Shown: positions 1-64,000 of the stretch, one piece after another
Numbering within the stretch: the first letter of the stretch is position 1
Layout of the letters: each line of letters starts with the position of its first letter
Origin: Tessaracoccus lacteus
GTDB taxonomy: Bacteria; Actinomycetota; Actinomycetes; Propionibacteriales; Propionibacteriaceae
Reading direction: 5' to 3'
NCBI RefSeq assembly: GCF_029917005.1
Contig: NZ_CP123967.1
Span: 372,001-436,000 of the forward strand
DNA: 64,000 nt
The notes under the pieces: model-generated
Told to the model about the DNA's origin: nothing
What the model saw: the letters and a program-made list of their open reading frames with translations, nothing else
Database searches by the model: none
Position numbers and translations under genes: made by a program

Positions 1-1533
1 GGCGTCGGTCGCGACGTCGAGCGCGGAGAACGAGTCGTCGAAGACGTAGACGGAGGGCTTCTTCACCAGCGCCCTCGCGATCGCGAGGCGTTGGCGCTGG
101 CCGCCGGACACATTGGTGCCGCCCTGCGAGATCGGTGACTCCAGCTGGCCCTCCTTCTCCTCGACGAAGTCCCTGGCCTGCGCGACGGTGATCGCGTGCC
201 ACAGCTCCTCGGGGGTCGCGTCGGGGCGGCCGTAGCGCAGGTTCGACGCGATGGTGCCGGTGAACAGGTACGGCTTCTGCGGCACCAGTCCGACGCGCGC
301 CCACAGGTCGTCCGGGTTGAAGTCGCGCACGTCCACACCGTCGACCAGCACGCGGCCCTCCGTGGCGTCGAACAGGCGTGGAATGAGGTTGGTCAGCGTC
401 GTCTTGCCGGACCCGGTAGAACCGATGATGGCCGTCTTGCGGCCGGGCTTCAGTTCGAAGGTCAGGTCCTTCAGCACGGGCTCCTCGGCGCCGGGGTAGC
501 GGAAGGACACGCGGTCGAAGACGACCTCCCCGCGTGCCTGAGGGGTCGGGGCGGGGTTGGCCGGCGGCGCGACGGTCGACTCGGTCTTCAGCACAGCGTC
601 GATGCGGTCCGCACACACGGCGGCGCGGGGCGCCAGCACCAGCAGCATCGTCGTCATCATGACCGAGATCAGGATCTGTGCCAGGTAGGACAGGAATGCC
701 GTCAGCTGACCGATCTGCAGGTCGCCGTTCTCGATGCGGAATGCGCCGAACCACATGACGCCCACCGTGGAGATGTTCATCACGAAGCCCACGAACGGGA
801 ACATGAACGCCATCAGGCGGCCGACCCGGGTGGCGGTGTCGACGAGCTCACCGTTGGCCTTCTCGAAGCGCTGGGCCTCGTGCGGCTCTCGGACGAACGC
901 CCGCACCACGCGGATGCCGGTGATCTGCTCGCGCAGCACCCGGTTCAGGGTGTCGATGCGCGTCTGCTGGATCGAGAACAGGGGACTCATCAGGTAGATG
1001 AGGACCGCGATGCCGGCGCCGAGCAGCATGACGGCCGCGAGGATCGTCCAGGACAGCCCGACGTCCTCGCGCAGCGCCATCACGACGCCGCCGACCATGG
1101 TGATGGGCGCCGAGATGAGCACCGTCGAGATCATCAGCACCAGCTGCTGCACCTGCAGCACGTCGTTGGTGTTGCGCGTGATCAGCGACGGCGCGCCGAA
1201 CTTGTTCAGCTCGCGGGTGGAGAAGCCGAGCGCGCGGTCGAACACGGCGGCGCGGACGTCGCGGCCGAACTGCATCGCCGCGTTCGCCCCGGCCCAGACG
1301 GCGCCGACCTGCGCCAGACCCTGGACCGCGGACAGCGCCAGCATGATGCCGCCCGTGCCCCAGATGAAGTTGGTGTCGCCGGTGACGACCCCCTCGTCGA
1401 TGATGCGGGCGTTGAGGGTCGGCAGGTAGAGGCTCATCACCGTGGCGATCAGCTGGAGGACCAGCACCACCGTGAGCAGCCCCCAGTAGGGCTTGATGAA
1501 GCGGCCGATGAGCCGCACGAGAGTGCCTAGCAC
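1..1533 (-). CDS. ABC exporter, fused membrane and ATP-binding subunit (3' end outside window)
   Basis: Partial gene; 511 codons are visible and the C-terminus lies beyond base 1. The order is a six-helix exporter membrane domain followed by an ATPase domain with Walker A GSTGSGKTT near residue 371, signature VSGGQRQRLAIARAL near 475 and Walker B ending VFDDSFSALD. It should pump lipids, drugs or peptides out across the cytoplasmic membrane. The base after Walker B is Asp, not the usual catalytic Glu, as in the degenerate half of heterodimeric exporters, so a partner subunit probably follows outside the window (inference). The start is a GTG that overlaps the stop of the TetR gene, with AGGAAGG eight bases upstream, so the two are co-transcribed and the exporter is probably under TetR control. 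The substrate cannot be told. Confidence 0.88.
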   Translation of the reverse strand, partial: MLGTLVRLIGRFIKPYWGLLTVVLVLQLIATVMSLYLPTLNARIIDEGVVTGDTNFIWGTGGIMLALSAVQGLAQVGAVWAGANAAMQFGRDVRAAVFDRALGFSTRELNKFGAPSLITRNTNDVLQVQQLVLMISTVLISAPITMVGGVVMALREDVGLSWTILAAVMLLGAGIAVLIYLMSPLFSIQQTRIDTLNRVLREQITGIRVVRAFVREPHEAQRFEKANGELVDTATRVGRLMAFMFPFVGFVMNISTVGVMWFGAFRIENGDLQIGQLTAFLSYLAQILISVMMTTMLLVLAPRAAVCADRIDAVLKTESTVAPPANPAPTPQARGEVVFDRVSFRYPGAEEPVLKDLTFELKPGRKTAIIGSTGSGKTTLTNLIPRLFDATEGRVLVDGVDVRDFNPDDLWARVGLVPQKPYLFTGTIASNLRYGRPDATPEELWHAITVAQARDFVEEKEGQLESPISQGGTNVSGGQRQRLAIARALVKKPSVYVFDDSFSALDVATDA

Positions 1534-2120
1534 TGGACATCCTTCCTGAGTGCCCCGTGGAGGGCGAAGGTGGCGAGGTCGTCGACGCCGAGGCGGGACG
1601 AGTTGGAGAAGTTCATGGCGTTGCCCATGGCGAGGAGGCTCAGCAGGTTCACATAGTCGCCGACGGGGCAGGTCAGTTCGCTCCCGTGGGGCTGGAACTG
1701 GGCGGTGAGCCACTCGTCCATCTCGATGCGCCTGGCGTCCAGCTCGTCCCTGATGCACGGGTTGGGGTGGTGCGGCGCCTTCCTGGGCCCGTGGACCAGC
1801 ACCATCAGCGACCGGATGGTCGTGATGCGGCCGGCGATCAGCTGCAGGGTCGCGTGGGTCTTCTCCTCGAGGGTGGACCCGAGGCTGATGGTGGAGAGGG
1901 GGTCGCTGATCCGATGGGCGGACAGCGACTCGATGACCGTCGCCTCGATCAGGTCCTGCAGCGAGTCGAAGACGCGGAAGATGGTTCCCTCGGCGACGCC
2001 CGCCGCCTCGGCGACCTGCTTTGTGGTGAGGCCGGTCCCCTGCTCCTGGAGCAGCGGGATCGTCGCCTCGATGATGGCCGCCCGCCGTTGCTCGGGTGGC
2101 ATGGGTACTGCGCGTGACAC
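1527..2120 (-). CDS. TetR/AcrR-family transcriptional regulator
   Basis: About 197 residues. The N-terminus has the TetR helix-turn-helix (TTKQVAEAAGVAEGTIFRVF), followed by a poorly conserved ligand domain. It is probably the local repressor of the ABC exporter that starts inside its stop codon. The reading frame stays open up to a GTG at 2150, but that would place the first codons inside the palindromic operator at 2136-2153. I prefer the GTG at 2120 or the ATG at 2102; neither has a clear Shine-Dalgarno, so the message may be leaderless. The ligand is unknown; drug or fatty-acid sensing is typical for this arrangement. Confidence 0.85.
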   Translation of the reverse strand: MSRAVPMPPEQRRAAIIEATIPLLQEQGTGLTTKQVAEAAGVAEGTIFRVFDSLQDLIEATVIESLSAHRISDPLSTISLGSTLEEKTHATLQLIAGRITTIRSLMVLVHGPRKAPHHPNPCIRDELDARRIEMDEWLTAQFQPHGSELTCPVGDYVNLLSLLAMGNAMNFSNSSRLGVDDLATFALHGALRKDVQC

Positions 2121-2135
2121 GTCGATGAACTGTAG

Positions 2136-2153
2136 TGAGTGAATACTCACTCA
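2136..2153. promoter_or_regulatory. Probable TetR operator
   Basis: Perfect inverted repeat TGAGTGA / TCACTCA with a four-base spacer (ATAC), directly in front of the TetR gene. This is the classical size and form of an AcrR/TetR-type operator, so autoregulation of the TetR-exporter pair is likely. Confidence 0.75.
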
Positions 2154-2225
2154 TCAAGTCGGTTCGCTTCCGGGTGACGACGTGATTGACGTGCCCTCCG
2201 CTCCCGCAGGCCACGCTCAGGCGCA

Positions 2226-2327
2226 GACGCCACCCTTACCGACGGACGCTACCGTTCTCAACCGATGCCACCGCCATGGCGGTGGCATCGGCGAATAAGG
2301 GTGGCGTCCGTCGGTGAGGGTGGCATC
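2226..2327. repeat. Intergenic palindromic element, group C copy 1
   Basis: Three direct half-sites of the form GAYGCYACC start at 2226, 2245 and 2264 (19-base period). They are mirrored by three inverted half-sites GGTGGCRTC at 2281, 2300 and 2319, again 19 apart. The centre is a perfect 30-base palindrome (2262-2291), and a further 13-base arm pair lies at 2226-2238 and 2296-2308. The stretch could fold into a large hairpin or cruciform. It lies in the gap upstream of the TetR gene. A second copy with the same design but different flanks lies at 27759-27852. No coding frame here is convincing. Confidence 0.7.
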
Positions 2328-2374
2328 CGTGGGTCGTCCGTCTGCCCGCTCCCCGTGTCCAGCTCGGTTCAAGC

Positions 2375-2443
2375 GCACAAGAATGCCTATTCCGGAGCTG
2401 CTGCGCGCATGTTGCAGCGGCCCCCGGATACGCATTCTTGTGC
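2375..2443. repeat. Intergenic palindrome, group A copy 1 (divergent)
   Basis: A 69-base imperfect palindrome with perfect 12-base outer arms GCACAAGAATGC (2375-2386) and GCATTCTTGTGC (2432-2443), and further pairing inward through TCCGG and GCTGC. The outer GCACAA, the length and the GC-rich centre match three other palindromes at 30673, 44142 and 48129, though the middle of the arm differs. The insertion sequence starts six bases downstream. The rest of the 2151-2449 gap shows only this and the group C element. Confidence 0.6.
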
Positions 2444-2490
2444 GGGAACGGGACTGCCCCCAGTTTGCTTGACAGATTTCTAGGGGTGGG

Positions 2491-3372
2491 TCAGGCGGCC
2501 TGTGTGGTCGTGTGATGGACTGCTTCGAACTCTACTGGGGTGAGTTTGCCGAGACGCCGTTGGCGGCGTCGGCGGTGGTAAGACTTCTCGATCCAGGTGA
2601 TCATGGCCAGCCGCAGCTCGGCCCGGCTGGTCCACGGGTGGCGGTTGAGGACGTTCTTCTGCAGCAGCGCGAAGAAGCTCTCCATGGCGGCATTGTCGGG
2701 ACTTGAGGCGACCCTGCCCATGGAACCTGTGAGGTCGTGGACCTTCAACTCGGCCACATAGGTGTGGGCTCGGAATTGGCTGCCTCGGTCCGAGTGGACG
2801 ATGCAACCAGCAACTGGTCCGCGACGTTGGACGGCCATGCGCAGGGCGTTGATCGCGATCCGCTTCTTCATGCGGGTGTCGATCGAGTACCCCACAATGC
2901 GGTTGGACCAGACGTCCTTGACCGCACACAGGTACAGCTTGCCCTCGCTGGTGCGGTGCTCGGTGATGTCGGTCAACCACAACCGGTTAGGCCCCTCGGC
3001 ATGGAACTGGCGCTGCACCAGGTCATCGTGGACCGCCGGCCCGGGCTTCTTCCATGACCCGTTCTTGACCGAGTGGAACGAACGGATCCGCTGCAGCTTG
3101 CAGAGCCGGTGGACTCGGTTCTCACCAGCGGTGATGCCCATCTCGGGCAGGTCATCGGCGATGAGGCGATAACCCAGACCAGGGTCTTCGGCATGCAGGT
3201 CGATGGCGGCGTTGATCAGGTGTGCATCGTCCCAGTCGCGCTGCGAGACTGGGCAGGCGAGCCACTGGTAGTAGGCCTGCCGCGAGAAGCCCAGCACCCG
3301 GCAGGAGACCGCGACCGGCACCCGGAGCGTCCCCTTGGTCTGGGCCAGGTCGGTGACCAAGGGGAACATCAT
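2491..3372 (-). CDS. IS3-family transposase OrfB (DDE catalytic part)
   Basis: 293 residues: an HTH_21-like start, then the rve integrase core. The catalytic acids are visible in WLTDITEH, IVHSDRGSQF and NAAMESFFALL (D, D, E), with the usual 35-residue D-E spacing region intact. Its ATG overlaps the OrfA stop (ATGA). In this family OrfA and OrfB are usually joined by a ribosomal frameshift to make the active OrfAB; the overlap fits that or translational coupling. Confidence 0.92.
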   Translation of the reverse strand: MMFPLVTDLAQTKGTLRVPVAVSCRVLGFSRQAYYQWLACPVSQRDWDDAHLINAAIDLHAEDPGLGYRLIADDLPEMGITAGENRVHRLCKLQRIRSFHSVKNGSWKKPGPAVHDDLVQRQFHAEGPNRLWLTDITEHRTSEGKLYLCAVKDVWSNRIVGYSIDTRMKKRIAINALRMAVQRRGPVAGCIVHSDRGSQFRAHTYVAELKVHDLTGSMGRVASSPDNAAMESFFALLQKNVLNRHPWTSRAELRLAMITWIEKSYHRRRRQRRLGKLTPVEFEAVHHTTTQAA

Positions 3373-3647
3373 TTTGGGTTGATGTCGCGGGACAGGTAGG
3401 CGGCGGCGCGGCGCAGGACTTCGTTCTCCTGCTCCAGCAGCCGGATGCGCTTGTTGGCTTCCCGTAGTTCGGCTGCGGAGCGGTTGTCTGCGGCGGGGGC
3501 ATCAACACGATCGGCCTTGGCCAGCCAGTTGCGCAGGCAGGACTCACTGATCCCGAAGTCCTTGGCGATCTGGCCGATCGGGGCCTCGCCCTTGCGGGCG
3601 ACCGCGATCACATCATCGCGGAACTCTTTCGGATGGGGCTTGGGCAT
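3369..3647 (-). CDS. IS3-family transposase OrfA
   Basis: 92 residues from the second ATG. It has an HTH_Tnp_1 fold (IGQIAKDFGISESCLRNWLAKAD) that recognises the element ends, then a leucine-rich coiled coil (LREANKRIRLLEQENEVL) used for multimerisation. An ATG nine bases further upstream is possible, but GAGAGG is better spaced to the ATG at 3647. Confidence 0.88.
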   Translation of the reverse strand: MPKPHPKEFRDDVIAVARKGEAPIGQIAKDFGISESCLRNWLAKADRVDAPAADNRSAAELREANKRIRLLEQENEVLRRAAAYLSRDINPK

Positions 3648-3803
3648 GACATGCATCCTCTCACCAGGCCCTCACGGACCTGAGATGTTGATGTCAACCA
3701 AACCCGGGGCAGTCCCAACTGAGGAGGCAGGTGGGCGCGGGGTGTGGCGCTGCGGCGGGTGGATGCGGAGGCGTGGCACGGTGGCGCGTGGGCTGCTCGG
3801 CGA

Positions 3804-4826
3804 TCAGCGGTCGGTCAGGCCGGCCAGCTCGTCGGCGAGGTTGGCCCTGGCCTGGGCATCCCACAGCTCCCGGCCGTGGGCGGTGTGGAACAGGGGGTCG
3901 GCGGCGAGGAGACCTTCGAGGACCCGCGAGCGGCCGACGCGCCACGCGGCGTCGTCGACGTGGGCGTAGTCCAGGCGGACGTCCCGCACGTAGACGTGGT
4001 AGCGGCCGGGGATCTGGCCGAGGATCGACAGGTCAGCGTCGGAGAGCAGCGCGCCGCGCTCGTCGGTCGGGCGGTGGTCGGCGGTCATACGGACCAGCCG
4101 CGCGACCTCCGCGACGCGGTGGGCCGCCAGCTTGCCGTCGAGCAGCCGCTCGGCGAGCCGGGCCGAGGCCTCCTCGTCGCCCGTGCTGGCCGCCTTGTCT
4201 GCCTCGCCCGTGCCGACTCCCTCACCCGCCTTGGCCGTGTTGGCCCGGTTGGTCGGGCTGGCCGTGTCGCCCGGGCTGGCCGCGCTGGTCGTGCTGGGCC
4301 GGTTGGCCGGGTTGCCCGGGGTGGCTGCGTCGCCCGTAGTTCCCGTGTAGACGGCGTCGTGGAACCAGGCCGCCAGCTCGACGATCGGGTCGTCGCAGCC
4401 GAGCACCTCCAGCGCGGCCAGACACTGCCACAGGTGCCGCACGTCGTGGTAGTGCCTGTCCTTGTGGTGCCACCGCTCAAGCAGGTCGTCGCGGATGGCC
4501 ATGGGCAGCCCGAGCGGAGCCCAGCGCTCCTGGACCCGCCGCAGCGCGGTGGCCCTCGTCGGCGTGCGCTCGGGAGAGCGGACGCGCAGCCCGCTGGCGG
4601 TGAGCCGGGCGACGAGGTCTTTCTCGCCGACGATCGTCGCGCCGGCCGCGATCAGCTCGCGGTACCGTGACTCGGGGACGTCGTAGTGGTCGTGGTCGAA
4701 TGCCTGCGCCGGCAACCCGACGGTGCGGGCGAAGGCGTGCAGTTCCGCGAGCGTCGAATCGGACACCAGATGTCCGAAAACCGTGCCGTGCGCAGGCCAG
4801 CGGGCCGCGTCGAGGAGAATCGCCAC
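3804..4826 (-). CDS. DUF4031 / HD-domain fusion protein
   Basis: 340 residues. Residues 1-85 match the DUF4031 family (start MAILLDAARWPAHG, with HDHYDVPESRY further in). Residues about 95-335 look like the predicted HD-superfamily metal-dependent phosphohydrolase group, with metal-binding motifs YHDVRH at 126-131 and FHD at 155-157. Directly after FHDAVY comes about 57 residues of Gly/Ala/Thr/Pro/Ser-rich low-complexity sequence (about 161-217), after which the helical fold resumes at SARLAERLL. The insert is encoded by imperfect GC-rich repeats and looks like an expanded surface loop. Substrate unknown; nucleotide phosphohydrolysis is a guess from the HD fold. Confidence 0.75.
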   Translation of the reverse strand: MAILLDAARWPAHGTVFGHLVSDSTLAELHAFARTVGLPAQAFDHDHYDVPESRYRELIAAGATIVGEKDLVARLTASGLRVRSPERTPTRATALRRVQERWAPLGLPMAIRDDLLERWHHKDRHYHDVRHLWQCLAALEVLGCDDPIVELAAWFHDAVYTGTTGDAATPGNPANRPSTTSAASPGDTASPTNRANTAKAGEGVGTGEADKAASTGDEEASARLAERLLDGKLAAHRVAEVARLVRMTADHRPTDERGALLSDADLSILGQIPGRYHVYVRDVRLDYAHVDDAAWRVGRSRVLEGLLAADPLFHTAHGRELWDAQARANLADELAGLTDR

Positions 4827-4868
4827 GACACCACACTAGGCCGCCCCGGCGGCAGCGGAAGGAGACCC

Positions 4869-5741
4869 ATGCGGCTGGCGACGGGAGCGATCCTGCTGGT
4901 CACGGCCATCTGGGGCTCGACCTTCTTCATCATCAAGGACGCCGTCAGCCGGGTCGATCCGATCGACTTCCTGGCCGTCAGGTTCCTGGTCGGCGCGCTG
5001 GTGCCGTCGCTGATCTTCCTTGGCCGGCTCCGGCGGCTCAGCTGGCGACAGTGGAGCATCGCGCTCGGCCTGGGCGTGCTCTACGGGTTCGCGCAGATCG
5101 CCCAGACGACAGGCCTCCAGACCACGGCGGCCTCCGCCTCGGGATTCCTGACCGGCGTCTACGTCGTGCTGACGCCCCTGATCCTGTGGGCCCTGTTCCG
5201 GGTGCGGCCGCAGCGCGTCACCTGGGTGGCCGTGGCGCTCGCGATGGCGGGCATCGCGGTGCTGAGCCTGTCCGGCCTGACCGGCATCGGCCGCGGCGAG
5301 GCCCTCACCCTGCTCGGCGCGGCGCTCTACGCCCTGCACATCGTCATGCTCGACCGCTTCTCCCGCGCCATGGACCCCGTCAGCCTCGCGACGGTGCAGC
5401 TGATCGGCATCGCCATCATCTGCGGCGGCGCGGCGCTGCCGACGGGCATCGACTTCACGCCCGACGGCGTCGTCTGGGCCGCCGTGCTGTACACGGCCAT
5501 CGCAGCCGGCATCGCCACGATGGTGCTGCAGACCTGGGCTCAGCGGCACATCCCGCCGTCGCGCGTGGTGCTGCTGATGGCCTTCGAGCCCGTCTTCGCG
5601 ACGCTCTTCGCCGTGCTGTTCGGCGGCGAGACCCTCACCCTGAGGTTCCTGCTCGGCGGCTCGATGATCCTGGCCGCCACCCTGATCGGCGTCCGGGCAG
5701 GGCCGGGCGACCGCGCGGAACCCCTCGTCGCGGCAGACTAG
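4869..5741 (+). CDS. EamA/DMT-family membrane transporter
   Basis: 290 residues with about ten hydrophobic helices arranged as two EamA repeats; the typical opening IWGSTFFIIKDAV is present. Members export amino acids, metabolites or drugs, and the substrate cannot be read from sequence. The ATG at 4869 is preceded by GGAAGGAGA, a strong ribosome site. It is divergent from the DUF4031/HD gene 42 bases away, so the two may share a promoter region. Confidence 0.88.
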   Translation: MRLATGAILLVTAIWGSTFFIIKDAVSRVDPIDFLAVRFLVGALVPSLIFLGRLRRLSWRQWSIALGLGVLYGFAQIAQTTGLQTTAASASGFLTGVYVVLTPLILWALFRVRPQRVTWVAVALAMAGIAVLSLSGLTGIGRGEALTLLGAALYALHIVMLDRFSRAMDPVSLATVQLIGIAIICGGAALPTGIDFTPDGVVWAAVLYTAIAAGIATMVLQTWAQRHIPPSRVVLLMAFEPVFATLFAVLFGGETLTLRFLLGGSMILAATLIGVRAGPGDRAEPLVAAD

Positions 5742-5771
5742 GCGCAACACACCGACGAAGGGACGTGGCCC

Positions 5772-6974
5772 GTGACCGGCTGGGATGAGAGCGACCAGGT
5801 CCGCTTCTTCACCGACGAGGCCGCGCCGGTGGTCGCCGCGCAACTCTCGACGGAGGCCACCGCAGAGCTCGTCGAGCTGCACCACCGCCCGGGGGCGGGC
5901 GTCTCGGGGCTGTTCGAGGTGACCGACGACGGCACCAGGCGCTACCTCGTCGCCACGACGGAGAACGTGCACGGCGACCTCGTGGAGGTCGAGGTGCCGC
6001 GCGGCCGGCTCCGCATCTGGGAGCATCCCGCCGACCCGCTCCTGCCGGGCCTCCCGCTGGCCAGCGTCCCGGCCGAGGTGCAGGCGACCTGGGGCGACGG
6101 GGCCAGGCTCCGATCGCTGGAGACCGTGACCTACCGGCCGCTGCGGCGCGCCGTGCTGCGCGCCACCTTCGACGGCGGACCCGGTCAGGTATTCCTCAAG
6201 GTCCTGCGCCGCGACGCCGACCTGCTGGCCCGACGACACCGCCTCCTGAGCGAGGCGGGGATTCCGGTGCCAAGCGTCGTCGGACCGGTGAGGCAGCAGG
6301 TCGTGGCCCTCAGCTCGGTGACGGGGACCCCGCTCGCCCAGGCGTTCATGGACTCCGCGGAGATCCCCCTTCCCCCCGCCCGGATCACCGAACTCGTCGA
6401 CGCCATGCCCGATGACCTCACCACCCTGCCGGCCCGCGAGGCATGGACGGACCGCATCGTCGACTACGCGAGCGCAGCGAAGGTCGCCTTCCCTGCCGGA
6501 GCGCGGCGGATCGACGCCGTCGTCGCGACCGTGACAGGCATCCTGGACGGGGAACCCCGCGGCCCGGTCGTCGCGACGCACGGCGACCTCTACGAGGCGA
6601 ACCTGTTCGTCGCCGACGCCCGGGTCAGCGGCGTCATCGACGTCGACGCCGTCGGCCCAGGGCACGCCGTCGACGACCTTGCCTGCTTCCTGGCCCACCT
6701 CGCGGTGCTCCGCACGATCCACCCCGGCTACGCCCACACGGAGGCCTTCCTCAGCTCCTACCTCGACGCGTTCTCGGCCTACGTCGACGCCCACGGAGCC
6801 AGCCGCGCCGGGCTCCTGGCCCGCGCCGCCGCCGTCGTCTGCACGCTGATCGCAGGGGCCCGCGACGAGGGCCTGCCCGAGTGGGAGGCCGCCGCCGACC
6901 AACGGCTACGCATCGCGGAGGGCTTCGCCGCGCTCGCGTGGGGCTCGTGGCTCATCGCGCACCCCGGAGGTTGA
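5772..6974 (+). CDS. Phosphotransferase-fold (APH-like) protein
   Basis: 400 residues starting with GTG. The second half carries the aminoglycoside-phosphotransferase / choline-kinase fold: the catalytic loop THGDLYEANLF near residue 268 and the metal-binding DVDAVGPGHAVDDLACF. The first 100 or so residues are a separate alpha/beta region. Homologs phosphorylate small alcohols or sugars such as maltose, choline or aminoglycosides; the substrate is not evident. It follows the EamA gene by 30 bases and is probably co-transcribed. Confidence 0.78.
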   Translation: MTGWDESDQVRFFTDEAAPVVAAQLSTEATAELVELHHRPGAGVSGLFEVTDDGTRRYLVATTENVHGDLVEVEVPRGRLRIWEHPADPLLPGLPLASVPAEVQATWGDGARLRSLETVTYRPLRRAVLRATFDGGPGQVFLKVLRRDADLLARRHRLLSEAGIPVPSVVGPVRQQVVALSSVTGTPLAQAFMDSAEIPLPPARITELVDAMPDDLTTLPAREAWTDRIVDYASAAKVAFPAGARRIDAVVATVTGILDGEPRGPVVATHGDLYEANLFVADARVSGVIDVDAVGPGHAVDDLACFLAHLAVLRTIHPGYAHTEAFLSSYLDAFSAYVDAHGASRAGLLARAAAVVCTLIAGARDEGLPEWEAAADQRLRIAEGFAALAWGSWLIAHPGG

Positions 6975-7077
6975 TGAGAGGACTCTCACGGCGCTCTCCT
7001 CTGCGTCTCAGCGCGCCCCTGTTCAGTGGTGTCAACAGGGAAACCGGGCCGAGGCCCCCACAGACAAGGAGACTCCC

Positions 7078-7485
7078 ATGAGCAGGACAACCAACTGGAT
7101 CCTCGCCGGCGCGTTCGGCATCGCCGCCCTCGGCGGCACGACGCTGGCCTTCGCCGACGACGCCGACACCCCCGATGAGGTCGCGCCCTCGTCCGCGGCG
7201 GTCTCGCCGCTCACCACCCCGACGTCACCCACCTCGACGTCACCCACCTCGACGGGCACCTCCCCGGGCGCCTGGACCACGGCGTCCGCGGTGACGGCGG
7301 CCAGCCCGGTCTCCGCAAAGACCGCGGCCTCCGTGAAGACCGCCGTGTCGGCGAAGACGGTCGCCTCCCCGGTCTCTGCAAAGTCGGCGGTCTCGCCCAT
7401 CTCCGCCAAGTCGGCCGTCTCTCCGGTCTCCGCGAAGTCCGCCGTGAGCCCGGTGTCCGCCCAGTCGGCCAGGTCGGCAGCCTGA
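7078..7485 (+). CDS. Secreted low-complexity repeat protein
   Basis: 135 residues: a signal peptide (SRTTNWILAGAFGIAALGGT, cleavage near AFA-DD), a Pro/Ser/Thr-rich stretch, then a repeat of about nine residues, SAKSAVSPV, in several near-copies to the C-terminus. There is no recognisable enzyme domain, no sortase motif and no second membrane helix. AAGGAGACTCCC before the ATG is a good ribosome site. The repetitive, Lys-bearing, Ala/Ser-rich tail could be an extended wall-associated or surface polymer; that is a guess. A strong terminator follows. Confidence 0.65.
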   Translation: MSRTTNWILAGAFGIAALGGTTLAFADDADTPDEVAPSSAAVSPLTTPTSPTSTSPTSTGTSPGAWTTASAVTAASPVSAKTAASVKTAVSAKTVASPVSAKSAVSPISAKSAVSPVSAKSAVSPVSAQSARSAA

Positions 7486-7486
7486 C

Positions 7487-7532
7487 AGACGACGAGGGCC
7501 CCCGACCAGCCGGTCGGGGGCCCTCGTCGTCT
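7487..7532. terminator. Bidirectional terminator hairpin
   Basis: A 21-base perfect stem (7487-7507 with 7512-7532) around a four-base loop AGCC, placed between the ends of two converging genes. There is no long T-run, as is common in high-GC genomes. Confidence 0.85.
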
Positions 7533-7540
7533 CGGCGGGC

Positions 7541-9055
7541 TCAGCCCTGGGGGCGCAGCAGCGGGTAGAGGATCGTCTCGCGGATGCCGACGCCGGTCAG
7601 CAGCATGACGAGGCGGTCGACGCCCAGCCCGAGGCCGCCCATCGGCGGCACCCCGTACTCCAGCGCCTCCAGGAAGTCCTCGTCGAGCTGCATGGCGTCG
7701 GGGTCACCGGCCGCGGCGGCCAGCGACTGGGTCACGAGCACGTCGCGCTGGATGACCGGGTCGATCAGCTCGGTGAAGCCGGTGCCGCGCTCCATGCCGC
7801 CGATGATGAGGTCCCAGGCCTCGATCTTGCCGGGCTCGCTGCGGTGCGGGCGGGCCAGCGGCTGCGCGACGGCCGGGTAGTCGCACACGAACGTCGGCTG
7901 GATCAGCGTCGGCTCGACGAGTTCCTCGAACAGCTTCATGACGAGCTTGCCCTCGGCGAACTTCGGGTCGAACTCGATCTCGTGCTCGTCCAGCAGCGCG
8001 CGCAGCCGCTCGGCGGGGGTCTCGGGCGTGATCTCCTCGCCGACGGCCGCCGAGACGCCCGGGTAGACGCCGAGCCAGGTCCACTCGCCGTCGAGGTTGA
8101 TCTCGCCCTTCGACGTCTCGACGGTGCGGCTGCCGACGGCGTCGGCCGCGGCGACGATGATCGACTGGATCAGCGCCGCGATGGTCTTCTGGTCGCCCCA
8201 CGACTGGTACGCCTCGAGCATGGTGAACTCGGCGGAGTGCGTGGAGTCGATGCCCTCGTTGCGGAACACCCGGCCCAGCTCGAACACGCGGTCCGCGCCG
8301 CCGACCATCGTCCGCTTCAGGTGCAGCTCCAGCGCGATGCGCAGGCTCATGTCGATGTCGAAGGCGTTGATGTGCGTCTCGAACGGGCGGGCCGCGGCGC
8401 CGCCGTGCACCAGCTGCAGGATCGGCGTCTCGACCTCAAGGTAGCCCTGGCCGTAGAGCGTGTCGCGGATCGCGCGCGTGATGGCGGAACGCTTGCGGAC
8501 CATCTCGCGGGCCTCGTCGCGGACGATGAGATCCACGTAGCGACGGCGCACGCGGGCCTCCTCAGAGAGGTCCTTGTGCAGCACGGGCAGCGGGCGCAGC
8601 GCCTTGGACGCCATCCGCCACTGGTTCGCCATGATCGACAGCTCGCCGCGCTTGGAGCGGATGACGCGCCCCTGCACCCAGACGAAGTCGCCCAGGTCGA
8701 CGTCGGACTTCCAGGCTGCGAGGGCCTCCTCGCCGATCTCGGCCAGCGACAGCATCACCTGCAGGCGCTCGCCGTTCTGTTCGGGGGCGAAGCCGTCCTG
8801 CAGCGTCGCGAAGGCCAGCTTGCCGGTGTTGCGGATGAACACGACGCGACCGCCGACGGTGACGACGTCCTGGGTCTCCTCGCCCGCCTCGAGCGCATTC
8901 CAGGCCTCGTTCGCGCGGATCTCGCTGAGCGTGTGGCTGCGGCTGAGGTCCGCCGGGTACACCTGGGAACCGGCGTCCAGCAGCCGCTGCCGCTTCTCCT
9001 TGCGGACGAGGGTCTGCTCGGAATCGGTCACTTCGGTGGGGGTGGTGTCAGTCAC
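7541..9055 (-). CDS. lysS: Lysyl-tRNA synthetase, class II
   Basis: 504 residues. It has an N-terminal OB-fold anticodon domain (VVTVGGRVVFIRNTGKLAFATLQD) and a class II catalytic core with motif 2 FELGRVFRNEGIDSTHSAEF and motif 3 GLGLGVDRLVMLLTG near the C-terminus. It charges tRNA-Lys in the cytoplasm. The length matches bacterial LysS. It is convergent with the repeat-protein gene across a shared terminator. Confidence 0.97.
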   Translation of the reverse strand: MTDTTPTEVTDSEQTLVRKEKRQRLLDAGSQVYPADLSRSHTLSEIRANEAWNALEAGEETQDVVTVGGRVVFIRNTGKLAFATLQDGFAPEQNGERLQVMLSLAEIGEEALAAWKSDVDLGDFVWVQGRVIRSKRGELSIMANQWRMASKALRPLPVLHKDLSEEARVRRRYVDLIVRDEAREMVRKRSAITRAIRDTLYGQGYLEVETPILQLVHGGAAARPFETHINAFDIDMSLRIALELHLKRTMVGGADRVFELGRVFRNEGIDSTHSAEFTMLEAYQSWGDQKTIAALIQSIIVAAADAVGSRTVETSKGEINLDGEWTWLGVYPGVSAAVGEEITPETPAERLRALLDEHEIEFDPKFAEGKLVMKLFEELVEPTLIQPTFVCDYPAVAQPLARPHRSEPGKIEAWDLIIGGMERGTGFTELIDPVIQRDVLVTQSLAAAAGDPDAMQLDEDFLEALEYGVPPMGGLGLGVDRLVMLLTGVGIRETILYPLLRPQG

Positions 9056-9105
9056 GCAGGCATCCTACTTGTCCGACGTCGCCCGGCCACGTCCGGGAGC
9101 CAGGC

Positions 9106-9753
9106 TCAGGCGAGGGAGACGGCGACGCCGTCGGCGGTGACGGCGAAGGAGACCTCGGCGAGCGATCCGACGTGCCAGTCTGCGCCCAGCTCGTCGGCCG
9201 TGTGGCTAGTCAGGACGCCGAGCACGCGGCAGCCGGCCGCGTGCGCACCGGCGACGCCAGCGGGGGCGTCCTCCGCGACGAGGCAGCGGGCCGGGTCGAC
9301 GCCGAGGCGCTGCGCGGCCACCAGGAACGGGTCCGGGGCGGGCTTGCCGTGTGCGTACTGCTCGCGGGCCACGACCACCGCCGGCAGGGGCAGGCCCGCT
9401 GCGTCCATCCGGGCGACGACCAGCGCCATGGTGCAGGAGGTGGCGATGGCGCGACGGCCGTCGTCGAGGGCGGAGAGCGCATCGAGGGAGCCGGGCAGCG
9501 CGACGACGCCGTCGGTGTCGGACACTTCCAGCGCGTCGAGGCGGAGGCCGGCCTCCTCCGCGCGGCCGTCGGTGACCAGGGCACGCGCGACCGCCTCGGA
9601 CGGGCGGCCGGTGTACATGCGGGCCTGAGACAGGTCGACGCCGTACTCCTCGGCCCACCGCACGTAGGACCGCATCATCGCGGCGTGCGAGTCGGCCAGG
9701 GTGCCGTCGAAGTCGAAGATGACCGCGTCGAAGACGCCGAGCCGGGAGCTCAC
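9106..9753 (-). CDS. HAD-superfamily phosphatase (beta-phosphoglucomutase / GPH-like)
   Basis: 215 residues from a GTG that overlaps the crgA stop (GTGA). HAD motifs are clear: DFDGTLADS (nucleophile Asp), ATSCTMAL, the Lys in HGKPAPDPFL and the acidic pair in VAEDAPAGV. Cap-type I members hydrolyse sugar phosphates such as 2-phosphoglycolate or hexitol phosphates, or isomerise glucose-1-phosphate. The GKPAPDPFL and SCTMAL pattern is closest to sugar-phosphatases of the HxpB/YfbT kind. The exact substrate is uncertain. Confidence 0.85.
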   Translation of the reverse strand: MSSRLGVFDAVIFDFDGTLADSHAAMMRSYVRWAEEYGVDLSQARMYTGRPSEAVARALVTDGRAEEAGLRLDALEVSDTDGVVALPGSLDALSALDDGRRAIATSCTMALVVARMDAAGLPLPAVVVAREQYAHGKPAPDPFLVAAQRLGVDPARCLVAEDAPAGVAGAHAAGCRVLGVLTSHTADELGADWHVGSLAEVSFAVTADGVAVSLA

Positions 9754-10034
9754 TTCCACAGGGTCATGAAGGAGAAGCACGCGACGATCAGGCCAAGCCC
9801 GATCGCGACGTTCCAGTCGCCGAGCGACTGCATGAAGGGGATCATGTTGCCGGCCAGGTTGTAGACGACCATCCACAGCACGCCGAGCAGGCCCATCGGG
9901 ACGAACACGGCGGGCACCCAGTTCCGGGACGCGGGGGCAAGCCGCTTGGCCTCACGCCGCATCTCGGCGAGTTCGGCCTTCTCCTTGGACTTCTTCTTGT
10001 CCACGGCCTGCTTGCGTGTCTTCGACTCGGGCAC
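9750..10034 (-). CDS. crgA: Cell division protein CrgA
   Basis: 94 residues. A charged cytoplasmic N-terminus (MPESKTRKQAVDKKKSKEK) is followed by two membrane helices, the length and shape of the actinobacterial UPF0233/CrgA family. CrgA helps place FtsZ, FtsQ, FtsI and Wag31 at the septum. The location beside the DUF881 gene, the amidotransferase and the pknB block matches the conserved order near the mycobacterial origin, which supports the call. Confidence 0.92.
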   Translation of the reverse strand: MPESKTRKQAVDKKKSKEKAELAEMRREAKRLAPASRNWVPAVFVPMGLLGVLWMVVYNLAGNMIPFMQSLGDWNVAIGLGLIVACFSFMTLWK

Positions 10035-10176
10035 GGTTTCTCCTTGGGGTCTGACCGCTACAGCTTAGTTGCTTCTGCGCCGATCCACGATTCGGAAGGT
10101 GACGAGGGCGACGGTGGGACGCTTTCCGCCGGTCCGCGGCGCCGTGCGCCCGCCGATGCCGGGTTAGGCTGGGCGC

Positions 10177-10953
10177 ATGAGGATCAGGGAGTGGCTGGGG
10201 GGCCGGGCGCGCAGCGTCCGGGCCAGCGTCGGCCGCAACCAGGCCCGGCCTCGCACCCTCCGCGGCCGCACCGCGACGGTGCTCGTGTGCCTCCTTGCCG
10301 GCCTCATGATGACGGTCTCTGCCATCGCCGCCCGCGGCGAGGACCTCCGCAGCGACCGCGAGGCCGACATGCGCGACCTGATCGTTTCCCAGGGCCAGCG
10401 CAACGAGCAGCTGCGTGGGCAGTCCTCCGAGTTGTCCGACGAGGTGGACGCCCTCACCGACGCGGCCAGCGGCGACGAGGACCTGAGCGGCGAGGTGACC
10501 GCTGCCGAGAGAGCCGCCGGCCTGACCGCCGTCTACGGCCCCGGCCTGCGCGTCACGCTCGACGACGCACCGCTGGACGTGAAGCCCGCAGGCGTCGACG
10601 ACGACGATCTCGTCGTGCACCAGCAGGACATCCAGGGCGTGGTGAACGCGCTCTGGTCCGGCGGGGCGGAGGCCCTGACCATCCAGGGGCAGCGGGTCAT
10701 CGCGACGACCGGCATCAAGTGCGTCGGCAACACCGTCGTCCTCCACGGCGTGCCCTACGCGCCGCCCTATGTGATCGAGGCGATCGGCGACCAGGCGGCC
10801 CTGGAGTCCGCGCTGGAGAACGACCGGACCGTGCAGATCTACCGGCAGTACGTGGCCGCCTACGGGCTGGGCTACTCGGTCAGCGCGGTCGACGAGCTCG
10901 ACGCCCCCGACTACTCCGGCTCGGTCGGCCTCACGCACGCCAGCCGGGGCTGA
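10177..10953 (+). CDS. DUF881 membrane-anchored protein
   Basis: 258 residues. One N-terminal membrane helix (VLVCLLAGLMMTVSAIAA) is followed by a coiled coil (about residues 60-100) and the DUF881 domain with AGLTAVYGPGLRVTLDD and IQGVVNALWSGGAEALTIQG. The family is widespread next to division and cell-wall genes in Gram-positives, but its role is not settled. It is divergent from crgA, and downstream it converges on the amidotransferase gene with only three bases between. Confidence 0.88.
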   Translation: MRIREWLGGRARSVRASVGRNQARPRTLRGRTATVLVCLLAGLMMTVSAIAARGEDLRSDREADMRDLIVSQGQRNEQLRGQSSELSDEVDALTDAASGDEDLSGEVTAAERAAGLTAVYGPGLRVTLDDAPLDVKPAGVDDDDLVVHQQDIQGVVNALWSGGAEALTIQGQRVIATTGIKCVGNTVVLHGVPYAPPYVIEAIGDQAALESALENDRTVQIYRQYVAAYGLGYSVSAVDELDAPDYSGSVGLTHASRG

Positions 10954-10956
10954 ACG

Positions 10957-11604
10957 TCAGCCGAGGTCATCGACGTCGACCAGCGGGCTCAACCCGGCCG
11001 CGCGGCGCGGTGCGTCGGCGTCGCCACACTCGGCGAGCCAGTTCGCCAGCATCTGATAGCCACCCTCCGTGAGCACCGACTCCGGGTGGAACTGCACGGC
11101 CTCGACGGGCAGCTCGCGGTGCCGGACGGCCATGATGACCCCCGTGTCGGTGCGGGCCGTGACCTCGAGGACGTCGGGGACGGTGTCCTCGACGATGGCG
11201 AGCGAGTGGTAGCGGGTCGTCGTGACCGGCGACGGCAGGCTGGCGAAGACGCCCTTGCCCTCGTGGAACACCGGCGAGGTCTTGCCATGCAGCAACTCGG
11301 GGGCGCGGTCGACGACGCCGCCGTAGGCCACGGCCATCGCCTGCAGACCGAGGCACACGCCGAACAGCGGACGGACCCCGCCGACAGTCGAGACCACGTC
11401 GACGCAGACGCCCGCCTCCTCCGGGGTGCCGGGGCCGGGGGAGATCAGGATGCCGTCGAACGGTACCCACCACTCGTCGACGTCGAACCGCGGGTCGTCG
11501 TTACGCCACACCTCGACCTCGGCGCCGATCTGCGCCAGGTAGGAGACGAGGTTGTAGACGAACGAGTCGTAGTTGTCGATGACGAGGATGCTGGCCACAG
11601 GCAC
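10957..11604 (-). CDS. pabA: Glutamine amidotransferase of anthranilate / aminodeoxychorismate synthase
   Basis: 215 residues, class I glutamine amidotransferase. The catalytic Cys sits in GVCLGLQAMAV, and His/Glu in AVQFHPESVLT; ISPGPGTPEEAG is the family P-loop-like motif. It supplies ammonia for para-aminobenzoate (folate) or anthranilate (tryptophan); in this chromosomal setting the enzyme is often called TrpG in mycobacteria, and the sequence cannot separate PabA from TrpG. The start is the GTG at 11604; a GTG two codons later is possible. In mycobacteria the gene here points the other way, so a local inversion is likely. Confidence 0.88.
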   Translation of the reverse strand: MPVASILVIDNYDSFVYNLVSYLAQIGAEVEVWRNDDPRFDVDEWWVPFDGILISPGPGTPEEAGVCVDVVSTVGGVRPLFGVCLGLQAMAVAYGGVVDRAPELLHGKTSPVFHEGKGVFASLPSPVTTTRYHSLAIVEDTVPDVLEVTARTDTGVIMAVRHRELPVEAVQFHPESVLTEGGYQMLANWLAECGDADAPRRAAGLSPLVDVDDLG

Positions 11605-11626
11605 ATTCTGCCATCGGCACCCGCGT

Positions 11627-11680
11627 GACAGCCGAGACGCCCGCCGACCCCTTTCGGGGCGGGCGGGCGTCTCGGCTGTC
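11627..11680. terminator. Terminator hairpin downstream of pknB
   Basis: A perfect 19-base stem (11627-11645 with 11662-11680) around a 16-base loop, just past the pknB stop and before the amidotransferase start region. Confidence 0.8.
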
Positions 11681-11690
11681 CTGACGCGGG

Positions 11691-13583
11691 TCAGGAGTTC
11701 TCGGACTCCTGAACCGTCGGTTCCTCCGTGGTCCCCTGGTCGGGCTCCTGGGTGGTGGTCTCGGTGGCGTCCGGGGTTGGGGACGTCTCCGGGGTCTCCA
11801 CCGCCGGCGCCTGCGCGATCTTCACCTTGATCTTGACCTTGCGCTCCGCGGTGGAGCTGGGCTGCGGATCCTGGTCGAACACCAGACCGGGCGCCTGCGC
11901 GTCGGTCTCCTCGTAGGTCACGTCGATGTCGAAGCCGGCCAGCGTCGCCTCACGGGTGGCCTGGCTCTCGGTCAGGCCGGTGAGCCTCGGCACCTTCGAG
12001 GTACCGGTGGCCACGGTCAGCGTGATCTCCTGCGTGACGGGCACCTCCGCGCCGGACGCGGGGTTGCTGGAGATGACGTTGCCCTTGACGGAGTCGATCG
12101 GCTCCGAGGCCGGGTCGGCGTCCTGCGGGGAGGCGATGTTCGTGAAGCCCGCGGCCTTCAGCACCGCGACAGCGTCGTCATAGGAGACGCCGGTGATGCC
12201 GTCGGGGATCGCCCTGGTGTCGGGGCCCTGCGAGATGTCGAGCGTGACGGTGCTGCCGACCTCGACGGAGGTGCCGCCGTCAGGGTTCTGGCCGATGACC
12301 TTGCCCTCGTTCTCCTCGGTGCCCGTCTTCTCGACGATGTCGACCTCGAGGCCGAGCCTGATCAGGGCGCTCTCCGCCGTGGCCTGCGTCTGGTCGGTCA
12401 GGTCGGGGACCTCGACCATGGCGACGGGCGTATCGGAGGGCTCCGGGGTGGCCGGCGGGTTGAAGATCGACCACATGGCGATGATCAGGCCGATGAGCAC
12501 GACGCCGGCGATGATCGACAGCGCGATGATGCCCTTGCGGCTCTTCTTGACCTCCTCGTCCTCCTCGTCGACGATCTCGTTCGGCGAGGCCCCCGACATG
12601 CCGGAGGCTACCGCCGCGGCCGCGGGTGCGGCGGCGGTCGGCACCACGCCTCGGCGCGCCGTGGTGGTCAGCGGATCGCTGCTGATGACGCGGGTCGCCT
12701 GGTCGTCGACGGCGGGCATGCCAGCCAGCACCGGCTGCCCGTCGAGTGCGCGCAGGATGTCCTCGCGCATCTCGGACGCGTCCTGGTACCGGTCGCGCGG
12801 ATCCTTCTCCAGCGACTTCAACACGATCGCGTCCATCGACGGCGTGATCTCGGAGTCGAGCTGCGACGGCGGAACGGGGATCTCGCGGACGTGCTGGTAC
12901 GCCACCGAGACGGGCGAGTCGCCTTTGAACAGCGGCTGCGACGTGAGCAGCTCGTACAGGAGGCAGCCGACGGAGTAGATGTCGGAGCGGTTGTCGACCT
13001 TCTCGCCGCGCGCCTGCTCGGGGGACAGGTACTGGGCGGTGCCGATCACGGCGGCCGTCTGTGTCATCGTCGCGGAGGTGTCCGCGACGGCGCGGGCGAT
13101 GCCGAAGTCCATCACCTTGACGGTCCCGTTGGGCGTCAGCATGACGTTGGCGGGCTTGATGTCGCGGTGCACGATGCCCGCGCGGTGCGCGTAGGCGAGC
13201 GCGTCGAGCACGCCGGCCGTGAACTCGAGCGCACGCTCGGGGAGGATCTTGCGGCCGTCGCGCAGCACTTCGCGCAGCGTGACGCCCTCCACAAGCTCCA
13301 TCACGATGTAGGGCACCGACACGTCGGAGGTGGTGTCGAGCTCCTCGCCGGTGTCGTAGACGGCAACGATGTTCGGGTGGTTCAACCCCGCGGCGGACTG
13401 GGCCTCCCGGCGGAAGCGCGCCTGGAAAGTGGGATCGCTGGCCAGGTCGACGCGCAGACGCTTGACGGCCACGTCGCGCTCGAGGCGGATGTCGCGCGCG
13501 CGCCAGACCTCGGCCATGCCGCCCCGGCCAATGATCTGGTCGAGCTGGTAGCGGCCGCCGAGCAGGGCTCCTCGCTCTGTCAT
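11691..13583 (-). CDS. pknB: Ser/Thr protein kinase with PASTA domains
   Basis: 630 residues. The kinase domain spans about residues 14-275 with GRGGMAEVWRARD, the catalytic HRDIKPANVML near 138 and DFGIAR. After a linker comes one membrane helix (about 351-372), then three extracellular PASTA repeats (about 392-602) that bind muropeptides or lipid II, and an acidic Thr/Pro/Glu-rich tail. It senses the wall and phosphorylates division and peptidoglycan proteins; PstP reverses this. The gene is last in the fhaA-fhaB-pstP-ftsW-pbpA-pknB series. Mycobacterial PknB has four PASTA repeats, and there a pknA gene precedes it; none is present here. Confidence 0.95.
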   Translation of the reverse strand: MTERGALLGGRYQLDQIIGRGGMAEVWRARDIRLERDVAVKRLRVDLASDPTFQARFRREAQSAAGLNHPNIVAVYDTGEELDTTSDVSVPYIVMELVEGVTLREVLRDGRKILPERALEFTAGVLDALAYAHRAGIVHRDIKPANVMLTPNGTVKVMDFGIARAVADTSATMTQTAAVIGTAQYLSPEQARGEKVDNRSDIYSVGCLLYELLTSQPLFKGDSPVSVAYQHVREIPVPPSQLDSEITPSMDAIVLKSLEKDPRDRYQDASEMREDILRALDGQPVLAGMPAVDDQATRVISSDPLTTTARRGVVPTAAAPAAAAVASGMSGASPNEIVDEEDEEVKKSRKGIIALSIIAGVVLIGLIIAMWSIFNPPATPEPSDTPVAMVEVPDLTDQTQATAESALIRLGLEVDIVEKTGTEENEGKVIGQNPDGGTSVEVGSTVTLDISQGPDTRAIPDGITGVSYDDAVAVLKAAGFTNIASPQDADPASEPIDSVKGNVISSNPASGAEVPVTQEITLTVATGTSKVPRLTGLTESQATREATLAGFDIDVTYEETDAQAPGLVFDQDPQPSSTAERKVKIKVKIAQAPAVETPETSPTPDATETTTQEPDQGTTEEPTVQESENS

Positions 13584-13650
13584 CGCTGCAGGTCCTTTCG
13601 GTCAATCAGGCACCATCTTGGGCCATGCACATGAGAACTGTCCGGGATGC

Positions 13651-15081
13651 TCACCGAAGTGCCTCCAGAATCGCCGTGAAGATGGGGGCGGCCAGACGGC
13701 CGCCGGAGATGTCGTTTCGTTCGATGTCGGCGTTCTCGACGAACGCGACGATCGCGACGCTCGGGTCCTCGGCGTAGCCGACGAACCAGGCGTAGGGCGG
13801 CTGGTCGAGGTCCCACTGGGCGGTGCCTGTCTTCCCGCCGACGACCAGCCCGCTGACCTGGGCCGGGGTGCCGGTGCCGGACTCCACGGTGGCGACCATC
13901 ATCTGCTGCAGCATTTCGGCGGTCGCGGAGCTGATGGGCTGCCCGAGTTCGGTCGGCGTGGTGGACTGCAGCACGCTCAGGTCGCGGTTGGTCACCGCGC
14001 TGGCGATGTAGGGCCGCATCATCGTGCCGTCGTTGGCGATGGTGGCCGCGACCTGCAGCATCTGCAGCGGGGAGGCCGCGACCTCGTACTGGCCGATGGC
14101 AGACAGCGCCGTCTGCGCCGCGTCGATGTCGGTGGGGAACCGCGAGGTGGCCGCCGAGATATCGATTGTCTGCTCCTGGTTGAACCCGAAGGCCTCTGCC
14201 ATCGCCTGCAGCTTCTCGGAACCGAGCTGGAGGCCGACGTTGCCGAAGGCGGTGTTGCAGGAGACCTTGAGGGCCTGCTCGAGCGTGATCCGGGTGCCCC
14301 CGCAGTTGGTGGAGTTGCCCATCGAGCGGCTGGAGCCGGGCAGGGGAAGCGAGTCGGGGGAGTCGACCTCGGTGGACGGCACCCAGCCGTCCTCGATCGC
14401 GGCGGCGGCCGTGACGAGCTTGAACGTCGACCCCGGCGGGTACACCTCCCGGGTCGCACGATTCTTCAGTGGCCCCTCGTCTGCGTTCAGCAGCGTGCTC
14501 CACGCGTCGCGGGCAGCGGTCAGGTTGGTGTCGGACAGGAGCGACGGGTCGTAGGTGGGCGTCGAGGCCAGGGCAAGGATCTCGCCGGTGGTGTAGTCCA
14601 TCGCGATAGCGGCGCCCTGCTTGTCGCCGAGGGCCGTGACGGCGGCCTTCTGGGCCGCGGCGTTGAGCGTGGTGGAGACGTTGGCGCCCTGGGACCTGCG
14701 GCCCGTCAGCACGTCCATGACGCGGGTGAACGTCTGCTCGGACGACGTGCCGGCCAGCACATCGTTGTAGCTCTGCTCCAGCCCGGAACGCGCGTAGTCG
14801 TAGGAGTACCAGCCGGTGACCGAACTCCACGTCTCGCCGTCGGGGTAGCTGCGCACGTAGGGGAAACGGGTCCCATCGCCGGATACCGACTCGGCGATCG
14901 CCGTGTTGCCGACGAGGATGGCGCCGCGGTTCGCCGCGAATTCCGCATCCCGGACGCGGCGGTTGCGGGCCTCCGCGTTGAGGGAGTCGGTGCGGAACAC
15001 CGAGATGTAGGTGGTGTTGGCCAGCAGCGCGGCCATCATGATCGCCACGAAGACGGCGACCTTGCGGATGGGGCCGTTCAC
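13651..15081 (-). CDS. pbpA: Penicillin-binding protein, transpeptidase (PbpA type)
   Basis: 476 residues from a GTG that overlaps the ftsW stop. An N-terminal membrane anchor (VAVFVAIMMAALLANTTYI) precedes a dimerisation part and the transpeptidase domain with STFK (near residue 218), SCN and KTGTAQ (near 416). It cross-links peptidoglycan outside the membrane with the FtsW/RodA glycosyltransferase beside it. A longer reading frame to 15594 exists, but its extra N-terminus is a shadow of ftsW, so the short start is chosen. Confidence 0.93.
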   Translation of the reverse strand: MNGPIRKVAVFVAIMMAALLANTTYISVFRTDSLNAEARNRRVRDAEFAANRGAILVGNTAIAESVSGDGTRFPYVRSYPDGETWSSVTGWYSYDYARSGLEQSYNDVLAGTSSEQTFTRVMDVLTGRRSQGANVSTTLNAAAQKAAVTALGDKQGAAIAMDYTTGEILALASTPTYDPSLLSDTNLTAARDAWSTLLNADEGPLKNRATREVYPPGSTFKLVTAAAAIEDGWVPSTEVDSPDSLPLPGSSRSMGNSTNCGGTRITLEQALKVSCNTAFGNVGLQLGSEKLQAMAEAFGFNQEQTIDISAATSRFPTDIDAAQTALSAIGQYEVAASPLQMLQVAATIANDGTMMRPYIASAVTNRDLSVLQSTTPTELGQPISSATAEMLQQMMVATVESGTGTPAQVSGLVVGGKTGTAQWDLDQPPYAWFVGYAEDPSVAIVAFVENADIERNDISGGRLAAPIFTAILEALR

Positions 15082-16472
15082 CTGATCACCGCCGTCTGGT
15101 CCTCCGAGTTCGACGCCACGTCCTGAGGCGCGGCGGTGGCGGCCTGCGGCCGGCGGGCATGGTGCGAGATCACCATCAGGATCCCGATGATGATCCAGTT
15201 GGCCACCAGCGACGAGCCGCCCTGGCTCATGAATGGTGTCGTCAGGCCCGTCAGCGGCAGGAGGCGCGTCACGCCGCCGATGATTGCGAACACCTGCAGT
15301 GCGAACGTGAAGCTGAGGCCGGCGGCGAGCAGTTTCCCGAAGCCGTCCGGCGACGTCACGGCCGTCTTGAAGCCTCGCGCCACCAGCAGGCCGTAGACCA
15401 TCACGATCGCCATCAGGCCTAGGATGCCGATCTCCTCGCCGAGCGCCGCCGCGATCATGTCCGACTTCGCCAGCGGGGTGAGCCCGGGCCGCCCGAGCCC
15501 CCAGCCGCGGCCGAACAGCCCGCCCCAGGCGAGCCCGAACTGTGCGCTGATGATCTGGAGGTTGGCGTCGTAGTTGCTGAACGGGTCGAGCCACGCGTTG
15601 ACGCGCCGGGCCACGTGGTTGGTGAAGAAGAAGGCGGCGAAGGCCGCGCCGACGAACCCGGCACCGGCCAGGATCGGCCAGGCGATGCGCTCCGTTGCGA
15701 TGTAGATCATGACGGTGAACAGGCCGAAGAACAGCAGCGAAGTGCCGAGGTCGTTCTGGAACACCATCACGAGGATGCTCAGGACGAACATGACGGCGAT
15801 CGGCCCGAGGTCGCGGGCGCGGGGCAGCTCGAGCCCCATGAAGCGGCGGCCGGCCAGCGCGAGGACCTCACGCTTCTCGTAGAAATAGGCGGCGAACGCG
15901 ATGGCCAGCAGGATCTTGGCCACCTCGGCGGGCTGGAACGAGAAGCCGAAGACCCGGATCCAGATCTGCGCGCCGCCGGAGGCGTGGCCGATGAAGGGGG
16001 CGAGCGGCAACAGCAGCAGGACGAGGCCGGCGATGAACAGCAGGTACGGGTAGCGCTGCAAGCGTCGGTGGTCGCGGAGCAGGAACACGACCAGAGCGAA
16101 CAGCCCGAGCCCGAGCGCCGTCCACAGCAACTGCGTGGCCGAGTCGGTCTTGATGGGGTCGGGGATCTGGTCGATCCGGTAGATCATCGCCAGCCCCAGC
16201 CCGTTCAGCAGGAAGACCGACGGCAGGATCAGCGGGTCGGCATACGGCAGCTTGAGGCGGACGATCAGGTGCGCTGCGATGCCCATGCCGAACCAGATGC
16301 AGGCGACGGGGATGAGGTTGTCCGGCAGGTCGCCATAGAGGTTGAGGTTGGTGATGATCCAGCCGCCGAACCCGAAGGTCTGGGCGAAGAGGATCAGCGC
16401 CAGCTCGGTGCCCCGGCGCTTGTTGTAGACGATGACCTGGTCGGAGACGGCAGGCTGGACCTGGACTGACAT
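15078..16472 (-). CDS. ftsW: FtsW/RodA-family peptidoglycan polymerase
   Basis: 464 residues, ten or so membrane helices, with SEDS-family signatures such as FQPAEVAKILLAIAFAAYF and PFMSQGGSSLVANW. SEDS proteins polymerise lipid II into glycan strands together with a class B PBP; pbpA overlaps its 3' end by four bases, so the pair is translationally coupled. In mycobacteria the gene at this position is called rodA; whether it serves elongation or septation here is not decidable from sequence. Confidence 0.93.
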   Translation of the reverse strand: MSVQVQPAVSDQVIVYNKRRGTELALILFAQTFGFGGWIITNLNLYGDLPDNLIPVACIWFGMGIAAHLIVRLKLPYADPLILPSVFLLNGLGLAMIYRIDQIPDPIKTDSATQLLWTALGLGLFALVVFLLRDHRRLQRYPYLLFIAGLVLLLLPLAPFIGHASGGAQIWIRVFGFSFQPAEVAKILLAIAFAAYFYEKREVLALAGRRFMGLELPRARDLGPIAVMFVLSILVMVFQNDLGTSLLFFGLFTVMIYIATERIAWPILAGAGFVGAAFAAFFFTNHVARRVNAWLDPFSNYDANLQIISAQFGLAWGGLFGRGWGLGRPGLTPLAKSDMIAAALGEEIGILGLMAIVMVYGLLVARGFKTAVTSPDGFGKLLAAGLSFTFALQVFAIIGGVTRLLPLTGLTTPFMSQGGSSLVANWIIIGILMVISHHARRPQAATAAPQDVASNSEDQTAVIR

Positions 16473-17890
16473 CAGCAGGCCTCGGGGTCGGCCTCTTCGG
16501 CGTCCGCAGTCGGGGTGCCGAGGGTCGTGGGGCGCAGCAGGCCGGGCGTGGGGGCGGGGTCGGGCAGCGGGGAGGTCGTCGGCGAAGCCGTCGCCAGGAG
16601 GCTGCTGGTCGGCAGGCCGGGCACGGTCGGCTCCGGATCGGGAGTGGCGTTCGCGCGCTCGGCGCGGACCTCCATGCAGCGCTCCGCCAGGGCCCTGAGC
16701 TCGGTGGTCGTGCTCTCGCCGGCCGTCTCGTCGGGGACGGTGATGGTGGCGTCGACGGCCCGCTGGTAGAACCGTGGCAGGTTGCTGACGGGAATGTCGG
16801 TGCTCGAGACGAGGCGGTTCAGCGAGACCCCCAGCACGTTGCCTGGCACGCCGTTGTAGAGCGCGACGTAGCCGGCGTCGTCGGCGGCGACGTAATAGCG
16901 GGACTGGCCGTAGGACACCAGGCCCCAGCCGCCGAGACCGAGCACTAGGAGGATCGCGAGGATCGACAGCGCGATCCCGGGCCAGCGTCGACGCTGCTCC
17001 TGCGGCGCGTACCTGGCGACCTCCGCCGCGTCGTGGTCTGCGGTGGTCTCGGGCTCGGGCGCCGATGGGGTCGGGTACTTCGGTCCCTTGTCGGCGGCTG
17101 CCCCGGTGCGGGGGATCGACACCTCGGTGGCGGACCCGACCAGCAGCGGGGCCGCCGCGTCGAGCTCGTCGTCCTGGGGCACGACCTCGCCGATGACGAC
17201 CGTGATGTTGTCGTGGCCGCCGTTGGCGTTGGCGGTGTGCGCCAGGCCCGCGGCTGCGGCCTCCAGGTCGTCGGTCGCGAGCAGCTCGGCCATCGTGGCG
17301 TCGTCGACGAGCCCGCTGAGCCCGTCGGAGCAGAACATCACCCGGTCGCCGAGCTGCGCATCGAGCAGGTCGAGGTCGGGCTCGAAGGCCGCCTGGCCGT
17401 TGAGGACCTTGAGGATGAGGGAGCGGTGCGGGTGGACCGCCGCCTGGGCGGGCGTGATCTTGCCCTCGTCGATCAGCGACTGCACCCAGGAGTGGTCGTG
17501 CGTCAGCTGCGTGAGCTCGCCGTCGCGAAGCAGGTAGCCGCGGGAGTCGCCGATGTGGCCGATGCCGAACTGCGTCCCGTTGAACAGGGCCCCGCAGAAG
17601 GTGGTCCCCATGCCGTCGAGCTCGAGGTCGTCGTCGATGAGGTCGGACAGCTTCGCGTTGGTGCGCGCCATCATGCCGGCGATGCGCTCCAGCATCTCCT
17701 CGCCGTCGGCGGCCCGGACGTCGGAGCGGGCGGCCTCGGTGGAGGCGACGGCGGAGGCGAGGTCTCCCGCCGCGGCGCCGCCCATGCCGTCGGTGACCAG
17801 CAGCATGTTCGGCGAGGCGTAGCCGGCGTCCTGGTTGTTCTTGCGGACGCGGCCGACCTCGGAGTGGGCGACGAAGCGGAGGCTGAACAA
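16472..17890 (-). CDS. pstP: PP2C-family protein phosphatase PstP
   Basis: 472 residues. The PP2C domain (about 1-235) shows the metal-binding motifs VTDGMGGAAAGD, GHIGDSRGYL, SDGLSGLV and GGHDNITVV. A Pro-rich juxtamembrane part, one membrane helix (about 300-322) and an extracellular domain with a Pro/Thr-rich tail follow. It dephosphorylates PknB and its targets. The stop overlaps the ftsW start (TGATG). Confidence 0.95.
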   Translation of the reverse strand: MFSLRFVAHSEVGRVRKNNQDAGYASPNMLLVTDGMGGAAAGDLASAVASTEAARSDVRAADGEEMLERIAGMMARTNAKLSDLIDDDLELDGMGTTFCGALFNGTQFGIGHIGDSRGYLLRDGELTQLTHDHSWVQSLIDEGKITPAQAAVHPHRSLILKVLNGQAAFEPDLDLLDAQLGDRVMFCSDGLSGLVDDATMAELLATDDLEAAAAGLAHTANANGGHDNITVVIGEVVPQDDELDAAAPLLVGSATEVSIPRTGAAADKGPKYPTPSAPEPETTADHDAAEVARYAPQEQRRRWPGIALSILAILLVLGLGGWGLVSYGQSRYYVAADDAGYVALYNGVPGNVLGVSLNRLVSSTDIPVSNLPRFYQRAVDATITVPDETAGESTTTELRALAERCMEVRAERANATPDPEPTVPGLPTSSLLATASPTTSPLPDPAPTPGLLRPTTLGTPTADAEEADPEAC

Positions 17891-17891
17891 G

Positions 17892-18353
17892 CTAGATCTC
17901 CAGTCGCATCAGGGTCTTGCCGATGCGCACCACGTCGCCGACGGTCACCCTGGTGGGCTCGGTGACGAGTTTGCCGTTGACGTAGGTCCCGTTGGTGGAG
18001 CGGAGGTCGGTGATCAGCCAGCTGTCGGCGTCCTGTTGGACGAGCTGCGCGTGGCGGGCCGACGCGTAGTCGTCGTCGAGCAGGAGGGTGGAGTCGGCGG
18101 CCCGCCCGAGGTTGATCGTCGGTTCGACGGGGACGGAGACGCCCTGCTGAGGGCCGGCCGTGATGGCGAATCGCGTCGGTACCTTCGAGCGGCCCTTGCC
18201 CCGCCCTCGGTCGGCCGGAATCGCGGACAGGGAGGCGACGGGCACCCGGCGGCCGTAGAGGTCCGTGCGCACCACGTTTGCCACGAAGAGGATGAACATC
18301 CACAACAGCACCAGGAAGACGACCTTGATGGCCGCAATGATGAGGTCCGACAC
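17892..18353 (-). CDS. fhaB: FHA-domain protein FhaB
   Basis: 153 residues: one N-terminal membrane helix (AIKVVFLVLLWMFILFVANVV), a short linker, then an FHA domain (NLGRAADSTLLLDDDYASARHAQL, STNGTYVNGKLV) that binds phosphothreonine. In actinobacteria FhaB (FipA) is phosphorylated by the cluster kinase and links signalling to division proteins. One base separates it from pstP. Confidence 0.93.
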   Translation of the reverse strand: MSDLIIAAIKVVFLVLLWMFILFVANVVRTDLYGRRVPVASLSAIPADRGRGKGRSKVPTRFAITAGPQQGVSVPVEPTINLGRAADSTLLLDDDYASARHAQLVQQDADSWLITDLRSTNGTYVNGKLVTEPTRVTVGDVVRIGKTLMRLEI

Positions 18354-18355
18354 CC

Positions 18356-19060
18356 TCAGGACTCCGAAGGCGTGTGGATCAGCATGCGTGTGCGCCCGAT
18401 CTCGATCCGGGCCCCCTCGCCGACGCGGGTCTTCGTGACGCGGCTTCCGTTGACGTGGACGCCGTTCGTGGACCCGAGGTCCTCGATGGTGATGATGGGG
18501 TGCTCCGGGTCGCCGGAGACGCTGATCAGCGCGTGCCTGCGGGAGACTCCGGGGTCGTTGAGGCGGAGGTCGGCCTCGGCACCTCGGCCGATCAACAGGC
18601 CGGGGGCGACCAGCGGGTGCCGGACGCCGCTGACCTCGAGCACCATGGTGCCGGGCCGGGGCTGTGGGCTCGAGGAGGGGGTGTCCTCGCTGGAGACGGC
18701 CTGACTCGCGACCGTGAACTGGCCCGTCGGCAGCGAGGTGTCGAGGACGTAGTCGATGGCGATGGGACCGTTGAAGACGTAGCTCCGGTCCGCGGCGTGG
18801 TCGCGGATGCCCGGCAGGATCTCGGTGTTCAGGGTCTTCGCGTAGGGCGCGAGGCGGTCGTAGTCATTCTGCGACAGACCGATGGTGAACACGTTAGGCA
18901 CCAGGCGCTTGTCACGGCTGAGCAGCTTGGCCTCGGCGTCCAGCTCCCGCTGGATCCCAGCGACGATCTCGACGGGATGCACGTAGCCCTTGAAGGCGCG
19001 TGCAAAAACCTTGCCGACCGCGGACTCGATGCGCTTCTCGGCCTTGTCGAAGACTCCCAT
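18356..19060 (-). CDS. fhaA: FhaA: DUF3662 plus FHA domain
   Basis: 234 residues. The DUF3662 domain (about 1-120; start MGVFDKAEKRIESAVGKVF, then VHPVEIVAGIQRELD) is followed by a short linker and a C-terminal FHA domain (LIGRGAEADLRLNDPGVSRR, STNGVHVNGSRV). Mycobacterial FhaA binds the phosphorylated pseudokinase part of MviN and other wall proteins. The linker is much shorter than in mycobacteria (about 530 residues there). It is the first gene of the cell-wall operon, starting 105 bases from meaB. Confidence 0.92.
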   Translation of the reverse strand: MGVFDKAEKRIESAVGKVFARAFKGYVHPVEIVAGIQRELDAEAKLLSRDKRLVPNVFTIGLSQNDYDRLAPYAKTLNTEILPGIRDHAADRSYVFNGPIAIDYVLDTSLPTGQFTVASQAVSSEDTPSSSPQPRPGTMVLEVSGVRHPLVAPGLLIGRGAEADLRLNDPGVSRRHALISVSGDPEHPIITIEDLGSTNGVHVNGSRVTKTRVGEGARIEIGRTRMLIHTPSES

Positions 19061-19165
19061 GCGCCTCCTTCCTAGGGTCGTCGATGTAAACGCTACCCGC
19101 GAAGTGTACCGGCTCGTAATCCGGAGGTGGATCCGGCTGAGCCCCGGGTCGGGCGTCGGGGCAGG

Positions 19166-20188
19166 TCAGTCCGCGCTCCGACGGCCCCAGGGGAAGGTCG
19201 TGATCGCGTCCGCGAAGGCGCCCAGGATGACCTGCGCACCCTCGAGCGCGGACAGGGTCTCCGTGTCCAGTTTGGCTTCTACCTCTGCCGCCACCGCCTG
19301 CACCTCGGGGGAGGTCCGCAGAGCCTCGGAGAGCTCGTCGCGCACCATGTTCCACAGCCAGTCCCGCTGCTGGGCGTGGCGTCGGGCGGAGAGGTCGCCG
19401 TCGGACTCCAGCTCGGCGCGGTGCTTCAGCACCGCCTCCCACACCTCGTCCAGGCCGTCGCCGGTGTAGGAGGAACAGGTGAGCACGGGGGCTCGGCGCT
19501 TGTCGTTGTCGCTGGAGATCAGTTTCATGGCGATGGCGAGCTCCCGGGCCGCGACCCGGGCCGCCTGCTCGTTGTCGCCGTCGGCCTTCGTGATGGCGAT
19601 CACGTCGGCGAGTTCGAGGATCCCGCGCTTGATGCCCTGCAGCTGGTCGCCGGTGCGGGCCACCTGCAACATCAGGAACGTGTCGACCATGCCGGAGACC
19701 GCGACCTCCGACTGCCCGACGCCCACCGTCTCGACGAGCACGACGTCGTAGCCCGCAGCCTCCAGGACGAGCATCGACTCGCGCGTGGCGCGCGCGACGC
19801 CGCCCAGATGTCCGGCTGACGGGGATGGGCGGACGAAAACGTCGTCGAGGGCGGCCAGGTCGGCCATGCGGGTGCGGTCGCCGAGGATGGAGCCGCCGGT
19901 TCGCGAGCTCGACGGGTCGACGGCCAGCACTGCGACGCGGTGGTTGCGTTCCTGCACGAGCTTGACGCCCATGGCGTTGATGAAGGTGGACTTACCGGCG
20001 CCGGGGACGCCGGAGATACCGACGCGGAACGCCTTGCCTGTCATCGGCTGGATACGCTGCAGGAGCTGGTGCGCCAGTTCGCGGTGGGCGGGCTTGACCG
20101 ACTCGACGAGCGTGATCGACTGCGCGATCAGCGCCCGGTTGCCCTGTGTGATGCCCTCAACGAGCTTGTCAACGTCGAACTTGCGCAT
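19166..20188 (-). CDS. meaB: Methylmalonyl-CoA mutase-associated GTPase MeaB
   Basis: 340 residues, G3E-family P-loop GTPase: GVPGAGKSTF near residue 59, DPSSSRTGGSILGDRTRM and the metal/base motifs VETVGVGQSEV and ITKADGDN. It guards methylmalonyl-CoA mutase by gating adenosylcobalamin loading and removing damaged cofactor. The mut genes lie directly upstream on the same strand, separated by a degraded cobT, so they were probably once one transcription unit. Confidence 0.95.
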   Translation of the reverse strand: MRKFDVDKLVEGITQGNRALIAQSITLVESVKPAHRELAHQLLQRIQPMTGKAFRVGISGVPGAGKSTFINAMGVKLVQERNHRVAVLAVDPSSSRTGGSILGDRTRMADLAALDDVFVRPSPSAGHLGGVARATRESMLVLEAAGYDVVLVETVGVGQSEVAVSGMVDTFLMLQVARTGDQLQGIKRGILELADVIAITKADGDNEQAARVAARELAIAMKLISSDNDKRRAPVLTCSSYTGDGLDEVWEAVLKHRAELESDGDLSARRHAQQRDWLWNMVRDELSEALRTSPEVQAVAAEVEAKLDTETLSALEGAQVILGAFADAITTFPWGRRSAD

Positions 20189-20334
20189 GACCCCAGACTA
20201 GCCCCCACCCTCGGGCGACCCCGTGCCGCGGTGGGTGGGCACCCCGGCGTGTCATGGGCGATCGCCGGGTGGACGTGGCGGATTCTCCCCGAAGGTCATC
20301 GTGGGGGCCTGTGCGATTCTGATTGGAGTGCTTC

Positions 20335-20577
20335 CCGACGTGATGATCACTGACGTGGGCGTGAAGCTCGACTACCCCGACTCCGACCGGGTCCGCGACC
20401 GCAAGGTCGCCCCAGGCACTCGCGACCTGCCCGTCGAGCCGGCCATGACCCGCGACCAGTCGCTGGCCGCCATCGAGGTGGGCCTCGACGGCGTCATCGC
20501 CTCCGCCGGTCGTCCGCTCGTCGGCCGCGATCCTCTCCGGTATGGCGACCTTCGCCGACGCGGGCATCGAGGCCTGA
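20335..20577 (+). pseudogene. cobT: Remnant of cobT (nicotinate-nucleotide-DMB phosphoribosyltransferase)
   Basis: Three collinear patches of CobT survive in about 240 bases. First comes an internal patch starting near 20344 (DVGVKLDYPDSDRVRDRKV, then APGTRDLPVEPAMTRDQSLA and AAIEVG). Then follows a tiny LDGVIASA piece. Finally, in another frame, comes the C-terminal VRSSAAILSGMATFADAGIE ending at a stop at 20575-20577. CobT is normally about 350 residues and uses a MATF-AGV-like C-terminus, so most of the protein, including the active site, has been deleted and one frame change introduced. The terminator that ended it still stands. Recognition is from remembered family motifs, not a search. 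Confidence 0.7.
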
Positions 20578-20590
20578 CCTCACGCACAAC

Positions 20591-20628
20591 GACGGCGGGC
20601 CGCCCCCGGAAAGGGGCGGCCCGCCGTC
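20591..20628. terminator. Bidirectional terminator between the cobT remnant and mutB
   Basis: A perfect 16-base stem (20591-20606 with 20613-20628), loop CGGAAA, followed by TTCTGTC on the plus strand. Confidence 0.85.
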
Positions 20629-20644
20629 TTCTGTCAGGTGCCGG

Positions 20645-22834
20645 TCAGGCGTCGACGCGCTTCAGGAGGTCCTGGAGCAGCTCGACGGCCGATTCGGGGA
20701 CGATCGTGCCGGGCGGGTAGATCGCGTCGGCACCGCTGGCGCGGAGCTCGTCGAAGTCCTGCGCGGGGATGACGCCGCCGACGACGATCATCAGATCCTC
20801 ACGGCCGAGCTTGTCCAGCTCCTTGCGCAGCGCGGGCACCAGGGTGAGGTGACCGGCCGCGAGCGAGGAGACGCCGACCACGTGCACGTCGGACTCGACG
20901 GCCTGGCGGGCGACCTCCTCGGGGGTCTGGAACAGCGGGCCGACGTCGACGTCCATGCCGAGGTCGGCGTAGGCGGTCGCGATGACCTTCTGGCCACGGT
21001 CGTGACCGTCCTGGCCCATCTTGGCGATCAGAATGCGGGGACGACGCCCCTCCTTCTTCTCGAACTCCTCGACCAGCTTGCGGGCCTCTTCGATGCTCTT
21101 CGTGGAGCCGGACTCCTTGTTGTACACACCGGAGATCGTACGGATCTGCGCCGTGTAGCGCCCGAAGACCTTCTCAAGAGCGTCGGAGATCTCGCCGACG
21201 GTCGCCTTCGCGCGGGCCGCCTTGATGGACATGGCGAGCAGGTTGCGCTCCGGGTCGGTCGGGTCGGGGTTCTCCGCGGCCCAGGTCAGGTGCGCCAGGG
21301 CGGCCTGCGTGGCCTCCTCGTCGCGCTCGGCGCGCAGGCGCTGCAGCTTGGCGATCTGCTGCTCGCGCACGGAGCGGTTGTCGACCTTCAGGACCTCGAG
21401 CTGATCCTCGTTGTCCAGGCGGTACTTGTTGACGCCGATCACGGGCTGACGGCCGGAGTCGATGCGCGCCTGAGTGCGGGCGGCCGCCTCCTCGATGCGC
21501 ATCTTCGGGATGCCTGCCTCGATGGCCTTCGCCATGCCGCCGGCCTGCTCGACCTCGGTGATGCGCTCCCATGCCTTGCGGGCGAGCTGCTCGGTGAGCT
21601 TCTCGACGTAGGCGGAACCGGCCCACGGGTCGACCGTGCGCGTGGTGCCCGACTCCTGCTGCAGGAACAGCTGGGTGTTACGGGCGATGCGGGCGGAGAA
21701 GTCCGTCGGCAGCGCGATGGCCTCGTCGAGCGCGTTGGTGTGCAGCGACTGGGTGTGACCCTGGGTCGCGCCCATCGCCTCGACGCAGGTGCGGACCACG
21801 TTGTTGTAGACGTCCTGCGCGGTCAGCGACCAGCCGGAGGTCTGCGAGTGGGTACGCAGCGACATCGACTTCGGGTTCTTCGGTCCGAACTCACGCACGA
21901 GGCGCGCCCACAGCATGCGCGCGGCGCGCATCTTGGCGACCTCCATGAAGAAGTTCATGCCGATGGCCCAGAAGAAGGACAGGCGCGGGGCGAACGCGTC
22001 GACGTTCAGGCCGACCGACTCGCCTGCGCGGATGTACTCGACACCGTCGGCCAGGGTGTAGGCCATCTCGATGTCGGCCGTCGCGCCGGCCTCCTGCATG
22101 TGGTAGCCGGAGATCGAGATCGAGTTGAACCGGGGCATGTTCGCGCTGGTGTAGGCGAAGATGTCCGCGATGATCCGCATCGACGGCTGCGGTGGGTAGA
22201 TGTAGGTGTTGCGGACCATGAACTCCTTCAGAATGTCATTCTGAATGGTTCCGGCCAGCTGCTCAGGCTTGACGCCCTGCTCCTCCGCCGCGACGACGTA
22301 GAGGGCGAGCACTGGGAGCACCGCGCCGTTCATCGTCATCGAGACGGACATCTGGTCGAGCGGGATGCCGTCGAACAGCTGACGCATGTCGAGGATCGAG
22401 TCGACAGCCACGCCAGCCATGCCGACGTCGCCGGCCACGCGCGGGTGGTCCGAGTCGTAGCCACGGTGCGTCGCGAGGTCGAACGCGATAGACAGGCCCT
22501 TCTGGCCGGCCGCGAGGTTGCGGCGGTAGAAGGCGTTCGACTCCTCGGCGGTGGAGAAGCCCGCGTACTGACGGATCGTCCACGGCTGGTTGACGTACAT
22601 GGTGGCGTAGGGGCCACGCAGGAACGGCGGGATGCCGGGGGCGGTCTTCAGGAAGTCCAGCCCGGCGAGGTCCTGGCCGGTGTACAGCGGCGGAACCAGG
22701 ATGTGCTCCGGGGTCTGCCAGCCGGCGGTGTGGCCGCTGCCTTCGTTGAGAGCCTCGAACTTGGCCGCCTCATCGGCGGTCGCGGCGCCGTCGAGCGCCA
22801 CATCGGAGAAACGGGGGAATGTCATCTGTATCAA
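20645..22834 (-). CDS. mutB: Methylmalonyl-CoA mutase large (alpha) subunit
   Basis: 729 residues, matching the Propionibacterium alpha chain. The TIM barrel has the substrate-binding region [18 protein letters not shown] and [13 protein letters not shown]. The C-terminal cobalamin domain has the axial His in [16 protein letters not shown] near residue 611, plus GVSSLAAGH and VVGGVIP. It interconverts succinyl-CoA and methylmalonyl-CoA in the propionate pathway. The start overlaps the mutA stop by four bases. Confidence 0.98.
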
Positions 22835-24702
22835 GCTCCCAACTTGTCCAGAGTGTTGGTCAGCAGATCGACCACGTTCATGCCGTCGAAGACGTTGCCG
22901 TCGACTGCGGCATCGCCGCCTTCGCCGAGCTCCTTGACCTGACCGGCCACCAGGACCTCGACCGCGCCGGCGGCGCGCAGCGCCTCGGCGACCGCGATGC
23001 CCTGGGTCGCGTAGACCTTCGCGCTGGAGCAGAGGACGGCGACGGTGGTGCCGGCCTCCTTCAGCGCCTTGGCGAAGTCCTCCGCGCTGTCGCCCTCGGC
23101 GAGCACCGTCTCGATGCCTCCGACGTGGTACAGGTTGGAGGTGAAGCCCTCACGGCCGCCGAAGTCGCGGCGGGCGCCGAGGCAGGCGAGCAGGACCTTC
23201 GGGCCCTTGCCGGCCTCGCGGGCCGCGTCGGAGCGGTCGCGCAGCGCCTCGAACACCTCGGAGTCACGCACGGCCTTCAGACCGTTCAGCGCGGGGGCCG
23301 CGGGACGCTTGGTGCGCTCGACCGGCTCCTCCTCGTAGTTCGGGAACATCGACACGCCCGTGACGGGGATCTTGCGGGTGGCGAGCAGCTTGGCCCGGTC
23401 CGCGTTGAGCGCGTCCAGCTGGGCCGCGACGGTGCCGTCGGCCAGCTTGGCGGCGAAGCCTTCGCCGTCGAGTTGCTGGAACAGCGCCCAGGCCTTCTCG
23501 GACAGCTGCTTCGTCATCGACTCGACGAACCAGGCGCCGCCGGCGGGGTCGTTGACCCGGCCGATGTTCGACTCCTCGGCCAGCACGATCTGCGTGTTGC
23601 GGGCGATGCGGCGCGACAGGTCGTTGGGGAGGCCCGCGACGGTGTCGAACGGCAGCACGGTCTGGATCTCGGCCTGTCCGACGGAGGCGGCGAAGCAGGA
23701 GATCGTGCCGCGCAGCACGTTGACGTACGTGTCGTCGCGGGTGATGTCGCGCAGCGAGGTCACCGCGTGCTGGATGGCGCCCCGCTTGGACTCGGTGACG
23801 CCGAGCACCTCGCCGACGCGCGACCACAGGCCGCGCAGGGCGCGGAGCCGTGCGATCGTCAGGAACTGGTCGGTGGTGGCCGACACGCGGAAGATCAAGG
23901 AATCGAAGGCCTCGTCGGCGGTCAGGCCTGCGTCGGTCAGCGCACGGACGTACTCGACGCCCACCGCGATGGCGTAGGCGAGCTCGTTGACGTCGCCGGC
24001 ACCAGCGTTGTTGTAGATGGTCGCGTCGACGACGATCGGGCGGACCTTCGGGTACGGCTTCGCGAGCTCGACGGCCTGCGTCAGCTGTGACAGGTCCGGC
24101 GTGGTGCCAGCCAGCGCCGCGGCGCCGATCGGGTCGACGCCGAGGTTGCCGGACACGGAGGCCGCTTCCTTGCCGGAGGCGGCGAACGTGTCGACAAGAG
24201 CCTTGGCGGCCTCAAGCTGCTGCGTCGCGCTGGTCAGGTAGACCGGCGCGAGGTCGAGCAGCACACCACCCAGCACCTCGGTCACGTCGCCGACGGCGAC
24301 GGCGTCGGGGTCGACGCGCAGGAACACTCCGGTGGTGCCGCGCTCCAGGTCGGTCAGAATGGCGCTCTTGGTCTCAGCAGCGTCGGGATCCTCGTACTTC
24401 TGCGCAATCTCCCACGCGTCCATCTCGCCGTTGCGCACGGTCGTGCCGCGCACGAACGGAGCGACACCCGGGTAACCCAGGTTGTCGGTGCCGTCTTCTT
24501 CGGTGTAGAGGGGCTTGATGGTCAGGCCGTCGACGGTGGAGCTCGTCAGGCGCTGGTACGCCTGCTCGATGCTGAGTTCCTTGCCTTCGGGGCGCTTCCG
24601 GTTGAGGACCTTCAGGACCTCCTTCTCCCACTTCTCGGGGGAGGGAGTCTCGAAGTCCGCGGCCAGACTGATGTCAGCCGCGCTCGTAGCTTGATCGCTC
24701 AT
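22831..24702 (-). CDS. mutA: Methylmalonyl-CoA mutase small (beta) subunit
   Basis: 623 residues. Same fold as MutB but without catalysis: the cobalamin-binding DxHxxG is replaced by [12 protein letters not shown], as expected for the beta chain, which only supports the heterodimer. N-terminal segments such as [20 protein letters not shown] match the family. It is the first gene of mutA-mutB; the 200-base gap upstream should hold the promoter, but I saw no cobalamin riboswitch consensus there. Confidence 0.97.
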
Positions 24703-24904
24703 CGCTCTCCGTATTTGGTCTTCTTGGGCTGTTACCCGCGATCCACCCTAGTCCTACGTCCGTTGCACCTCGGCGCGGGGGTGTGCTAGACGATGTGGGC
24801 GCAATCGCTTCGGGCCCAGCCTATTGCTGAGCGCGAAGCCACACGCCGGGTGTGCGGTTGTGGCGCATTCGTGCAGCAGGTTGTGAGTGGCTTCGGTCGG
24901 GCGT

Positions 24905-25780
24905 TCAGCGGCCGCGGAGCGCCAGTGCGGGCGGGCGGTCACCGCGGATGCTGGCGACCATGTCCAGCACTCGACGGGTCGCCCGCACGTCGTGGGCTCG
25001 GAACACCGTCGCGCCCTGCCAGGCCGCGATCGCCGTGGCCGCCAGGGTGCCCTCGAGGCGCTCGTCGGCGGGCAGGTCGAGGGTCTCGCCGACGAAATCC
25101 TTGCGGCTGATGGCCTGCAGCACCGGGTAGCCGAGGTCGACGATCCGGCCTGTCGCGGCGACCAGGGACAGCGAGTGCAGGGTGGTCTTGCCGAAGTCGA
25201 GGGTCGGATCGACGAGGATCTGCGACGGGGCAAGCCCTGCGGCCTCCGCCCGGCCGGCGCCCTGGGCGAGGACGCGCAGCACGTCGGCCACGACCCCGTC
25301 GTCGTAGGCGACGCCGACAGGGTCGGTGCGGGGCGGGAGGCCACCGGTGTGGGACACGACGTATCCGGCGCCGTCGCGGGCCGCGACGCCGAGCAGTTCG
25401 GGGTCGGCGCCCTGCCAGGTGTCGTTGACCAGGTCGATCAGGCCGGAGCAGGCGTCGGCGACCTCGGCGCGCCAGGTGTCCAACGACGTCAGCAGCTTGG
25501 GGTGTTCGCGGCGCAGTGCGGTCAGCAGGGGGCGGACGCGGTCGATCTCCACGGCCGCGTCGACCCACTCGCCCTCCTGGCCTGCGCGTACGCCGCCGAC
25601 GTCGACGATGCTGACCCCTTCGGCGACCATTGCGGCGGCCCGGGCGACGGCACTGTCGACGCTCGCGTGCCGGGCCGGTGCGTAGAAGGAGTCGGGCGTG
25701 CGGTTGATGATGCCCATCACGGCGGGGCGGGCCGCGTCGAAACGCTGGCCCCGCAGGATCAGCGGAGCGGGGTCGGTCAC
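24905..25780 (-). CDS. Dihydropteroate synthase-like protein (FolP2 type)
   Basis: 291 residues, TIM-barrel pterin-binding fold: MGIINRTPDSFY, LVNDTWQG, VDPTLDFGKTTLHSL and the C-terminal RAHDVRATRRVLDM. The canonical loop-2 motif of true DHPS (GGESTRPG) is replaced by GGVRAGQEGE, as in mycobacterial FolP2, which did not behave as a working DHPS in published complementation work. So it may not make dihydropteroate, and a real folP may lie elsewhere. The start overlaps the stop of the upstream small gene. Confidence 0.82.
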   Translation of the reverse strand: MTDPAPLILRGQRFDAARPAVMGIINRTPDSFYAPARHASVDSAVARAAAMVAEGVSIVDVGGVRAGQEGEWVDAAVEIDRVRPLLTALRREHPKLLTSLDTWRAEVADACSGLIDLVNDTWQGADPELLGVAARDGAGYVVSHTGGLPPRTDPVGVAYDDGVVADVLRVLAQGAGRAEAAGLAPSQILVDPTLDFGKTTLHSLSLVAATGRIVDLGYPVLQAISRKDFVGETLDLPADERLEGTLAATAIAAWQGATVFRAHDVRATRRVLDMVASIRGDRPPALALRGR

Positions 25781-26205
25781 GGCTCGATCGTCGGGTCCGC
25801 CGGGTGTTGGCCCTGCAGTTCGATGAGGCGGGCGTTGACCTCGGAGAGGACCTCGAGGGTCTCGGCTGTCAGTGCCTTCAGGGCCTTCTTGCGCGCGGTG
25901 CCGGTGTTCGCCGTCCAGGCGAGGTCGAGACGGAGCCTCAGCGCGGAGGCCTGGCGACGCCAGCCGGCAGGCTCACGTGCGTCGGGAAAGGAGGCCTCAA
26001 CCGCGTCGGCGGCGACCTCGATGGCCTTGATCTTCGCGTCGAGCCGCAGCCGTGGGTTCTCCGAGTTCGCCGTCTCTTTGAGCTTGGCGACGGCGCCGTC
26101 GATGGCCTGCGAGATCTGAGGGTTGTCTCGGAGCAGGGCCAGGAGCGTCGTCGTGGTGGCGACGATGCCGCCCGCGGTCTTGACGAAGACGGAGAGCTTG
26201 CTCAT
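25777..26205 (-). CDS. Conserved hypothetical helical protein next to folP2-like gene
   Basis: 142 residues from the ATG at 26205; the reading frame stays open another 28 codons, but that part reads as noise. Helix-rich and charged, with one weakly hydrophobic stretch (FVKTAGGIVATTTTLLALL) near the N-terminus and repeated Ala/Lys/Glu segments. I do not recognise a domain. The four-base overlap with the FolP2-like gene implies a shared message and possibly a shared task. Confidence 0.6.
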   Translation of the reverse strand: MSKLSVFVKTAGGIVATTTTLLALLRDNPQISQAIDGAVAKLKETANSENPRLRLDAKIKAIEVAADAVEASFPDAREPAGWRRQASALRLRLDLAWTANTGTARKKALKALTAETLEVLSEVNARLIELQGQHPADPTIEP

Positions 26206-26309
26206 GCATCGAGTGTAGGTGTGCAGTCGTGGAAGGGCGTGGCGCCGTTCGCCGACGGCGTGCAATGCATTAGGATTGCGACACAACAAAAACTCAGTGA
26301 GGAGTTCCC

Positions 26310-27737
26310 ATGTCTCTGGTGGCGGGCATCGATTCGTCGACGCAGTCGTGCAAGGTCATCGTCGTCGACCCGGCGACCGGTGCGATCGTGGCCTCGGGCC
26401 GCGCGTCGCACCCCGAGGGCACCGAGGTAGCCCCCGCCGCGTGGTGGGAGGCTCTGCAGGAGGCCGCGGGTCAGGTGGACCTGGGGGACGTCGTCGCGGC
26501 TGCCGTCGCAGGGCAGCAGCACGGAATGGTGCTGCTCGATGCCGACGGGGAGGTCATCCGCGACGCGCTGCTGTGGAACGACACCCGCTCCGCGCAGGCC
26601 GCCGTCGACCTCATCGCGGACTTCGGGGGCGGCGACGCAGGCGCCGGCGCCGCGTGGTGGGCCGAGGCCGTCGGCTCCGTGCCCGTCGCCTCGTACACGG
26701 TCACCAAGCTGCGCTGGGTCGCCGACCATGAGCCCGCCAATGCCGCCCGCATCGCCGCGGTCGTGCTTCCGCACGACTGGCTGACGTGGAAGCTGCTCGG
26801 CACCGGCCGCATCGAGGACCTTGTCACCGACCGGTCCGACGCGTCGGGCACCGGCTACTTCGACCCCGTCTCCGGCGATTACCGCCGCGACATCCTGGCC
26901 GCCGCGCTGCGAATCGACGAGGCTGCCGCCGGACGGATCGTCCTGCCGCGCGTCGCCGCGCCCGGCGAGGTCGTCGGCTCAGGGACGCTCGCCGGGCAGT
27001 CGGTGCAGCTCGGCGCCGGGATGGGCGACAACGCCGGCTCCGCGCTCGGGATGGGCCTGACCGCGGGCGACGTCGTGGTGTCGATCGGCACCTCCGGCGT
27101 CGTGTGCGGCGTCTCCGACACCCCCAGCCGCGACGCCTCGGGGCTCGTCTCCGGGTTCGCCGACGCCACCGGCCGCTTCCTGCCGCTGGTCTGCACGCTC
27201 AACGGGGCCCGCGTCCTCGACGCGACCGCGCGCCTGCTCGGCGTCGACCACTCCGCGCTCTCCGACCTGGCCCTGGCCGCGGCTCCCGGCGCGGACGGCC
27301 TCGTCTTCGTGCCCTACATGGAGGGGGAGCGGACGCCCAATCTGCCGGACGCGACCGCCTCCATCCACGGCGCCACGCTGACGAGCATGACGCGGGAGAA
27401 CCTCGCCCGCGCCGCCGTCGAGGGCATCGTGTGCTCGCTCGTCGACGCTCTCGGGTGCCTCACCGATGCGGGCGGCCAGGCCGGGCGGGTGTTGCTGACC
27501 GGCGGCGCCGCCGCATCGCCGGCGGTGCAGGCCGCTTCCGCGACGCTGTTCCCGGTCCCCGTCGCGATGCCCGCCGCCGGCGAGTACGTCGCGCTGGGCG
27601 CGGCGCGCCAGGCCGCCTGGGCGGCGTCGGGGGAGAAGGAGGCCCCCGTCTGGGCGCTCCCCGTCGAGGAGCTGCCTGTCGCCGAGCATGCGACGGAGGT
27701 CGTCGCGGCGTACCGCGCGGTGCGCCCCTGGAGCTGA
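26310..27737 (+). CDS. xylB: Xylulokinase-like FGGY sugar kinase
   Basis: 475 residues. It has both FGGY-kinase ATPase lobes: [13 protein letters not shown] (phosphate 1), [33 protein letters not shown] (phosphate 2) and [12 protein letters not shown] (adenosine). The QQHGMV and WNDTRS segments are typical of xylulokinase (D-xylulose + ATP). GTGAGGAG precedes the ATG. No xylose isomerase or transporter is next to it, so the actual sugar could differ. Confidence 0.88.
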
Positions 27738-27758
27738 CGTCGGTCAGGCGGGCGAGTA

Positions 27759-27852
27759 GACGCCAACGAAACTCCCCAGACGCCAACGATATGCACCGAC
27801 GCCAACGATATTCGCGCGAATACCGTTGGCGTCGGTGCATATCGTTGGCGCC
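27759..27852. repeat. Intergenic palindromic element, group C copy 2
   Basis: GACGCCAACG occurs three times in the same direction at 27759, 27779 and 27799 (exactly 20 bases apart), then twice inverted (CGTTGGCGTC at 27824, CGTTGGCGCC at 27843, 19 apart). Bases 27781-27807 and 27824-27850 form a perfect 27-base stem, with a 16-base loop that itself contains ATTCGCGCGAAT. It sits between two converging genes and could double as a terminator. The design matches copy 1 at 2226-2327. Nothing else is seen in this gap (27738-27910). Confidence 0.72.
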
Positions 27853-27910
27853 TGGGATGGCGCGACACTGCCCCAGGAAGAAGGTGGCAGGGACCGCCCT
27901 TCGCCGAGCG

Positions 27911-28513
27911 TCAGCGCTCGGGGTGGGTCAGGGCGTGGTCGCCCCAGCGCTCGATGCGCCAGCCGTCCTCGGTGCTGCCGTTCAACACGATCCACTTGGT
28001 GTTCTCGAGCGGCATGGCGATCTCGTGGCTGATGGTGGGGTCCTGCGTGAGGGCCCAGACCCGCAGTGCCGCGCCGTGGCTGACGAGCGCGACGTGCTCG
28101 TCTCCCGCCTGTTCCATCGCCGCGATCGCGTTGGTGAACCGGGTGATGAACTGGCGGGCGGTCTCGCCGCCGTCCAGGCCGACGTCGAGGTTCGTGGGCG
28201 ACCACGACATCAGCATGTCGACGTAGGGGCCCCAGTCGGTGTTCATCTCCTCGACGCCGGCCGCGATCTCCTGGATGCCCTCCACGATCACGGCGTCGAG
28301 GCCGCGGGCAGCGGCGAGCGGGGCCGCTGTCTGTTGGGCGCGGGTCAGGGTGGAGCAGTAGATCGCGTCGATCCGCTCGTGCGAGATAGCGTCGACGAGC
28401 GCCTTCGCCTGCGCGTGCCCGGTCTCGTTGAGGGGCAGGCCGGGGTAGGCCGTGTCGAGCTGGCGGCGTACGTTGGCGTCGGTCTGGCCGTGGCGGATCA
28501 GGATCAGGCGCAT
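27911..28513 (-). CDS. Histidine phosphatase (phosphoglycerate-mutase-like)
   Basis: 200 residues. RHG motif LILIRHGQTDANVRRQLD, CSTLTRAQQTA, and the second catalytic His in VSHGAALRVWAL mark a two-histidine phosphatase of the branch 1 type. The acidic residue in VEGIQEIAAGVEE fits a phosphatase. It follows the mshA-mshB fusion gene by 33 bases; in mycobacteria a gpm1-like gene also lies near mshA, so the neighbourhood is old. Substrate unknown. Confidence 0.87.
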   Translation of the reverse strand: MRLILIRHGQTDANVRRQLDTAYPGLPLNETGHAQAKALVDAISHERIDAIYCSTLTRAQQTAAPLAAARGLDAVIVEGIQEIAAGVEEMNTDWGPYVDMLMSWSPTNLDVGLDGGETARQFITRFTNAIAAMEQAGDEHVALVSHGAALRVWALTQDPTISHEIAMPLENTKWIVLNGSTEDGWRIERWGDHALTHPER

Positions 28514-28546
28514 GTCGTCACCATACCCGCGCCGTCGCGGCGCTTG

Positions 28547-30475
28547 TCAGGGCAGGTGGGGGACCTGTCCGACCAGGCCGGTCGACGTGACGATGGGTTC
28601 GGTCTGGCCCCCGGAGTGGGTGATCGTCGCGCCGTCGTCGTGCACCGTCAGCTGAGTGCGGTGGTTCCGCAGCGCGGACGCGACGCGTGGAAGGTAGCCC
28701 GTCAGGTCGAACCAGCGGGTCGCCTTGTCGCGGTCGGTGGTGAGAGCGGCGAAGGGGAGCCCGAGCTCGTCGGCGGCGGCCTTCGCCACGTCGTGCATCC
28801 TCACGTGGTCGGGGTGTCCGTAGCCTCCATCGTCGTCGTAGCTGACGACCAGGTCGGCGCCGCAGTGCCTCAGGTAGGCCACCGCGTCGGCGACCTCCTC
28901 CGCCTCGTCGGAGCGGCAGAGCGACGCATCGTCGGAGTCGGGGGCGGGGCCCGCGACTCCGGGACGGAGCCAGATCATGCCGGAGTCGAGGTAGCGCCGT
29001 GGCTCGTCGGTGGCGCGGGCGGGCGGGATGCCGAGGTAGGCGTGGCCCCGCACGCCGAGCGAGGTCAGCGCGCCGGCCAGCTCGGCCTCGCGGCGGTATT
29101 CGAGCGCCGGTGTGCCCGCCAGGTGCGAGAGCGGGCCGGGGACCACCTCGCCGAACTCGCCGCGGGTCGCCGTCAGCACCGAGACGTCGAACCCGGCATC
29201 GACCAGGTGGGCGATCAGGGCTCCCGAGGCGAGGGTCTCGTCGTCGGGGTGGGCGTGCAGGAAGGCGATGTGTCTGATCGGACCGGATGCGATCGCGCGC
29301 CGGTAGGCGTCGCGGGTGCGCCCGGCGACGTGCGCCCAGGACATCTGTTCCGCCCGCTGACGCCCCGTCGCACCGATCCGGAGGCGCAGCTCGTCGTCGC
29401 GGAGGAGGGGGAGCAGCGCGTCGGCCCAGTCCTGCGGATCGTGCGACGGGACCAGGATTCCGGTGTGGGTGTTGCAGATGGCCTCGGTCAGGCCGCCCGC
29501 GGCGGCAGCCAGGACCGGGACGCCCGACGAGGATGCCTCGAGCGCGACCAGGCCGAAGGTCTCCGAGTGCGACGGGACCAGCATCACCGAGGAATGCCGC
29601 ATGAGGCGCGCGAGAGACTCGCGGTCCTGGCCGGGCAGGAAGATCACGCGGTCGTCGAGCGCGAGGTCGGTGACGAGACGGTGAATCTCCGCCTCGTAGT
29701 CGGCGAAATCGGCGGACACCTCGCCGACGACCACGAGGTCGGGGCGCTCCGCCTCTGGGAGTGCGGCCAGCGTGCGGATGGCCAGGTCGGGGGCCTTGAG
29801 CGGCTGGAGGCGCGCCGCGTAGAGCAGGTATCCCGGGCGCACGGACGGGGCCGGCGTCCATGCTTCGTCCGGGGCGGCGGGGCGGAAGAGGTCCGTGTCG
29901 ACGCCCGGCCAGACGACGCTCACGCGCGCCGGGTCCGCCTGACAGCGGCCGATGACCACCGCGGCCTCGTAGCGTGACACGGCGATGATCAGGTCGGACT
30001 GCGTCGCGCAGGTGACCTCGCCGGTGAGGCGGGCGGGCGACTCCGGAGGCTCCCCGTCGCGCAGCGGGGAGTTGGGGTGCGCCGCGACCGAGTGGAACGT
30101 CATGACGTGCGGGATGCCTGCCGCTCGCGCGAGCGGCAGCGCCGCGACGCCGGACATCCAGTGGTGCGAGTGCACGACGTCGAACGCGTCGAGCGAGCCG
30201 AGGTTGTCGCGGAACTCGTCGATGTACTGGTCGATCTCGCTCTTGGGTAGCGGCCGCGCCGGGCCTGCGTCGATGTGGTGCACGACCAGCCCGTCGTCGA
30301 GCGTCGCCGTGTCGGGCTGCTCGGGACGCGACCGCCGCGTGAAGAACTCGACGTCGTCGCCTCCCGCCTGCAGTGCCCGCGCGAGCGCGCGGATCAGCAC
30401 GTTCATGCCGCCGGCGTCGGCGGTACCCGGCCGTTCGGCCGGCGAGGTGTGCAACGAGATGAAGGCGACGCGCAT
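28547..30475 (-). CDS. mshA-mshB: MshA-MshB fusion: mycothiol glycosyltransferase and deacetylase in one chain
   Basis: 642 residues. Residues 1 to about 398 are a GT4 glycosyltransferase with the MshA hallmarks: GGMNVLIRALARALQ, VHSHHWMSGV, SVVWPGVDTDLFRPA and PSHSETFGLVALEASSSG. Residues from about 401 are a PIG-L zinc deacetylase with the MshB motifs FLHAHPDDETLASG and GGYGHPDHVRMHDV. MshA joins GlcNAc to inositol-3-phosphate; after dephosphorylation MshB removes the acetyl group to give GlcN-inositol. The two are separate genes in mycobacteria and Streptomyces. No stop or frameshift separates them and the linker is only a few residues. The ATG at 30475 is chosen because the next 22 upstream codons read as noise. 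Confidence 0.92.
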   Translation of the reverse strand: MRVAFISLHTSPAERPGTADAGGMNVLIRALARALQAGGDDVEFFTRRSRPEQPDTATLDDGLVVHHIDAGPARPLPKSEIDQYIDEFRDNLGSLDAFDVVHSHHWMSGVAALPLARAAGIPHVMTFHSVAAHPNSPLRDGEPPESPARLTGEVTCATQSDLIIAVSRYEAAVVIGRCQADPARVSVVWPGVDTDLFRPAAPDEAWTPAPSVRPGYLLYAARLQPLKAPDLAIRTLAALPEAERPDLVVVGEVSADFADYEAEIHRLVTDLALDDRVIFLPGQDRESLARLMRHSSVMLVPSHSETFGLVALEASSSGVPVLAAAAGGLTEAICNTHTGILVPSHDPQDWADALLPLLRDDELRLRIGATGRQRAEQMSWAHVAGRTRDAYRRAIASGPIRHIAFLHAHPDDETLASGALIAHLVDAGFDVSVLTATRGEFGEVVPGPLSHLAGTPALEYRREAELAGALTSLGVRGHAYLGIPPARATDEPRRYLDSGMIWLRPGVAGPAPDSDDASLCRSDEAEEVADAVAYLRHCGADLVVSYDDDGGYGHPDHVRMHDVAKAAADELGLPFAALTTDRDKATRWFDLTGYLPRVASALRNHRTQLTVHDDGATITHSGGQTEPIVTSTGLVGQVPHLP

Positions 30476-30672
30476 GAGGGAGAAACTACCGTCCCGCCAG
30501 GAGCGGGGCCATGTCCCGCGGCGTGCAGTCCTCCTCAGCACGTCGCCTTGCTCCTTCTGTCGGCCTCGCAGGCGCTGCCGGTCTCGCGCTGGCTACTGCT
30601 TCCGGCCGCGCGCTTGTTCCATCTTCCGGTGTGCGGTGGCTTCCGTCTGGCCCCGGCAACTGCCGGCCCCGT

Positions 30673-30741
30673 GCACAAAAGTGGCCAGAGCCGAGGCGCG
30701 CGGCTATACGGCGCGTGCTGGTGGCCAGACCACAGTTGTGC
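30673..30741. repeat. Intergenic palindrome, group A copy 2
   Basis: A 69-base imperfect palindrome: left arm starts GCACAAAAGTGGCCAGAG, right arm ends CCACAGTTGTGC, with a TATA-centred loop. It shares GCACAA, GTGGCC(A/T)G and an inner GCGCG block with copies at 44142 and 48129. It sits in the 389-base gap between the divergent mshA-mshB and tRNA-Leu; I see nothing else distinct in that gap. Confidence 0.65.
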
Positions 30742-30864
30742 GCGGTCCGGGGCCGACGACTGTGGAGCGAGGAGAGGGTATGGGGTGCCGACGCAGAGAG
30801 TTGCGCGTTTTGTCACGGCAGGTGAGTCGATGCTAGTGTTTCACCTCGGGTCGCAAGGCCCGAT

Positions 30865-30947
30865 GCGCGCGTGGCGGAATGGCAGACGCGCTGGCTTCAG
30901 GTGCCAGTGTCCCTTGGGACGTGGAGGTTCAACTCCTCTCGCGCGCA
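30865..30947 (+). tRNA. tRNA-Leu (anticodon CAG)
   Basis: An 83-base cloverleaf with a long variable arm, as class II tRNA-Leu needs. The acceptor GCGCGCG pairs with CGCGCGC; the anticodon stem CTGGC/GCCAG encloses TTCAGGT, giving anticodon CAG (reads CUG). The T-loop TTCAACT is present. CCA is not encoded. It is followed at once by a terminator. Confidence 0.95.
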
Positions 30948-30955
30948 CAATGCAA

Positions 30956-30984
30956 AAACCCTCGGCCCTCTGGGCCGAGGGTTT
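30956..30984 (+). terminator. Terminator after tRNA-Leu
   Basis: A 13-base perfect stem, AAACCCTCGGCCC with GGGCCGAGGGTTT, three-base loop TCT, followed by CTTCG. Confidence 0.9.
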
Positions 30985-31150
30985 CTTCGTTCCTTCTCGC
31001 CCACGCTTCCTCCCGACGTGAAACGCGTTCCAAGTCTCATCTTGGTTTGTCCCGCATCGAGCTCGCTCACCGCGCCACCGCGGATTCGGCCTGCGGGCGA
31101 GGACCCGCAGTGCGTCGGCTGTGGGTCCGCGCTCTCGGCGTACTCCTGGT

Positions 31151-31384
31151 ATGACTACGACCATCAAGGTCAGCGATGAACTTCGAGACCGGCTCAAGGC
31201 TCAGGCGGCGCGAGGCGGGCTCACGCTTGGAGCGCACCTGGCGCACCTCGCGGACGCCGAGGATCGACGCCTGCGGCTGCAGGCCCTGAAGTCAGCGATC
31301 CGTGCTTCCAGCCATTCGGACGTGGAGTCACACGCGGCCGAGACCGCAGACTGGGAGCGCGCAGAACTGTCCCACGAACCGTGA
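31151..31384 (+). CDS. Ribbon-helix-helix-like antitoxin
   Basis: 77 residues. The N-terminus (MTTTIKVSDELRDRLKAQA) is typical of ribbon-helix-helix antitoxins that bind DNA as dimers, and the charged, flexible C-terminus (ESHAAETADWERAELSHEP) is where such proteins grip their toxin. The stop codon overlaps the GTG of the short frame that follows, the normal layout of an antitoxin-toxin pair. The downstream toxin is broken, so this is an orphan antitoxin. Confidence 0.7.
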   Translation: MTTTIKVSDELRDRLKAQAARGGLTLGAHLAHLADAEDRRLRLQALKSAIRASSHSDVESHAAETADWERAELSHEP

Positions 31385-31479
31385 CCGGACTGAAACTGGT
31401 GCCCGGGTCCGTCGCGTGGGCCGTTCCCGAGCCGATCGGAGGCAGCGAGAGCAGGGAGGCGGCTGGCCTCACGCAGTAG
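31381..31479 (+). pseudogene. Remnant of a MazF/PemK-type toxin
   Basis: The frame starts with a GTG overlapping the antitoxin stop (GTGA) and reads 32 residues before a stop. It contains PGSVAWAVPEPIGGSES, which resembles the N-terminal WxVxxPEPxGxEQ strand of MazF/PemK endoribonucleases. A normal toxin has about 110 residues. In a neighbouring frame REQGGGWPHAV continues where REQxGRRPAxVV would be expected, so a small indel probably broke the gene. Family assignment rests on this short motif and the gene layout. Confidence 0.5.
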
Positions 31480-31768
31480 GGCCGGCGGCGGGCGTGGAGC
31501 CTGTCAGGGTCGCTCGTTGTCTGCGGCCTCTGGGGGGCGGAGGGCTCTCGCCGTTGGCAACCGCCTCGATCCAGTCCATCTCGGCATCGGACAGGTAGAA
31601 CCCGGTCGGGCCCTCGTCCTTCTCCACCCACCAGCCGTCGGTGGCGACGCCTCCGCCGAGCCGGGAGATCTCCTCCACCAGACCGGCCGGTAGGGCATCA
31701 CCGTTGTTGCCGATCAGGTACTGGCGCGACTGGGGACGTAGCTTCGGCCACCACTCTTCGATGCACAT
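31469..31768 (-). CDS. Conserved small hypothetical protein
   Basis: 99 residues. It begins MCIEEWWPKLRPQSRQYLI and contains NNGDALPAGLVEEISRLGG and a DWIEAVANGE segment, a pattern I recall from short uncharacterised actinobacterial proteins. There is no signal peptide or membrane helix. The last 25 residues are Arg/Pro/Gly-rich and may be unstructured. Its 3' end overlaps the end of the toxin remnant on the other strand. No function can be given. Confidence 0.6.
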   Translation of the reverse strand: MCIEEWWPKLRPQSRQYLIGNNGDALPAGLVEEISRLGGGVATDGWWVEKDEGPTGFYLSDAEMDWIEAVANGESPPPPRGRRQRATLTGSTPAAGPTA

Positions 31769-31779
31769 CAGACCTCCGC

Positions 31780-32616
31780 TCAGCCGACCAGGGGGCCGAG
31801 GAGGAACGACTCCAGCTCGTCTGCCGGACGGGAGTCACCACTGTGCTGGCCCTCGAAGGCGGACGTGCCGTTGGTCCCGCACAGTGCGACGATGTGGCTC
31901 GCGCCGCCTGGGTGCTGGCTGATCCAGTCCGTCAGGTCGTAGACGTTGCCCTCGATCGCGGCCCAGCAGCTGTCCATCGTGTTGTGGGCCTCGACGTCGG
32001 CCATGGTGTAGCCGCTCGCCGAACTGGTGGTCTCGGCCGGTTCGGGGGAGGTCACCGTCGGTTCGGCGCTGGTCTCGGTGGGCTCTGCGGAGGCGGTCTC
32101 GGACGAGGCCGTTTCGGTCGCCTCGGTCGTGCTCACCGTGGCCGACGGTGTGGGCTCGGCCGAGGCGGACGGAGAGGCGTCGATCGCGCCCGACCACGCC
32201 GCGGACGCCCCCGAGTGCCCCGCGATCACCGTCAGCGCGACGACCACCGCGGAGACGACGGCGACGGCCCAGCCGACGACGTCCTTCGCCCGCGTCGACT
32301 CGCCCGAGCGCACCCAGATCAGCCACGCGCCACCGACGAGCAGCAGCGCGACCGCGCCGATCACCAGGTTCGTGCCCGCGGACGCGTGGGCGTTGGGGCG
32401 GCCGACGTGCTCGGCGAACGCGTTGCCTGAGACCACGGCCAGGACGGCGCCCGCGGTACCGAAGGCCAGGATCGCCAGGACGGCCATCGCGAAGCGAGGC
32501 CGCCATGACCTGATCGCGGCCAGGATGATGAGCCCCGCCGCCGCCAGGGGCAGCAGCACGACGGGCAGGTGGACAATCAGCGGATGGGCCGGGAGCCCGG
32601 CGATCACGTCGAACAC
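31780..32616 (-). CDS. Membrane protein with DUF2231-like helices and a cytochrome b5 domain
   Basis: 278 residues. Four membrane helices (about 10-35, 41-62, 82-101, 112-132) start with LPAHPLIVHLPVVLLPLAAA, as in DUF2231 proteins. A Ser/Thr/Glu/Pro-rich linker (about 145-200) leads to a C-terminal cytochrome b5-like haem domain: YTMADVEAHNTMDSCWAAIE, the haem-ligand loop HPGG at 235-238 and a second His near 258. The two axial histidines suggest bound b-type haem, probably on the outer face of the membrane, for electron transfer or haem sensing. The partner is unknown. Confidence 0.82.
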   Translation of the reverse strand: MFDVIAGLPAHPLIVHLPVVLLPLAAAGLIILAAIRSWRPRFAMAVLAILAFGTAGAVLAVVSGNAFAEHVGRPNAHASAGTNLVIGAVALLLVGGAWLIWVRSGESTRAKDVVGWAVAVVSAVVVALTVIAGHSGASAAWSGAIDASPSASAEPTPSATVSTTEATETASSETASAEPTETSAEPTVTSPEPAETTSSASGYTMADVEAHNTMDSCWAAIEGNVYDLTDWISQHPGGASHIVALCGTNGTSAFEGQHSGDSRPADELESFLLGPLVG

Positions 32617-32913
32617 GCGGCCAGTCTACGGGCCGACCGCCCCCGCCTCCCGTGGTTGCCCGATCCTCGCAGCCGCCCGACGGGTCGTCCCCCGGGCCGG
32701 TCGTCCCCGCGCCCTATTGCGCGCGAAACCCCTGAGAGCCTCGGAGGGGGATGGGCCGGCGAGCGCCAGGAATCTCAGGCGACTCTCAACCATACTCTCT
32801 GGTCCCATAAACGGCCGCGCTGCTAGTCTGACGACAAGATATCGACGCCTGCGGATCGGGTCGAGGCATTCGCCCGCTCCCCGGATTTCGAGCCAATGAA
32901 AGGAAGGTCGGAA

Positions 32914-33303
32914 ATGACTCGTTTCCTCATCCGCGCACTCGTGTGGATCCTCAGTTCGCTCCTCGGCCTGCTCGCCGCGAAGCTCCTGCTGCCGGGGTTC
33001 CATCTCTCGACGGGTGGGCTGATCCTCGCCGTCATCGTCTTCGCGATCCTGCAGAGCCTGCTTGCCCCGCTCGTCGTCCGCTTGACGAGGAAGTATGCCA
33101 GCGCCCTGATCGGCGGCGTCGGCCTGGTCACGACCTTCATCTCGCTGCTCATCACCAGCCTCCTGCCCGGCGGCCTCAGCATCGACGGGTTCGGCACGTG
33201 GGCTCTCGGCACCTTCATCGTCTGGATTGTCACGGCTCTCGCCACCTGGCTGCTCCCCGGGATCATGCTCAGGGAAAAGAAGCCCGAGGGGACGAAGGGC
33301 TGA
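32914..33303 (+). CDS. Four-helix membrane protein of the actinobacterial holin-like (phage holin IV) family
   Basis: 129 residues with four hydrophobic helices and little else (FLIRALVWILSSLLGLLAAK, LPGGLSIDGFGTWALGTFIV). It resembles the 4-TMS phage holin superfamily IV/YvlD-type proteins, which in chromosomes are usually membrane-homeostasis proteins, not lysis proteins. No other phage genes are near. The ATG at 32914 follows AAAGGAAGG; an upstream ATG at 32896 is less well placed. The next gene begins three bases after the stop. Confidence 0.72.
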   Translation: MTRFLIRALVWILSSLLGLLAAKLLLPGFHLSTGGLILAVIVFAILQSLLAPLVVRLTRKYASALIGGVGLVTTFISLLITSLLPGGLSIDGFGTWALGTFIVWIVTALATWLLPGIMLREKKPEGTKG

Positions 33304-33305
33304 AA

Positions 33306-33704
33306 ATGCCCGATTTCTGGTCGGCGATCTGGAATGCGATCTGGTGGTTCCTGCTCGCGTTCGTATTCATCGCCTACCTGATGGCGCTTTTCGCGATCAT
33401 CACCGACCTCGTCCGGGATCGCAGCCTCAAGGGAATCTTCAAGGCCCTGTGGCTGATCCTCCTGGTCTTCCTGCCATTCCTCACCGCGCTGATCTACCTC
33501 ATCGCCCGGAGCCCCGGCATGGCCGAGCGCACCGCAGAGCGGGCACACGAGACCAGGCGCGAGACCGACGACTACATCCGCCAGGTGACCGGCACGACGG
33601 TCGCCGGGGAGATCTCCGAGGCGAAGCAGCTGCTCGACTCGGGCGTCATCACCCCCGACGAGTTCGAGATCCTGAAGGCGTCCGCCCTCAGGCGCGCCTC
33701 GTAA
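33306..33704 (+). CDS. Two-helix membrane protein with PLDc_N-like region and SHOCT tail
   Basis: 132 residues. Two membrane helices (about 8-32 and 44-68) with IFKALWLILLVFLPFLTALI and YLIAR are typical of the phospholipase D nuclease N-terminal (PLDc_N) family. A charged linker then precedes a C-terminal SHOCT motif (EAKQLLDSGVITPDEFEILK). SHOCT motifs occur on many membrane proteins and may mediate oligomerisation. It is almost certainly in one operon with the holin-like gene. Confidence 0.8.
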   Translation: MPDFWSAIWNAIWWFLLAFVFIAYLMALFAIITDLVRDRSLKGIFKALWLILLVFLPFLTALIYLIARSPGMAERTAERAHETRRETDDYIRQVTGTTVAGEISEAKQLLDSGVITPDEFEILKASALRRAS

Positions 33705-33767
33705 CCCGTCGTCGAGTGCCCCGGCCTGCCAGGCCGGGGCACTGCCGCGTCTGGGAGATCCGGCAAG

Positions 33768-34406
33768 ATGGACTCCATGAACCTGCCGCCCCGACGCCCG
33801 CTGATCCCCTGCCTGCCGGACGCGCTGCTCGACGACCACATGGCGGTGGTGGAGGTCCTGATCCAGGAGGGCTTTCATTCGTTCGGGGTGCCGATCGGCT
33901 CGGATGCCCTTGCCGACCTCGTCCGGGTCTTCGGGGCGAGGGCGACGTTCTGGGCGACGAGGATCGCCACCGCGGACGACGTACGCCACGCCGTCGAGGC
34001 GGGGATCACCCGGCTGCTCGCTGACGACGCGCCGGGCGAGCTGGTGGACGAGGCGACCCGCGTCGGCGCTGAGATCTGGGCGTCGGCGATGACGGCCACG
34101 GAGATCCGCGCTGTTCTGCGGCTGCCGGTGGCCGGCGCGGTGCTCTGGCCGGCTGACGTGGTCGGCCACTCGCTCGCCTCCCGCCTGGCCGAGGTCGGCC
34201 TCGCTACCGCGGTGATACCGATGGGCGGGGTCGGGGCGTACGCCGCGGGGGAGTGGCTGGCCGCCGGAGCGCCGGCGGTGTGCGTTGACTCGGCCCTGCT
34301 GGGCGACGCCTACCAGGGCGGGTCACTGTCCAAACTGCGTGAGCGCTGTGGCGCGTTCGTCGCCGTGCAGGCGCGGCATGCCGAGGCCGACGCGGCCGCC
34401 TCCTGA
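33768..34406 (+). CDS. KDPG-aldolase-fold protein, probably altered active site
   Basis: 212 residues with the short beta-alpha barrel order of the Eda/KDPG-KHG aldolase family: ATRIATADDVRHAVEAGITR, GAEIWASAMTATEIRAVL, VLWPADVVG and the closing PMGGVGAYAAGEWLAAGAPAV. In Eda the Schiff-base lysine lies in a (F/L)KFFPAE strand; here the matching strand is AVLWPADVVG, with no lysine, and the N-terminal catalytic Glu strand also looks different (FGVPIGSDAL). So it may have lost or changed activity. No edd or gluconate genes are nearby. Confidence 0.62.
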   Translation: MDSMNLPPRRPLIPCLPDALLDDHMAVVEVLIQEGFHSFGVPIGSDALADLVRVFGARATFWATRIATADDVRHAVEAGITRLLADDAPGELVDEATRVGAEIWASAMTATEIRAVLRLPVAGAVLWPADVVGHSLASRLAEVGLATAVIPMGGVGAYAAGEWLAAGAPAVCVDSALLGDAYQGGSLSKLRERCGAFVAVQARHAEADAAAS

Positions 34407-34413
34407 CGCGGCC

Positions 34414-35379
34414 TCAGACGCCTCGTCGACCCGCGGTAGGCGGCTGAGGAGCGTCCCCGTCGGCTGGGAGCCCGCGGGACGGACGCGGCGGCTCCTGAGC
34501 GACGGCGGACCTCACCCCTGGCGCAGTGGCCGCCTCGCCGGGGCTCTGGGCGGAGGGGGCAGATTCCGAGTCGAGGAGGCCGAGGGACTCCTCGTCGTCA
34601 TCGAGGAAGCTGCCGGTCTCCAGGTCCTCGTCGGCCCGCGCCCTGCGATCCCGGTAGATCAGGAAGGCGGTCGACGCCGCGGCGATTCCGCCGAGCCCGA
34701 CGAGCGCCCCGATGAACCACGTCCACACGCCGAGGCCAGGTCTGTCCGAGCTGCTGGTGGGCTCCACGGCGGGCGTGGCGATGGCCGCGACGCTCTGCCC
34801 GGCGTCCGTCTCCTCGGGCGGCGCGACGTCCGCCTCCTCGGACTCCACCTCGTCAGCTGACGGGGACGCGGTGCTGATCTCGGTGTGCTTGACCGTCAGC
34901 GACACGCTCGTGGTCGCCTCGGTGGGGGTCTCTGAGATCAGCGTCAGCGTGAGCGAGCCGTCGCCCTGGTCCTCCGGCACCGCATACATCGTGGTGAACC
35001 GGCCGTCCGCATCGGTCACCGTGAAGGAGTCGGCTACGTCACCGTTGGCGTCACTCACGTTGATCCCGCAGTTCGGGACTGCCGCTCCGTCCTGCGTCAG
35101 GGTGCCGGAGATGGGGACCACCTCCCCGTTCCCGGCCTTCCCAGGACCGCTCGCGGTCAGGGTGGGCGGGACGGCCTCGGGAGTCGGCTCCTCCGATGCC
35201 TCGACCGTGGGGGTGGCGTCGGAGGCCGTGGGGGTCGGGCTGACGGTCACGTCGTCGGCAGGCAGGCCGATGGCGACCGGAGCGGCGTACATGCCGTCGC
35301 CGGTGGCCGTCGCGGGGACCATGGGAAGGAGGAACAGGGATGCCAGGCAGGTGACCGAGGCCCATCTCGTCGCGTGCAT
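34414..35379 (-). CDS. Secreted, membrane-anchored protein with an Ig-like domain
   Basis: 321 residues: signal peptide (about 1-26), a Thr/Pro/Glu-rich stretch, then a beta-sandwich domain of the carboxypeptidase-regulatory / Ig-like type (PPTLTASGPGKAGNGEVVPI, DADGRFTTMYAVPED) with a lone Cys (NCGINVSD). Another acidic linker, one membrane helix (about 218-240) and an acidic cytoplasmic tail follow. No LPXTG motif. The layout suggests a surface stalk with a binding domain. No function is known. Confidence 0.72.
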   Translation of the reverse strand: MHATRWASVTCLASLFLLPMVPATATGDGMYAAPVAIGLPADDVTVSPTPTASDATPTVEASEEPTPEAVPPTLTASGPGKAGNGEVVPISGTLTQDGAAVPNCGINVSDANGDVADSFTVTDADGRFTTMYAVPEDQGDGSLTLTLISETPTEATTSVSLTVKHTEISTASPSADEVESEEADVAPPEETDAGQSVAAIATPAVEPTSSSDRPGLGVWTWFIGALVGLGGIAAASTAFLIYRDRRARADEDLETGSFLDDDEESLGLLDSESAPSAQSPGEAATAPGVRSAVAQEPPRPSRGLPADGDAPQPPTAGRRGV

Positions 35380-35572
35380 CCGGTATCTCGTTCTCCCGTG
35401 GTTGTGAGCAATTCGGCTGAAAGGCTAGCTGATCGCGCGACGGCACCCGTCGCCAGCGTCGTTTTTCCTCGCAGTGAATCGCGTGGCGGGAAGAGTCTGG
35501 TGGTGAGGGGTTGGGGAGACGGGTGTTTTCGCCTATCCTGAGGAAACTTAAGAAACTCTCAGGGAGGTGGGC

Positions 35573-36571
35573 ATGACGGGAGCCAGGCGAGCGGCGCTCG
35601 ACGACGACATCGTCGAGGTGTCGACGGCCGAGCATGCCATCGCCCCGCGGAGGGGCTCTGGGCGCGTCGCCGGCCCATCGCTCAGGCTCGTGCTGGCGCC
35701 CCTGGCCGTCGCGACGGTGACTGCGCTGGTCGGCGGGCTCATGACCCTTCCCGCCGACGGCGAGACAGTCGATCGGACAGACCCGGTGCGGGTCGCCGCC
35801 TTCTCCGGGCCGCTCGGCACCTCTCGTTCCCTGCCCCGCACCGCGCTCGAGAGCTCCAGCCCCTCGCCCAGCCCCCTGCCCGCCGCCGCCGAGGCCGCGC
35901 AGAAGAGCAGCGCGTCGACCGAATCCTCCGCCACGACGGAGAAGCCCAAGGAGAAGAAGACCAAGGAGAAGGCGCCCGACTACGACGAGTTGGCCGACAC
36001 GGCCCGCACCCTCTACGCCGAGACCGCCGTCAACGTGCGCACCGGGCCCGGCACGGACTACGACTCCGTCGGGACCCTCGGTGCGGGCGAGGACGTGAAG
36101 AGCACTGAGTGGAAGGTCGACGGCTGGCGCCAGGTGAAGTTCGACGGCGAGTCCGGGTGGATCAAGGCCAGCTACCTCACGGCGGACGAGCCGACGGAGT
36201 CAGGCTTCTCCACCGCGACCTGCTCCAAGGCGAACGGCCTCGAGGCCAACCTGACGACGGCCGCGGACGGTGTGCTGCGCGCCGTCTGCGCACGGTTCCC
36301 TGCCGTCACGAGCTTCGGTGGGTACCGGGCGGGCGACTCCGGCTACCACGGCTCCGGGCAGGCGATCGACGCGATGATCAGCGGGTCGGCCGGGTGGGAG
36401 CTCGCGGAGTGGGCCAGGGACAACGCCGGCGAGCTCGGCATCGTCGAGGTCATCTACCAGCAGAAGATCTGGACAACCCAACGCGCCGCCGACGGTTGGC
36501 GGTCGATGTCGGACCGGGGCAGCACGTCCGCTAACCACTACGACCACGTGCACATCAGCATCGGCTCCTGA
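35573..36571 (+). CDS. Secreted SH3-domain protein with ARB_07466-like C-terminal domain
   Basis: 332 residues. A short cytoplasmic start, one membrane helix or signal anchor (LVLAPLAVATVTALVGGLM) and a Ser/Pro/Lys-rich linker lead to a bacterial SH3 domain (ETAVNVRTGPGTDYDSVGTL ... GWIKASYL, about 145-205). A C-terminal domain (about 215-330) has RAGDSGYHGSGQAIDAMI, TTQRAADGWRSMSDRG and NHYDHVHISI. That last part matches the ARB_07466 / D-Ala-D-Ala carboxypeptidase-like fold, whose HGSGQAID and YDHVH histidines may bind metal. A role in cell-wall trimming is likely but not shown. AGGGAGG precedes the ATG. Confidence 0.75.
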   Translation: MTGARRAALDDDIVEVSTAEHAIAPRRGSGRVAGPSLRLVLAPLAVATVTALVGGLMTLPADGETVDRTDPVRVAAFSGPLGTSRSLPRTALESSSPSPSPLPAAAEAAQKSSASTESSATTEKPKEKKTKEKAPDYDELADTARTLYAETAVNVRTGPGTDYDSVGTLGAGEDVKSTEWKVDGWRQVKFDGESGWIKASYLTADEPTESGFSTATCSKANGLEANLTTAADGVLRAVCARFPAVTSFGGYRAGDSGYHGSGQAIDAMISGSAGWELAEWARDNAGELGIVEVIYQQKIWTTQRAADGWRSMSDRGSTSANHYDHVHISIGS

Positions 36572-36621
36572 TGCCGCACCCGTCGTAGGAAGCGCCCGGG
36601 GCGAAATACTAGGCTGGCCCC

Positions 36622-38295
36622 ATGACTACTCCGGTTGACGCCACCACCACCGAGGCGTGGGAAGACCTGCGCACGCTGAAGGACGCCCTCGTCCCCGACC
36701 TGCGCGCATGGTTCACCGCCGACCCGTCCCGGGCCGAGAAGTTCACCTTCGACCTTGCCGACCTGCACATCGATCTCTCGAAGAACCTCATCGACACAGA
36801 TGTCGTCCAGGCGCTCCTGCGCCTCGCCGATCAGGTCGAGCTCCCCGCCCGACGTGAGGCAATGTTCAGCGGCGAGCGCATCAACGTCACCGAGGACCGC
36901 TCGGTGCTGCACACCGCGCTGCGGCTGCCCGCCGACGCTGAGCTCGTCGTCGACGGCCGAAACGTCGTCACCGACGTCCACGAGGTGCTCGACAAGATGT
37001 TCGCCTTCGCGGACAGGGTCCGCTCCGGCGAGTGGAAGGGCGTCTCGGGCAAGCGCATCGAGACCGTCGTCAACATCGGCATCGGCGGCTCCGACCTCGG
37101 CCCCGTGATGGTCTACGAGGCGCTGCTCCCGTACAAGCAGCAGGGACTGACCTGCCGCTTCATCTCCAACATCGACCCCGCCGACTGCGCCGAGACCCTC
37201 GCGGACCTCGACCCCAGCACCACGCTGTTCATCGTCGCGTCCAAGACCTTCACCACGCTCGAGACGCTGACCAACGCCCGGATGGCCCGCGACTGGCTAC
37301 TGCGCGCACTCGCCGCCGACGGCGAGATCGCAGACACCGACGAGGCCCGCCGCGGCGCGATCGCCAAGCACTTCGTCGCCGTCTCCACAGCCCTGGACAA
37401 GGTCGCCGAGTTCGGCATCGACCCCGTCAACGCGTTCGGCTTCTGGAACTGGGTCGGCGGCCGCTACTCCGTCGACTCCGCCGTCGGCCTGTCCGTGGCC
37501 ATCGCGATCGGCCCGGACGGCTTCCGCGACTTCCTCGGCGGCTTCCACGCCGTCGACGAGCATTTCCGGACCACGCCCGCCGAGCGCAACGTTCCGCTGC
37601 TGATGGGTCTGCTGAACGTCTGGTACGTCAACTTCTTCGACGCGCACAGCCACGCGGTGCTGCCCTACGCCCAGTACCTGCACCGCTTCCCGGCCTACCT
37701 GCAGCAGCTGACCATGGAGTCCAACGGCAAGTCCGTGCGCGCCGACGGTACGCCCGTCACGAGCCAGACCGGCGAGATCTTCTGGGGCGAGCCCGGCACC
37801 AACGGCCAGCACGCGTTCTACCAGCTGATCCACCAGGGCACGCGCCTCATCCCGGCCGACTTCATCGCCGTCGCGAACCCCGCGCACCCGGTCAAGGACG
37901 GGGAAACCGACGTGCACGGCCTGTTCCTGGCGAACTTCTTCGCGCAGACAGCCGCGCTGGCGTTCGGCAAGACGGCCGACGAGGTCCGTGCCGAGGGCAC
38001 GCCCGAGGCGATCGTCCCCGCGCGTGTTTTCAAGGGCAACCGCCCCACCACGTCGATCATGGCCGCCGAACTGACCCCGTCGGTCGTCGGGCAGCTGATC
38101 GCGCTGTACGAGCACATCACGTTCGTGCAGGGCATCGTGTGGGGCATCGACTCCTTCGACCAGTGGGGCGTCGAGCTGGGCAAGAAGCTCGCGCTCGAGA
38201 TCGCCCCTGCCGTGTTCGGTGACGCCGAGGCCCTGTCCCGGCAGGACCCGTCGACGCGCTCGCTGGTGAGCTGGTACCTGGAGACGCGTGCCTGA
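36622..38295 (+). CDS. pgi: Glucose-6-phosphate isomerase
   Basis: 557 residues, close to the usual length of the large bacterial type. SIS-domain signatures are present: [49 protein letters not shown], the catalytic Glu/His region [16 protein letters not shown] and the C-terminal Lys region [13 protein letters not shown]. It interconverts glucose-6-phosphate and fructose-6-phosphate. PpgK and phosphofructokinase are encoded within 12 kb. Confidence 0.97.
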
Positions 38296-38947
38296 TCGCC
38301 GACTGCTGACCGCCGCCGGGACGCTCGCCCTGCTGGGCGCGCTCCCGGTGGCGGCCAGCGCCGCGCGTGTCCGGTGGCTGTCCGCCGGTCGCACGCACCT
38401 GCCTCAGGACGTCCCGCACCGAGGCGTCGGCATGGTGCTGGGTGCCCGCGCCTACCCGACGTTCCCGTCGACCTTTCTCGCCGCCCGGCTCGACGTCGCC
38501 GTCGAGCTGTACGCCCGCGGCAAGATCAACGCCGTCCTCGTCACGGGCGACGGTCTGCCCCGCTCCTTCGACGAGCCGAAGGTCATGAAGGACTACCTCG
38601 TCGCGCACGGGGTGCCCGCCACCGCGGTCTTCGAGGACGGCGCCGGGTTCGACACCTACGACTCGTGCATCCGGGCCCGCGACACGTTCGGGCTGACGGA
38701 GCTGACCGTCATCTCGCAGGACTACCACCTGCCGCGCATCATCGCGATCTGCCGCGAGCTCGACATCGACGCGGTCGGCGTGCCCGACCGCACCATCCGC
38801 CGTCGCCGCGGCCCGAAGTGGGTCCGCGGCCTGCTGCGCGAGCAGCTCGCCAACCTCAAGATGGAGTGGGACCTGTTCACCCGCCGTCGGCCCCAGCGCG
38901 ACGACCCCCTCGACCCGACGCTGCGCGACCACTCCCTCCGCGGCTAG
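38288..38947 (+). CDS. SanA/YdcF-type DUF218 protein
   Basis: 219 residues; overlaps the pgi stop by eight bases. A signal-anchor start is followed by a DUF218 domain: [56 protein letters not shown] and [10 protein letters not shown]. This pattern is that of SanA (vancomycin high-temperature exclusion) and relatives, which act at the cell envelope. The biochemical activity of the family is not settled. Confidence 0.82.
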
Positions 38948-38962
38948 CCATCCGTCCGCCCG

Positions 38963-39051
38963 CCGCGATGAGCACGACACACTTGTCGTCGCGCTCAAAG
39001 GCAATGTGACCGTTCAGATCGCCGACGAGCAGGAGGATGTGCTCATCGCGG
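38963..39051. repeat. Intergenic palindrome, group E
   Basis: Perfect 13-base arms CCGCGATGAGCAC (38963-38975) and GTGCTCATCGCGG (39039-39051) enclose 63 bases that pair further only in part. It fills the gap between two converging genes, so it may serve as a terminator; no similar copy was seen elsewhere in this window. Confidence 0.55.
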
Positions 39052-39071
39052 CCCGAGCGGTTACGGCCGGG

Positions 39072-40412
39072 TCACCAGACAGAGACGCCGCGCCCCATGC
39101 CGAAGTAGCGCCACCCGGCGTCGTGCCAGCGACGCGGATCCAGCACGTTGCGACCGTCGATGATGACCGGCTGGTTGACGAGGCCGCGGATCGACTCCGG
39201 GTCGAGCTCCACGAACTCCTTCCACGGGGTCAGCACCATCACCGCGTCGGCGCCGGCGACGGCCTGCTCGACGGTGGCGGGGGTCTCGAACTCCGGCCGG
39301 CGCTCGTTCAGCCTTGGCGCGGCGGCCGGGTCGACGATCGCCAGCCGGGCCCCGCGGTCCCACAGCCGGTTGGCTATGTCGAGGGCGGGGGAGTCGCGCA
39401 GGTCGTCGGTGTCCGGCTTGAACGTGATCCCGAGCACCGCGATCCGCCTGCCCCCCAGCCCGCCGATGGCCTCCTCGGCCAGGGCGACGGCGCGGTCGCG
39501 GCGACGCAGGTTGATGGCGTCGACCTCGCGGAGGAAGGTCAGCGCCTCGTCGACGCCCAGCTCCCCGGCGCGCGCCATGAACGCCCGGATGTCCTTCGGC
39601 AGGCAGCCGCCGCCGAAGCCGATGCCGGCCTGCAGGAACTTTGACCCGATCCGGTCGTCGTAGCCAATGGCCTCAGCCAGCCGCGTGACGTCGCCGCCCG
39701 TCGCGTCGCACAGCTCGGCCATGGCGTTGATGAAGGAGATCTTGGTCGCCAGGAACGAGTTCGCCGCGACTTTCACCAGCTCGGCGGTCGGGTAGTTCGA
39801 CACCACCAGAGGCGAGCCCTCGGCGAGGAGCTTCGCGTAGCACTCGTCGAGCAGCAGTTTCGCCTGCTCGCCGCGGGCGACGTCGTCGCTCAGTCCGTAG
39901 ACGATGCGGTCGGGATGCAGCGTGTCCTTGACCGCGTAGCCCTCCCGGAGGAACTCCGGATTCCAGGCCAGCAGGAACGGCTTGCCCGACGCGTCGAGCC
40001 GGTCTGCGAGCCGCTGCGCGGTGCCGACGGGCACCGTCGACTTGCCCGCGACAAGCACCGGGGCCCCGTCCTCGCGGACGGCGGTGTGCTCGATGATCGT
40101 GGCGATCGCCTGGTCGACGTACGACATGTCCGCGCCGAGACGCCCCTGCTGCTGCGGCGTCCCGACGCCGATGAAGTGGATCTGCGCGTCCGCGATCAGC
40201 GACGGGTCCGTCGTGAACGTCAGCCGTCCCGACTCGACGCCACGGGCCAGCAGCTCGGGGAACCGTGGCTCGTGGAACGGTGCTACGCCGGCCGCGAGGT
40301 CGGCGACCTTCCGCTCATCCACGTCGATTCCGACGACCTCGTGCCCCAGCTCCGCCATGCACGCGGCGTGCACGGCGCCGAGGTAGCCACAGCCGATCAC
40401 GGAAATACGCAT
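39072..40412 (-). CDS. ugd: UDP-glucose 6-dehydrogenase
   Basis: 446 residues. N-terminal Rossmann GCGYLGAVHAACMAELGHEV, the middle domain with FLREGYAVKDTLHPDRIVYG and the catalytic Cys in GIGFGGGCLPKDIRAF (near residue 268), and the C-terminal UDP-binding domain with LGITFKPDTDDLRDSPALDI. It oxidises UDP-glucose to UDP-glucuronate for cell-surface polysaccharide. No other glycan genes are adjacent. UDP-N-acetylmannosamine dehydrogenases are related but lack this motif set. Confidence 0.93.
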   Translation of the reverse strand: MRISVIGCGYLGAVHAACMAELGHEVVGIDVDERKVADLAAGVAPFHEPRFPELLARGVESGRLTFTTDPSLIADAQIHFIGVGTPQQQGRLGADMSYVDQAIATIIEHTAVREDGAPVLVAGKSTVPVGTAQRLADRLDASGKPFLLAWNPEFLREGYAVKDTLHPDRIVYGLSDDVARGEQAKLLLDECYAKLLAEGSPLVVSNYPTAELVKVAANSFLATKISFINAMAELCDATGGDVTRLAEAIGYDDRIGSKFLQAGIGFGGGCLPKDIRAFMARAGELGVDEALTFLREVDAINLRRRDRAVALAEEAIGGLGGRRIAVLGITFKPDTDDLRDSPALDIANRLWDRGARLAIVDPAAAPRLNERRPEFETPATVEQAVAGADAVMVLTPWKEFVELDPESIRGLVNQPVIIDGRNVLDPRRWHDAGWRYFGMGRGVSVW

Positions 40413-40603
40413 GTCGCCAAGACTAACCAGTCGGCCTCAACTGCGCCCTCGGCGCCCTCGCGGAGGGGGGAGCGGACCGGCGAGGAGGAACGGACCAGCG
40501 CCCTTGATGTGAACGGTCCCATCGGGCGCGTTACGCTTAGCCTCGGAGGCACTTGCCTGCCACGGAATCGCCCGACGTGGGGCGACTGACACGGAGGTCA
40601 CCA

Positions 40604-42193
40604 GTGGATCAGAAGGCCCAGGACGCGATCACGTCCGGCAACACCGCTCTCGGGATCGAGTTCGGATCGACCCGTATCAAGGCCGTGCTCATCGGCCCCG
40701 ATCAGCAGCCGCTTGCCACCGGCGGTTTCGAGTGGCGCTCCAAGCTGGAGAACGGCCACTGGACCTATGACCTGGACGCCGTCTGGTCGGGCGTGCAGGC
40801 TGCCTACGCCGAACTGGCCGCCGCCGTCCGCGAGGACCACGGGGTCGAGCTGACGACGGTGGGGGCCATGGGGTTCTCCGCCATGATGCACGGCTACCTG
40901 GCCTTCGATGCGGCCGGCGAGCTGCTCGTCCCGTTCCGCACGTGGCAGAACACCAGCACGGGCCAGGCCGCGGGCGAACTGACGCAGCTGTTCCAGCACA
41001 ACATCCCGCAGCGCTGGAGCATCGCGCACCTCTACCAGGCCGTCCTGAATGGTGAGGAGCACGTCGGGCAGGTCGCCCACTTCACCACGCTCGCCGGCTA
41101 CGTCCACTGGAAGCTCACCGGCGAGAAGGTGCTCGGCGTCGGCGACGCGTCCGGCATGTTCCCGATCGACGTGGCCACCGGCCAGTTCGACACGGGCATG
41201 ATCGCGCAGTTCGACGAGCTCGTCGCCGGCCGCGGCTACGGCTGGCAGCTCGCCGACCTGCTGCCCGCCGTGCTGCCCGCCGGCACGCAGGCCGGGTCGC
41301 TGACGGCCGACGGGGCGAAGCTGCTTGACCCAACCGGCACCCTGCAGCCGGGTATCCCGCTCGCGCCCGCCGAGGGCGACGCCGGCACCGGCATGGTCGC
41401 AACCAACTCCGTTGCCCGCCGCACCGCCAACGTGTCGGCCGGCACGTCGATCTTCGCGATGGTCGTCCTCGAGGGGCCGCTGAAGTCGCTGCACGAGGAG
41501 ATCGACCTCGTCACGACGCCGGCCGGCGACCTCGTCGGTATGGCGCACTGCAACAATGGCACCATCGACCTGAGTGCCTGGGTCTCGCTGTTCGGTGAGG
41601 TCGCGGCCGCGCTGGGCGCCACCGTCGACACGAACACGCTGTTCGAGACGCTGTACCGTTCCGCGCTGACCGGCGATGCCGACGGTGGCGGGATGCTGGC
41701 CTACAACTTCCTGGCCGGTGAGCACGGCGTCGGGCTGGAGGCCGGGCGGCCGATGTTCGTCCGCAGCCCCGAGAGCACCTTCACGCTGGCGAACTTCATG
41801 CGCACGCACCTGTTCGCGTCGCTCGGCGCGCTGCGCGTCGGGATGGACGTCCTGCTGAAGGACGAGGGTGTGCAGCTCGATTCGATGTTCGCGCACGGTG
41901 GTCTGTTCAAGACCAAGGGCGTCGCGCAGGGCTTCCTCGCCGCGGCGATGGACACCCCGGTATCCGTCGGTGACCTGGCGGGTGAGGGTGGTGCGTGGGG
42001 CATGGCGCTGCTCGCGTCGTTCCTCCGTTCCGGTGGCGGTGACCTGACCGGCTGGCTCGCCGACGAGGTGTTCGCGGGTGCCGAGGTGGAGACCATGGAG
42101 CCGGTGCCGGCCGACGTCGCGGGCTTCGACACGTTCATGGAGCGGTTCCGCGCGGGGCTCGCGATCGAGCGCGCCGCCGTCGACAACCTCTGA
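40604..42193 (+). CDS. FGGY-family carbohydrate kinase (L-ribulokinase- or xylulokinase-like)
   Basis: 529 residues from a GTG preceded by GGAGGT at good spacing; 17 further upstream codons are open but unlikely. FGGY motifs: [61 protein letters not shown] and [15 protein letters not shown]. This long subgroup, with [12 protein letters not shown] and MMHGY, is often labelled just ATPase and tends to occur with L-arabinose or pentitol genes; none are here. The sugar it phosphorylates is uncertain. Confidence 0.82.
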
Positions 42194-42236
42194 GCCCGGT
42201 TGGGGCAGGCGGCGACGGGGTGACACAATTGACCCC

Positions 42237-43871
42237 ATGCAATCGCTGCCTGCCCTACTTGACGCGCGCCTGCGCGCGCTCACCGGTGTCGATCCCGAGA
42301 TGCGCCCCGCCACCAAGCCCCAGTTCGGTCACTTCCAGTCGAACGTCGCGCTGAGGCTCGCCAAGCAGCAGGGGCGCCCGCCGCGTGAGGTCGCGGCCGA
42401 CCTCGTGGCGCAGTTGGACGTCGAGGACCTGTGCGAGCCGCTGGAGATCGCTGGGCCGGGCTTCATCAACTTCCGGATGCGTTCCGACGTGCTGGCCCGG
42501 GCCGTGTCGTCGCTGCTCGAGGACCCGAACGACGGGCTGAATCCGGCCCGCTTCCCGCAGCGCGTCGTCATCGACTACTCGGCGCCCAACGTCGCCAAGC
42601 AGATGCACGTCGGCCACCTGCGGACCACGATCATCGGCGACTGCTTCAACCGCGTGCTCAGCGCCCTGGGCAACACCGTCATCGCGCAGAACCACATCGG
42701 TGACTGGGGCACGCAGTTCGGCATGCTGATCGAGGAGGTCCTCGATGAAGGCCTCGACGTGCGCACCCTCACGCTGGCTGACGCCGACGCGCTCTACAAG
42801 CGGGCCGCCGCCAAGTTCAAGTCCGATGAGGAGTTCGCCGCCCGCGCCCGCGCCCGGGTGGCGACGTTCCAGGGCGGCGACGAGGAGTCGCTGGCCATCT
42901 GGCGCGGCCTCGTCGACATCTCCAAGCCGGCCTTCAACGTCGCCTACGAGCGGCTGAACGTGCTGCTCACCGACGATGACATCGCCGGCGAGTCGACCTA
43001 CAACGACGACCTGCCCGTGCTCGTCAAGGAGCTCGAGGACTCCGGCGTCGCCGTCGTCGACAACGGCGCGCTGTGCGTGTTCGTCGACGGCTTCGACGCC
43101 CCGCTGATCGTGCGCAAATCCGACGGCGGCTACGGCTACGCCACCACGGACCTGGCGGCCATCCGCCGTCGCGTGCGCGAGCTGCATGCCGACCGCATCA
43201 TCTACGTCACCGACGCCCGCCAGGCCGGCCACTTCGCGCAGGTGTTCGCCGCGGCGCGCAAGGCGGGCTTCCTGCCCGACGACGTCGTCGCCCAGCACGT
43301 CGGCTACGGCATGGTGCTCGGCCGCGACGGCAAGCCGTTCAAGACCCGCGACGGTTCGGCGGCGACGCTCGAGTCGCTGCTCGACGCCGCGGAGGAGCAG
43401 GCCGCGCCGAACATCGCGCTCGCGGCCATCAAGTACGCCGACCTCAGCAACGGCCTCCAGAAGGATTACACCTTCGACGCGGAGCGCATGGTGCAGACCA
43501 CCGGCGACACCGGCCCCTACCTGCAGTACGCGCACGCCCGGGTGTCGCAGATCCTGCGCAAGGCGGAGGCCGAGGACATCCACTTCGGCGCCGTCACGGT
43601 GCTGGCCGACCCCGTCGAGCAGCAGCTGGCGCTCCTGCTGAGCCGCTTCGGCGAGGTCGTCGACGACGTCGCCCAGAACCTGACCCCGCACAAGCTCTGC
43701 GGCTACCTCTACGACCTGGCCGGCTCGCTGGCGTCGTTCTACGAGGCCTGCCCGGTGCTGAAGTTGGAGGGCGACGTCCGCGCGTCACGCCTCGCGCTGT
43801 GCGAGGCCACGCGTCGCGTCCTGGCCGCGGGACTGTCGCTCCTCGGAATCGACGCGCCCGCCCGCATGTGA
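42237..43871 (+). CDS. argS: Arginyl-tRNA synthetase
   Basis: 544 residues from the ATG at 42237. N-terminal Add-1 domain (KPQFGHFQSNVALRLAK), the class I HIGH-type motif in APNVAKQMHVGHLRTTIIGD, NHIGDWGTQFGMLIEE, and the C-terminal DALR anticodon domain with QYAHARVSQILRKAE. It attaches Arg to tRNA-Arg. A terminator follows at once. Confidence 0.96.
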   Translation: MQSLPALLDARLRALTGVDPEMRPATKPQFGHFQSNVALRLAKQQGRPPREVAADLVAQLDVEDLCEPLEIAGPGFINFRMRSDVLARAVSSLLEDPNDGLNPARFPQRVVIDYSAPNVAKQMHVGHLRTTIIGDCFNRVLSALGNTVIAQNHIGDWGTQFGMLIEEVLDEGLDVRTLTLADADALYKRAAAKFKSDEEFAARARARVATFQGGDEESLAIWRGLVDISKPAFNVAYERLNVLLTDDDIAGESTYNDDLPVLVKELEDSGVAVVDNGALCVFVDGFDAPLIVRKSDGGYGYATTDLAAIRRRVRELHADRIIYVTDARQAGHFAQVFAAARKAGFLPDDVVAQHVGYGMVLGRDGKPFKTRDGSAATLESLLDAAEEQAAPNIALAAIKYADLSNGLQKDYTFDAERMVQTTGDTGPYLQYAHARVSQILRKAEAEDIHFGAVTVLADPVEQQLALLLSRFGEVVDDVAQNLTPHKLCGYLYDLAGSLASFYEACPVLKLEGDVRASRLALCEATRRVLAAGLSLLGIDAPARM

Positions 43872-43878
43872 CGACGAG

Positions 43879-43914
43879 AGGGGCGGGGTCGGGGAGCCCC
43901 TCGACCCCGCCCCT
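43879..43914 (+). terminator. Terminator after argS
   Basis: A 13-base perfect stem (AGGGGCGGGGTCG with CGACCCCGCCCCT), extended inward by three G-C pairs, immediately after the argS stop and followed by TCGTCGTCG. Confidence 0.85.
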
Positions 43915-43943
43915 TCGTCGTCGTCCCACGTGGCAGCCCCACC

Positions 43944-44097
43944 CCCGAAAACCGTTCAGTGATCGATTCTCCCCGGTCCGGCATCGAGAATCGCACACGA
44001 GCCAGGCCGACCGGGCGCCTCAGCGTCGACCTGGCGGAGGCGCTGTGCGCTTCCCGTGGTCAGACCGAGGGGAATCGACCAGTGCCCGTTTTTCGGA
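43944..44097. repeat. Group B intergenic element, copy 1
   Basis: Inverted arms of about 30 bases: CCCGAAAACCGTTCAGTGAT... from 43944 and its imperfect reverse ending ...CCGTTTTTCGG at 44096. The 154-base element has a GAGAATCGC motif inside, near the left arm. Copy 2 is at 63131-63274. It lies in the 418-base gap between the converging argS and ppgK genes, with a group A palindrome 44 bases further on. Length and end repeats resemble a MITE. Confidence 0.65.
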
Positions 44098-44141
44098 GGA
44101 AGGGAGCAGGAGAGCGAGACGACGGGAGGGGCTTGCGCGGT

Positions 44142-44210
44142 GCACAACTGTGGCCTGGTCCCCATCACGCGCGCAATATCCGGGTGCTCCGGCTCAGGCC
44201 ACTCTTGTGC
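44142..44210. repeat. Intergenic palindrome, group A copy 3
   Basis: 69 bases from GCACAACTGTGGCCTGG on the left to CAGGCCACTCTTGTGC on the right; the two arms match at most positions, and the centre GCAATATCCG is the loop. The arms are almost the same as those of copy 4 at 48129. Confidence 0.68.
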
Positions 44211-44289
44211 ACGGGAATGTGCGACGAGGGGGCCGACCTCGCGGTCCGGCCCCCTCGGGTACGTCTCAGCCGTCAGGCCAACTCAGCTC

Positions 44290-45060
44290 TCAGACCAGGT
44301 CGGGGTGCTCGTCGGCGTCGCGGGCGGCAAGCGCCGCGCCGATGATGCCGGCGCGGTTGCGGAGTTTGGCCGGGATGATCTCCGTGTTGAGGTCCAGCAG
44401 GTGGCCGAACTTGTCCCAGTCCTTCGACACGCCGCCGCCGACGACGAACAGGTCGGGGGAGAACAGCATCTCGACATGCTTGTAGTAAGGCTGCAGGCGC
44501 TTGGTGGTCCACTCCTCGTAGGAGATGTTCTCCTTGTCCTTGATCGACGACGCCGCGTAGGTCTCCGCGTCGCGGCCGTCGAGCTCGAGGTGGCCGAGTT
44601 CGGCGTTGGGGATCAGCACGCCTCGGTAGATGATCGCCGCGCCGATGCCGGTGCCCAGCGTCGTGAGGATGACCAGGCCGTTGTTGCCCTTGGCGGCGCC
44701 GAGGTGGACCTCGGCGAGGCCGGCGGCGTCGGCGTCGTTGACCAGCGTGATCTTGCGACCCAGCTTGTCGGACAGGTACTCGTCGGCCTGCAGGCCCGCC
44801 CACTTCTGGTTCAGGTTGGCGATGAAGGGTACGCGGCCGTGCACGACGGGGGCCGGGATCGTCAGGCCGATGGACGTGTCGCCGATCTGGCCGGAGAACT
44901 CGTCGACGATCTCGCCGAGGATGGCCGCGACGTTGCTCGGGGTCGACTTCTCCGGGGTGGGGATGCGCAGACGCGGGGCGGCGAAGTCGCCGGCCTCCAG
45001 GTCCACGGGGGCGCCCTTGATGCCAGAGCCGCCGACGTCGATACCCAGGTAAATGCTCAT
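44290..45060 (-). CDS. ppgK: Polyphosphate glucokinase
   Basis: 256 residues, ROK-type sugar kinase: phosphate motif [48 protein letters not shown] and [15 protein letters not shown]. The typical actinobacterial PpgK sequence [11 protein letters not shown] and ANLNQKW is present. It phosphorylates glucose with polyphosphate (and usually ATP), feeding Pgi. The chosen ATG at 45060 begins the conserved core; the longer frame upstream is noise. Confidence 0.95.
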
Positions 45061-45244
45061 GGCGAAAATCCTACCGCTGGTTGACTCGAAGTGGCGGGCG
45101 GCCCTCGTCAGGTGGCAGCCCACTCGGCGTGGGCGTTGACGGTCGCGGCGCCGCCTCGATGGTCAGCGTGCCGTCGCCAGGCCGCAGGGAGACTCCACCG
45201 GCGGACCCCGACCCTCGAGGCGACCCTCCTGGGGAGGGATCAGC

Positions 45245-46684
45245 TCAGCGGTCGGCAGCTGTGCGGGCGAGGCGGGCGAGGCGGACTTGCTCGAGCATCA
45301 CCTGGCGGGCGACCTGCGCGTCGAGGTGGTAGAGCCGCAGATCGACGGGGCCGTCGGTGGTGTGGATGGCCACCGTCGCGACGCGCAGCCACCGCTCCAG
45401 CGGACCTTGGCGGAGCCCGGCGGACTGCATGCGACGGTGCGGGACGATGGTGCGCGTCTGCGTCAGCAGTCCGTGCTGGGCGACGATGACCTTGTCGTCG
45501 AAGCCCCACGTGTGGCTCCGGAACGTGACCGGGGTCAGCCAGCGGGCGCGCGCAGGCTGGGGCTGCGGCTGGATCGAGTCCAGGTCGACGTCCGGCCAGA
45601 TCGCGTGCAGCACCGCGGCCACGTCCTCGGCGGTGCCATAGGGGAGGATCAGCGCGTTACTGCCCTCGTTCTCGTCGCCGACGTCGCCGTAGCCGAGCAC
45701 CGTCACGCTCACCGAGTACAGACCGAAGGGTCTGTGGAGAATGTCCTGGCGAACCTGCAGGCCCTGTATGCGACGGGGGTGCAGTCCCTGCGCCGCCTTG
45801 TTGAGCGCACCCCGCGAGATGTGGAGCGTCTCCCCACGGCGCGTCATCACGAAGCCCCAGTTCTTGCCTGTCTGGCTCCAGACCCAGCCGCCGACGGCGA
45901 GCAGGGCGGGGATGGCTGTGATGGGCTCGCCCGCGACGAGCCCGACGATGAGGACGGCGGCGGCGATCACCACCCACACGGCCGTGTTGCTCGACACGAA
46001 CGCGCCGATCAGCAGGTTCCTGGGGCCGACCCGCGCGACGACCACGTCCTCCGTGGACTCGAGGACGCGCGCGGGGTTTTCGGCCGGGGTCGTGATCTGG
46101 GTGGCGTCGGGGGGCGTCGGCAGCCCGCGTCGCGCTCCGCGCATGCGTGCTATCAGGTGGTCGCGCAGCGATTCGGCGCGTGCCAGCGAGAGGTAGACGA
46201 GGTCCGCGCCGCCGGCGCCGCCAACGTCGATGTGGACCTTCGCCAGTCCGAGCAGTCGGGCTACGATCGGCTGGTTGATGTCGACGGACTGCACCTTGGT
46301 GTAGTCGATGCGGGTCGAGGTCTGGGAGAGGAGGCGTCGCTCGATCCTGAACTCCTCGTCGTCGGCGATGAACGTTGTCATCCGCCAGGTCAGCACACCG
46401 GAGACACCCGCGATGATCGCGTAGATGCCCAGGACGACGCCGATGATCACCACGCTGCCGCCGAGTTCCTCGCCCTCCAGGATCTCGCGGGTCAGGAACC
46501 ACGCCGCGGCGACCAGCGCGATGCCGCCGCGTGCCAGGCCAGTCAGAGGGCTGGGTCGCTCGACGATCTTCTCCGTCACGGGAGCCGGGGCGGCTGGGTT
46601 GGCGGGATGCTGCCCTACGGGGTCGGGATCGACGGGGCCCTGCGTCGGCGTTGGCAGATCGGGTTCCGTCTGCGGGCCCGTCAT
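45245..46684 (-). CDS. Membrane protein with three bacterial PH (bPH_2/DUF304) domains, YdbT-like
   Basis: 479 residues. After a Pro-rich N-terminus come two helices (about 50-95) and the first bPH_2 domain (DDEEFRIERRLLSQTSTRID, VQSVDINQPIVARLLGLAKV). A second helix pair leads to a second domain (TRRGETLHISRGALNKAAQG, RRIQGLQVRQDILHRPFGLY) and then a third (VIVAQHGLLTQTRTIVPHRR). This is the YdbT pattern; with its partner YdbS it is thought to protect against envelope stress. The start overlaps the stop of the partner gene (TGATG). Confidence 0.85.
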   Translation of the reverse strand: MTGPQTEPDLPTPTQGPVDPDPVGQHPANPAAPAPVTEKIVERPSPLTGLARGGIALVAAAWFLTREILEGEELGGSVVIIGVVLGIYAIIAGVSGVLTWRMTTFIADDEEFRIERRLLSQTSTRIDYTKVQSVDINQPIVARLLGLAKVHIDVGGAGGADLVYLSLARAESLRDHLIARMRGARRGLPTPPDATQITTPAENPARVLESTEDVVVARVGPRNLLIGAFVSSNTAVWVVIAAAVLIVGLVAGEPITAIPALLAVGGWVWSQTGKNWGFVMTRRGETLHISRGALNKAAQGLHPRRIQGLQVRQDILHRPFGLYSVSVTVLGYGDVGDENEGSNALILPYGTAEDVAAVLHAIWPDVDLDSIQPQPQPARARWLTPVTFRSHTWGFDDKVIVAQHGLLTQTRTIVPHRRMQSAGLRQGPLERWLRVATVAIHTTDGPVDLRLYHLDAQVARQVMLEQVRLARLARTAADR

Positions 46685-47217
46685 CAGATGCCCGCCTGCT
46701 GCTGCTCGCCGCGCGAGATGAGGCGGTCCCGTAGAGCTGCGGCGTCGGCGGCGGCCAGGCCGGGGATGTTGATCGTTCCGCTGGTCGAGGACGTGACCAT
46801 CTTCACGCTCGCCAGGCGGAAGGCGCGGTCGAGGGGTCCGGCCTCGACCTCGACCAGCTGCATCCGGCCGTAGGGCACGCACTGGAGCGAGCGCCACCAC
46901 AGCCCGCTCGTCAGGTAGACGTCCTCGTCGCGCTCGGCGTAGCCCCAGCGTCGGAACACCCGTGGAGCACGGAACATGCGCCAGGCGATCCACGCCACGG
47001 CCGCGGCGAGCGCGGACCAGGGGAGCCAGCTCGGCAGCCGGTCCCACCCGAGGAAGATTGTCACCGCGACGCCGACAGCCGCAAACAGGAGCCCCCACAC
47101 GACAGGGATCAGGACCAGCTTCATCCGCAGGTAGTTCGGCGACAACCGTTGCCAGGCGACCCCGGGCGGGGCGAACGGGTCGTCGAGCGTCGGGGTCTGG
47201 TCAGGGGCGTTCGTCAC
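46684..47217 (-). CDS. Bacterial PH-domain membrane protein, YdbS-like
   Basis: 177 residues: two membrane helices (about 33-54 and 62-80) and one bPH_2 domain with GYAERDEDVYLTSGLWWRSL, VPYGRMQLVEVEAGPLDRAF and ASVKMVTSSTSGTINIPGL. It starts with GTG behind GAGAAG. Paired with the YdbT-like gene, as in other Gram-positives. A 22-base perfect palindrome lies 24 bases upstream of the start and likely controls the pair. Confidence 0.85.
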   Translation of the reverse strand: MTNAPDQTPTLDDPFAPPGVAWQRLSPNYLRMKLVLIPVVWGLLFAAVGVAVTIFLGWDRLPSWLPWSALAAAVAWIAWRMFRAPRVFRRWGYAERDEDVYLTSGLWWRSLQCVPYGRMQLVEVEAGPLDRAFRLASVKMVTSSTSGTINIPGLAAADAAALRDRLISRGEQQQAGI

Positions 47218-47240
47218 GGCGCGTACTTCTCACACTCGAT

Positions 47241-47262
47241 CTGTATTAGACGTCTAATACAG
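47241..47262. promoter_or_regulatory. 22-base perfect palindrome upstream of the PH-domain operon
   Basis: CTGTATTAGAC followed by its exact reverse complement GTCTAATACAG, AT-rich in a GC-rich genome, 24-45 bases before the GTG start of the YdbS-like gene. It has the form of a dimeric repressor operator overlapping a promoter. No regulator gene lies next to it. Confidence 0.7.
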
Positions 47263-47293
47263 TAGCAGGGGCTGTGGGCGGCCGGTGGCGCCC

Positions 47294-47938
47294 CTATTGC
47301 GCGAACTTCTCGTACTTGCGCTGCTTGGCGATGCGCGGCCCGAGCACTGTGACCTCGCCCATGATGACCGTGCCGACGAGCGTGAGCACGATGCCGTCGG
47401 GGTGCGGCGCGACGCCGTCGACCTTCGTCTCGGCCATGACGTTCGTGATCTGGGAGGTGTTCACCTCGACGCCCTCGGGGACGCGGATCTTCACCTCGCC
47501 CATCAGCACACCGACGTGAACCGTCGTGTGCCGCGACGCGAACGTCGCCCCGACGAGGTCGAGGCGGACCTCGCCGAGCCACGAGTTGAGGGTGAGGTCG
47601 CCTGCGACGGTGCTGATCGAGCCGGACTTCTGCGTCGACAGGATCGCGTTGGCACCCGTGTAGGCCCCGGGGATCGCGACGCTGTCCAGCCGCTGCGCGG
47701 CCGGTGCAGGGGTGGCCGGCTGCGCGGCGACGTGCGGGTCGCGGGGGAGCAGGTCCGCCGTGAGTACGTCCAGGTCGCCGAAGGTCTTGGCGTCGTAGGC
47801 GGTGGCGATGCGGTCCGCGTGCTCGTCGAACGTCAGCCGTCCCTCCGCGTAGGCGTTGTTGAGCACCTGCGCGACCAGTTCGCGGTCCTGATCGGCGCAG
47901 CGCAACTGGTCGAATCGCGGGGTCATGTCGGTGGCCAT
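47294..47938 (-). CDS. DUF1707 protein with LiaF-like C-terminal domain
   Basis: 214 residues. The DUF1707 domain (about 9-62; FDQLRCADQDRELVAQVLNN, EGRLTFDEHADRI, YDAKTFGDLDVLTADL) is followed by a Pro/Ala linker and a beta-rich repeat domain (about 90-200; GDLTLNSWLGEVRLDLVGAT, VHVGVLMGEVKIRVPEGVEV) like the C-terminal part of LiaF/VraT cell-envelope stress proteins. It is probably a cytoplasmic or membrane-associated stress component. It lies just upstream of, and on the same strand as, the PH-domain pair. Confidence 0.85.
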   Translation of the reverse strand: MATDMTPRFDQLRCADQDRELVAQVLNNAYAEGRLTFDEHADRIATAYDAKTFGDLDVLTADLLPRDPHVAAQPATPAPAAQRLDSVAIPGAYTGANAILSTQKSGSISTVAGDLTLNSWLGEVRLDLVGATFASRHTTVHVGVLMGEVKIRVPEGVEVNTSQITNVMAETKVDGVAPHPDGIVLTLVGTVIMGEVTVLGPRIAKQRKYEKFAQ

Positions 47939-48053
47939 GGAACGATCCTACGGCGGGGCGCCGGCGCAGGAACAGGATGGGGAACCCGAACCGGGGGCGG
48001 GTCAGGGACCACCCTGGGATCGGCGGTCCGCGGCTGGTCGGGGCCGGGGTGCA

Positions 48054-48113
48054 CCCTTCGCTTCGCTCAGGGCGCTTCGACAGGCTCAGCGAACCGGGCT
48101 TCGACGGGTCCTC
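48054..48113. repeat. Dispersed intergenic repeat of the CTTCGACAGGCTCAGCGAAC type
   Basis: The bases CCCTTCGCTTCGCTCAGGG form a small hairpin, followed by CTTCGACAGGCTCAGCGAAC and a partial echo (GGGCTTCGACGGG). I recall this as a common dispersed repeat of actinobacterial intergenic DNA. It lies 15 bases from a group A palindrome. Apart from these two, the 372-base gap 47939-48310 shows only the promoter region of pfkA. Confidence 0.55.
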
Positions 48114-48128
48114 GTCTGCGGCTGGCGT

Positions 48129-48195
48129 CCACAACTGTGGCCAGGCCCGGAGCACGCGGGAATAGAGCGCGTGCTGGGGCTCTGGCCACAGTTGT
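48129..48195. repeat. Intergenic palindrome, group A copy 4
   Basis: The left arm CCACAACTGTGGCCAGG and the right arm CTCTGGCCACAGTTGTTGC pair almost fully; inner GCACGCG / CGCGTGC also pair around GGAATAGAG. The arm CACAACTGTGGCC is shared with copy 3. It sits between two divergent genes, where a simple terminator role is not expected. Confidence 0.7.
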
Positions 48196-48310
48196 TGCAC
48201 GGGATGCTCTGGCGCGGGGCGGGGAGTTCGGGTACGCGTGGGGAAACTGCCACTGCCCAAGTGACGGTCGACGGCAATAGGGTGTGGCCAACAGGCTCTG
48301 AGGAGGAACG

Positions 48311-49429
48311 ATGACCAGACGAGTGGGAATCCTGACGGCCGGCGGCGACTCGCCCGGCCTCAACGCCGCCATCCGCGGCTTCGGCAAGGCGGCGCTCGGG
48401 CACGGCATGGAGCTCATCGGCTTCCGCGACGGCCTCAAGGGGCTCGTGGAGGACCGCTGGCAGGAGCTCGACGGGCAGGCGTTAGCCGGGATCCTCACGA
48501 TCGGCGGCACCATCCTCGGAACCTCCCGCGACAAGCCGCACAAGATGGTCGTCGACGGCGAGGTCCGCGACATGACGCCGACCATCATCGAGAACTACGA
48601 GCGCAACCAGCTCGACGCCATCGTCTGCATCGGCGGCGGCGGAACGGCGAAGAATGCGAACCGCCTGTCGAAGGCCGGGCTGAACGTCATTCACCTCCCG
48701 AAGACGATCGACAACGACATCGCGCACACCGACACCAGCTTCGGGTTCTCGACGGCGCTCGGCATCGCCACCGACGCCGTCGACCGGCTCCACTCGACTG
48801 CGCACTCGCACCACCGCGTGATCGTCGTCGAGATCATGGGCCACAAGGCCGGGTGGCTGGCGCTCGGCGCAGGCATCGCCGGCGGGGCAGACATCATCCT
48901 CATCCCCGAGATCCCGTACTCAATCGAGTCCGTTGCCGAGTCCGTCCGGGGCCGCGCCGCGTCCGGGAGACCGTTCTCGGTCATCGCCATCGCCGAGGGT
49001 GCCCGCGACCTCCAGGGCTCCGCCGACCTCGCGGCCGCCGTCGCGCTGAAGAGCAGTGCGACGTCTCCGGAGGCCAAGGCGGCAGCCGACAAGCACAAGG
49101 CGTCCGTCGAGGCGGCGCACCGCGACAACGCCTTCCGCGTCGCGTCCGCGCTCGAGTCCGCGACCGGGCTCGAGTCCCGCGTCACGATCCTCGGCTACGT
49201 CCAGCGGGGAGGCACCCCCGACGCGAACGACCGACTCCTCGGCACGCTCCTCGGCTCCGCCGGCGCCGACCTCGTGGCCGCGGGCGAGTACGGCGTCACC
49301 GTCGCGTCGCAAGGCGGCGACGCGGTCCCCGTGCCGCTCGCCGAGGTGGCGGGCAACCTGAAGACCGTCCCGCTCGACCACCCCTGGCTCACTGCGGCCC
49401 GCGGCGTGGGCACCGGCCTGGGCGACTGA
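48311..49429 (+). CDS. pfkA: 6-phosphofructokinase
   Basis: 372 residues, PFK superfamily: [58 protein letters not shown] and [15 protein letters not shown]. The diagnostic loop reads [13 protein letters not shown] (near residue 107): GGGG instead of GGDG (ATP enzymes) or GGDD (pyrophosphate enzymes), and the next motif has PKTIDND with Lys. This is a feature of the group III / mixed clade, so the phosphoryl donor is unclear. GAGGAGGAACG precedes the ATG. Confidence 0.9.
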
Positions 49430-49432
49430 CCG

Positions 49433-50758
49433 GTGCCGCGTCGTCGGCGGGCGGTCGTCGCGGGCTCGGTGGTCGCCGCCGTGGCCCTCGTCGCGGCGGC
49501 CGGGTACTGGTCGGTGCGGCCGCTCCTGCGCACCGGCACGGGCTACGCGGCGCACAGCAACTGCGCCGTGACGCACCTCGCGGGTCGCGACGACCCCGCC
49601 TCTGACCTGCCTCCCAACCCGCTGGTTCCGTTCCTCGTCTCCCAGGCTGGGGAGGCTTCGGCGACGGTGACCGTGCTGGGGGCGCTGGCCTGGCAGACGG
49701 CCTGGTACTCGCCCGGCCTGGGCTGCACGCTGGGCTCCGGTCCCGTCGACGCGCAAGAGCCGACGCCCGTCGAGCCCGCGACGCTGGAGGTGGCGCCTGA
49801 CCCCGCCCTCGACGGCGCCCTGGCTGCGGCCTTCGGCGACGACCTGGACGCACAGGCCCGCGACGAGCTGGGCACCCGCGCGGTCGTCGTGCTGCGGGAC
49901 GGGGAGGTCGTCGCGGAGCGCTACGCCGACGGGTTCGACGCCGACACGCGCCAGCTGGGCTGGTCCATGACCAAGTCCGTCACCAACCTGATGGTCGGCC
50001 GCATCATCCACGACGGTGACACCACCCTCACGCTCGACAGCGATCATCTCCGCGGCGAGTGGGAGGGCGATGCGCGCGCCGGAATCACCGTGGACGACCT
50101 CCTGCGGATGACCGGCGGGCTGGCCTGGGACGAGACCTACGACCTCGGCACGCCCATCACGCAGATGCTGTACGGCGAGCCGGACATGGGTGCCTTCGTC
50201 GCCAGCCAGCCCGCGACCCACGAACCGGGCACGTTCCAGCAGTACAGCTCGGGCTCGACGACGCTGCTGTGTTCGGTGTTGGCCGGGTCCGTCACCGGCG
50301 ACGGACCGCTGCTGCCCCACGACGTCCTGTTCGAGCCGCTCGGTCTGTCGACGGCCGTCCTGGAGCCCGATGCCGTCGGCACACCCGTGTGCGGCTCCTA
50401 TCTCTGGGCCACGCCACGTGACTGGGCTCTCATCGGTCAGTTCGCGCTCGACGACGGCGTCGTCGACGGCGTGCGGCTGCTGCCAGACGGGTGGATGGCC
50501 AGTTCGACAACCGTCGAAGAAGTGGCGGAGACGGATTCCCCGAACCTCGCCGCCTCATGGTGGGTGAATGAGCTGCCGGACGGCACCCTCATGAACCCGG
50601 AGCTTCCGGCCGACACATACTGGGCCAGCGGCCACGACGGGCAGCGCGTCTACGTCGTGCCGAGCGAGGATCTGGTCGTCGTCCGACTCGGCTTCTCGCC
50701 GTCGGCCGACGACATCCGTGCGGACCAGCTGGTGGCCGACGTCGTCAGCGCCAGCTGA
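49433..50758 (+). CDS. Serine hydrolase of the beta-lactamase / class C family
   Basis: 441 residues; GTG start three bases after the pfkA stop. An N-terminal signal anchor (VVAGSVVAAVALVAAAGYW) is followed by an extracellular region and the beta-lactamase-like domain with SMTK (GWSMTKSVTNLMVGRI) and the Tyr motif QYSSGSTTLLCSV. Such proteins include esterases, D-aminopeptidases and low-affinity PBPs, and most are not true beta-lactamases. Its 3' end overlaps the convergent oxidoreductase gene by 14 bases. Confidence 0.85.
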   Translation: MPRRRRAVVAGSVVAAVALVAAAGYWSVRPLLRTGTGYAAHSNCAVTHLAGRDDPASDLPPNPLVPFLVSQAGEASATVTVLGALAWQTAWYSPGLGCTLGSGPVDAQEPTPVEPATLEVAPDPALDGALAAAFGDDLDAQARDELGTRAVVVLRDGEVVAERYADGFDADTRQLGWSMTKSVTNLMVGRIIHDGDTTLTLDSDHLRGEWEGDARAGITVDDLLRMTGGLAWDETYDLGTPITQMLYGEPDMGAFVASQPATHEPGTFQQYSSGSTTLLCSVLAGSVTGDGPLLPHDVLFEPLGLSTAVLEPDAVGTPVCGSYLWATPRDWALIGQFALDDGVVDGVRLLPDGWMASSTTVEEVAETDSPNLAASWWVNELPDGTLMNPELPADTYWASGHDGQRVYVVPSEDLVVVRLGFSPSADDIRADQLVADVVSAS

Positions 50759-53546
50759 GTCTGCCCCTGGCCGGTGCGTCCTGCGTGGGGCGCGTCGCGC
50801 GGGCGAGGAGTTCCAGGATGTGCAGGTACGTCCGGCCCGTTGCCTGCGACATGCCGATCTCGCACGTCCGGTTGAGCGACGCGTAGGCCGCGTACTCGCG
50901 GCGGCCCAGCTCTGCGGCCATCTCGCGGGTCGCGGACCGCGTCAGCTCGGGGTGCAGCAGGCCACGGTCGCCCGCGAAGCCACAGCAGGCCCAGCTGTCG
51001 GGGACACGCACGTCGTCGCTGATGAAGCGCGCCACCTTCATGAGGTCGTCGTTCATGCCCGCGCGCGTCGATGAGCACGTGGGGTGCACGGCCAGCGATG
51101 CGATGGGCGAGATCACCGACAGCCGGGGCAGCAACTCGGCGACGGCGAACTGCACGACGTCGCGCACCTCGACGTCCCAGTCGTCGGCCATGCGTCGCAG
51201 CGACTGGGTGCAGCTGGAGGCGTCGGTCACGATCGGGACGCCGGGAGGTAGGTCGATGGCCGCGCGGACCCGGTCGCGCATCACGGCGTAGCCCTCGTCC
51301 ATGCCCTTGGCCTGCCACGGCGCCCCGCAGCACAGGCCGGCCGCGTCGAGGAGCGTGACGCGCACGCCCGCGCGAAGGCAGAGTTCCCGGAAGGCGGCGA
51401 AGACGCCCTCGTCGGAGGAGGATCCGAGCATCGACTGCAGGCAGGACGGGAAGTAGGCCGCCACCCCCGGCGTCGTGTAGCTGCGACTGCGCGGGCGGCG
51501 CTTCAGCCCCGACCCACGGGGCAGCGAGGCCGCATAGTCGGGGACCGCCTCGGTGCCGAGGGCGCGCCGACCGATCCCGGTGGCCGCCTTGGCCAGCGGC
51601 GGCGCCGTCTTCGCGACGGTGAGGGCGGCGGACCAGAGCCGCGTGAGCAGGCCCCACGAGCGGGCGGCGTTCTTCCAGGACGTCCGCTCGGTGGGCGTGG
51701 CGGCGTCGGCGCGTTGCCGGCGGACGAGGGACCCGGTGTCGATGCCGAGAGGGCAGGCCAGCGCGCACATGGAGTCGACGGCGCAGGTGTCGATCGCCTC
51801 GTACTGGTACTCCTGATCGACGCGCGCCAGCAGCTCAGCGTCGTCCCCGCGGGCGGCGATCTCGCGGCGCAGCACGATCCGCTGGCGTGGGGTCAGCGTC
51901 AGGTCGCGCGACGGGCAGCTCGACTCGCAGAACCCGCACTCGATGCACCCGTCGACGGACTCCTCGATCGGCGGCATCAGCTTGAGGTGGCGCAGGTGCT
52001 CGTCGGGGTCGTCGGTGATGATGACGCCGGGGTTCAGGATGCCCATCGGGTCGAAGAGGTGCTTGATGGCGCGCATTACCTCGAACAGTTCGTCTCCGTA
52101 CTGCTGGTGCACGAACGGAGCCATGGCGCGGCCGGTTCCGTGCTCCGCCTTGAGCGCGCCGCCGCGCTGCAGAACCCTGCGGACCATCTCGCGGGTGAAC
52201 TTGCGGTAGCGCTTGAGGCCGGTCGCGTCATCGAAGCGCTCGCTGAGCAGGAAGTGGACGTTGCCGTCCTTCGCGTGCGCGAAAAGCGGCACGTTTCTCA
52301 CGCCGTAGCCGTGGCGGTCGAACATCTCGTCGAGGTCGGCGAGCATGCCGGGCAGCTGGTCCAACGGCACGCAGATGTCCTCGAGCAGCGTCGTCGCGCC
52401 AGACGGGCGGACCCCCGCGACCAGCGCGTACAGCGACCGGCGGAGTGCAAGCAGCTCCCGCCGGGTGGCCTCGTCGGTGGTGATGAGGAGCTCGCCGAGG
52501 ATCCCGAGCGCACGGAGCCTGGCCGCCACGGTGCTGAGCCGGAGTGTCAAAGCGGTGTCGTCCTCGTCGTGGAGCTCGACGATCAGCGCCGCCTGGGTCG
52601 TGACGTCGGCGTCGCGGAACTCGTCGGGGCTCCCGGGCTGGTGTTGGAGGACCCGCAGCGTCGCGGCGTCCATCAGTTCGATCGCCTGGCAGTCCTCGTC
52701 TGCCAGCGCGACGGCGGCCACGGAGGCCGCCTGCAGGTCGGGGAACACGGGGACAAGGACCGCGGTGAGGCGGGGCAGTGGCACCGTCCGGAACGTCGCC
52801 TCGGACACGAAGCCGAGCGTCCCCTCGCTGCCGATCAGCAGGTGGGAGATGATGTCGACGGGGCGGTGGAAGTCCATCAGGGCGTTGACGCCGTAGCCCA
52901 TGGTGTTCTTCATGCCGAAGAAGTGGTTGACCTGCGCGATGGAGTCCGGGTTGGTGCGCAGCCGTCTGCGGAGCATGTGCAGGCCGCCGACGAGGTGCGT
53001 CTCCTCGAGGCGAAGCGTCATGTCGGCGGCCGGGTCCGCTGTGTCGACGACGCGCCCGCTCGGCAGGGCGAACACCATCGACTCCAACGTGTGGTAGCTG
53101 TTCTGTGCCGTGCCGCACAGGACGCCGCTGGAGTTGTTGGCGATGATCCCGCCGATCGTGCACGCGATCGCGCTCGTCGGGTCGGGTCCGAGGCGGCGCC
53201 CGTACGGAGCGAGCCGGGCATTGACCGCGCTCAGCGTGGCGCCGACGCCCGCACGCACGCGGCGCCCCTCGTCGAGGACCTCGACGTCGCGGAACCAGCG
53301 GCGCGTGTCGACCAGGGTCTTGTCGGTCACGGCCTGGCCGCTGAGGCTCGTGCCGCCGGATCGGAAGGTCATGGGGCGCCTGGTCCGAGCCGCCTCGGAC
53401 ATCAGGAAGGCCACATCCTCGATACGCGTCGGGGTGATGACCTCCTTGGGAGTCAGGAGGAAGTGCGAAGCATCGTGCGCCATGGCGAGGCGAGTGATGG
53501 CGCGGCTGTCGCGCGTGATCGGTGCCCTTGCAGCCTCCTCGCTCAT
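50745..53546 (-). CDS. FAD/Fe-S oxidoreductase (GlcD-GlcF-type fusion, D-lactate dehydrogenase-like)
   Basis: 933 residues from the ATG at 53546; the open frame continues upstream, but that part is antisense to the tRNA-Gly region. An FAD-binding PCMH domain (FRSGGTSLSGQAVTDKTLVD, CTIGGIIANNSSGVLCGTAQ) is followed by a FAD-oxidase C-terminal cap and two 4Fe-4S motifs (IECGFCESSCP near 535, CAVDSMCALACP near 583). A CCG heterodisulfide-type domain follows (LCCGAPWQAKGMDEG, WACCGFAGDRGLLHPELT). It likely oxidises a D-2-hydroxy acid such as D-lactate and passes electrons to the membrane quinone pool. Confidence 0.9.
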   Translation of the reverse strand: MSEEAARAPITRDSRAITRLAMAHDASHFLLTPKEVITPTRIEDVAFLMSEAARTRRPMTFRSGGTSLSGQAVTDKTLVDTRRWFRDVEVLDEGRRVRAGVGATLSAVNARLAPYGRRLGPDPTSAIACTIGGIIANNSSGVLCGTAQNSYHTLESMVFALPSGRVVDTADPAADMTLRLEETHLVGGLHMLRRRLRTNPDSIAQVNHFFGMKNTMGYGVNALMDFHRPVDIISHLLIGSEGTLGFVSEATFRTVPLPRLTAVLVPVFPDLQAASVAAVALADEDCQAIELMDAATLRVLQHQPGSPDEFRDADVTTQAALIVELHDEDDTALTLRLSTVAARLRALGILGELLITTDEATRRELLALRRSLYALVAGVRPSGATTLLEDICVPLDQLPGMLADLDEMFDRHGYGVRNVPLFAHAKDGNVHFLLSERFDDATGLKRYRKFTREMVRRVLQRGGALKAEHGTGRAMAPFVHQQYGDELFEVMRAIKHLFDPMGILNPGVIITDDPDEHLRHLKLMPPIEESVDGCIECGFCESSCPSRDLTLTPRQRIVLRREIAARGDDAELLARVDQEYQYEAIDTCAVDSMCALACPLGIDTGSLVRRQRADAATPTERTSWKNAARSWGLLTRLWSAALTVAKTAPPLAKAATGIGRRALGTEAVPDYAASLPRGSGLKRRPRSRSYTTPGVAAYFPSCLQSMLGSSSDEGVFAAFRELCLRAGVRVTLLDAAGLCCGAPWQAKGMDEGYAVMRDRVRAAIDLPPGVPIVTDASSCTQSLRRMADDWDVEVRDVVQFAVAELLPRLSVISPIASLAVHPTCSSTRAGMNDDLMKVARFISDDVRVPDSWACCGFAGDRGLLHPELTRSATREMAAELGRREYAAYASLNRTCEIGMSQATGRTYLHILELLARATRPTQDAPARGRLSWR

Positions 53547-53714
53547 CACGGTCGTCACACTACTCAAGCGCGGCGCTTTCGGCACGGCGACCGCAGCGGC
53601 GATGCGTCGGCCCGCGACCCGACGGCATCTTCCCTCTCGGTGGCCGGCGATCTGGTCTGATGGGAAGGGGGCTGGCGAGACCTTCCGCGGAAAGCTGCTA
53701 ACCTTGGGTTCGTC

Positions 53715-53788
53715 GCGGGCGTAGCTCAATGGCAGAGCGCTAGCTTCCCAAGCTCGATACGCGGGTTCGATTCCCGTCGCCCGCTCCA
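53715..53788 (+). tRNA. tRNA-Gly (anticodon CCC)
   Basis: The acceptor GCGGGCG pairs with CGCCCGC. D-arm GCTCAATGGCAGAGC, anticodon loop TTCCCAA giving CCC (reads GGG), T-arm with TTCGATT; the CCA end is encoded (TCCA). The anticodon stem CTAGC/GCTCG carries one T-C mismatch, so the tRNA is a little imperfect. Bases 53789-54040 after it hold no evident gene. Confidence 0.9.
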
Positions 53789-54040
53789 TGATGTCGGCTT
53801 GTTCAGCCCGTGGTTGGCTCTTGTCAGTGGGGTCTGCTCAACTCCTGGTCTGTGTCCTGCGCATGTGGCACCTACCTGTCCCCATCTCAGTGCTCACCGT
53901 CCCGTGTGCTGACGCAGTTGGCCGGTGGGAAGCGTCGAGTGTCTGCAGCCTGGACCAAGGGTGCCCAGTCCTGTGGCTTCGCTAGCCTGACGCTAGTCGT
54001 CCGGCTCGGGTGGGTCGACGCTAGGGAGGGAGGGCCGACG

Positions 54041-55546
54041 ATGGGTGGCACGTCTCGCGACCGCAAGGACATCTGGGGAAACGACGTCACTGAGCATTTC
54101 GACGCGAGTGGAAACAAGACGGGCGAGTCTCGCCGGCAGGCGGGTCTGTTTGGCGACTACACGGCGCACTACGACTCCTCAGGGTCGAAGACGGGCGAGT
54201 CGCGTCAGCAGGCGGGTCTGTTTGGCGACTACACGGCGCACTACGACTCCTCAGGGTCGAAGACGGGCGAGTCGCGCCGGCAGGCGGGTCTGTTTGGCGA
54301 CTACACGGCGCACTACGACTCCTCAGGATCGAAGACAGGCGAGACACGCGATCGAAGCGGTCTGTTTGGTGACTATCAGGCCCATGAAGGACGCTGGCAG
54401 CCGATCGGGGGTCTCGAGCCCGGACACCCTTCAGCCTTCTCCGGCGGCTTTGCTTCGGATGTCGGCTACTCCGGCTACTCCGGCTACTCCGGCGGTGCGG
54501 GAAGGATCCACGAGCCGGGCCCGATCGACTCCTTTGTGGCGCTGCTGACTTATGGGATGGGCGGTTCGGCCGTTTTCCTCGTTCTTGCGGTGATCTACAG
54601 CGTCGCCAGCATCTGGCTACCCATTCCCGACGGGAACGTCGTTGGTCCCTGGATCCTGATCGTGGGAGGTGGGTTGGGGTGGGCTGTCGGCTTGGGCGCG
54701 GCGGTCTGGAGTGCCGTCACGAGCGCTAAGCCCTCCTCAGCAGCAGGCGGCGTCGTGACGATGGTTGTCGGACTTGCCGCGAGTGCTGTGGCGGGCCTCG
54801 TCCCAGCGGCCATCGTGGCTGTGGCGGTGGTCGGCGGCCGTTTCTACGAGCGAAGGCAATTCAACCCGGCCATGCAGTACCCGTTCATCGTCACGTTGGA
54901 GTCGACAGTGGTGCTTACCGCGGTACTCCTCAGCCTCGGCCTGATATCCGGGGTGGCCAAGGGGGCGCTCAAGTACAGAGGTACAGCTGCGCCGCGGGCA
55001 GCCGGGCGCCGGCTCGCAGCCGGGCTGCTCGCTACGGCAGCCGGTGTGTTGTTGGGTGCCGCCCTCAACGGCGTTCTTGCACTGCTGTGGCCCGGTGCGC
55101 TGCTACTCATGGCCCTGGCGGTGAGCCCGGCGCCCGCGGCGAAGCGCGTGCTCTGGGGGATGGTTGCGATGGCCGCGCTGGCGGTGCATCCTGCGTCGGG
55201 GCGGCTGGACTGGCTGCCTGCGCAGGCAGAGGGTCTCCTGATGGATCTGCGGCACCTGCTGCTTGGCAACAACCTGGTGTTGGCCGCCAGTATCGGCGTT
55301 CTGGTGGCGATGCTACTCGGAGCCATCCTGACCGGGGTCGACGCACCTCGCTCGGCGGGGGCCTTGATGGGTGTGGCCGGTGTTCTTCCGCCGGTCCTGA
55401 TCCTGTTGAAGACTCTTAACATCGACTCTGACCTGTTCCTGCGCTGGTCTCTGCCCCTGCTCCTCGCGTCGTCTGCGCTCATCGGCGTGTGGTCGTCGCG
55501 CCGACACGCCCGAGGGTCGGTGGAACCGGCTGCCGATCAAGGCTGA
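54041..55546 (+). CDS. Multi-helix membrane protein with an N-terminal tandem FGDY repeat
   Basis: 501 residues; GGGAGGGAGGG lies before the ATG. Residues about 1-117 hold four units of a 24-residue repeat, GES-R/QxAGLFGDYTAHYDSSGSKT, encoded by 72-base units starting near 54119, 54191, 54263 and 54335; three are nearly identical in DNA. A short GYSGYSGYSGG stretch comes next, then about ten hydrophobic helices (residues 165-490). There is no signal peptide; the repeats should lie in the cytoplasm. The gene is less GC-rich than its neighbours and follows tRNA-Gly, which hints at transfer. I do not recognise a family; the repeat recalls YD-type or MORN-like antiparallel repeats. Confidence 0.7.
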   Translation: MGGTSRDRKDIWGNDVTEHFDASGNKTGESRRQAGLFGDYTAHYDSSGSKTGESRQQAGLFGDYTAHYDSSGSKTGESRRQAGLFGDYTAHYDSSGSKTGETRDRSGLFGDYQAHEGRWQPIGGLEPGHPSAFSGGFASDVGYSGYSGYSGGAGRIHEPGPIDSFVALLTYGMGGSAVFLVLAVIYSVASIWLPIPDGNVVGPWILIVGGGLGWAVGLGAAVWSAVTSAKPSSAAGGVVTMVVGLAASAVAGLVPAAIVAVAVVGGRFYERRQFNPAMQYPFIVTLESTVVLTAVLLSLGLISGVAKGALKYRGTAAPRAAGRRLAAGLLATAAGVLLGAALNGVLALLWPGALLLMALAVSPAPAAKRVLWGMVAMAALAVHPASGRLDWLPAQAEGLLMDLRHLLLGNNLVLAASIGVLVAMLLGAILTGVDAPRSAGALMGVAGVLPPVLILLKTLNIDSDLFLRWSLPLLLASSALIGVWSSRRHARGSVEPAADQG

Positions 55547-56610
55547 GGGTTGATCGGCAGCACCGACTGGCCCTCCACCAGGCTTCCCCGGATCCAGACC
55601 TGCTCTGTTGCGTGGCCCGGTTGGGTCATCGCCTTGAGCATCACGCGCGCGGTCGCCTCGGCGATCTCGGCCAGCGGCTGCTGCATCGTCGTTAGCTTGG
55701 GCGACCAGTAGCGGGCGAGATCCAGCCCGTCGTAGCCGACGAGCGAGCAGTCCTCCGGGACCCGGAGGCCGGCCTCGCGCAGGGCGCCCGCCGCACCGAT
55801 GGCGACCTCGTCGCACACCGCCACGAGAGCGGTGAAGTCGATCATGCCCTCCATCAGGCGGGTGGCGAGCGAGTCGAAGCCGTTCTCCAGCGTGTACAGC
55901 CGCTCGGGGACGGCCGCGCGGATGATGAGGCCCGGATCCTGCGGGATGCCTGCGTCGGCGAGCGCGTTGCGGTAGCCCGCGAGACGCTGCGCCCACGCGT
56001 GACCCGCGTCGTTCTCCGGACCCGCGCCGACGAAGGCGATCCGACGGTGCCCGCGTTCGATCAGGTATCGCGTCAGGTCGGCGGCGCCGCGCTGGTCATC
56101 CGCGGACACGAACGAGTGCATCGCGCCCGAACTGGAGTAGTCCGACGTCGTGCAGAACACCATCGGCACGTCGATCCGGGCGAGTCGACGGCTCAGCGTC
56201 ACCGACGCCTCCCTGTCGCGGTTGCCGTAGCGGCCGAGGAACACGACGCCCCGGTAGCGCTCCGCGCGCACCACACGCTCGATCGTCGAGGCCTCGGCCT
56301 CGCTGTCGACGACGTGGGTGAGGTTGGTGGTGAACCCTGCCTTCGCGAACGCCGTCTCCAGCAGCTGGAGGACGGAGATCAGGAGCCTGCCGGTCTCACC
56401 CTGGATGACCACGAGTACCGAGTTGGTCTCGGAGAGCTTCAGTGTCCGGGCACTGGAGCTCGGCACGTAGCCATGCTTCTCCGCGGCAGCCCGGATCCGT
56501 TCCTTGGTCTCCGGGCTGACGTCCTCACGGTCGTTCATGGCCCGGGAGACCGTCGAGACGGCGACGCCGCAGAGCGTGGCGAGCTCGCGGATCGTCACAC
56601 CTCCACTCAC
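55537..56610 (-). CDS. LacI-family regulator of the maltose locus
   Basis: 357 residues. N-terminal LacI helix-turn-helix (TIRELATLCGVAVSTVSRAM), hinge (SSSARTLKLSETNSV) and a periplasmic-binding-like sugar domain (FVGAGPENDAGHAWAQRLAG, SLVGYDGLDLARYW). It lies last in the ABC-transporter operon, 7 bases after the second permease. Candidate operators GGAAACGATTCC (59814) and GGATACGTTTCC (60591) fit this family. The sugar effector is probably maltose or a product of it (inference). Its 3' end overlaps the convergent repeat-protein gene by ten bases. Confidence 0.9.
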   Translation of the reverse strand: MSGGVTIRELATLCGVAVSTVSRAMNDREDVSPETKERIRAAAEKHGYVPSSSARTLKLSETNSVLVVIQGETGRLLISVLQLLETAFAKAGFTTNLTHVVDSEAEASTIERVVRAERYRGVVFLGRYGNRDREASVTLSRRLARIDVPMVFCTTSDYSSSGAMHSFVSADDQRGAADLTRYLIERGHRRIAFVGAGPENDAGHAWAQRLAGYRNALADAGIPQDPGLIIRAAVPERLYTLENGFDSLATRLMEGMIDFTALVAVCDEVAIGAAGALREAGLRVPEDCSLVGYDGLDLARYWSPKLTTMQQPLAEIAEATARVMLKAMTQPGHATEQVWIRGSLVEGQSVLPINPQP

Positions 56611-56617
56611 TGGCGGA

Positions 56618-57451
56618 TCACCCCTTCACGGCCCCTGCGACGACGCCCTTGATGATGTGCTTCTGGCTGAACAGGTAGAAGATGATCACGGGGATCATCG
56701 CCAGGACGAGGACGCCCATCATCGCGCCCATGTCCACGGTTCCGTACCCGCCCTTGAGGTACTGGACGGCGATCGGCACCGTCTTGTACTTGCGCATGTC
56801 CAGGGTCAGGTAGGGCAGCAGGTAGTCGTTCCACAGCCACATGACCTCGAGGATCGCGACCGTGATGACGGCCGGCTTCATGATCGGCAGCACGACGAGG
56901 AAGAAGGTGCGCACGGGGCCGCAGCCGTCGATCGTCGCCGCCTCCTCGATCTCGGTCGGGATGCCCTTCACGAAGCCCGTGAAGATGAACACCGCGAGTC
57001 CCGCGCCGAAGCCCAGGTACACGATCCACAGGCCGAACGGGTTGCCGAGGCCGAGGTAGTCGGTCAGCCAGGACAGCGTGAACATGACCATCTGGAACGG
57101 GACCACCAGGTTGAACAGGAACACGATGTACAGCGACTTGGCGAACCTGTTGTCGGTCCGCACGATCCACCATGCGGTCATCGACGTGCAGAGCAGGATC
57201 AGGAAGGCAGATCCGATCGTGATGACCAGCGACCAGCCGAATGACGACAGGAAGTCCGTCTTCGCGATGCCGGTGATGTAGTTCTCGAGCCCGACGAAGG
57301 TCTCCGCGTTGGGCAGGGCGAACGGCTCCGAGGAGACGAAGACCTTGCCCTTGAAGGAGTTGATCAGCACGAGCAGGATCGGGAACAGGTAAGCGACCGC
57401 GACGATCGCGAAGAGAACCGTCCAGAGCTTGGGGTGTCTCGGGTCTCGCAT
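56618..57451 (-). CDS. Carbohydrate ABC transporter permease, MalG type
   Basis: 277 residues, six membrane helices, with the EAA loop EEAATIDGCGPVRTFFLVVLP that contacts the ATPase. It forms the channel with the MalF-type permease directly upstream; only one base lies between the two. No ATPase gene is in the locus, so a shared MsiK-like ATPase elsewhere probably powers it, as is common in actinobacteria. Confidence 0.92.
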   Translation of the reverse strand: MRDPRHPKLWTVLFAIVAVAYLFPILLVLINSFKGKVFVSSEPFALPNAETFVGLENYITGIAKTDFLSSFGWSLVITIGSAFLILLCTSMTAWWIVRTDNRFAKSLYIVFLFNLVVPFQMVMFTLSWLTDYLGLGNPFGLWIVYLGFGAGLAVFIFTGFVKGIPTEIEEAATIDGCGPVRTFFLVVLPIMKPAVITVAILEVMWLWNDYLLPYLTLDMRKYKTVPIAVQYLKGGYGTVDMGAMMGVLVLAMIPVIIFYLFSQKHIIKGVVAGAVKG

Positions 57452-57452
57452 G

Positions 57453-58289
57453 TCACGCCTCCTTCGAGCGGGCGAAGCGGTTCTGCAGCAGCGAGATCGC
57501 GGCGACGATGATGAGGAAGATGACGGCCTTGGCCTGGCCGACTCCCTCGAAGCCCGTGCGGCCGTAGAACGTGTTGTAGATGTTGAGGGCCAGCAGCTCC
57601 GACTGCCGCGACGGAGCCCCGTTGGTCAGCGCGAGGTTCTGGTCGAAGAGCTTGAAGCCGTTGGTGATCGTCAGGAAAGTGCACACCGTGATCGACGGCA
57701 TGACCAGCGGGATGATCACGCTGCGCAGGGTCTGGCGCGGCGTCGCGCCGTCGACCTCCGCCGACTCGATCAGCTCGCCCGGGATGGACTGCAGGCCGGC
57801 GATGTAGATGACCATCATGTAGCCGATCTGCTGCCAGCACACCAGGATCACGAGGCCCCAGAAGCCGTAGGTCGCCGAGTAGGTGATCGAGCGGGCCCAG
57901 TGCCCGAGGATGCCGTTGAGGAGCAGCAGCCACACGTAGCCGAGCACGATGCCGCCGATGAGGTTCGGCATGAAGAACACGGAGCGGTAGAGGTTCGAGC
58001 CCTTGAACTTCTTCACGAGCATGTACGCGACGGCGAAGGCGACCACGTTGATGATGACGGTCGTGACCAGCGCGAATGCCGCGGTGTACCAGAGGGAGTG
58101 CAGGAACGTGTCGTCACTGAGCAGCCGCGCGTAGTTGTCGAGGCCGACCCACCGGCTCTTCGTGACGGTCGTGAACTTCGTGAAGGACAGGTAGACGCCA
58201 AGCGCGAACGGCGCGACGAACCCGATGATGAAGGCGGCGATGGTCGGCCCGGTGAACAGCCACCACCAGCGCTTGAGGGATCTGTACAT
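57453..58289 (-). CDS. Carbohydrate ABC transporter permease, MalF type
   Basis: 278 residues, six membrane helices, EAA loop ESAEVDGATPRQTLRSVIIP. The N-terminus (MYRSLKRWWWLFTGPTIAAF) is typical of the sugar-permease partner of MalG-type proteins. It stands between the binding-protein gene and the MalG-type gene; a strong hairpin lies between it and the binding-protein gene. Confidence 0.92.
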   Translation of the reverse strand: MYRSLKRWWWLFTGPTIAAFIIGFVAPFALGVYLSFTKFTTVTKSRWVGLDNYARLLSDDTFLHSLWYTAAFALVTTVIINVVAFAVAYMLVKKFKGSNLYRSVFFMPNLIGGIVLGYVWLLLLNGILGHWARSITYSATYGFWGLVILVCWQQIGYMMVIYIAGLQSIPGELIESAEVDGATPRQTLRSVIIPLVMPSITVCTFLTITNGFKLFDQNLALTNGAPSRQSELLALNIYNTFYGRTGFEGVGQAKAVIFLIIVAAISLLQNRFARSKEA

Positions 58290-58307
58290 ATTACTTCTCC
58301 TACGCGC

Positions 58308-58345
58308 GACGGTGCGGGCGCACTGTGAAGTGCGCCCGCACCGTC
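58308..58345 (-). promoter_or_regulatory. Intercistronic hairpin between the binding-protein and permease genes
   Basis: A perfect 17-base stem (58308-58324 with 58329-58345) with tetraloop GTGA, about 55 bases after the binding-protein stop. Such hairpins commonly stabilise the upstream message or end part of transcription, giving more binding protein than permease. Confidence 0.75.
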
Positions 58346-58400
58346 ACACCGTTTCAGTTTGGGTCAGGGGCTCCGTCTCTCCGGCGGAGTCCCGTGGGGG

Positions 58401-59747
58401 TCAGCCCTGGTTGGAGAGCTCGACCTCGGTGGCCCAGTTGTCGACGAAGGCTGCCCGGACGGCGTCCCAGTCGCCGGTGCCCTGTGCGTAGGCCAGCATC
58501 GCCTGACCCAGCGTGTTCTTCCACTCCTCGGAAGGCATGGTGGTGAAGTTCCACGTCACGGCCGTCTTGCCGGCAGCGGTGTAGGCGGCGTCGGCCTGGA
58601 CCAGCGGGTTGCTGGACTCGTAGTCGGCGAACGTCTTGAAGGGGGTCACGAAGCCCATGGTGTTGGTCAGGGTGTCGCGGCCGGTGTCGGAGGTGATGAC
58701 CCAGTTGAGGAAGTCCTTGGTGGCCTTCTGGTCGGCCTCGGATGCCTCGGAGTTGACGACCCAGTAGTTCTCGGAACCCGTGGTCAGGCCCTGGTTCTCC
58801 TCGCCGTCGGCGCCGATGTAGATCGGCAGCATGCCCATGTCGGCGTCGTCGACCTTCTGGTCCTTGATGTCGTTGTAGGCCCAGGTGCCGTTCTGGTAGA
58901 AGACGGCCTGACCGAGGGCGAACTCGGAGTTGGCGTCATCGATCGTCTTGCCCGACAGCAGCGAGGGCTCCGTGGTGGAGTTGTTGATGTACAGGTCGAA
59001 GATGTTCTTGAAGCCGTCGAGGTAGGTGCCCTTGATGGATGCGGGCTGCCCGACGATGCCGTCCGCCTTGTACTCGTAGTACAGCGGGATGTTGGCGAGG
59101 TGGGTCTTGAAGCGCCAGTCGGACGAGGAATCGAAGCCGGCGGAGGTGAAGGCACCGTCGATGCCGAGGTCGTCCTTCTTGGCCTGGATGTCCTCGACGA
59201 CGGACTTCAGCGTGTCGAAGCTGGTGATCTCGTCGACGGAGGTGACCTTGGCGCCGTCGGTTTTGATGTAATCCTCGAGGATCGCCTTGTTGTAGATGAT
59301 GCCGTAGGTCTCCATGACGTACGGGATGGCGACGGGGTTGCCGTCGTCGTTGGTCAGGGCGATCGACTGGTCGTTGAGCTGCGCGTAGATCTCGGTGTCG
59401 CTGAGGTCGGCGGCGTAGTCCTTCCAGGTCTGCAGTCCGACGGGGCCATTGACCTGGAACAGGGTCGGGGCCTCGGACTTGGCCATCTCGGACTTCAGCG
59501 TGGTCTCGTAGGTGCCGGACGCCGCGGTCTGGACGTCGACCTGGACGCCGGTCTCCTCGGTGTACTGCTTGGCCAGAGCCACCCAGTCGTCGGCCTGCTC
59601 GGGCTTGAAGTTCAGGTAGTAGACCTTGCCGGTCGCGTCGGTCGCGTCATCGCTGTCGTCGGTGGTACCGCTGCAGGCGGTCACACCGAAGAGCAGGGCA
59701 CCTGCCATGAGGCCGGCCGCGAGCTTCGCTGTCTTGCGTGTTGCCAT
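58401..59747 (-). CDS. Extracellular sugar-binding lipoprotein (MalE-like)
   Basis: 448 residues. A lipoprotein signal peptide (KLAAGLMAGALLFGVTACSG) puts the lipid-modified Cys at about residue 25. The SBP family 1 fold follows (LNFKPEQADDWVALAKQYTE, AVFYQNGTWAYNDIKDQKV, SENYWVVNSEASEADQKATK). It captures a sugar, probably maltose or malto-oligosaccharide given the GH65 phosphorylase nearby. A LacI-type operator lies 67 bases upstream of the start. Confidence 0.93.
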   Translation of the reverse strand: MATRKTAKLAAGLMAGALLFGVTACSGTTDDSDDATDATGKVYYLNFKPEQADDWVALAKQYTEETGVQVDVQTAASGTYETTLKSEMAKSEAPTLFQVNGPVGLQTWKDYAADLSDTEIYAQLNDQSIALTNDDGNPVAIPYVMETYGIIYNKAILEDYIKTDGAKVTSVDEITSFDTLKSVVEDIQAKKDDLGIDGAFTSAGFDSSSDWRFKTHLANIPLYYEYKADGIVGQPASIKGTYLDGFKNIFDLYINNSTTEPSLLSGKTIDDANSEFALGQAVFYQNGTWAYNDIKDQKVDDADMGMLPIYIGADGEENQGLTTGSENYWVVNSEASEADQKATKDFLNWVITSDTGRDTLTNTMGFVTPFKTFADYESSNPLVQADAAYTAAGKTAVTWNFTTMPSEEWKNTLGQAMLAYAQGTGDWDAVRAAFVDNWATEVELSNQG

Positions 59748-59813
59748 AGTCCTGTTGCCTTCCTTGGAATGAGGACTCTCTGTGTCTCACGTGGTTGTTT
59801 CCGACGATATGCC

Positions 59814-59825
59814 GGAAACGATTCC
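59814..59825. promoter_or_regulatory. Candidate LacI-type operator before the binding-protein gene
   Basis: GGAAACGATTCC, close to the LacI-family consensus with a central CG; part of a larger imperfect repeat, as GTTTCCG lies a few bases away (59797-59803). It falls where the binding-protein promoter should be. Confidence 0.6.
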
Positions 59826-59883
59826 GCTAAGCGTCACAGTACAGAAGGGCAACAGGACCCGCAAGAGTCGGGGTCGAATAAGG

Positions 59884-60504
59884 TCAGGAGGCCCGGTCGA
59901 GCAGAGGGCGGAACGCGCGCTCGATCAGCGGCGCCGAGGCGACCCAGGGGAGCGAGACGCCGAGCAGCAGGAGCACCGGAAAGCCGGCGGGCAGGTAGTA
60001 CGCGGTGGCCACCACCAGGGCGATCATCCCGGCGTGGATCGCGAGCACCCCGAGGGCCAGGGGGAGGTTGCCGATCGCCACGAGCCAGGCGTTCTTCAGA
60101 TGGGCTCCCACCGTGTTGTCGAAGCGGGCGATCAGCGACCACAGGAACGGGAAGCCGAGTAGCAACACGGCGCTGATAAGCGCTTTCAAGACGATGAGCT
60201 CGTCGGCCTGCACGAAGATCCAAGCGGCGAGCAGCACCAGGGCCACGGGTCCGACCACCGCCCAGGCGAGCGACGCGGTCCGGAAGTTGCGTCGGAACGA
60301 GGTCAGGAACATCCGCCAGACGGCGGTGCCCTCACCCTGGGCCATGCGGCGCGAGGTGTCGGCCAGCGCGGTGAGGCTGGCGCCCGCCGTGACCACGGGC
60401 AGCGCGCAGATGCATGCGAGCAGATTCAGGACGATCAGATCGCCGATGGTGCTGACCGCCCGCCACAGGGGGGCGTCGTACTGGAACAGCCGCACGCTGA
60501 TCAC
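59884..60504 (-). CDS. YesL-family (DUF624) membrane protein
   Basis: 206 residues, about five membrane helices. The YesL pattern is visible: [20 protein letters not shown] near the start and [23 protein letters not shown]624 genes commonly sit beside sugar ABC transporters and LacI regulators, as here, but their function is unknown. It precedes the binding-protein gene on the same strand and diverges from the GH65 gene. Confidence 0.85.
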
Positions 60505-60590
60505 CTCGCTTCCGAAGACAAGACTACGTCGTCGCGCTCAGCTCACCCCGGGGGATGACTCTCAGAGCCCGGGCAGGTTAAGGTGCTCCC

Positions 60591-60602
60591 GGATACGTTT
60601 CC
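60591..60602. promoter_or_regulatory. Candidate LacI-type operator before the GH65 gene
   Basis: GGATACGTTTCC, related to the site at 59814, between the divergent DUF624 and GH65 genes and 63 bases before the GH65 start. One repressor could thus control both directions. Confidence 0.6.
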
Positions 60603-60664
60603 GCCGGAATCAGGGAGGCCATGTGCGCGTTACCGGTTCCGGGGCAGCAGAGAAAGCGACGAGC

Positions 60665-62917
60665 ATGATTGACCGAGTATTCGACGTCGAACCGACGGCC
60701 CTCACGACCCGCGTCCTCCACCGCGACAAGCTCCGGCTGATCGAGTCCCTGACCTCGATCGGCAACGGGCACATGGGCATGCGCGGGAACTTCGAGGAGG
60801 GCTACTCAGGGGATCACCACCTGGGCACCTACCTGGCCGGCGTCTGGTACCCCGACCGCACCCGGGTCGGCTGGTGGAAGAACGGCTACCCGGAGTACTT
60901 CGGCAAGGCCATCAACGCACTGAACTTCGCGGCCGTCGACGTCCTGATCGACGAGGCTCCCGTCGACCTCGCGACCATGGAGCCGGCCGACTTCCGGATC
61001 CGCCTCGACCTCCGCAACGGGCTCCTGACAAGGTCGTTCGAGCTCGCCGCTGCCGGGTCGACGTTCCGGATCAGCTTCGAGAAGTTTCTGTCGGTAGTCG
61101 AGGTCGAGACCTGCTGGCAGCGCGTCGTCGTCGAGTGCCTAACCGGCGGCGCGAACGTCGAGCTGCGGCCCCGGATCGAGCGCGACGTGCACAACCAGGA
61201 CTCCAATTACGGCGAGCAGTTCTGGGAGGAGACCGGGCGCCGCGTCGGCGAGCAGCCGGCACTGTCCACCAGGACGGTCCCGAACTCCTTCGGCGTGCCG
61301 CAGTTCACCGTCACGGCGGTCAGCCGGGTGGCAGCCGACGTGAAGGTCGAGCCGCTCGAGCTCCCCACGTCGGTCGGCGTGAGCGTCGCCTCGGGGCTCG
61401 AGGCCGGGCAGCGGATCGAGATCGTGCGCACCACTGCGGTCCTGACCTCGCGCGACCACGAGGCGGACATGCACGAGGCTGTCGCCGATGCGCTGCTGGA
61501 GCGCCTCTCCGCCGAGAGCTTCGACGAGCATCTGGCCCGCCACACCGCGGCCTGGGAGGCCCGCTGGGCGACCGCGGCCGTCACGGTCGTCGGCGACGAC
61601 GAGGCGCAGCAGGGCATCGCGTTCAACCTGTTCCAGCTGTTCTCGACCTACTACGGACACGACTACCGCCTCAACATCGGCCCCAAGGGTTTCACCGGCG
61701 AGAAGTACGGGGGCGCGACGTACTGGGACACCGAGGCCTACCTGGTGCCGCTGTACCTCGCGGTCGCGGACCCCGAGGTCACCAAGGCGCTGCTCCGCTA
61801 CCGCCACGAGCAGCTGCCCCAGGCGCAGCACAACGCCCGCCAGCAGGGACTGGCCGGCGCGCTGTACCCGATGGTGACCTTCAACGGCATCGAGTGTCAC
61901 AACGAGTGGGAGATCACCTTCGAGGAGATCCACCGCAACGGCGCCATCGCTTTCGCGATCCACAACTACGCCAACTACACCGGAGACCGCAGCTACCTCG
62001 AGGGCGACGGCGCCGACGTGCTGGTGGAGATCAGCCGCTTCTGGGCGGACCGGGTGCACTTCTCGAAGCGTCGCGGCCAGTGGATGCTGCACGGCGTCAC
62101 GGGCCCGAACGAGTACGAGAACAACATCAACAACAACTTCTACACGAACTACCTCGCCGCCTGGACGCTGCGCTCGACCGCGGAACTGGTCGCGGCCGGC
62201 CACGGGCCGGAGGTGTCCCCGGACGAGCTCGCGCGGTGGCGCGAGATCGCCGACGGGATGTACTTCCCGACCGACGACGAGCTCGGTATCTTCGTGCAGC
62301 ACGACACGTTCCTCGACAAGGACCTCACGCCCGTGGCGGAGCTGCGGCCCGAGGACCGTCCGCTGAACCAGAACTGGTCGTGGGACCGGATCCTGCGCTC
62401 CTGCTACATCAAGCAGGCCGACGTGCTTCAGGGCATGTACCTGTTCGAGGACGACTTCACCGTCGAGCAGCTGCGCCGCAACTTCGCGTTCTACGAGCCG
62501 CTCACGGTGCACGAGTCGTCGCTGTCGCCCAGCGTGCACTCGGTCCTCGCCTCGTCGATCGGCGAGCGGGAGAAGGCCGTCGAGCTGTACCAGCGCACGG
62601 CTCGTCTCGACCTCGACAACTACAACGCCGACACCGAGGACGGCCTGCACATCACGTCGATGAGCGGTGCGTGGCTCGCGATCGTGCAGGGCTTCGCCGG
62701 GATGCGCGTGCGCGACGGGCAGCTGTCGTTCGCGCCGTACTGCCCTGACGGCTGGGAGTCGTACTCGTTCAGCCTGGAGTTCCGCGGCCGCACCGTCGGC
62801 CTGACCGTGAGCCCGGGTGAGGCGGCGGTTCAGCTACGGGCCGGGGATCCGCTCACCGTCGCCGTCGCGGGGGAGCCGTACGAGCTGTCGGACCGGATCG
62901 TCGTCCCGCTGTCCTGA
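60665..62917 (+). CDS. Glycoside hydrolase family 65 phosphorylase, maltose phosphorylase type
   Basis: 750 residues, the usual GH65 length. The order is an N-terminal beta-sandwich ([20 protein letters not shown]), a linker, the (alpha/alpha)6 barrel with [15 protein letters not shown] and [19 protein letters not shown] (general acid Glu), and a C-terminal beta-sheet. That last motif is the form seen in maltose phosphorylases; trehalose and kojibiose phosphorylases usually have a GPDE(Y/F)HE form. It splits maltose with phosphate to glucose and beta-glucose-1-phosphate in the cytoplasm. A beta-phosphoglucomutase is not next to it. It shares a control region with the transporter operon. Confidence 0.9.
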
Positions 62918-63130
62918 GCCGGAGTCGCGGTCGAGCGCCGCTCGCTGGTGGCCTGAATCGCTACATCGCGCCGGGCAGCCTGATCCAGACAGTCACGCCA
63001 ACCCCGTCGCCTCGTCAAGCTGTAGTCAGCCTGACGAGGCGATGACAGTCTTCGCCGCACCCCAGCCGCCCACTTCCGGCCCAGGTGTACGACTGCGCCT
63101 CCGCACCGGAACAATCGCCCCCGGCTCCTC

Positions 63131-63274
63131 CCCGAAAACCGTTCAGTGGTCGATTCTGGTTGGTCCTGTGCAGAGAATCGCTCGATGCCTCGACGGGCTC
63201 TGGCCCTCCTCATGGAGCATTGGGCGGTTCTCGTCACCACACCGGGGAGAATCGACCACTGAACGATTTTCGGG
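63131..63274. repeat. Group B intergenic element, copy 2
   Basis: Terminal inverted repeats of 27 bases (63131-63157, starting CCCGAAAACCGTTCAGTGGT, and 63248-63274) that differ at one position. They enclose 90 bases with an AGAGAATCGC motif near the left arm, as in copy 1. The element lies between converging genes. No clear target duplication flanks it. The rest of the 62918-63359 gap shows nothing I can name. Confidence 0.72.
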
Positions 63275-63359
63275 ATTGGGCCAGCGGTCAGGTGGGACCG
63301 AGATGACTGGGCGAGGCGCGGCCGCGAGGGCGAGTCGACGGCGAGGGCGAGTCGACGGG

Positions 63360-64000
63360 TCAGTTGTCCTTGCCGGCCGCCTCGATGGCCTCACGCTGGT
63401 CGGAGTAGCGGTCCTCGACCTTGCTGAACAGGTACGACGCGACCACGCCGACGACGAGCAGGGCCGCGGCGAACGCGATCGACCCGCCGAGTGAGAGCCC
63501 GCTCGCGGCGAGCCCGGCCGGCGCGAAGGCGGGGAACACCACCGTCGGGAAGATGGCGACGGATGAGCCGATCACCATGCCGAGGATGAAGTGGTACATG
63601 CCGGAGTAGTACCGGTCGAAGGCCCAGGCCGCGGCCTTGGCGAGCAGCATCACGCACACGATGAGGCCCAGCGCGAGCGGGATGATCGTGCCCATGTCGA
63701 AGTTCTTGATGCCGGTGGCCATCTTGTCGTAGAGGCCGAAGTAGATCAGGAAGTTCGACGGGCTCATGCCCGGCACGATCACGCCGAGCCCGATCAGGGC
63801 ACCCGAGCCGAACCAGACAGGGACGCTCGGCTCGACCTGCAGAAGCTGCGAATCGCCGCCGATGTACATCAGGGCGAAGATCGCCAGCGCCGCCAGGCCC
63901 ATGATGACAAGGTCCTTCGTGCTACGACCTCGCTTGCCGGCCTGACGGTACAGCGACGGGAACGTGCCGATCACGAAGCCGATGAACAGGCATGTGAACT
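63360..64000 (-). CDS. DUF368 membrane protein (N-terminus outside window)
   Basis: The last 213 codons of a DUF368 protein; the start is beyond base 64000. About six membrane helices are visible, with the family motif GALIGLGVIVPGMSPSNFLIYF. Members (for example PopT/UptA-type candidates) have been linked to recycling of undecaprenyl phosphate in the bacterial envelope. An internal codon near 63974 could look like a start, but in-frame membrane sequence continues to the window edge, so it is not the real start. Confidence 0.88.
   Translation of the reverse strand, partial: FTCLFIGFVIGTFPSLYRQAGKRGRSTKDLVIMGLAALAIFALMYIGGDSQLLQVEPSVPVWFGSGALIGLGVIVPGMSPSNFLIYFGLYDKMATGIKNFDMGTIIPLALGLIVCVMLLAKAAAWAFDRYYSGMYHFILGMVIGSSVAIFPTVVFPAFAPAGLAASGLSLGGSIAFAAALLVVGVVASYLFSKVEDRYSDQREAIEAAGKDN

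Follow-up and report, generated by a model that had tools for sequence, protein, structure and literature searches.

The array at positions 27759-27852 of the window (the whole stretch of 64,000 nucleotides analysed here, G000:C1:372001-436000, from the 3.05 Mb genome G000 of Tessaracoccus lacteus) raises the question of whether a mirrored row of short motifs serves as a hairpin or as a series of sites on duplex DNA. The original prediction had three forward units at exact 20-base steps; the units are present (Table 1), but the two steps measure 20 and 19 bp. Its two inverted copies 19 bases apart were recovered at 27824 and 27843, the second with one mismatch, and its 27-base perfect stem was confirmed by RNA folding (-71.6 and -80.6 kcal/mol for the two strands, z about -13), with 0 of 200 shuffles equally good. 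The innermost opposed CGCC...GGCG motifs span 32 bp. A single CGCCAAC pair at 20 bp (at most one mismatch; 0.12 expected per window) is weak evidence alone, because 12 of 100 shuffles have one. The 27-bp stem together with at least 29 copies in the genome excludes chance for this array.

The array lies between two convergent genes. The carbohydrate kinase gene ends 21 bp ahead of unit 1, and the histidine phosphatase gene has its 3' end towards the array. The only Rfam 15 matches above the gathering score in the window are two tRNAs, with none at the array. Further along, a 642-aa protein encoded at 28547-30475 (minus strand) matches MshA over residues 2-396 and MshB over residues 405-570, both below the NCBIfam cut-offs, and is possibly a fusion of two mycothiol steps.

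Table 1. Coordinates of the arrays and adjoining genes in the window.
Feature	Position	Strand	Remarks
Unit 1, GACGCCAACG	27759..27768	+	extra left-arm unit, outside the hairpin
Unit 2, GACGCCAACG	27779..27788	+	step of 20 bp from unit 1
Unit 3, GACGCCAACG	27798..27807	+	step of 19 bp from unit 2; left half of core palindrome
Unit 4, inverted GACGCCAACG	27824..27833	-	right half of core palindrome
Unit 5, inverted, CGTTGGCGCC	27843..27852	-	one mismatch; step of 19 bp from unit 4
Inverted repeat, 82 bp	27775..27856		41-nt arms, 95% complementary, no loop; contains family C core
FGGY carbohydrate kinase gene	26310..27737	+	best model XylB, 380 bits, just below cut-off of 380.25
Histidine phosphatase superfamily gene, phosphoglycerate-mutase-like	27911..28513	-	no model score reaches its cut-off
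Family A array, 3+3 units GAYGCYACC	2226, 2245, 2264; inverted 2281, 2300, 2319		exact 19-bp steps

The array belongs to a set of elements, here called family C, that BLAST places at 29 or more separate sites in G000, a lower bound given that scoring covered 40 of the 51 candidates. Several of the copies are incomplete. In the usual layout one arm has three units and the opposite arm two, and the spacers are specific to each unit. Because these unit-specific spacers are common to the copies, we regard the copies as descended from one element. The letters CGCCAA are nearly invariant in an alignment of 39 rows from three genomes, an invariance that is partly by construction, the copies having been chosen by motif pattern. 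One region of the chromosome (G000:C1:2650731-2653058) holds three family C copies in 2.4 kb, near MerR-type, DnaJ, GrpE and Hsp70 genes.

A second array at 2226-2327 had been taken for a companion copy sharing the same core. The array is real, but it has a core of its own (GATGCCACCGCCATGGCGGTGGCATC) and every step is 19 bp, and the two loci represent two families, C and A, rather than two copies of one. It is located downstream of an IS3-type transposase gene (minus strand) and ahead of a TetR-like gene. The family A unit is CGCCACCC and its core CACATGCCACCGCCATGGCGGTGGCATGTG, with slight variation. In the 27 arrays read in G000, 76 of 82 steps are exactly 19 bp, and the core gap is 53 or 72 in 21 of 26 arrays. 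The paired pattern of family A (at most one mismatch) gives 84 matches in G000 and 106 in G033, with 2 in the reversed control of each, and 10 matches or fewer in every other member of the genus. Between the window's family A array and the IS3-type transposase gene sits an inverted repeat (2374-2444) with 31-nt arms, AAGAATGC and GCATTCTT, that are 84% complementary.

The suggestion that plan and spacing are kept over exact letters holds well beyond these two families. Certain actinobacteria carry dozens of short mirrored arrays in which a small motif returns at intervals of 19 or 20 bases. Counts of the paired CGCCAAC pattern are 358 in genome G003, a member of the same genus, with 1 in the reversed control, and 25 in G000, with 0 in its control. 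The G003 sample comprised 34 stretches, 20 of them evenly spaced and 14 others, nine of which were picked for known arrays; it yielded 30 arrays with 229 exact motifs. Here 132 of 170 steps are exactly 20 bp and 14 more are 40 or 60, and the core gap of the 29 two-armed arrays is 94 bp in 20, 114, 154 or 174 in six, and 115, 52 and -215 in the remaining three. An Agrococcus MAG (G222), which we take to come from a different order than the Tessaracoccus-type genus, has a paired TGGCGCC at 20 bp with 99 matches against 0 in the control, and of the 131 steps that fall on the ten most frequent values listed, 109 are exactly 20. In 13 stretches read from this MAG the arms are mirrored where both exist, but there are also single arms, and the core gap is variable. 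The outcome proposed as a refutation, spacing that is not conserved between copies, did not appear in these scans. As G000 and G033 are close sisters, G033 is no independent replicate of G000; G003 and G222 are more distant.

The distribution is patchy, even inside one genus. Among 198 genomes of the family, clear CGCCAAC-type arrays were found in this genus only (G003, G000, G015, G033 and G061), with a few pairs in G029 and no more than three matching pairs in any of the remaining genomes. The array letters in G061 are identical to those in Tessaracoccus massiliensis SIT6 records. A lag scan of intergenic 6-mers (100 kb sampled per genome) gives a peak at lag 20 for G003 and at lag 19 for both G000 and G033, the G033 peak coming partly from an unrelated CTCAGGG-type motif, and has no 19/20 peak in G001, G031, G004 and G005. 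A scan of genome contigs gave at least 120 stretches, of which 14 were read among the matches listed: two stretches (L142, L197) are unrelated repeats and one (L171) is a plain tandem. Stretch L120, considered as a possible half array, has its core. L203, from the Propionibacteriaceae MAG S7A_St_31, has CGCCAAC units in a mirrored array whose centre is short and different. A further 19-bp tandem motif family in G033 (L277-L296), near CTCAGGG/CCGAGC, is unlike families A and C.

In family A, in G003 and at the MAG loci L180, L185 and L192 the span of the innermost opposed motifs, counted by eye, is 22 bp; the 32 bp of family C exceeds it by about one helical turn. Going outwards, the first step is 19 bp in family A, family C and the G003 core, and a step of 19 or 20 bp is slightly under two helical turns.

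Comparison of G000 with G033 separates the motif from its spacers. In 11 shared copies (three of 14 candidate sites were excluded as not aligning as intact copies) substitutions affect 12 of 520 motif positions (2.3%), 51 of 451 spacer positions (11.3%) and 250 of 2553 flank positions (9.8%), and as copies and positions were located via the motif, its conservation is partly built in. The difference between motif and spacer is marked (Fisher p 1.1e-8), and that between spacer and flank is not significant (p 0.35; p 0.19 if the motifs are those called on G033). Calling motifs on G033 in place of G000 gives the same picture, and adding the three poorly aligned sites gives 3.1, 12.3 and 10.7% for motif, spacer and flank. 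The 962 bp of element compared contain 2 small indels and the 2218 bp of intergenic DNA close by contain 41, which makes small indels about ninefold rarer in the element (p 7e-5); the larger changes counted within elements are unit-sized only. Motif and step, and in G003 and family A the core spacing, are conserved, and the spacers drift freely, at about the rate of flanking DNA. To judge from these alignments, array motif and spacing are under purifying selection, which supports the earlier argument for function or a shared generating mechanism.

Individual copies nevertheless come and go. For 25 of the 29 G000 sites, one flank or both could be found in the G033 stretches taken. Among six aligned sites, the element is absent from G033 at 192318, 231164, 1429233 and 2525224, and partly kept, as after deletion, at 683498 and 267288; at the site of the window array G033 has about 950 bp of other DNA. 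With several sites empty or reduced to remnants in G033, no single array need be essential.

Whether the arms fold can be asked of the mirrored spacers. In G003 the complementarity of 75 pairs of outer spacers is 0.399 against 0.385 when shuffled (p 0.17), and in family A that of 45 pairs is not above shuffles (p 0.90). Arms are equal in only 3 of 29 G003 and 6 of 25 family A arrays, one and two arrays respectively having been dropped as lacking two ordered arms, and the lengths of the two arms show no correlation in G003 (rho 0.25, p 0.19) or in family A (rho -0.12, p 0.56). The family C spacer stems are 75.5% paired against 73.8% when shuffled (70 of 500 shuffles as high), their covariation score is reached by 9 of 500 shuffles, a weak signal, and 27 of 39 copies leave the column pair 16:67 open. 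In its core palindrome family C shows little variation and no covariation beyond shuffles. By contrast with the outer stems, the inner palindrome of G003 covaries (163 against 84 +/- 25, 0 of 300 shuffles; 20 cores with gap 94); the outer parts of the same palindrome do not. All these shuffle tests leave relatedness between copies in place. As to whether stems change together between copies, the check proposed at the outset, they do so in the inner palindrome of G003 and not in the outer stems, apart from the weak signal in family C. We conclude from these patterns that the array arms are rows of putative sites on duplex DNA, and that the core may fold or bind as a dyad.

Placement was scored with our own codon-usage gene caller, by which 29 of 29 family C and 30 of 30 G003 arrays are intergenic. 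Family C arrays lie in 10 convergent, 14 co-directional and 5 divergent gaps; the 27 family A arrays of G000 lie in 14 convergent, 12 co-directional and 0 divergent gaps, with 1 called inside a gene, and many of them begin less than 20 bp from a stop codon. Convergent gaps are enriched in family A (p 0.01) and G003 (p 0.005), not in family C (p 0.34), and divergent gaps are depleted in family A (p 1e-4) and G003 (p 6e-4). Across the three sets, 36 of 41 co-directional arrays are closer to the upstream stop than to the next start (p 8e-7). The arrays have the 3'-end, non-divergent intergenic placement of REPs, the depletion of divergent gaps being not significant in family C (p 0.11).

This placement is the classical REP placement, and therefore shows no termination role by itself. 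GTAG and CGTC REPs have 3'-end and convergent positions, the convergent ones being mostly less than 20 bp from the 3' ends of flanking ORFs in the two species shown in the passages cited (PMC3733652). The arrays also resemble REP/BIME elements in being dispersed, intergenic, palindromic, present in many copies and patchy between species, after gene ends and between convergent or co-directional genes, and given this placement they may have a REP-like origin. An untagged actinobacterial REP would have precedent, since untagged REP-like families are mentioned in M. tuberculosis and others in a paper whose main text does not use the word Actinobacteria (PMC3733652). In such an explanation a transcript hairpin stabilises or ends mRNA and the repetition of units is a by-product. 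The very strong hairpin of the window array and the covarying inner palindrome of G003 agree with it, and we still consider it unlikely: a T tract (5 T in 8 nt) occurs at 0 of 58 family C flanks, the window array locus has no intrinsic terminator match, the outer spacers are uncomplementary between unequal arms, the family C pair 16:67 is mostly open, and a hairpin needs no constant 19/20-bp step. The arrays differ from REPs as phased rows of motifs with drifting spacers around a core. A short GTAG/CGTC-tagged hairpin was rejected from structure, as stems measure 8-9 bp in CGTC and 5-13 bp in GTAG REPs in the sections cited (PMC3733652), and the arms in the window are long and composite, in a loopless repeat of 82 bp. 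Mobilisation by a RAYT was discarded as well, the Y1 transposase (PF01797) being absent from all 39 genus genomes and matched in 5 of 14 control genomes.

Protein-bound arrays might instead serve chromosome organisation (anchoring, nucleoid-occlusion-type or condensin-loading) and not transcription, a reading that is unlikely though worth keeping in mind. With the G000 origin position taken from parS, the origin half contains 26 of the 29 arrays of family C (p 1.5e-5), and for family A the figure is 22 of 27 (p 0.0015), as raw counts uncorrected for intergenic space. In the even G003 sample, leaving out one array at the edge of L106, arrays occupy 10 of 75 gaps within 0.81 Mb of parS against 2 of 45 beyond, which is not significant (p 0.21). 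The tight 3'-end placement would be unexpected of pure anchors, the families are patchy within the genus, and no extra ParB paralogue accompanies them. Units following the replichore strand were ruled out, both strands occurring together in arrays. The repeats of Tn7-type ends are transposase sites, and mobile MITE-like elements with such repeats could spread without host benefit. The unit-specific spacers of family C, pointing to one ancestral element, and the presence/absence differences between G000 and G033 would fit; we judge this quite unlikely, because no target duplication or clean insertion boundary was seen by eye at the six aligned sites, two of which keep partial elements, collections of phages and plasmids yielded no match (of 11 stretches from the scan of viral contigs, L266, the one read, is a simple repeat), and neutral copies should not retain motif and step while spacers drift. 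The single copy in G020 looks as if moved by recombination: its adjoining ATPase is 98.8% identical to that of G000 and another neighbour 83%, which points to transfer of the copy by that route. Tandem duplication or slippage alone, with each unit copying its neighbour and unit length kept in consequence, is extremely improbable. Adjacent G003 spacers are alike at 0.54 against 0.41 when shuffled, and 11 of 132 are identical, as copying predicts; however, adjacent spacers differ at nearly half of positions with the step still exact, small indels are depleted as described above, and the core gap is mostly fixed.

In the reading we prefer, the arrays are probably helically phased putative sites for a sequence-specific double-strand DNA-binding protein, nucleated on the palindromic core. 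The covariation of the G003 inner palindrome counts against a protein array, since it also fits a cruciform or RNA hairpin. In the proposed mechanism the core would be bound by a symmetric protein pair, further subunits would be added outwards in steps of 19 or 20 bp with opposite orientation on the two sides, and the number of units would set the length of a protein filament. At gene 3' ends such a filament would act as punctuation: it would stop read-through from one transcription unit into the next, the two being often convergent, or keep the supercoils of neighbouring units apart. Protein binding, polymerisation and filament action at gene 3' ends are what we infer from motif, spacing and placement; the punctuation role, even given protein binding, is put forward tentatively.

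Several known systems offer partial parallels. Plasmid iterons are direct repeats of about 19-22 bp bound by Rep monomers, with inverted copies bound by dimers, and the present arrays resemble them in repeat length and in having inverted copies of the same motif. They differ in forming dozens of chromosomal arrays at gene 3' ends, and a Rep_3 iteron replicon was rejected, the initiator (PF01051) being found in 0 of 39 genus genomes and in 2 of 14 controls. In parC/ParR and parS/ParB, a protein filament is built on tandem sites (of 20 bp in pSK41 parC), as we propose for the arrays. The array sequence is unlike the parS sites found, and sites of Noc/ParB type were dismissed as no extra ParB paralogue is present in G000, G033 or G003; ParB_N has one match each in G000, G033, G003, G015, G061 and G007, two in G029 and one to five in the other genomes. 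Integron attC boxes, with the consensus RYYYAAC/GTTRRRY, were judged by eye to be unlike CGCCAAC. A cognate gene beside the arrays was sought among 320 flanking proteins compared across genomes, which gave orthologous neighbours and one recurring family, of ABC transporter ATPases (Pfam, 6 of 6 checked) and not of DNA-binding proteins. Arrays of the TAACTGA heptamer in Beggiatoaceae and Cyanobacteria are likewise genome-wide intergenic sets of a short motif, whose reader is not known, and in the passages cited they are direct repeats, in the BOGUAY genome mostly just ahead of start codons (PMC4679880); the present arrays differ in being mirrored, with spacers of variable bases, and in lying mostly after stop codons. 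Among the papers listed by the literature searches, none describes these mirrored phased arrays, judged by title and abstract.

These mirrored 19/20-bp arrays with a palindromic core could perhaps be a new chromosomal landmark in Actinomycetes, carrying at gene 3' ends a putative protein filament of defined length, in which reader and motif diverge between lineages and the geometry is kept, with two such systems (A and C) in one genome. If they do carry filaments of a DNA-binding protein, they would give GC-rich bacteria either a boundary between transcription units that is defined by sequence or a mark for chromosome organisation. The evolutionary comparison, in which motif and geometry are set apart from the letters of the spacers, opens the claim to direct testing and offers a distinction of protein arrays from hairpin REPs by sequence only. 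A unit-sized difference is seen at copy 105465 of G000 (L049), which has one 19-bp unit fewer in both arms than its G033 counterpart (L275); the difference lies at the same mirrored place in each arm, as if both had been edited by one event.
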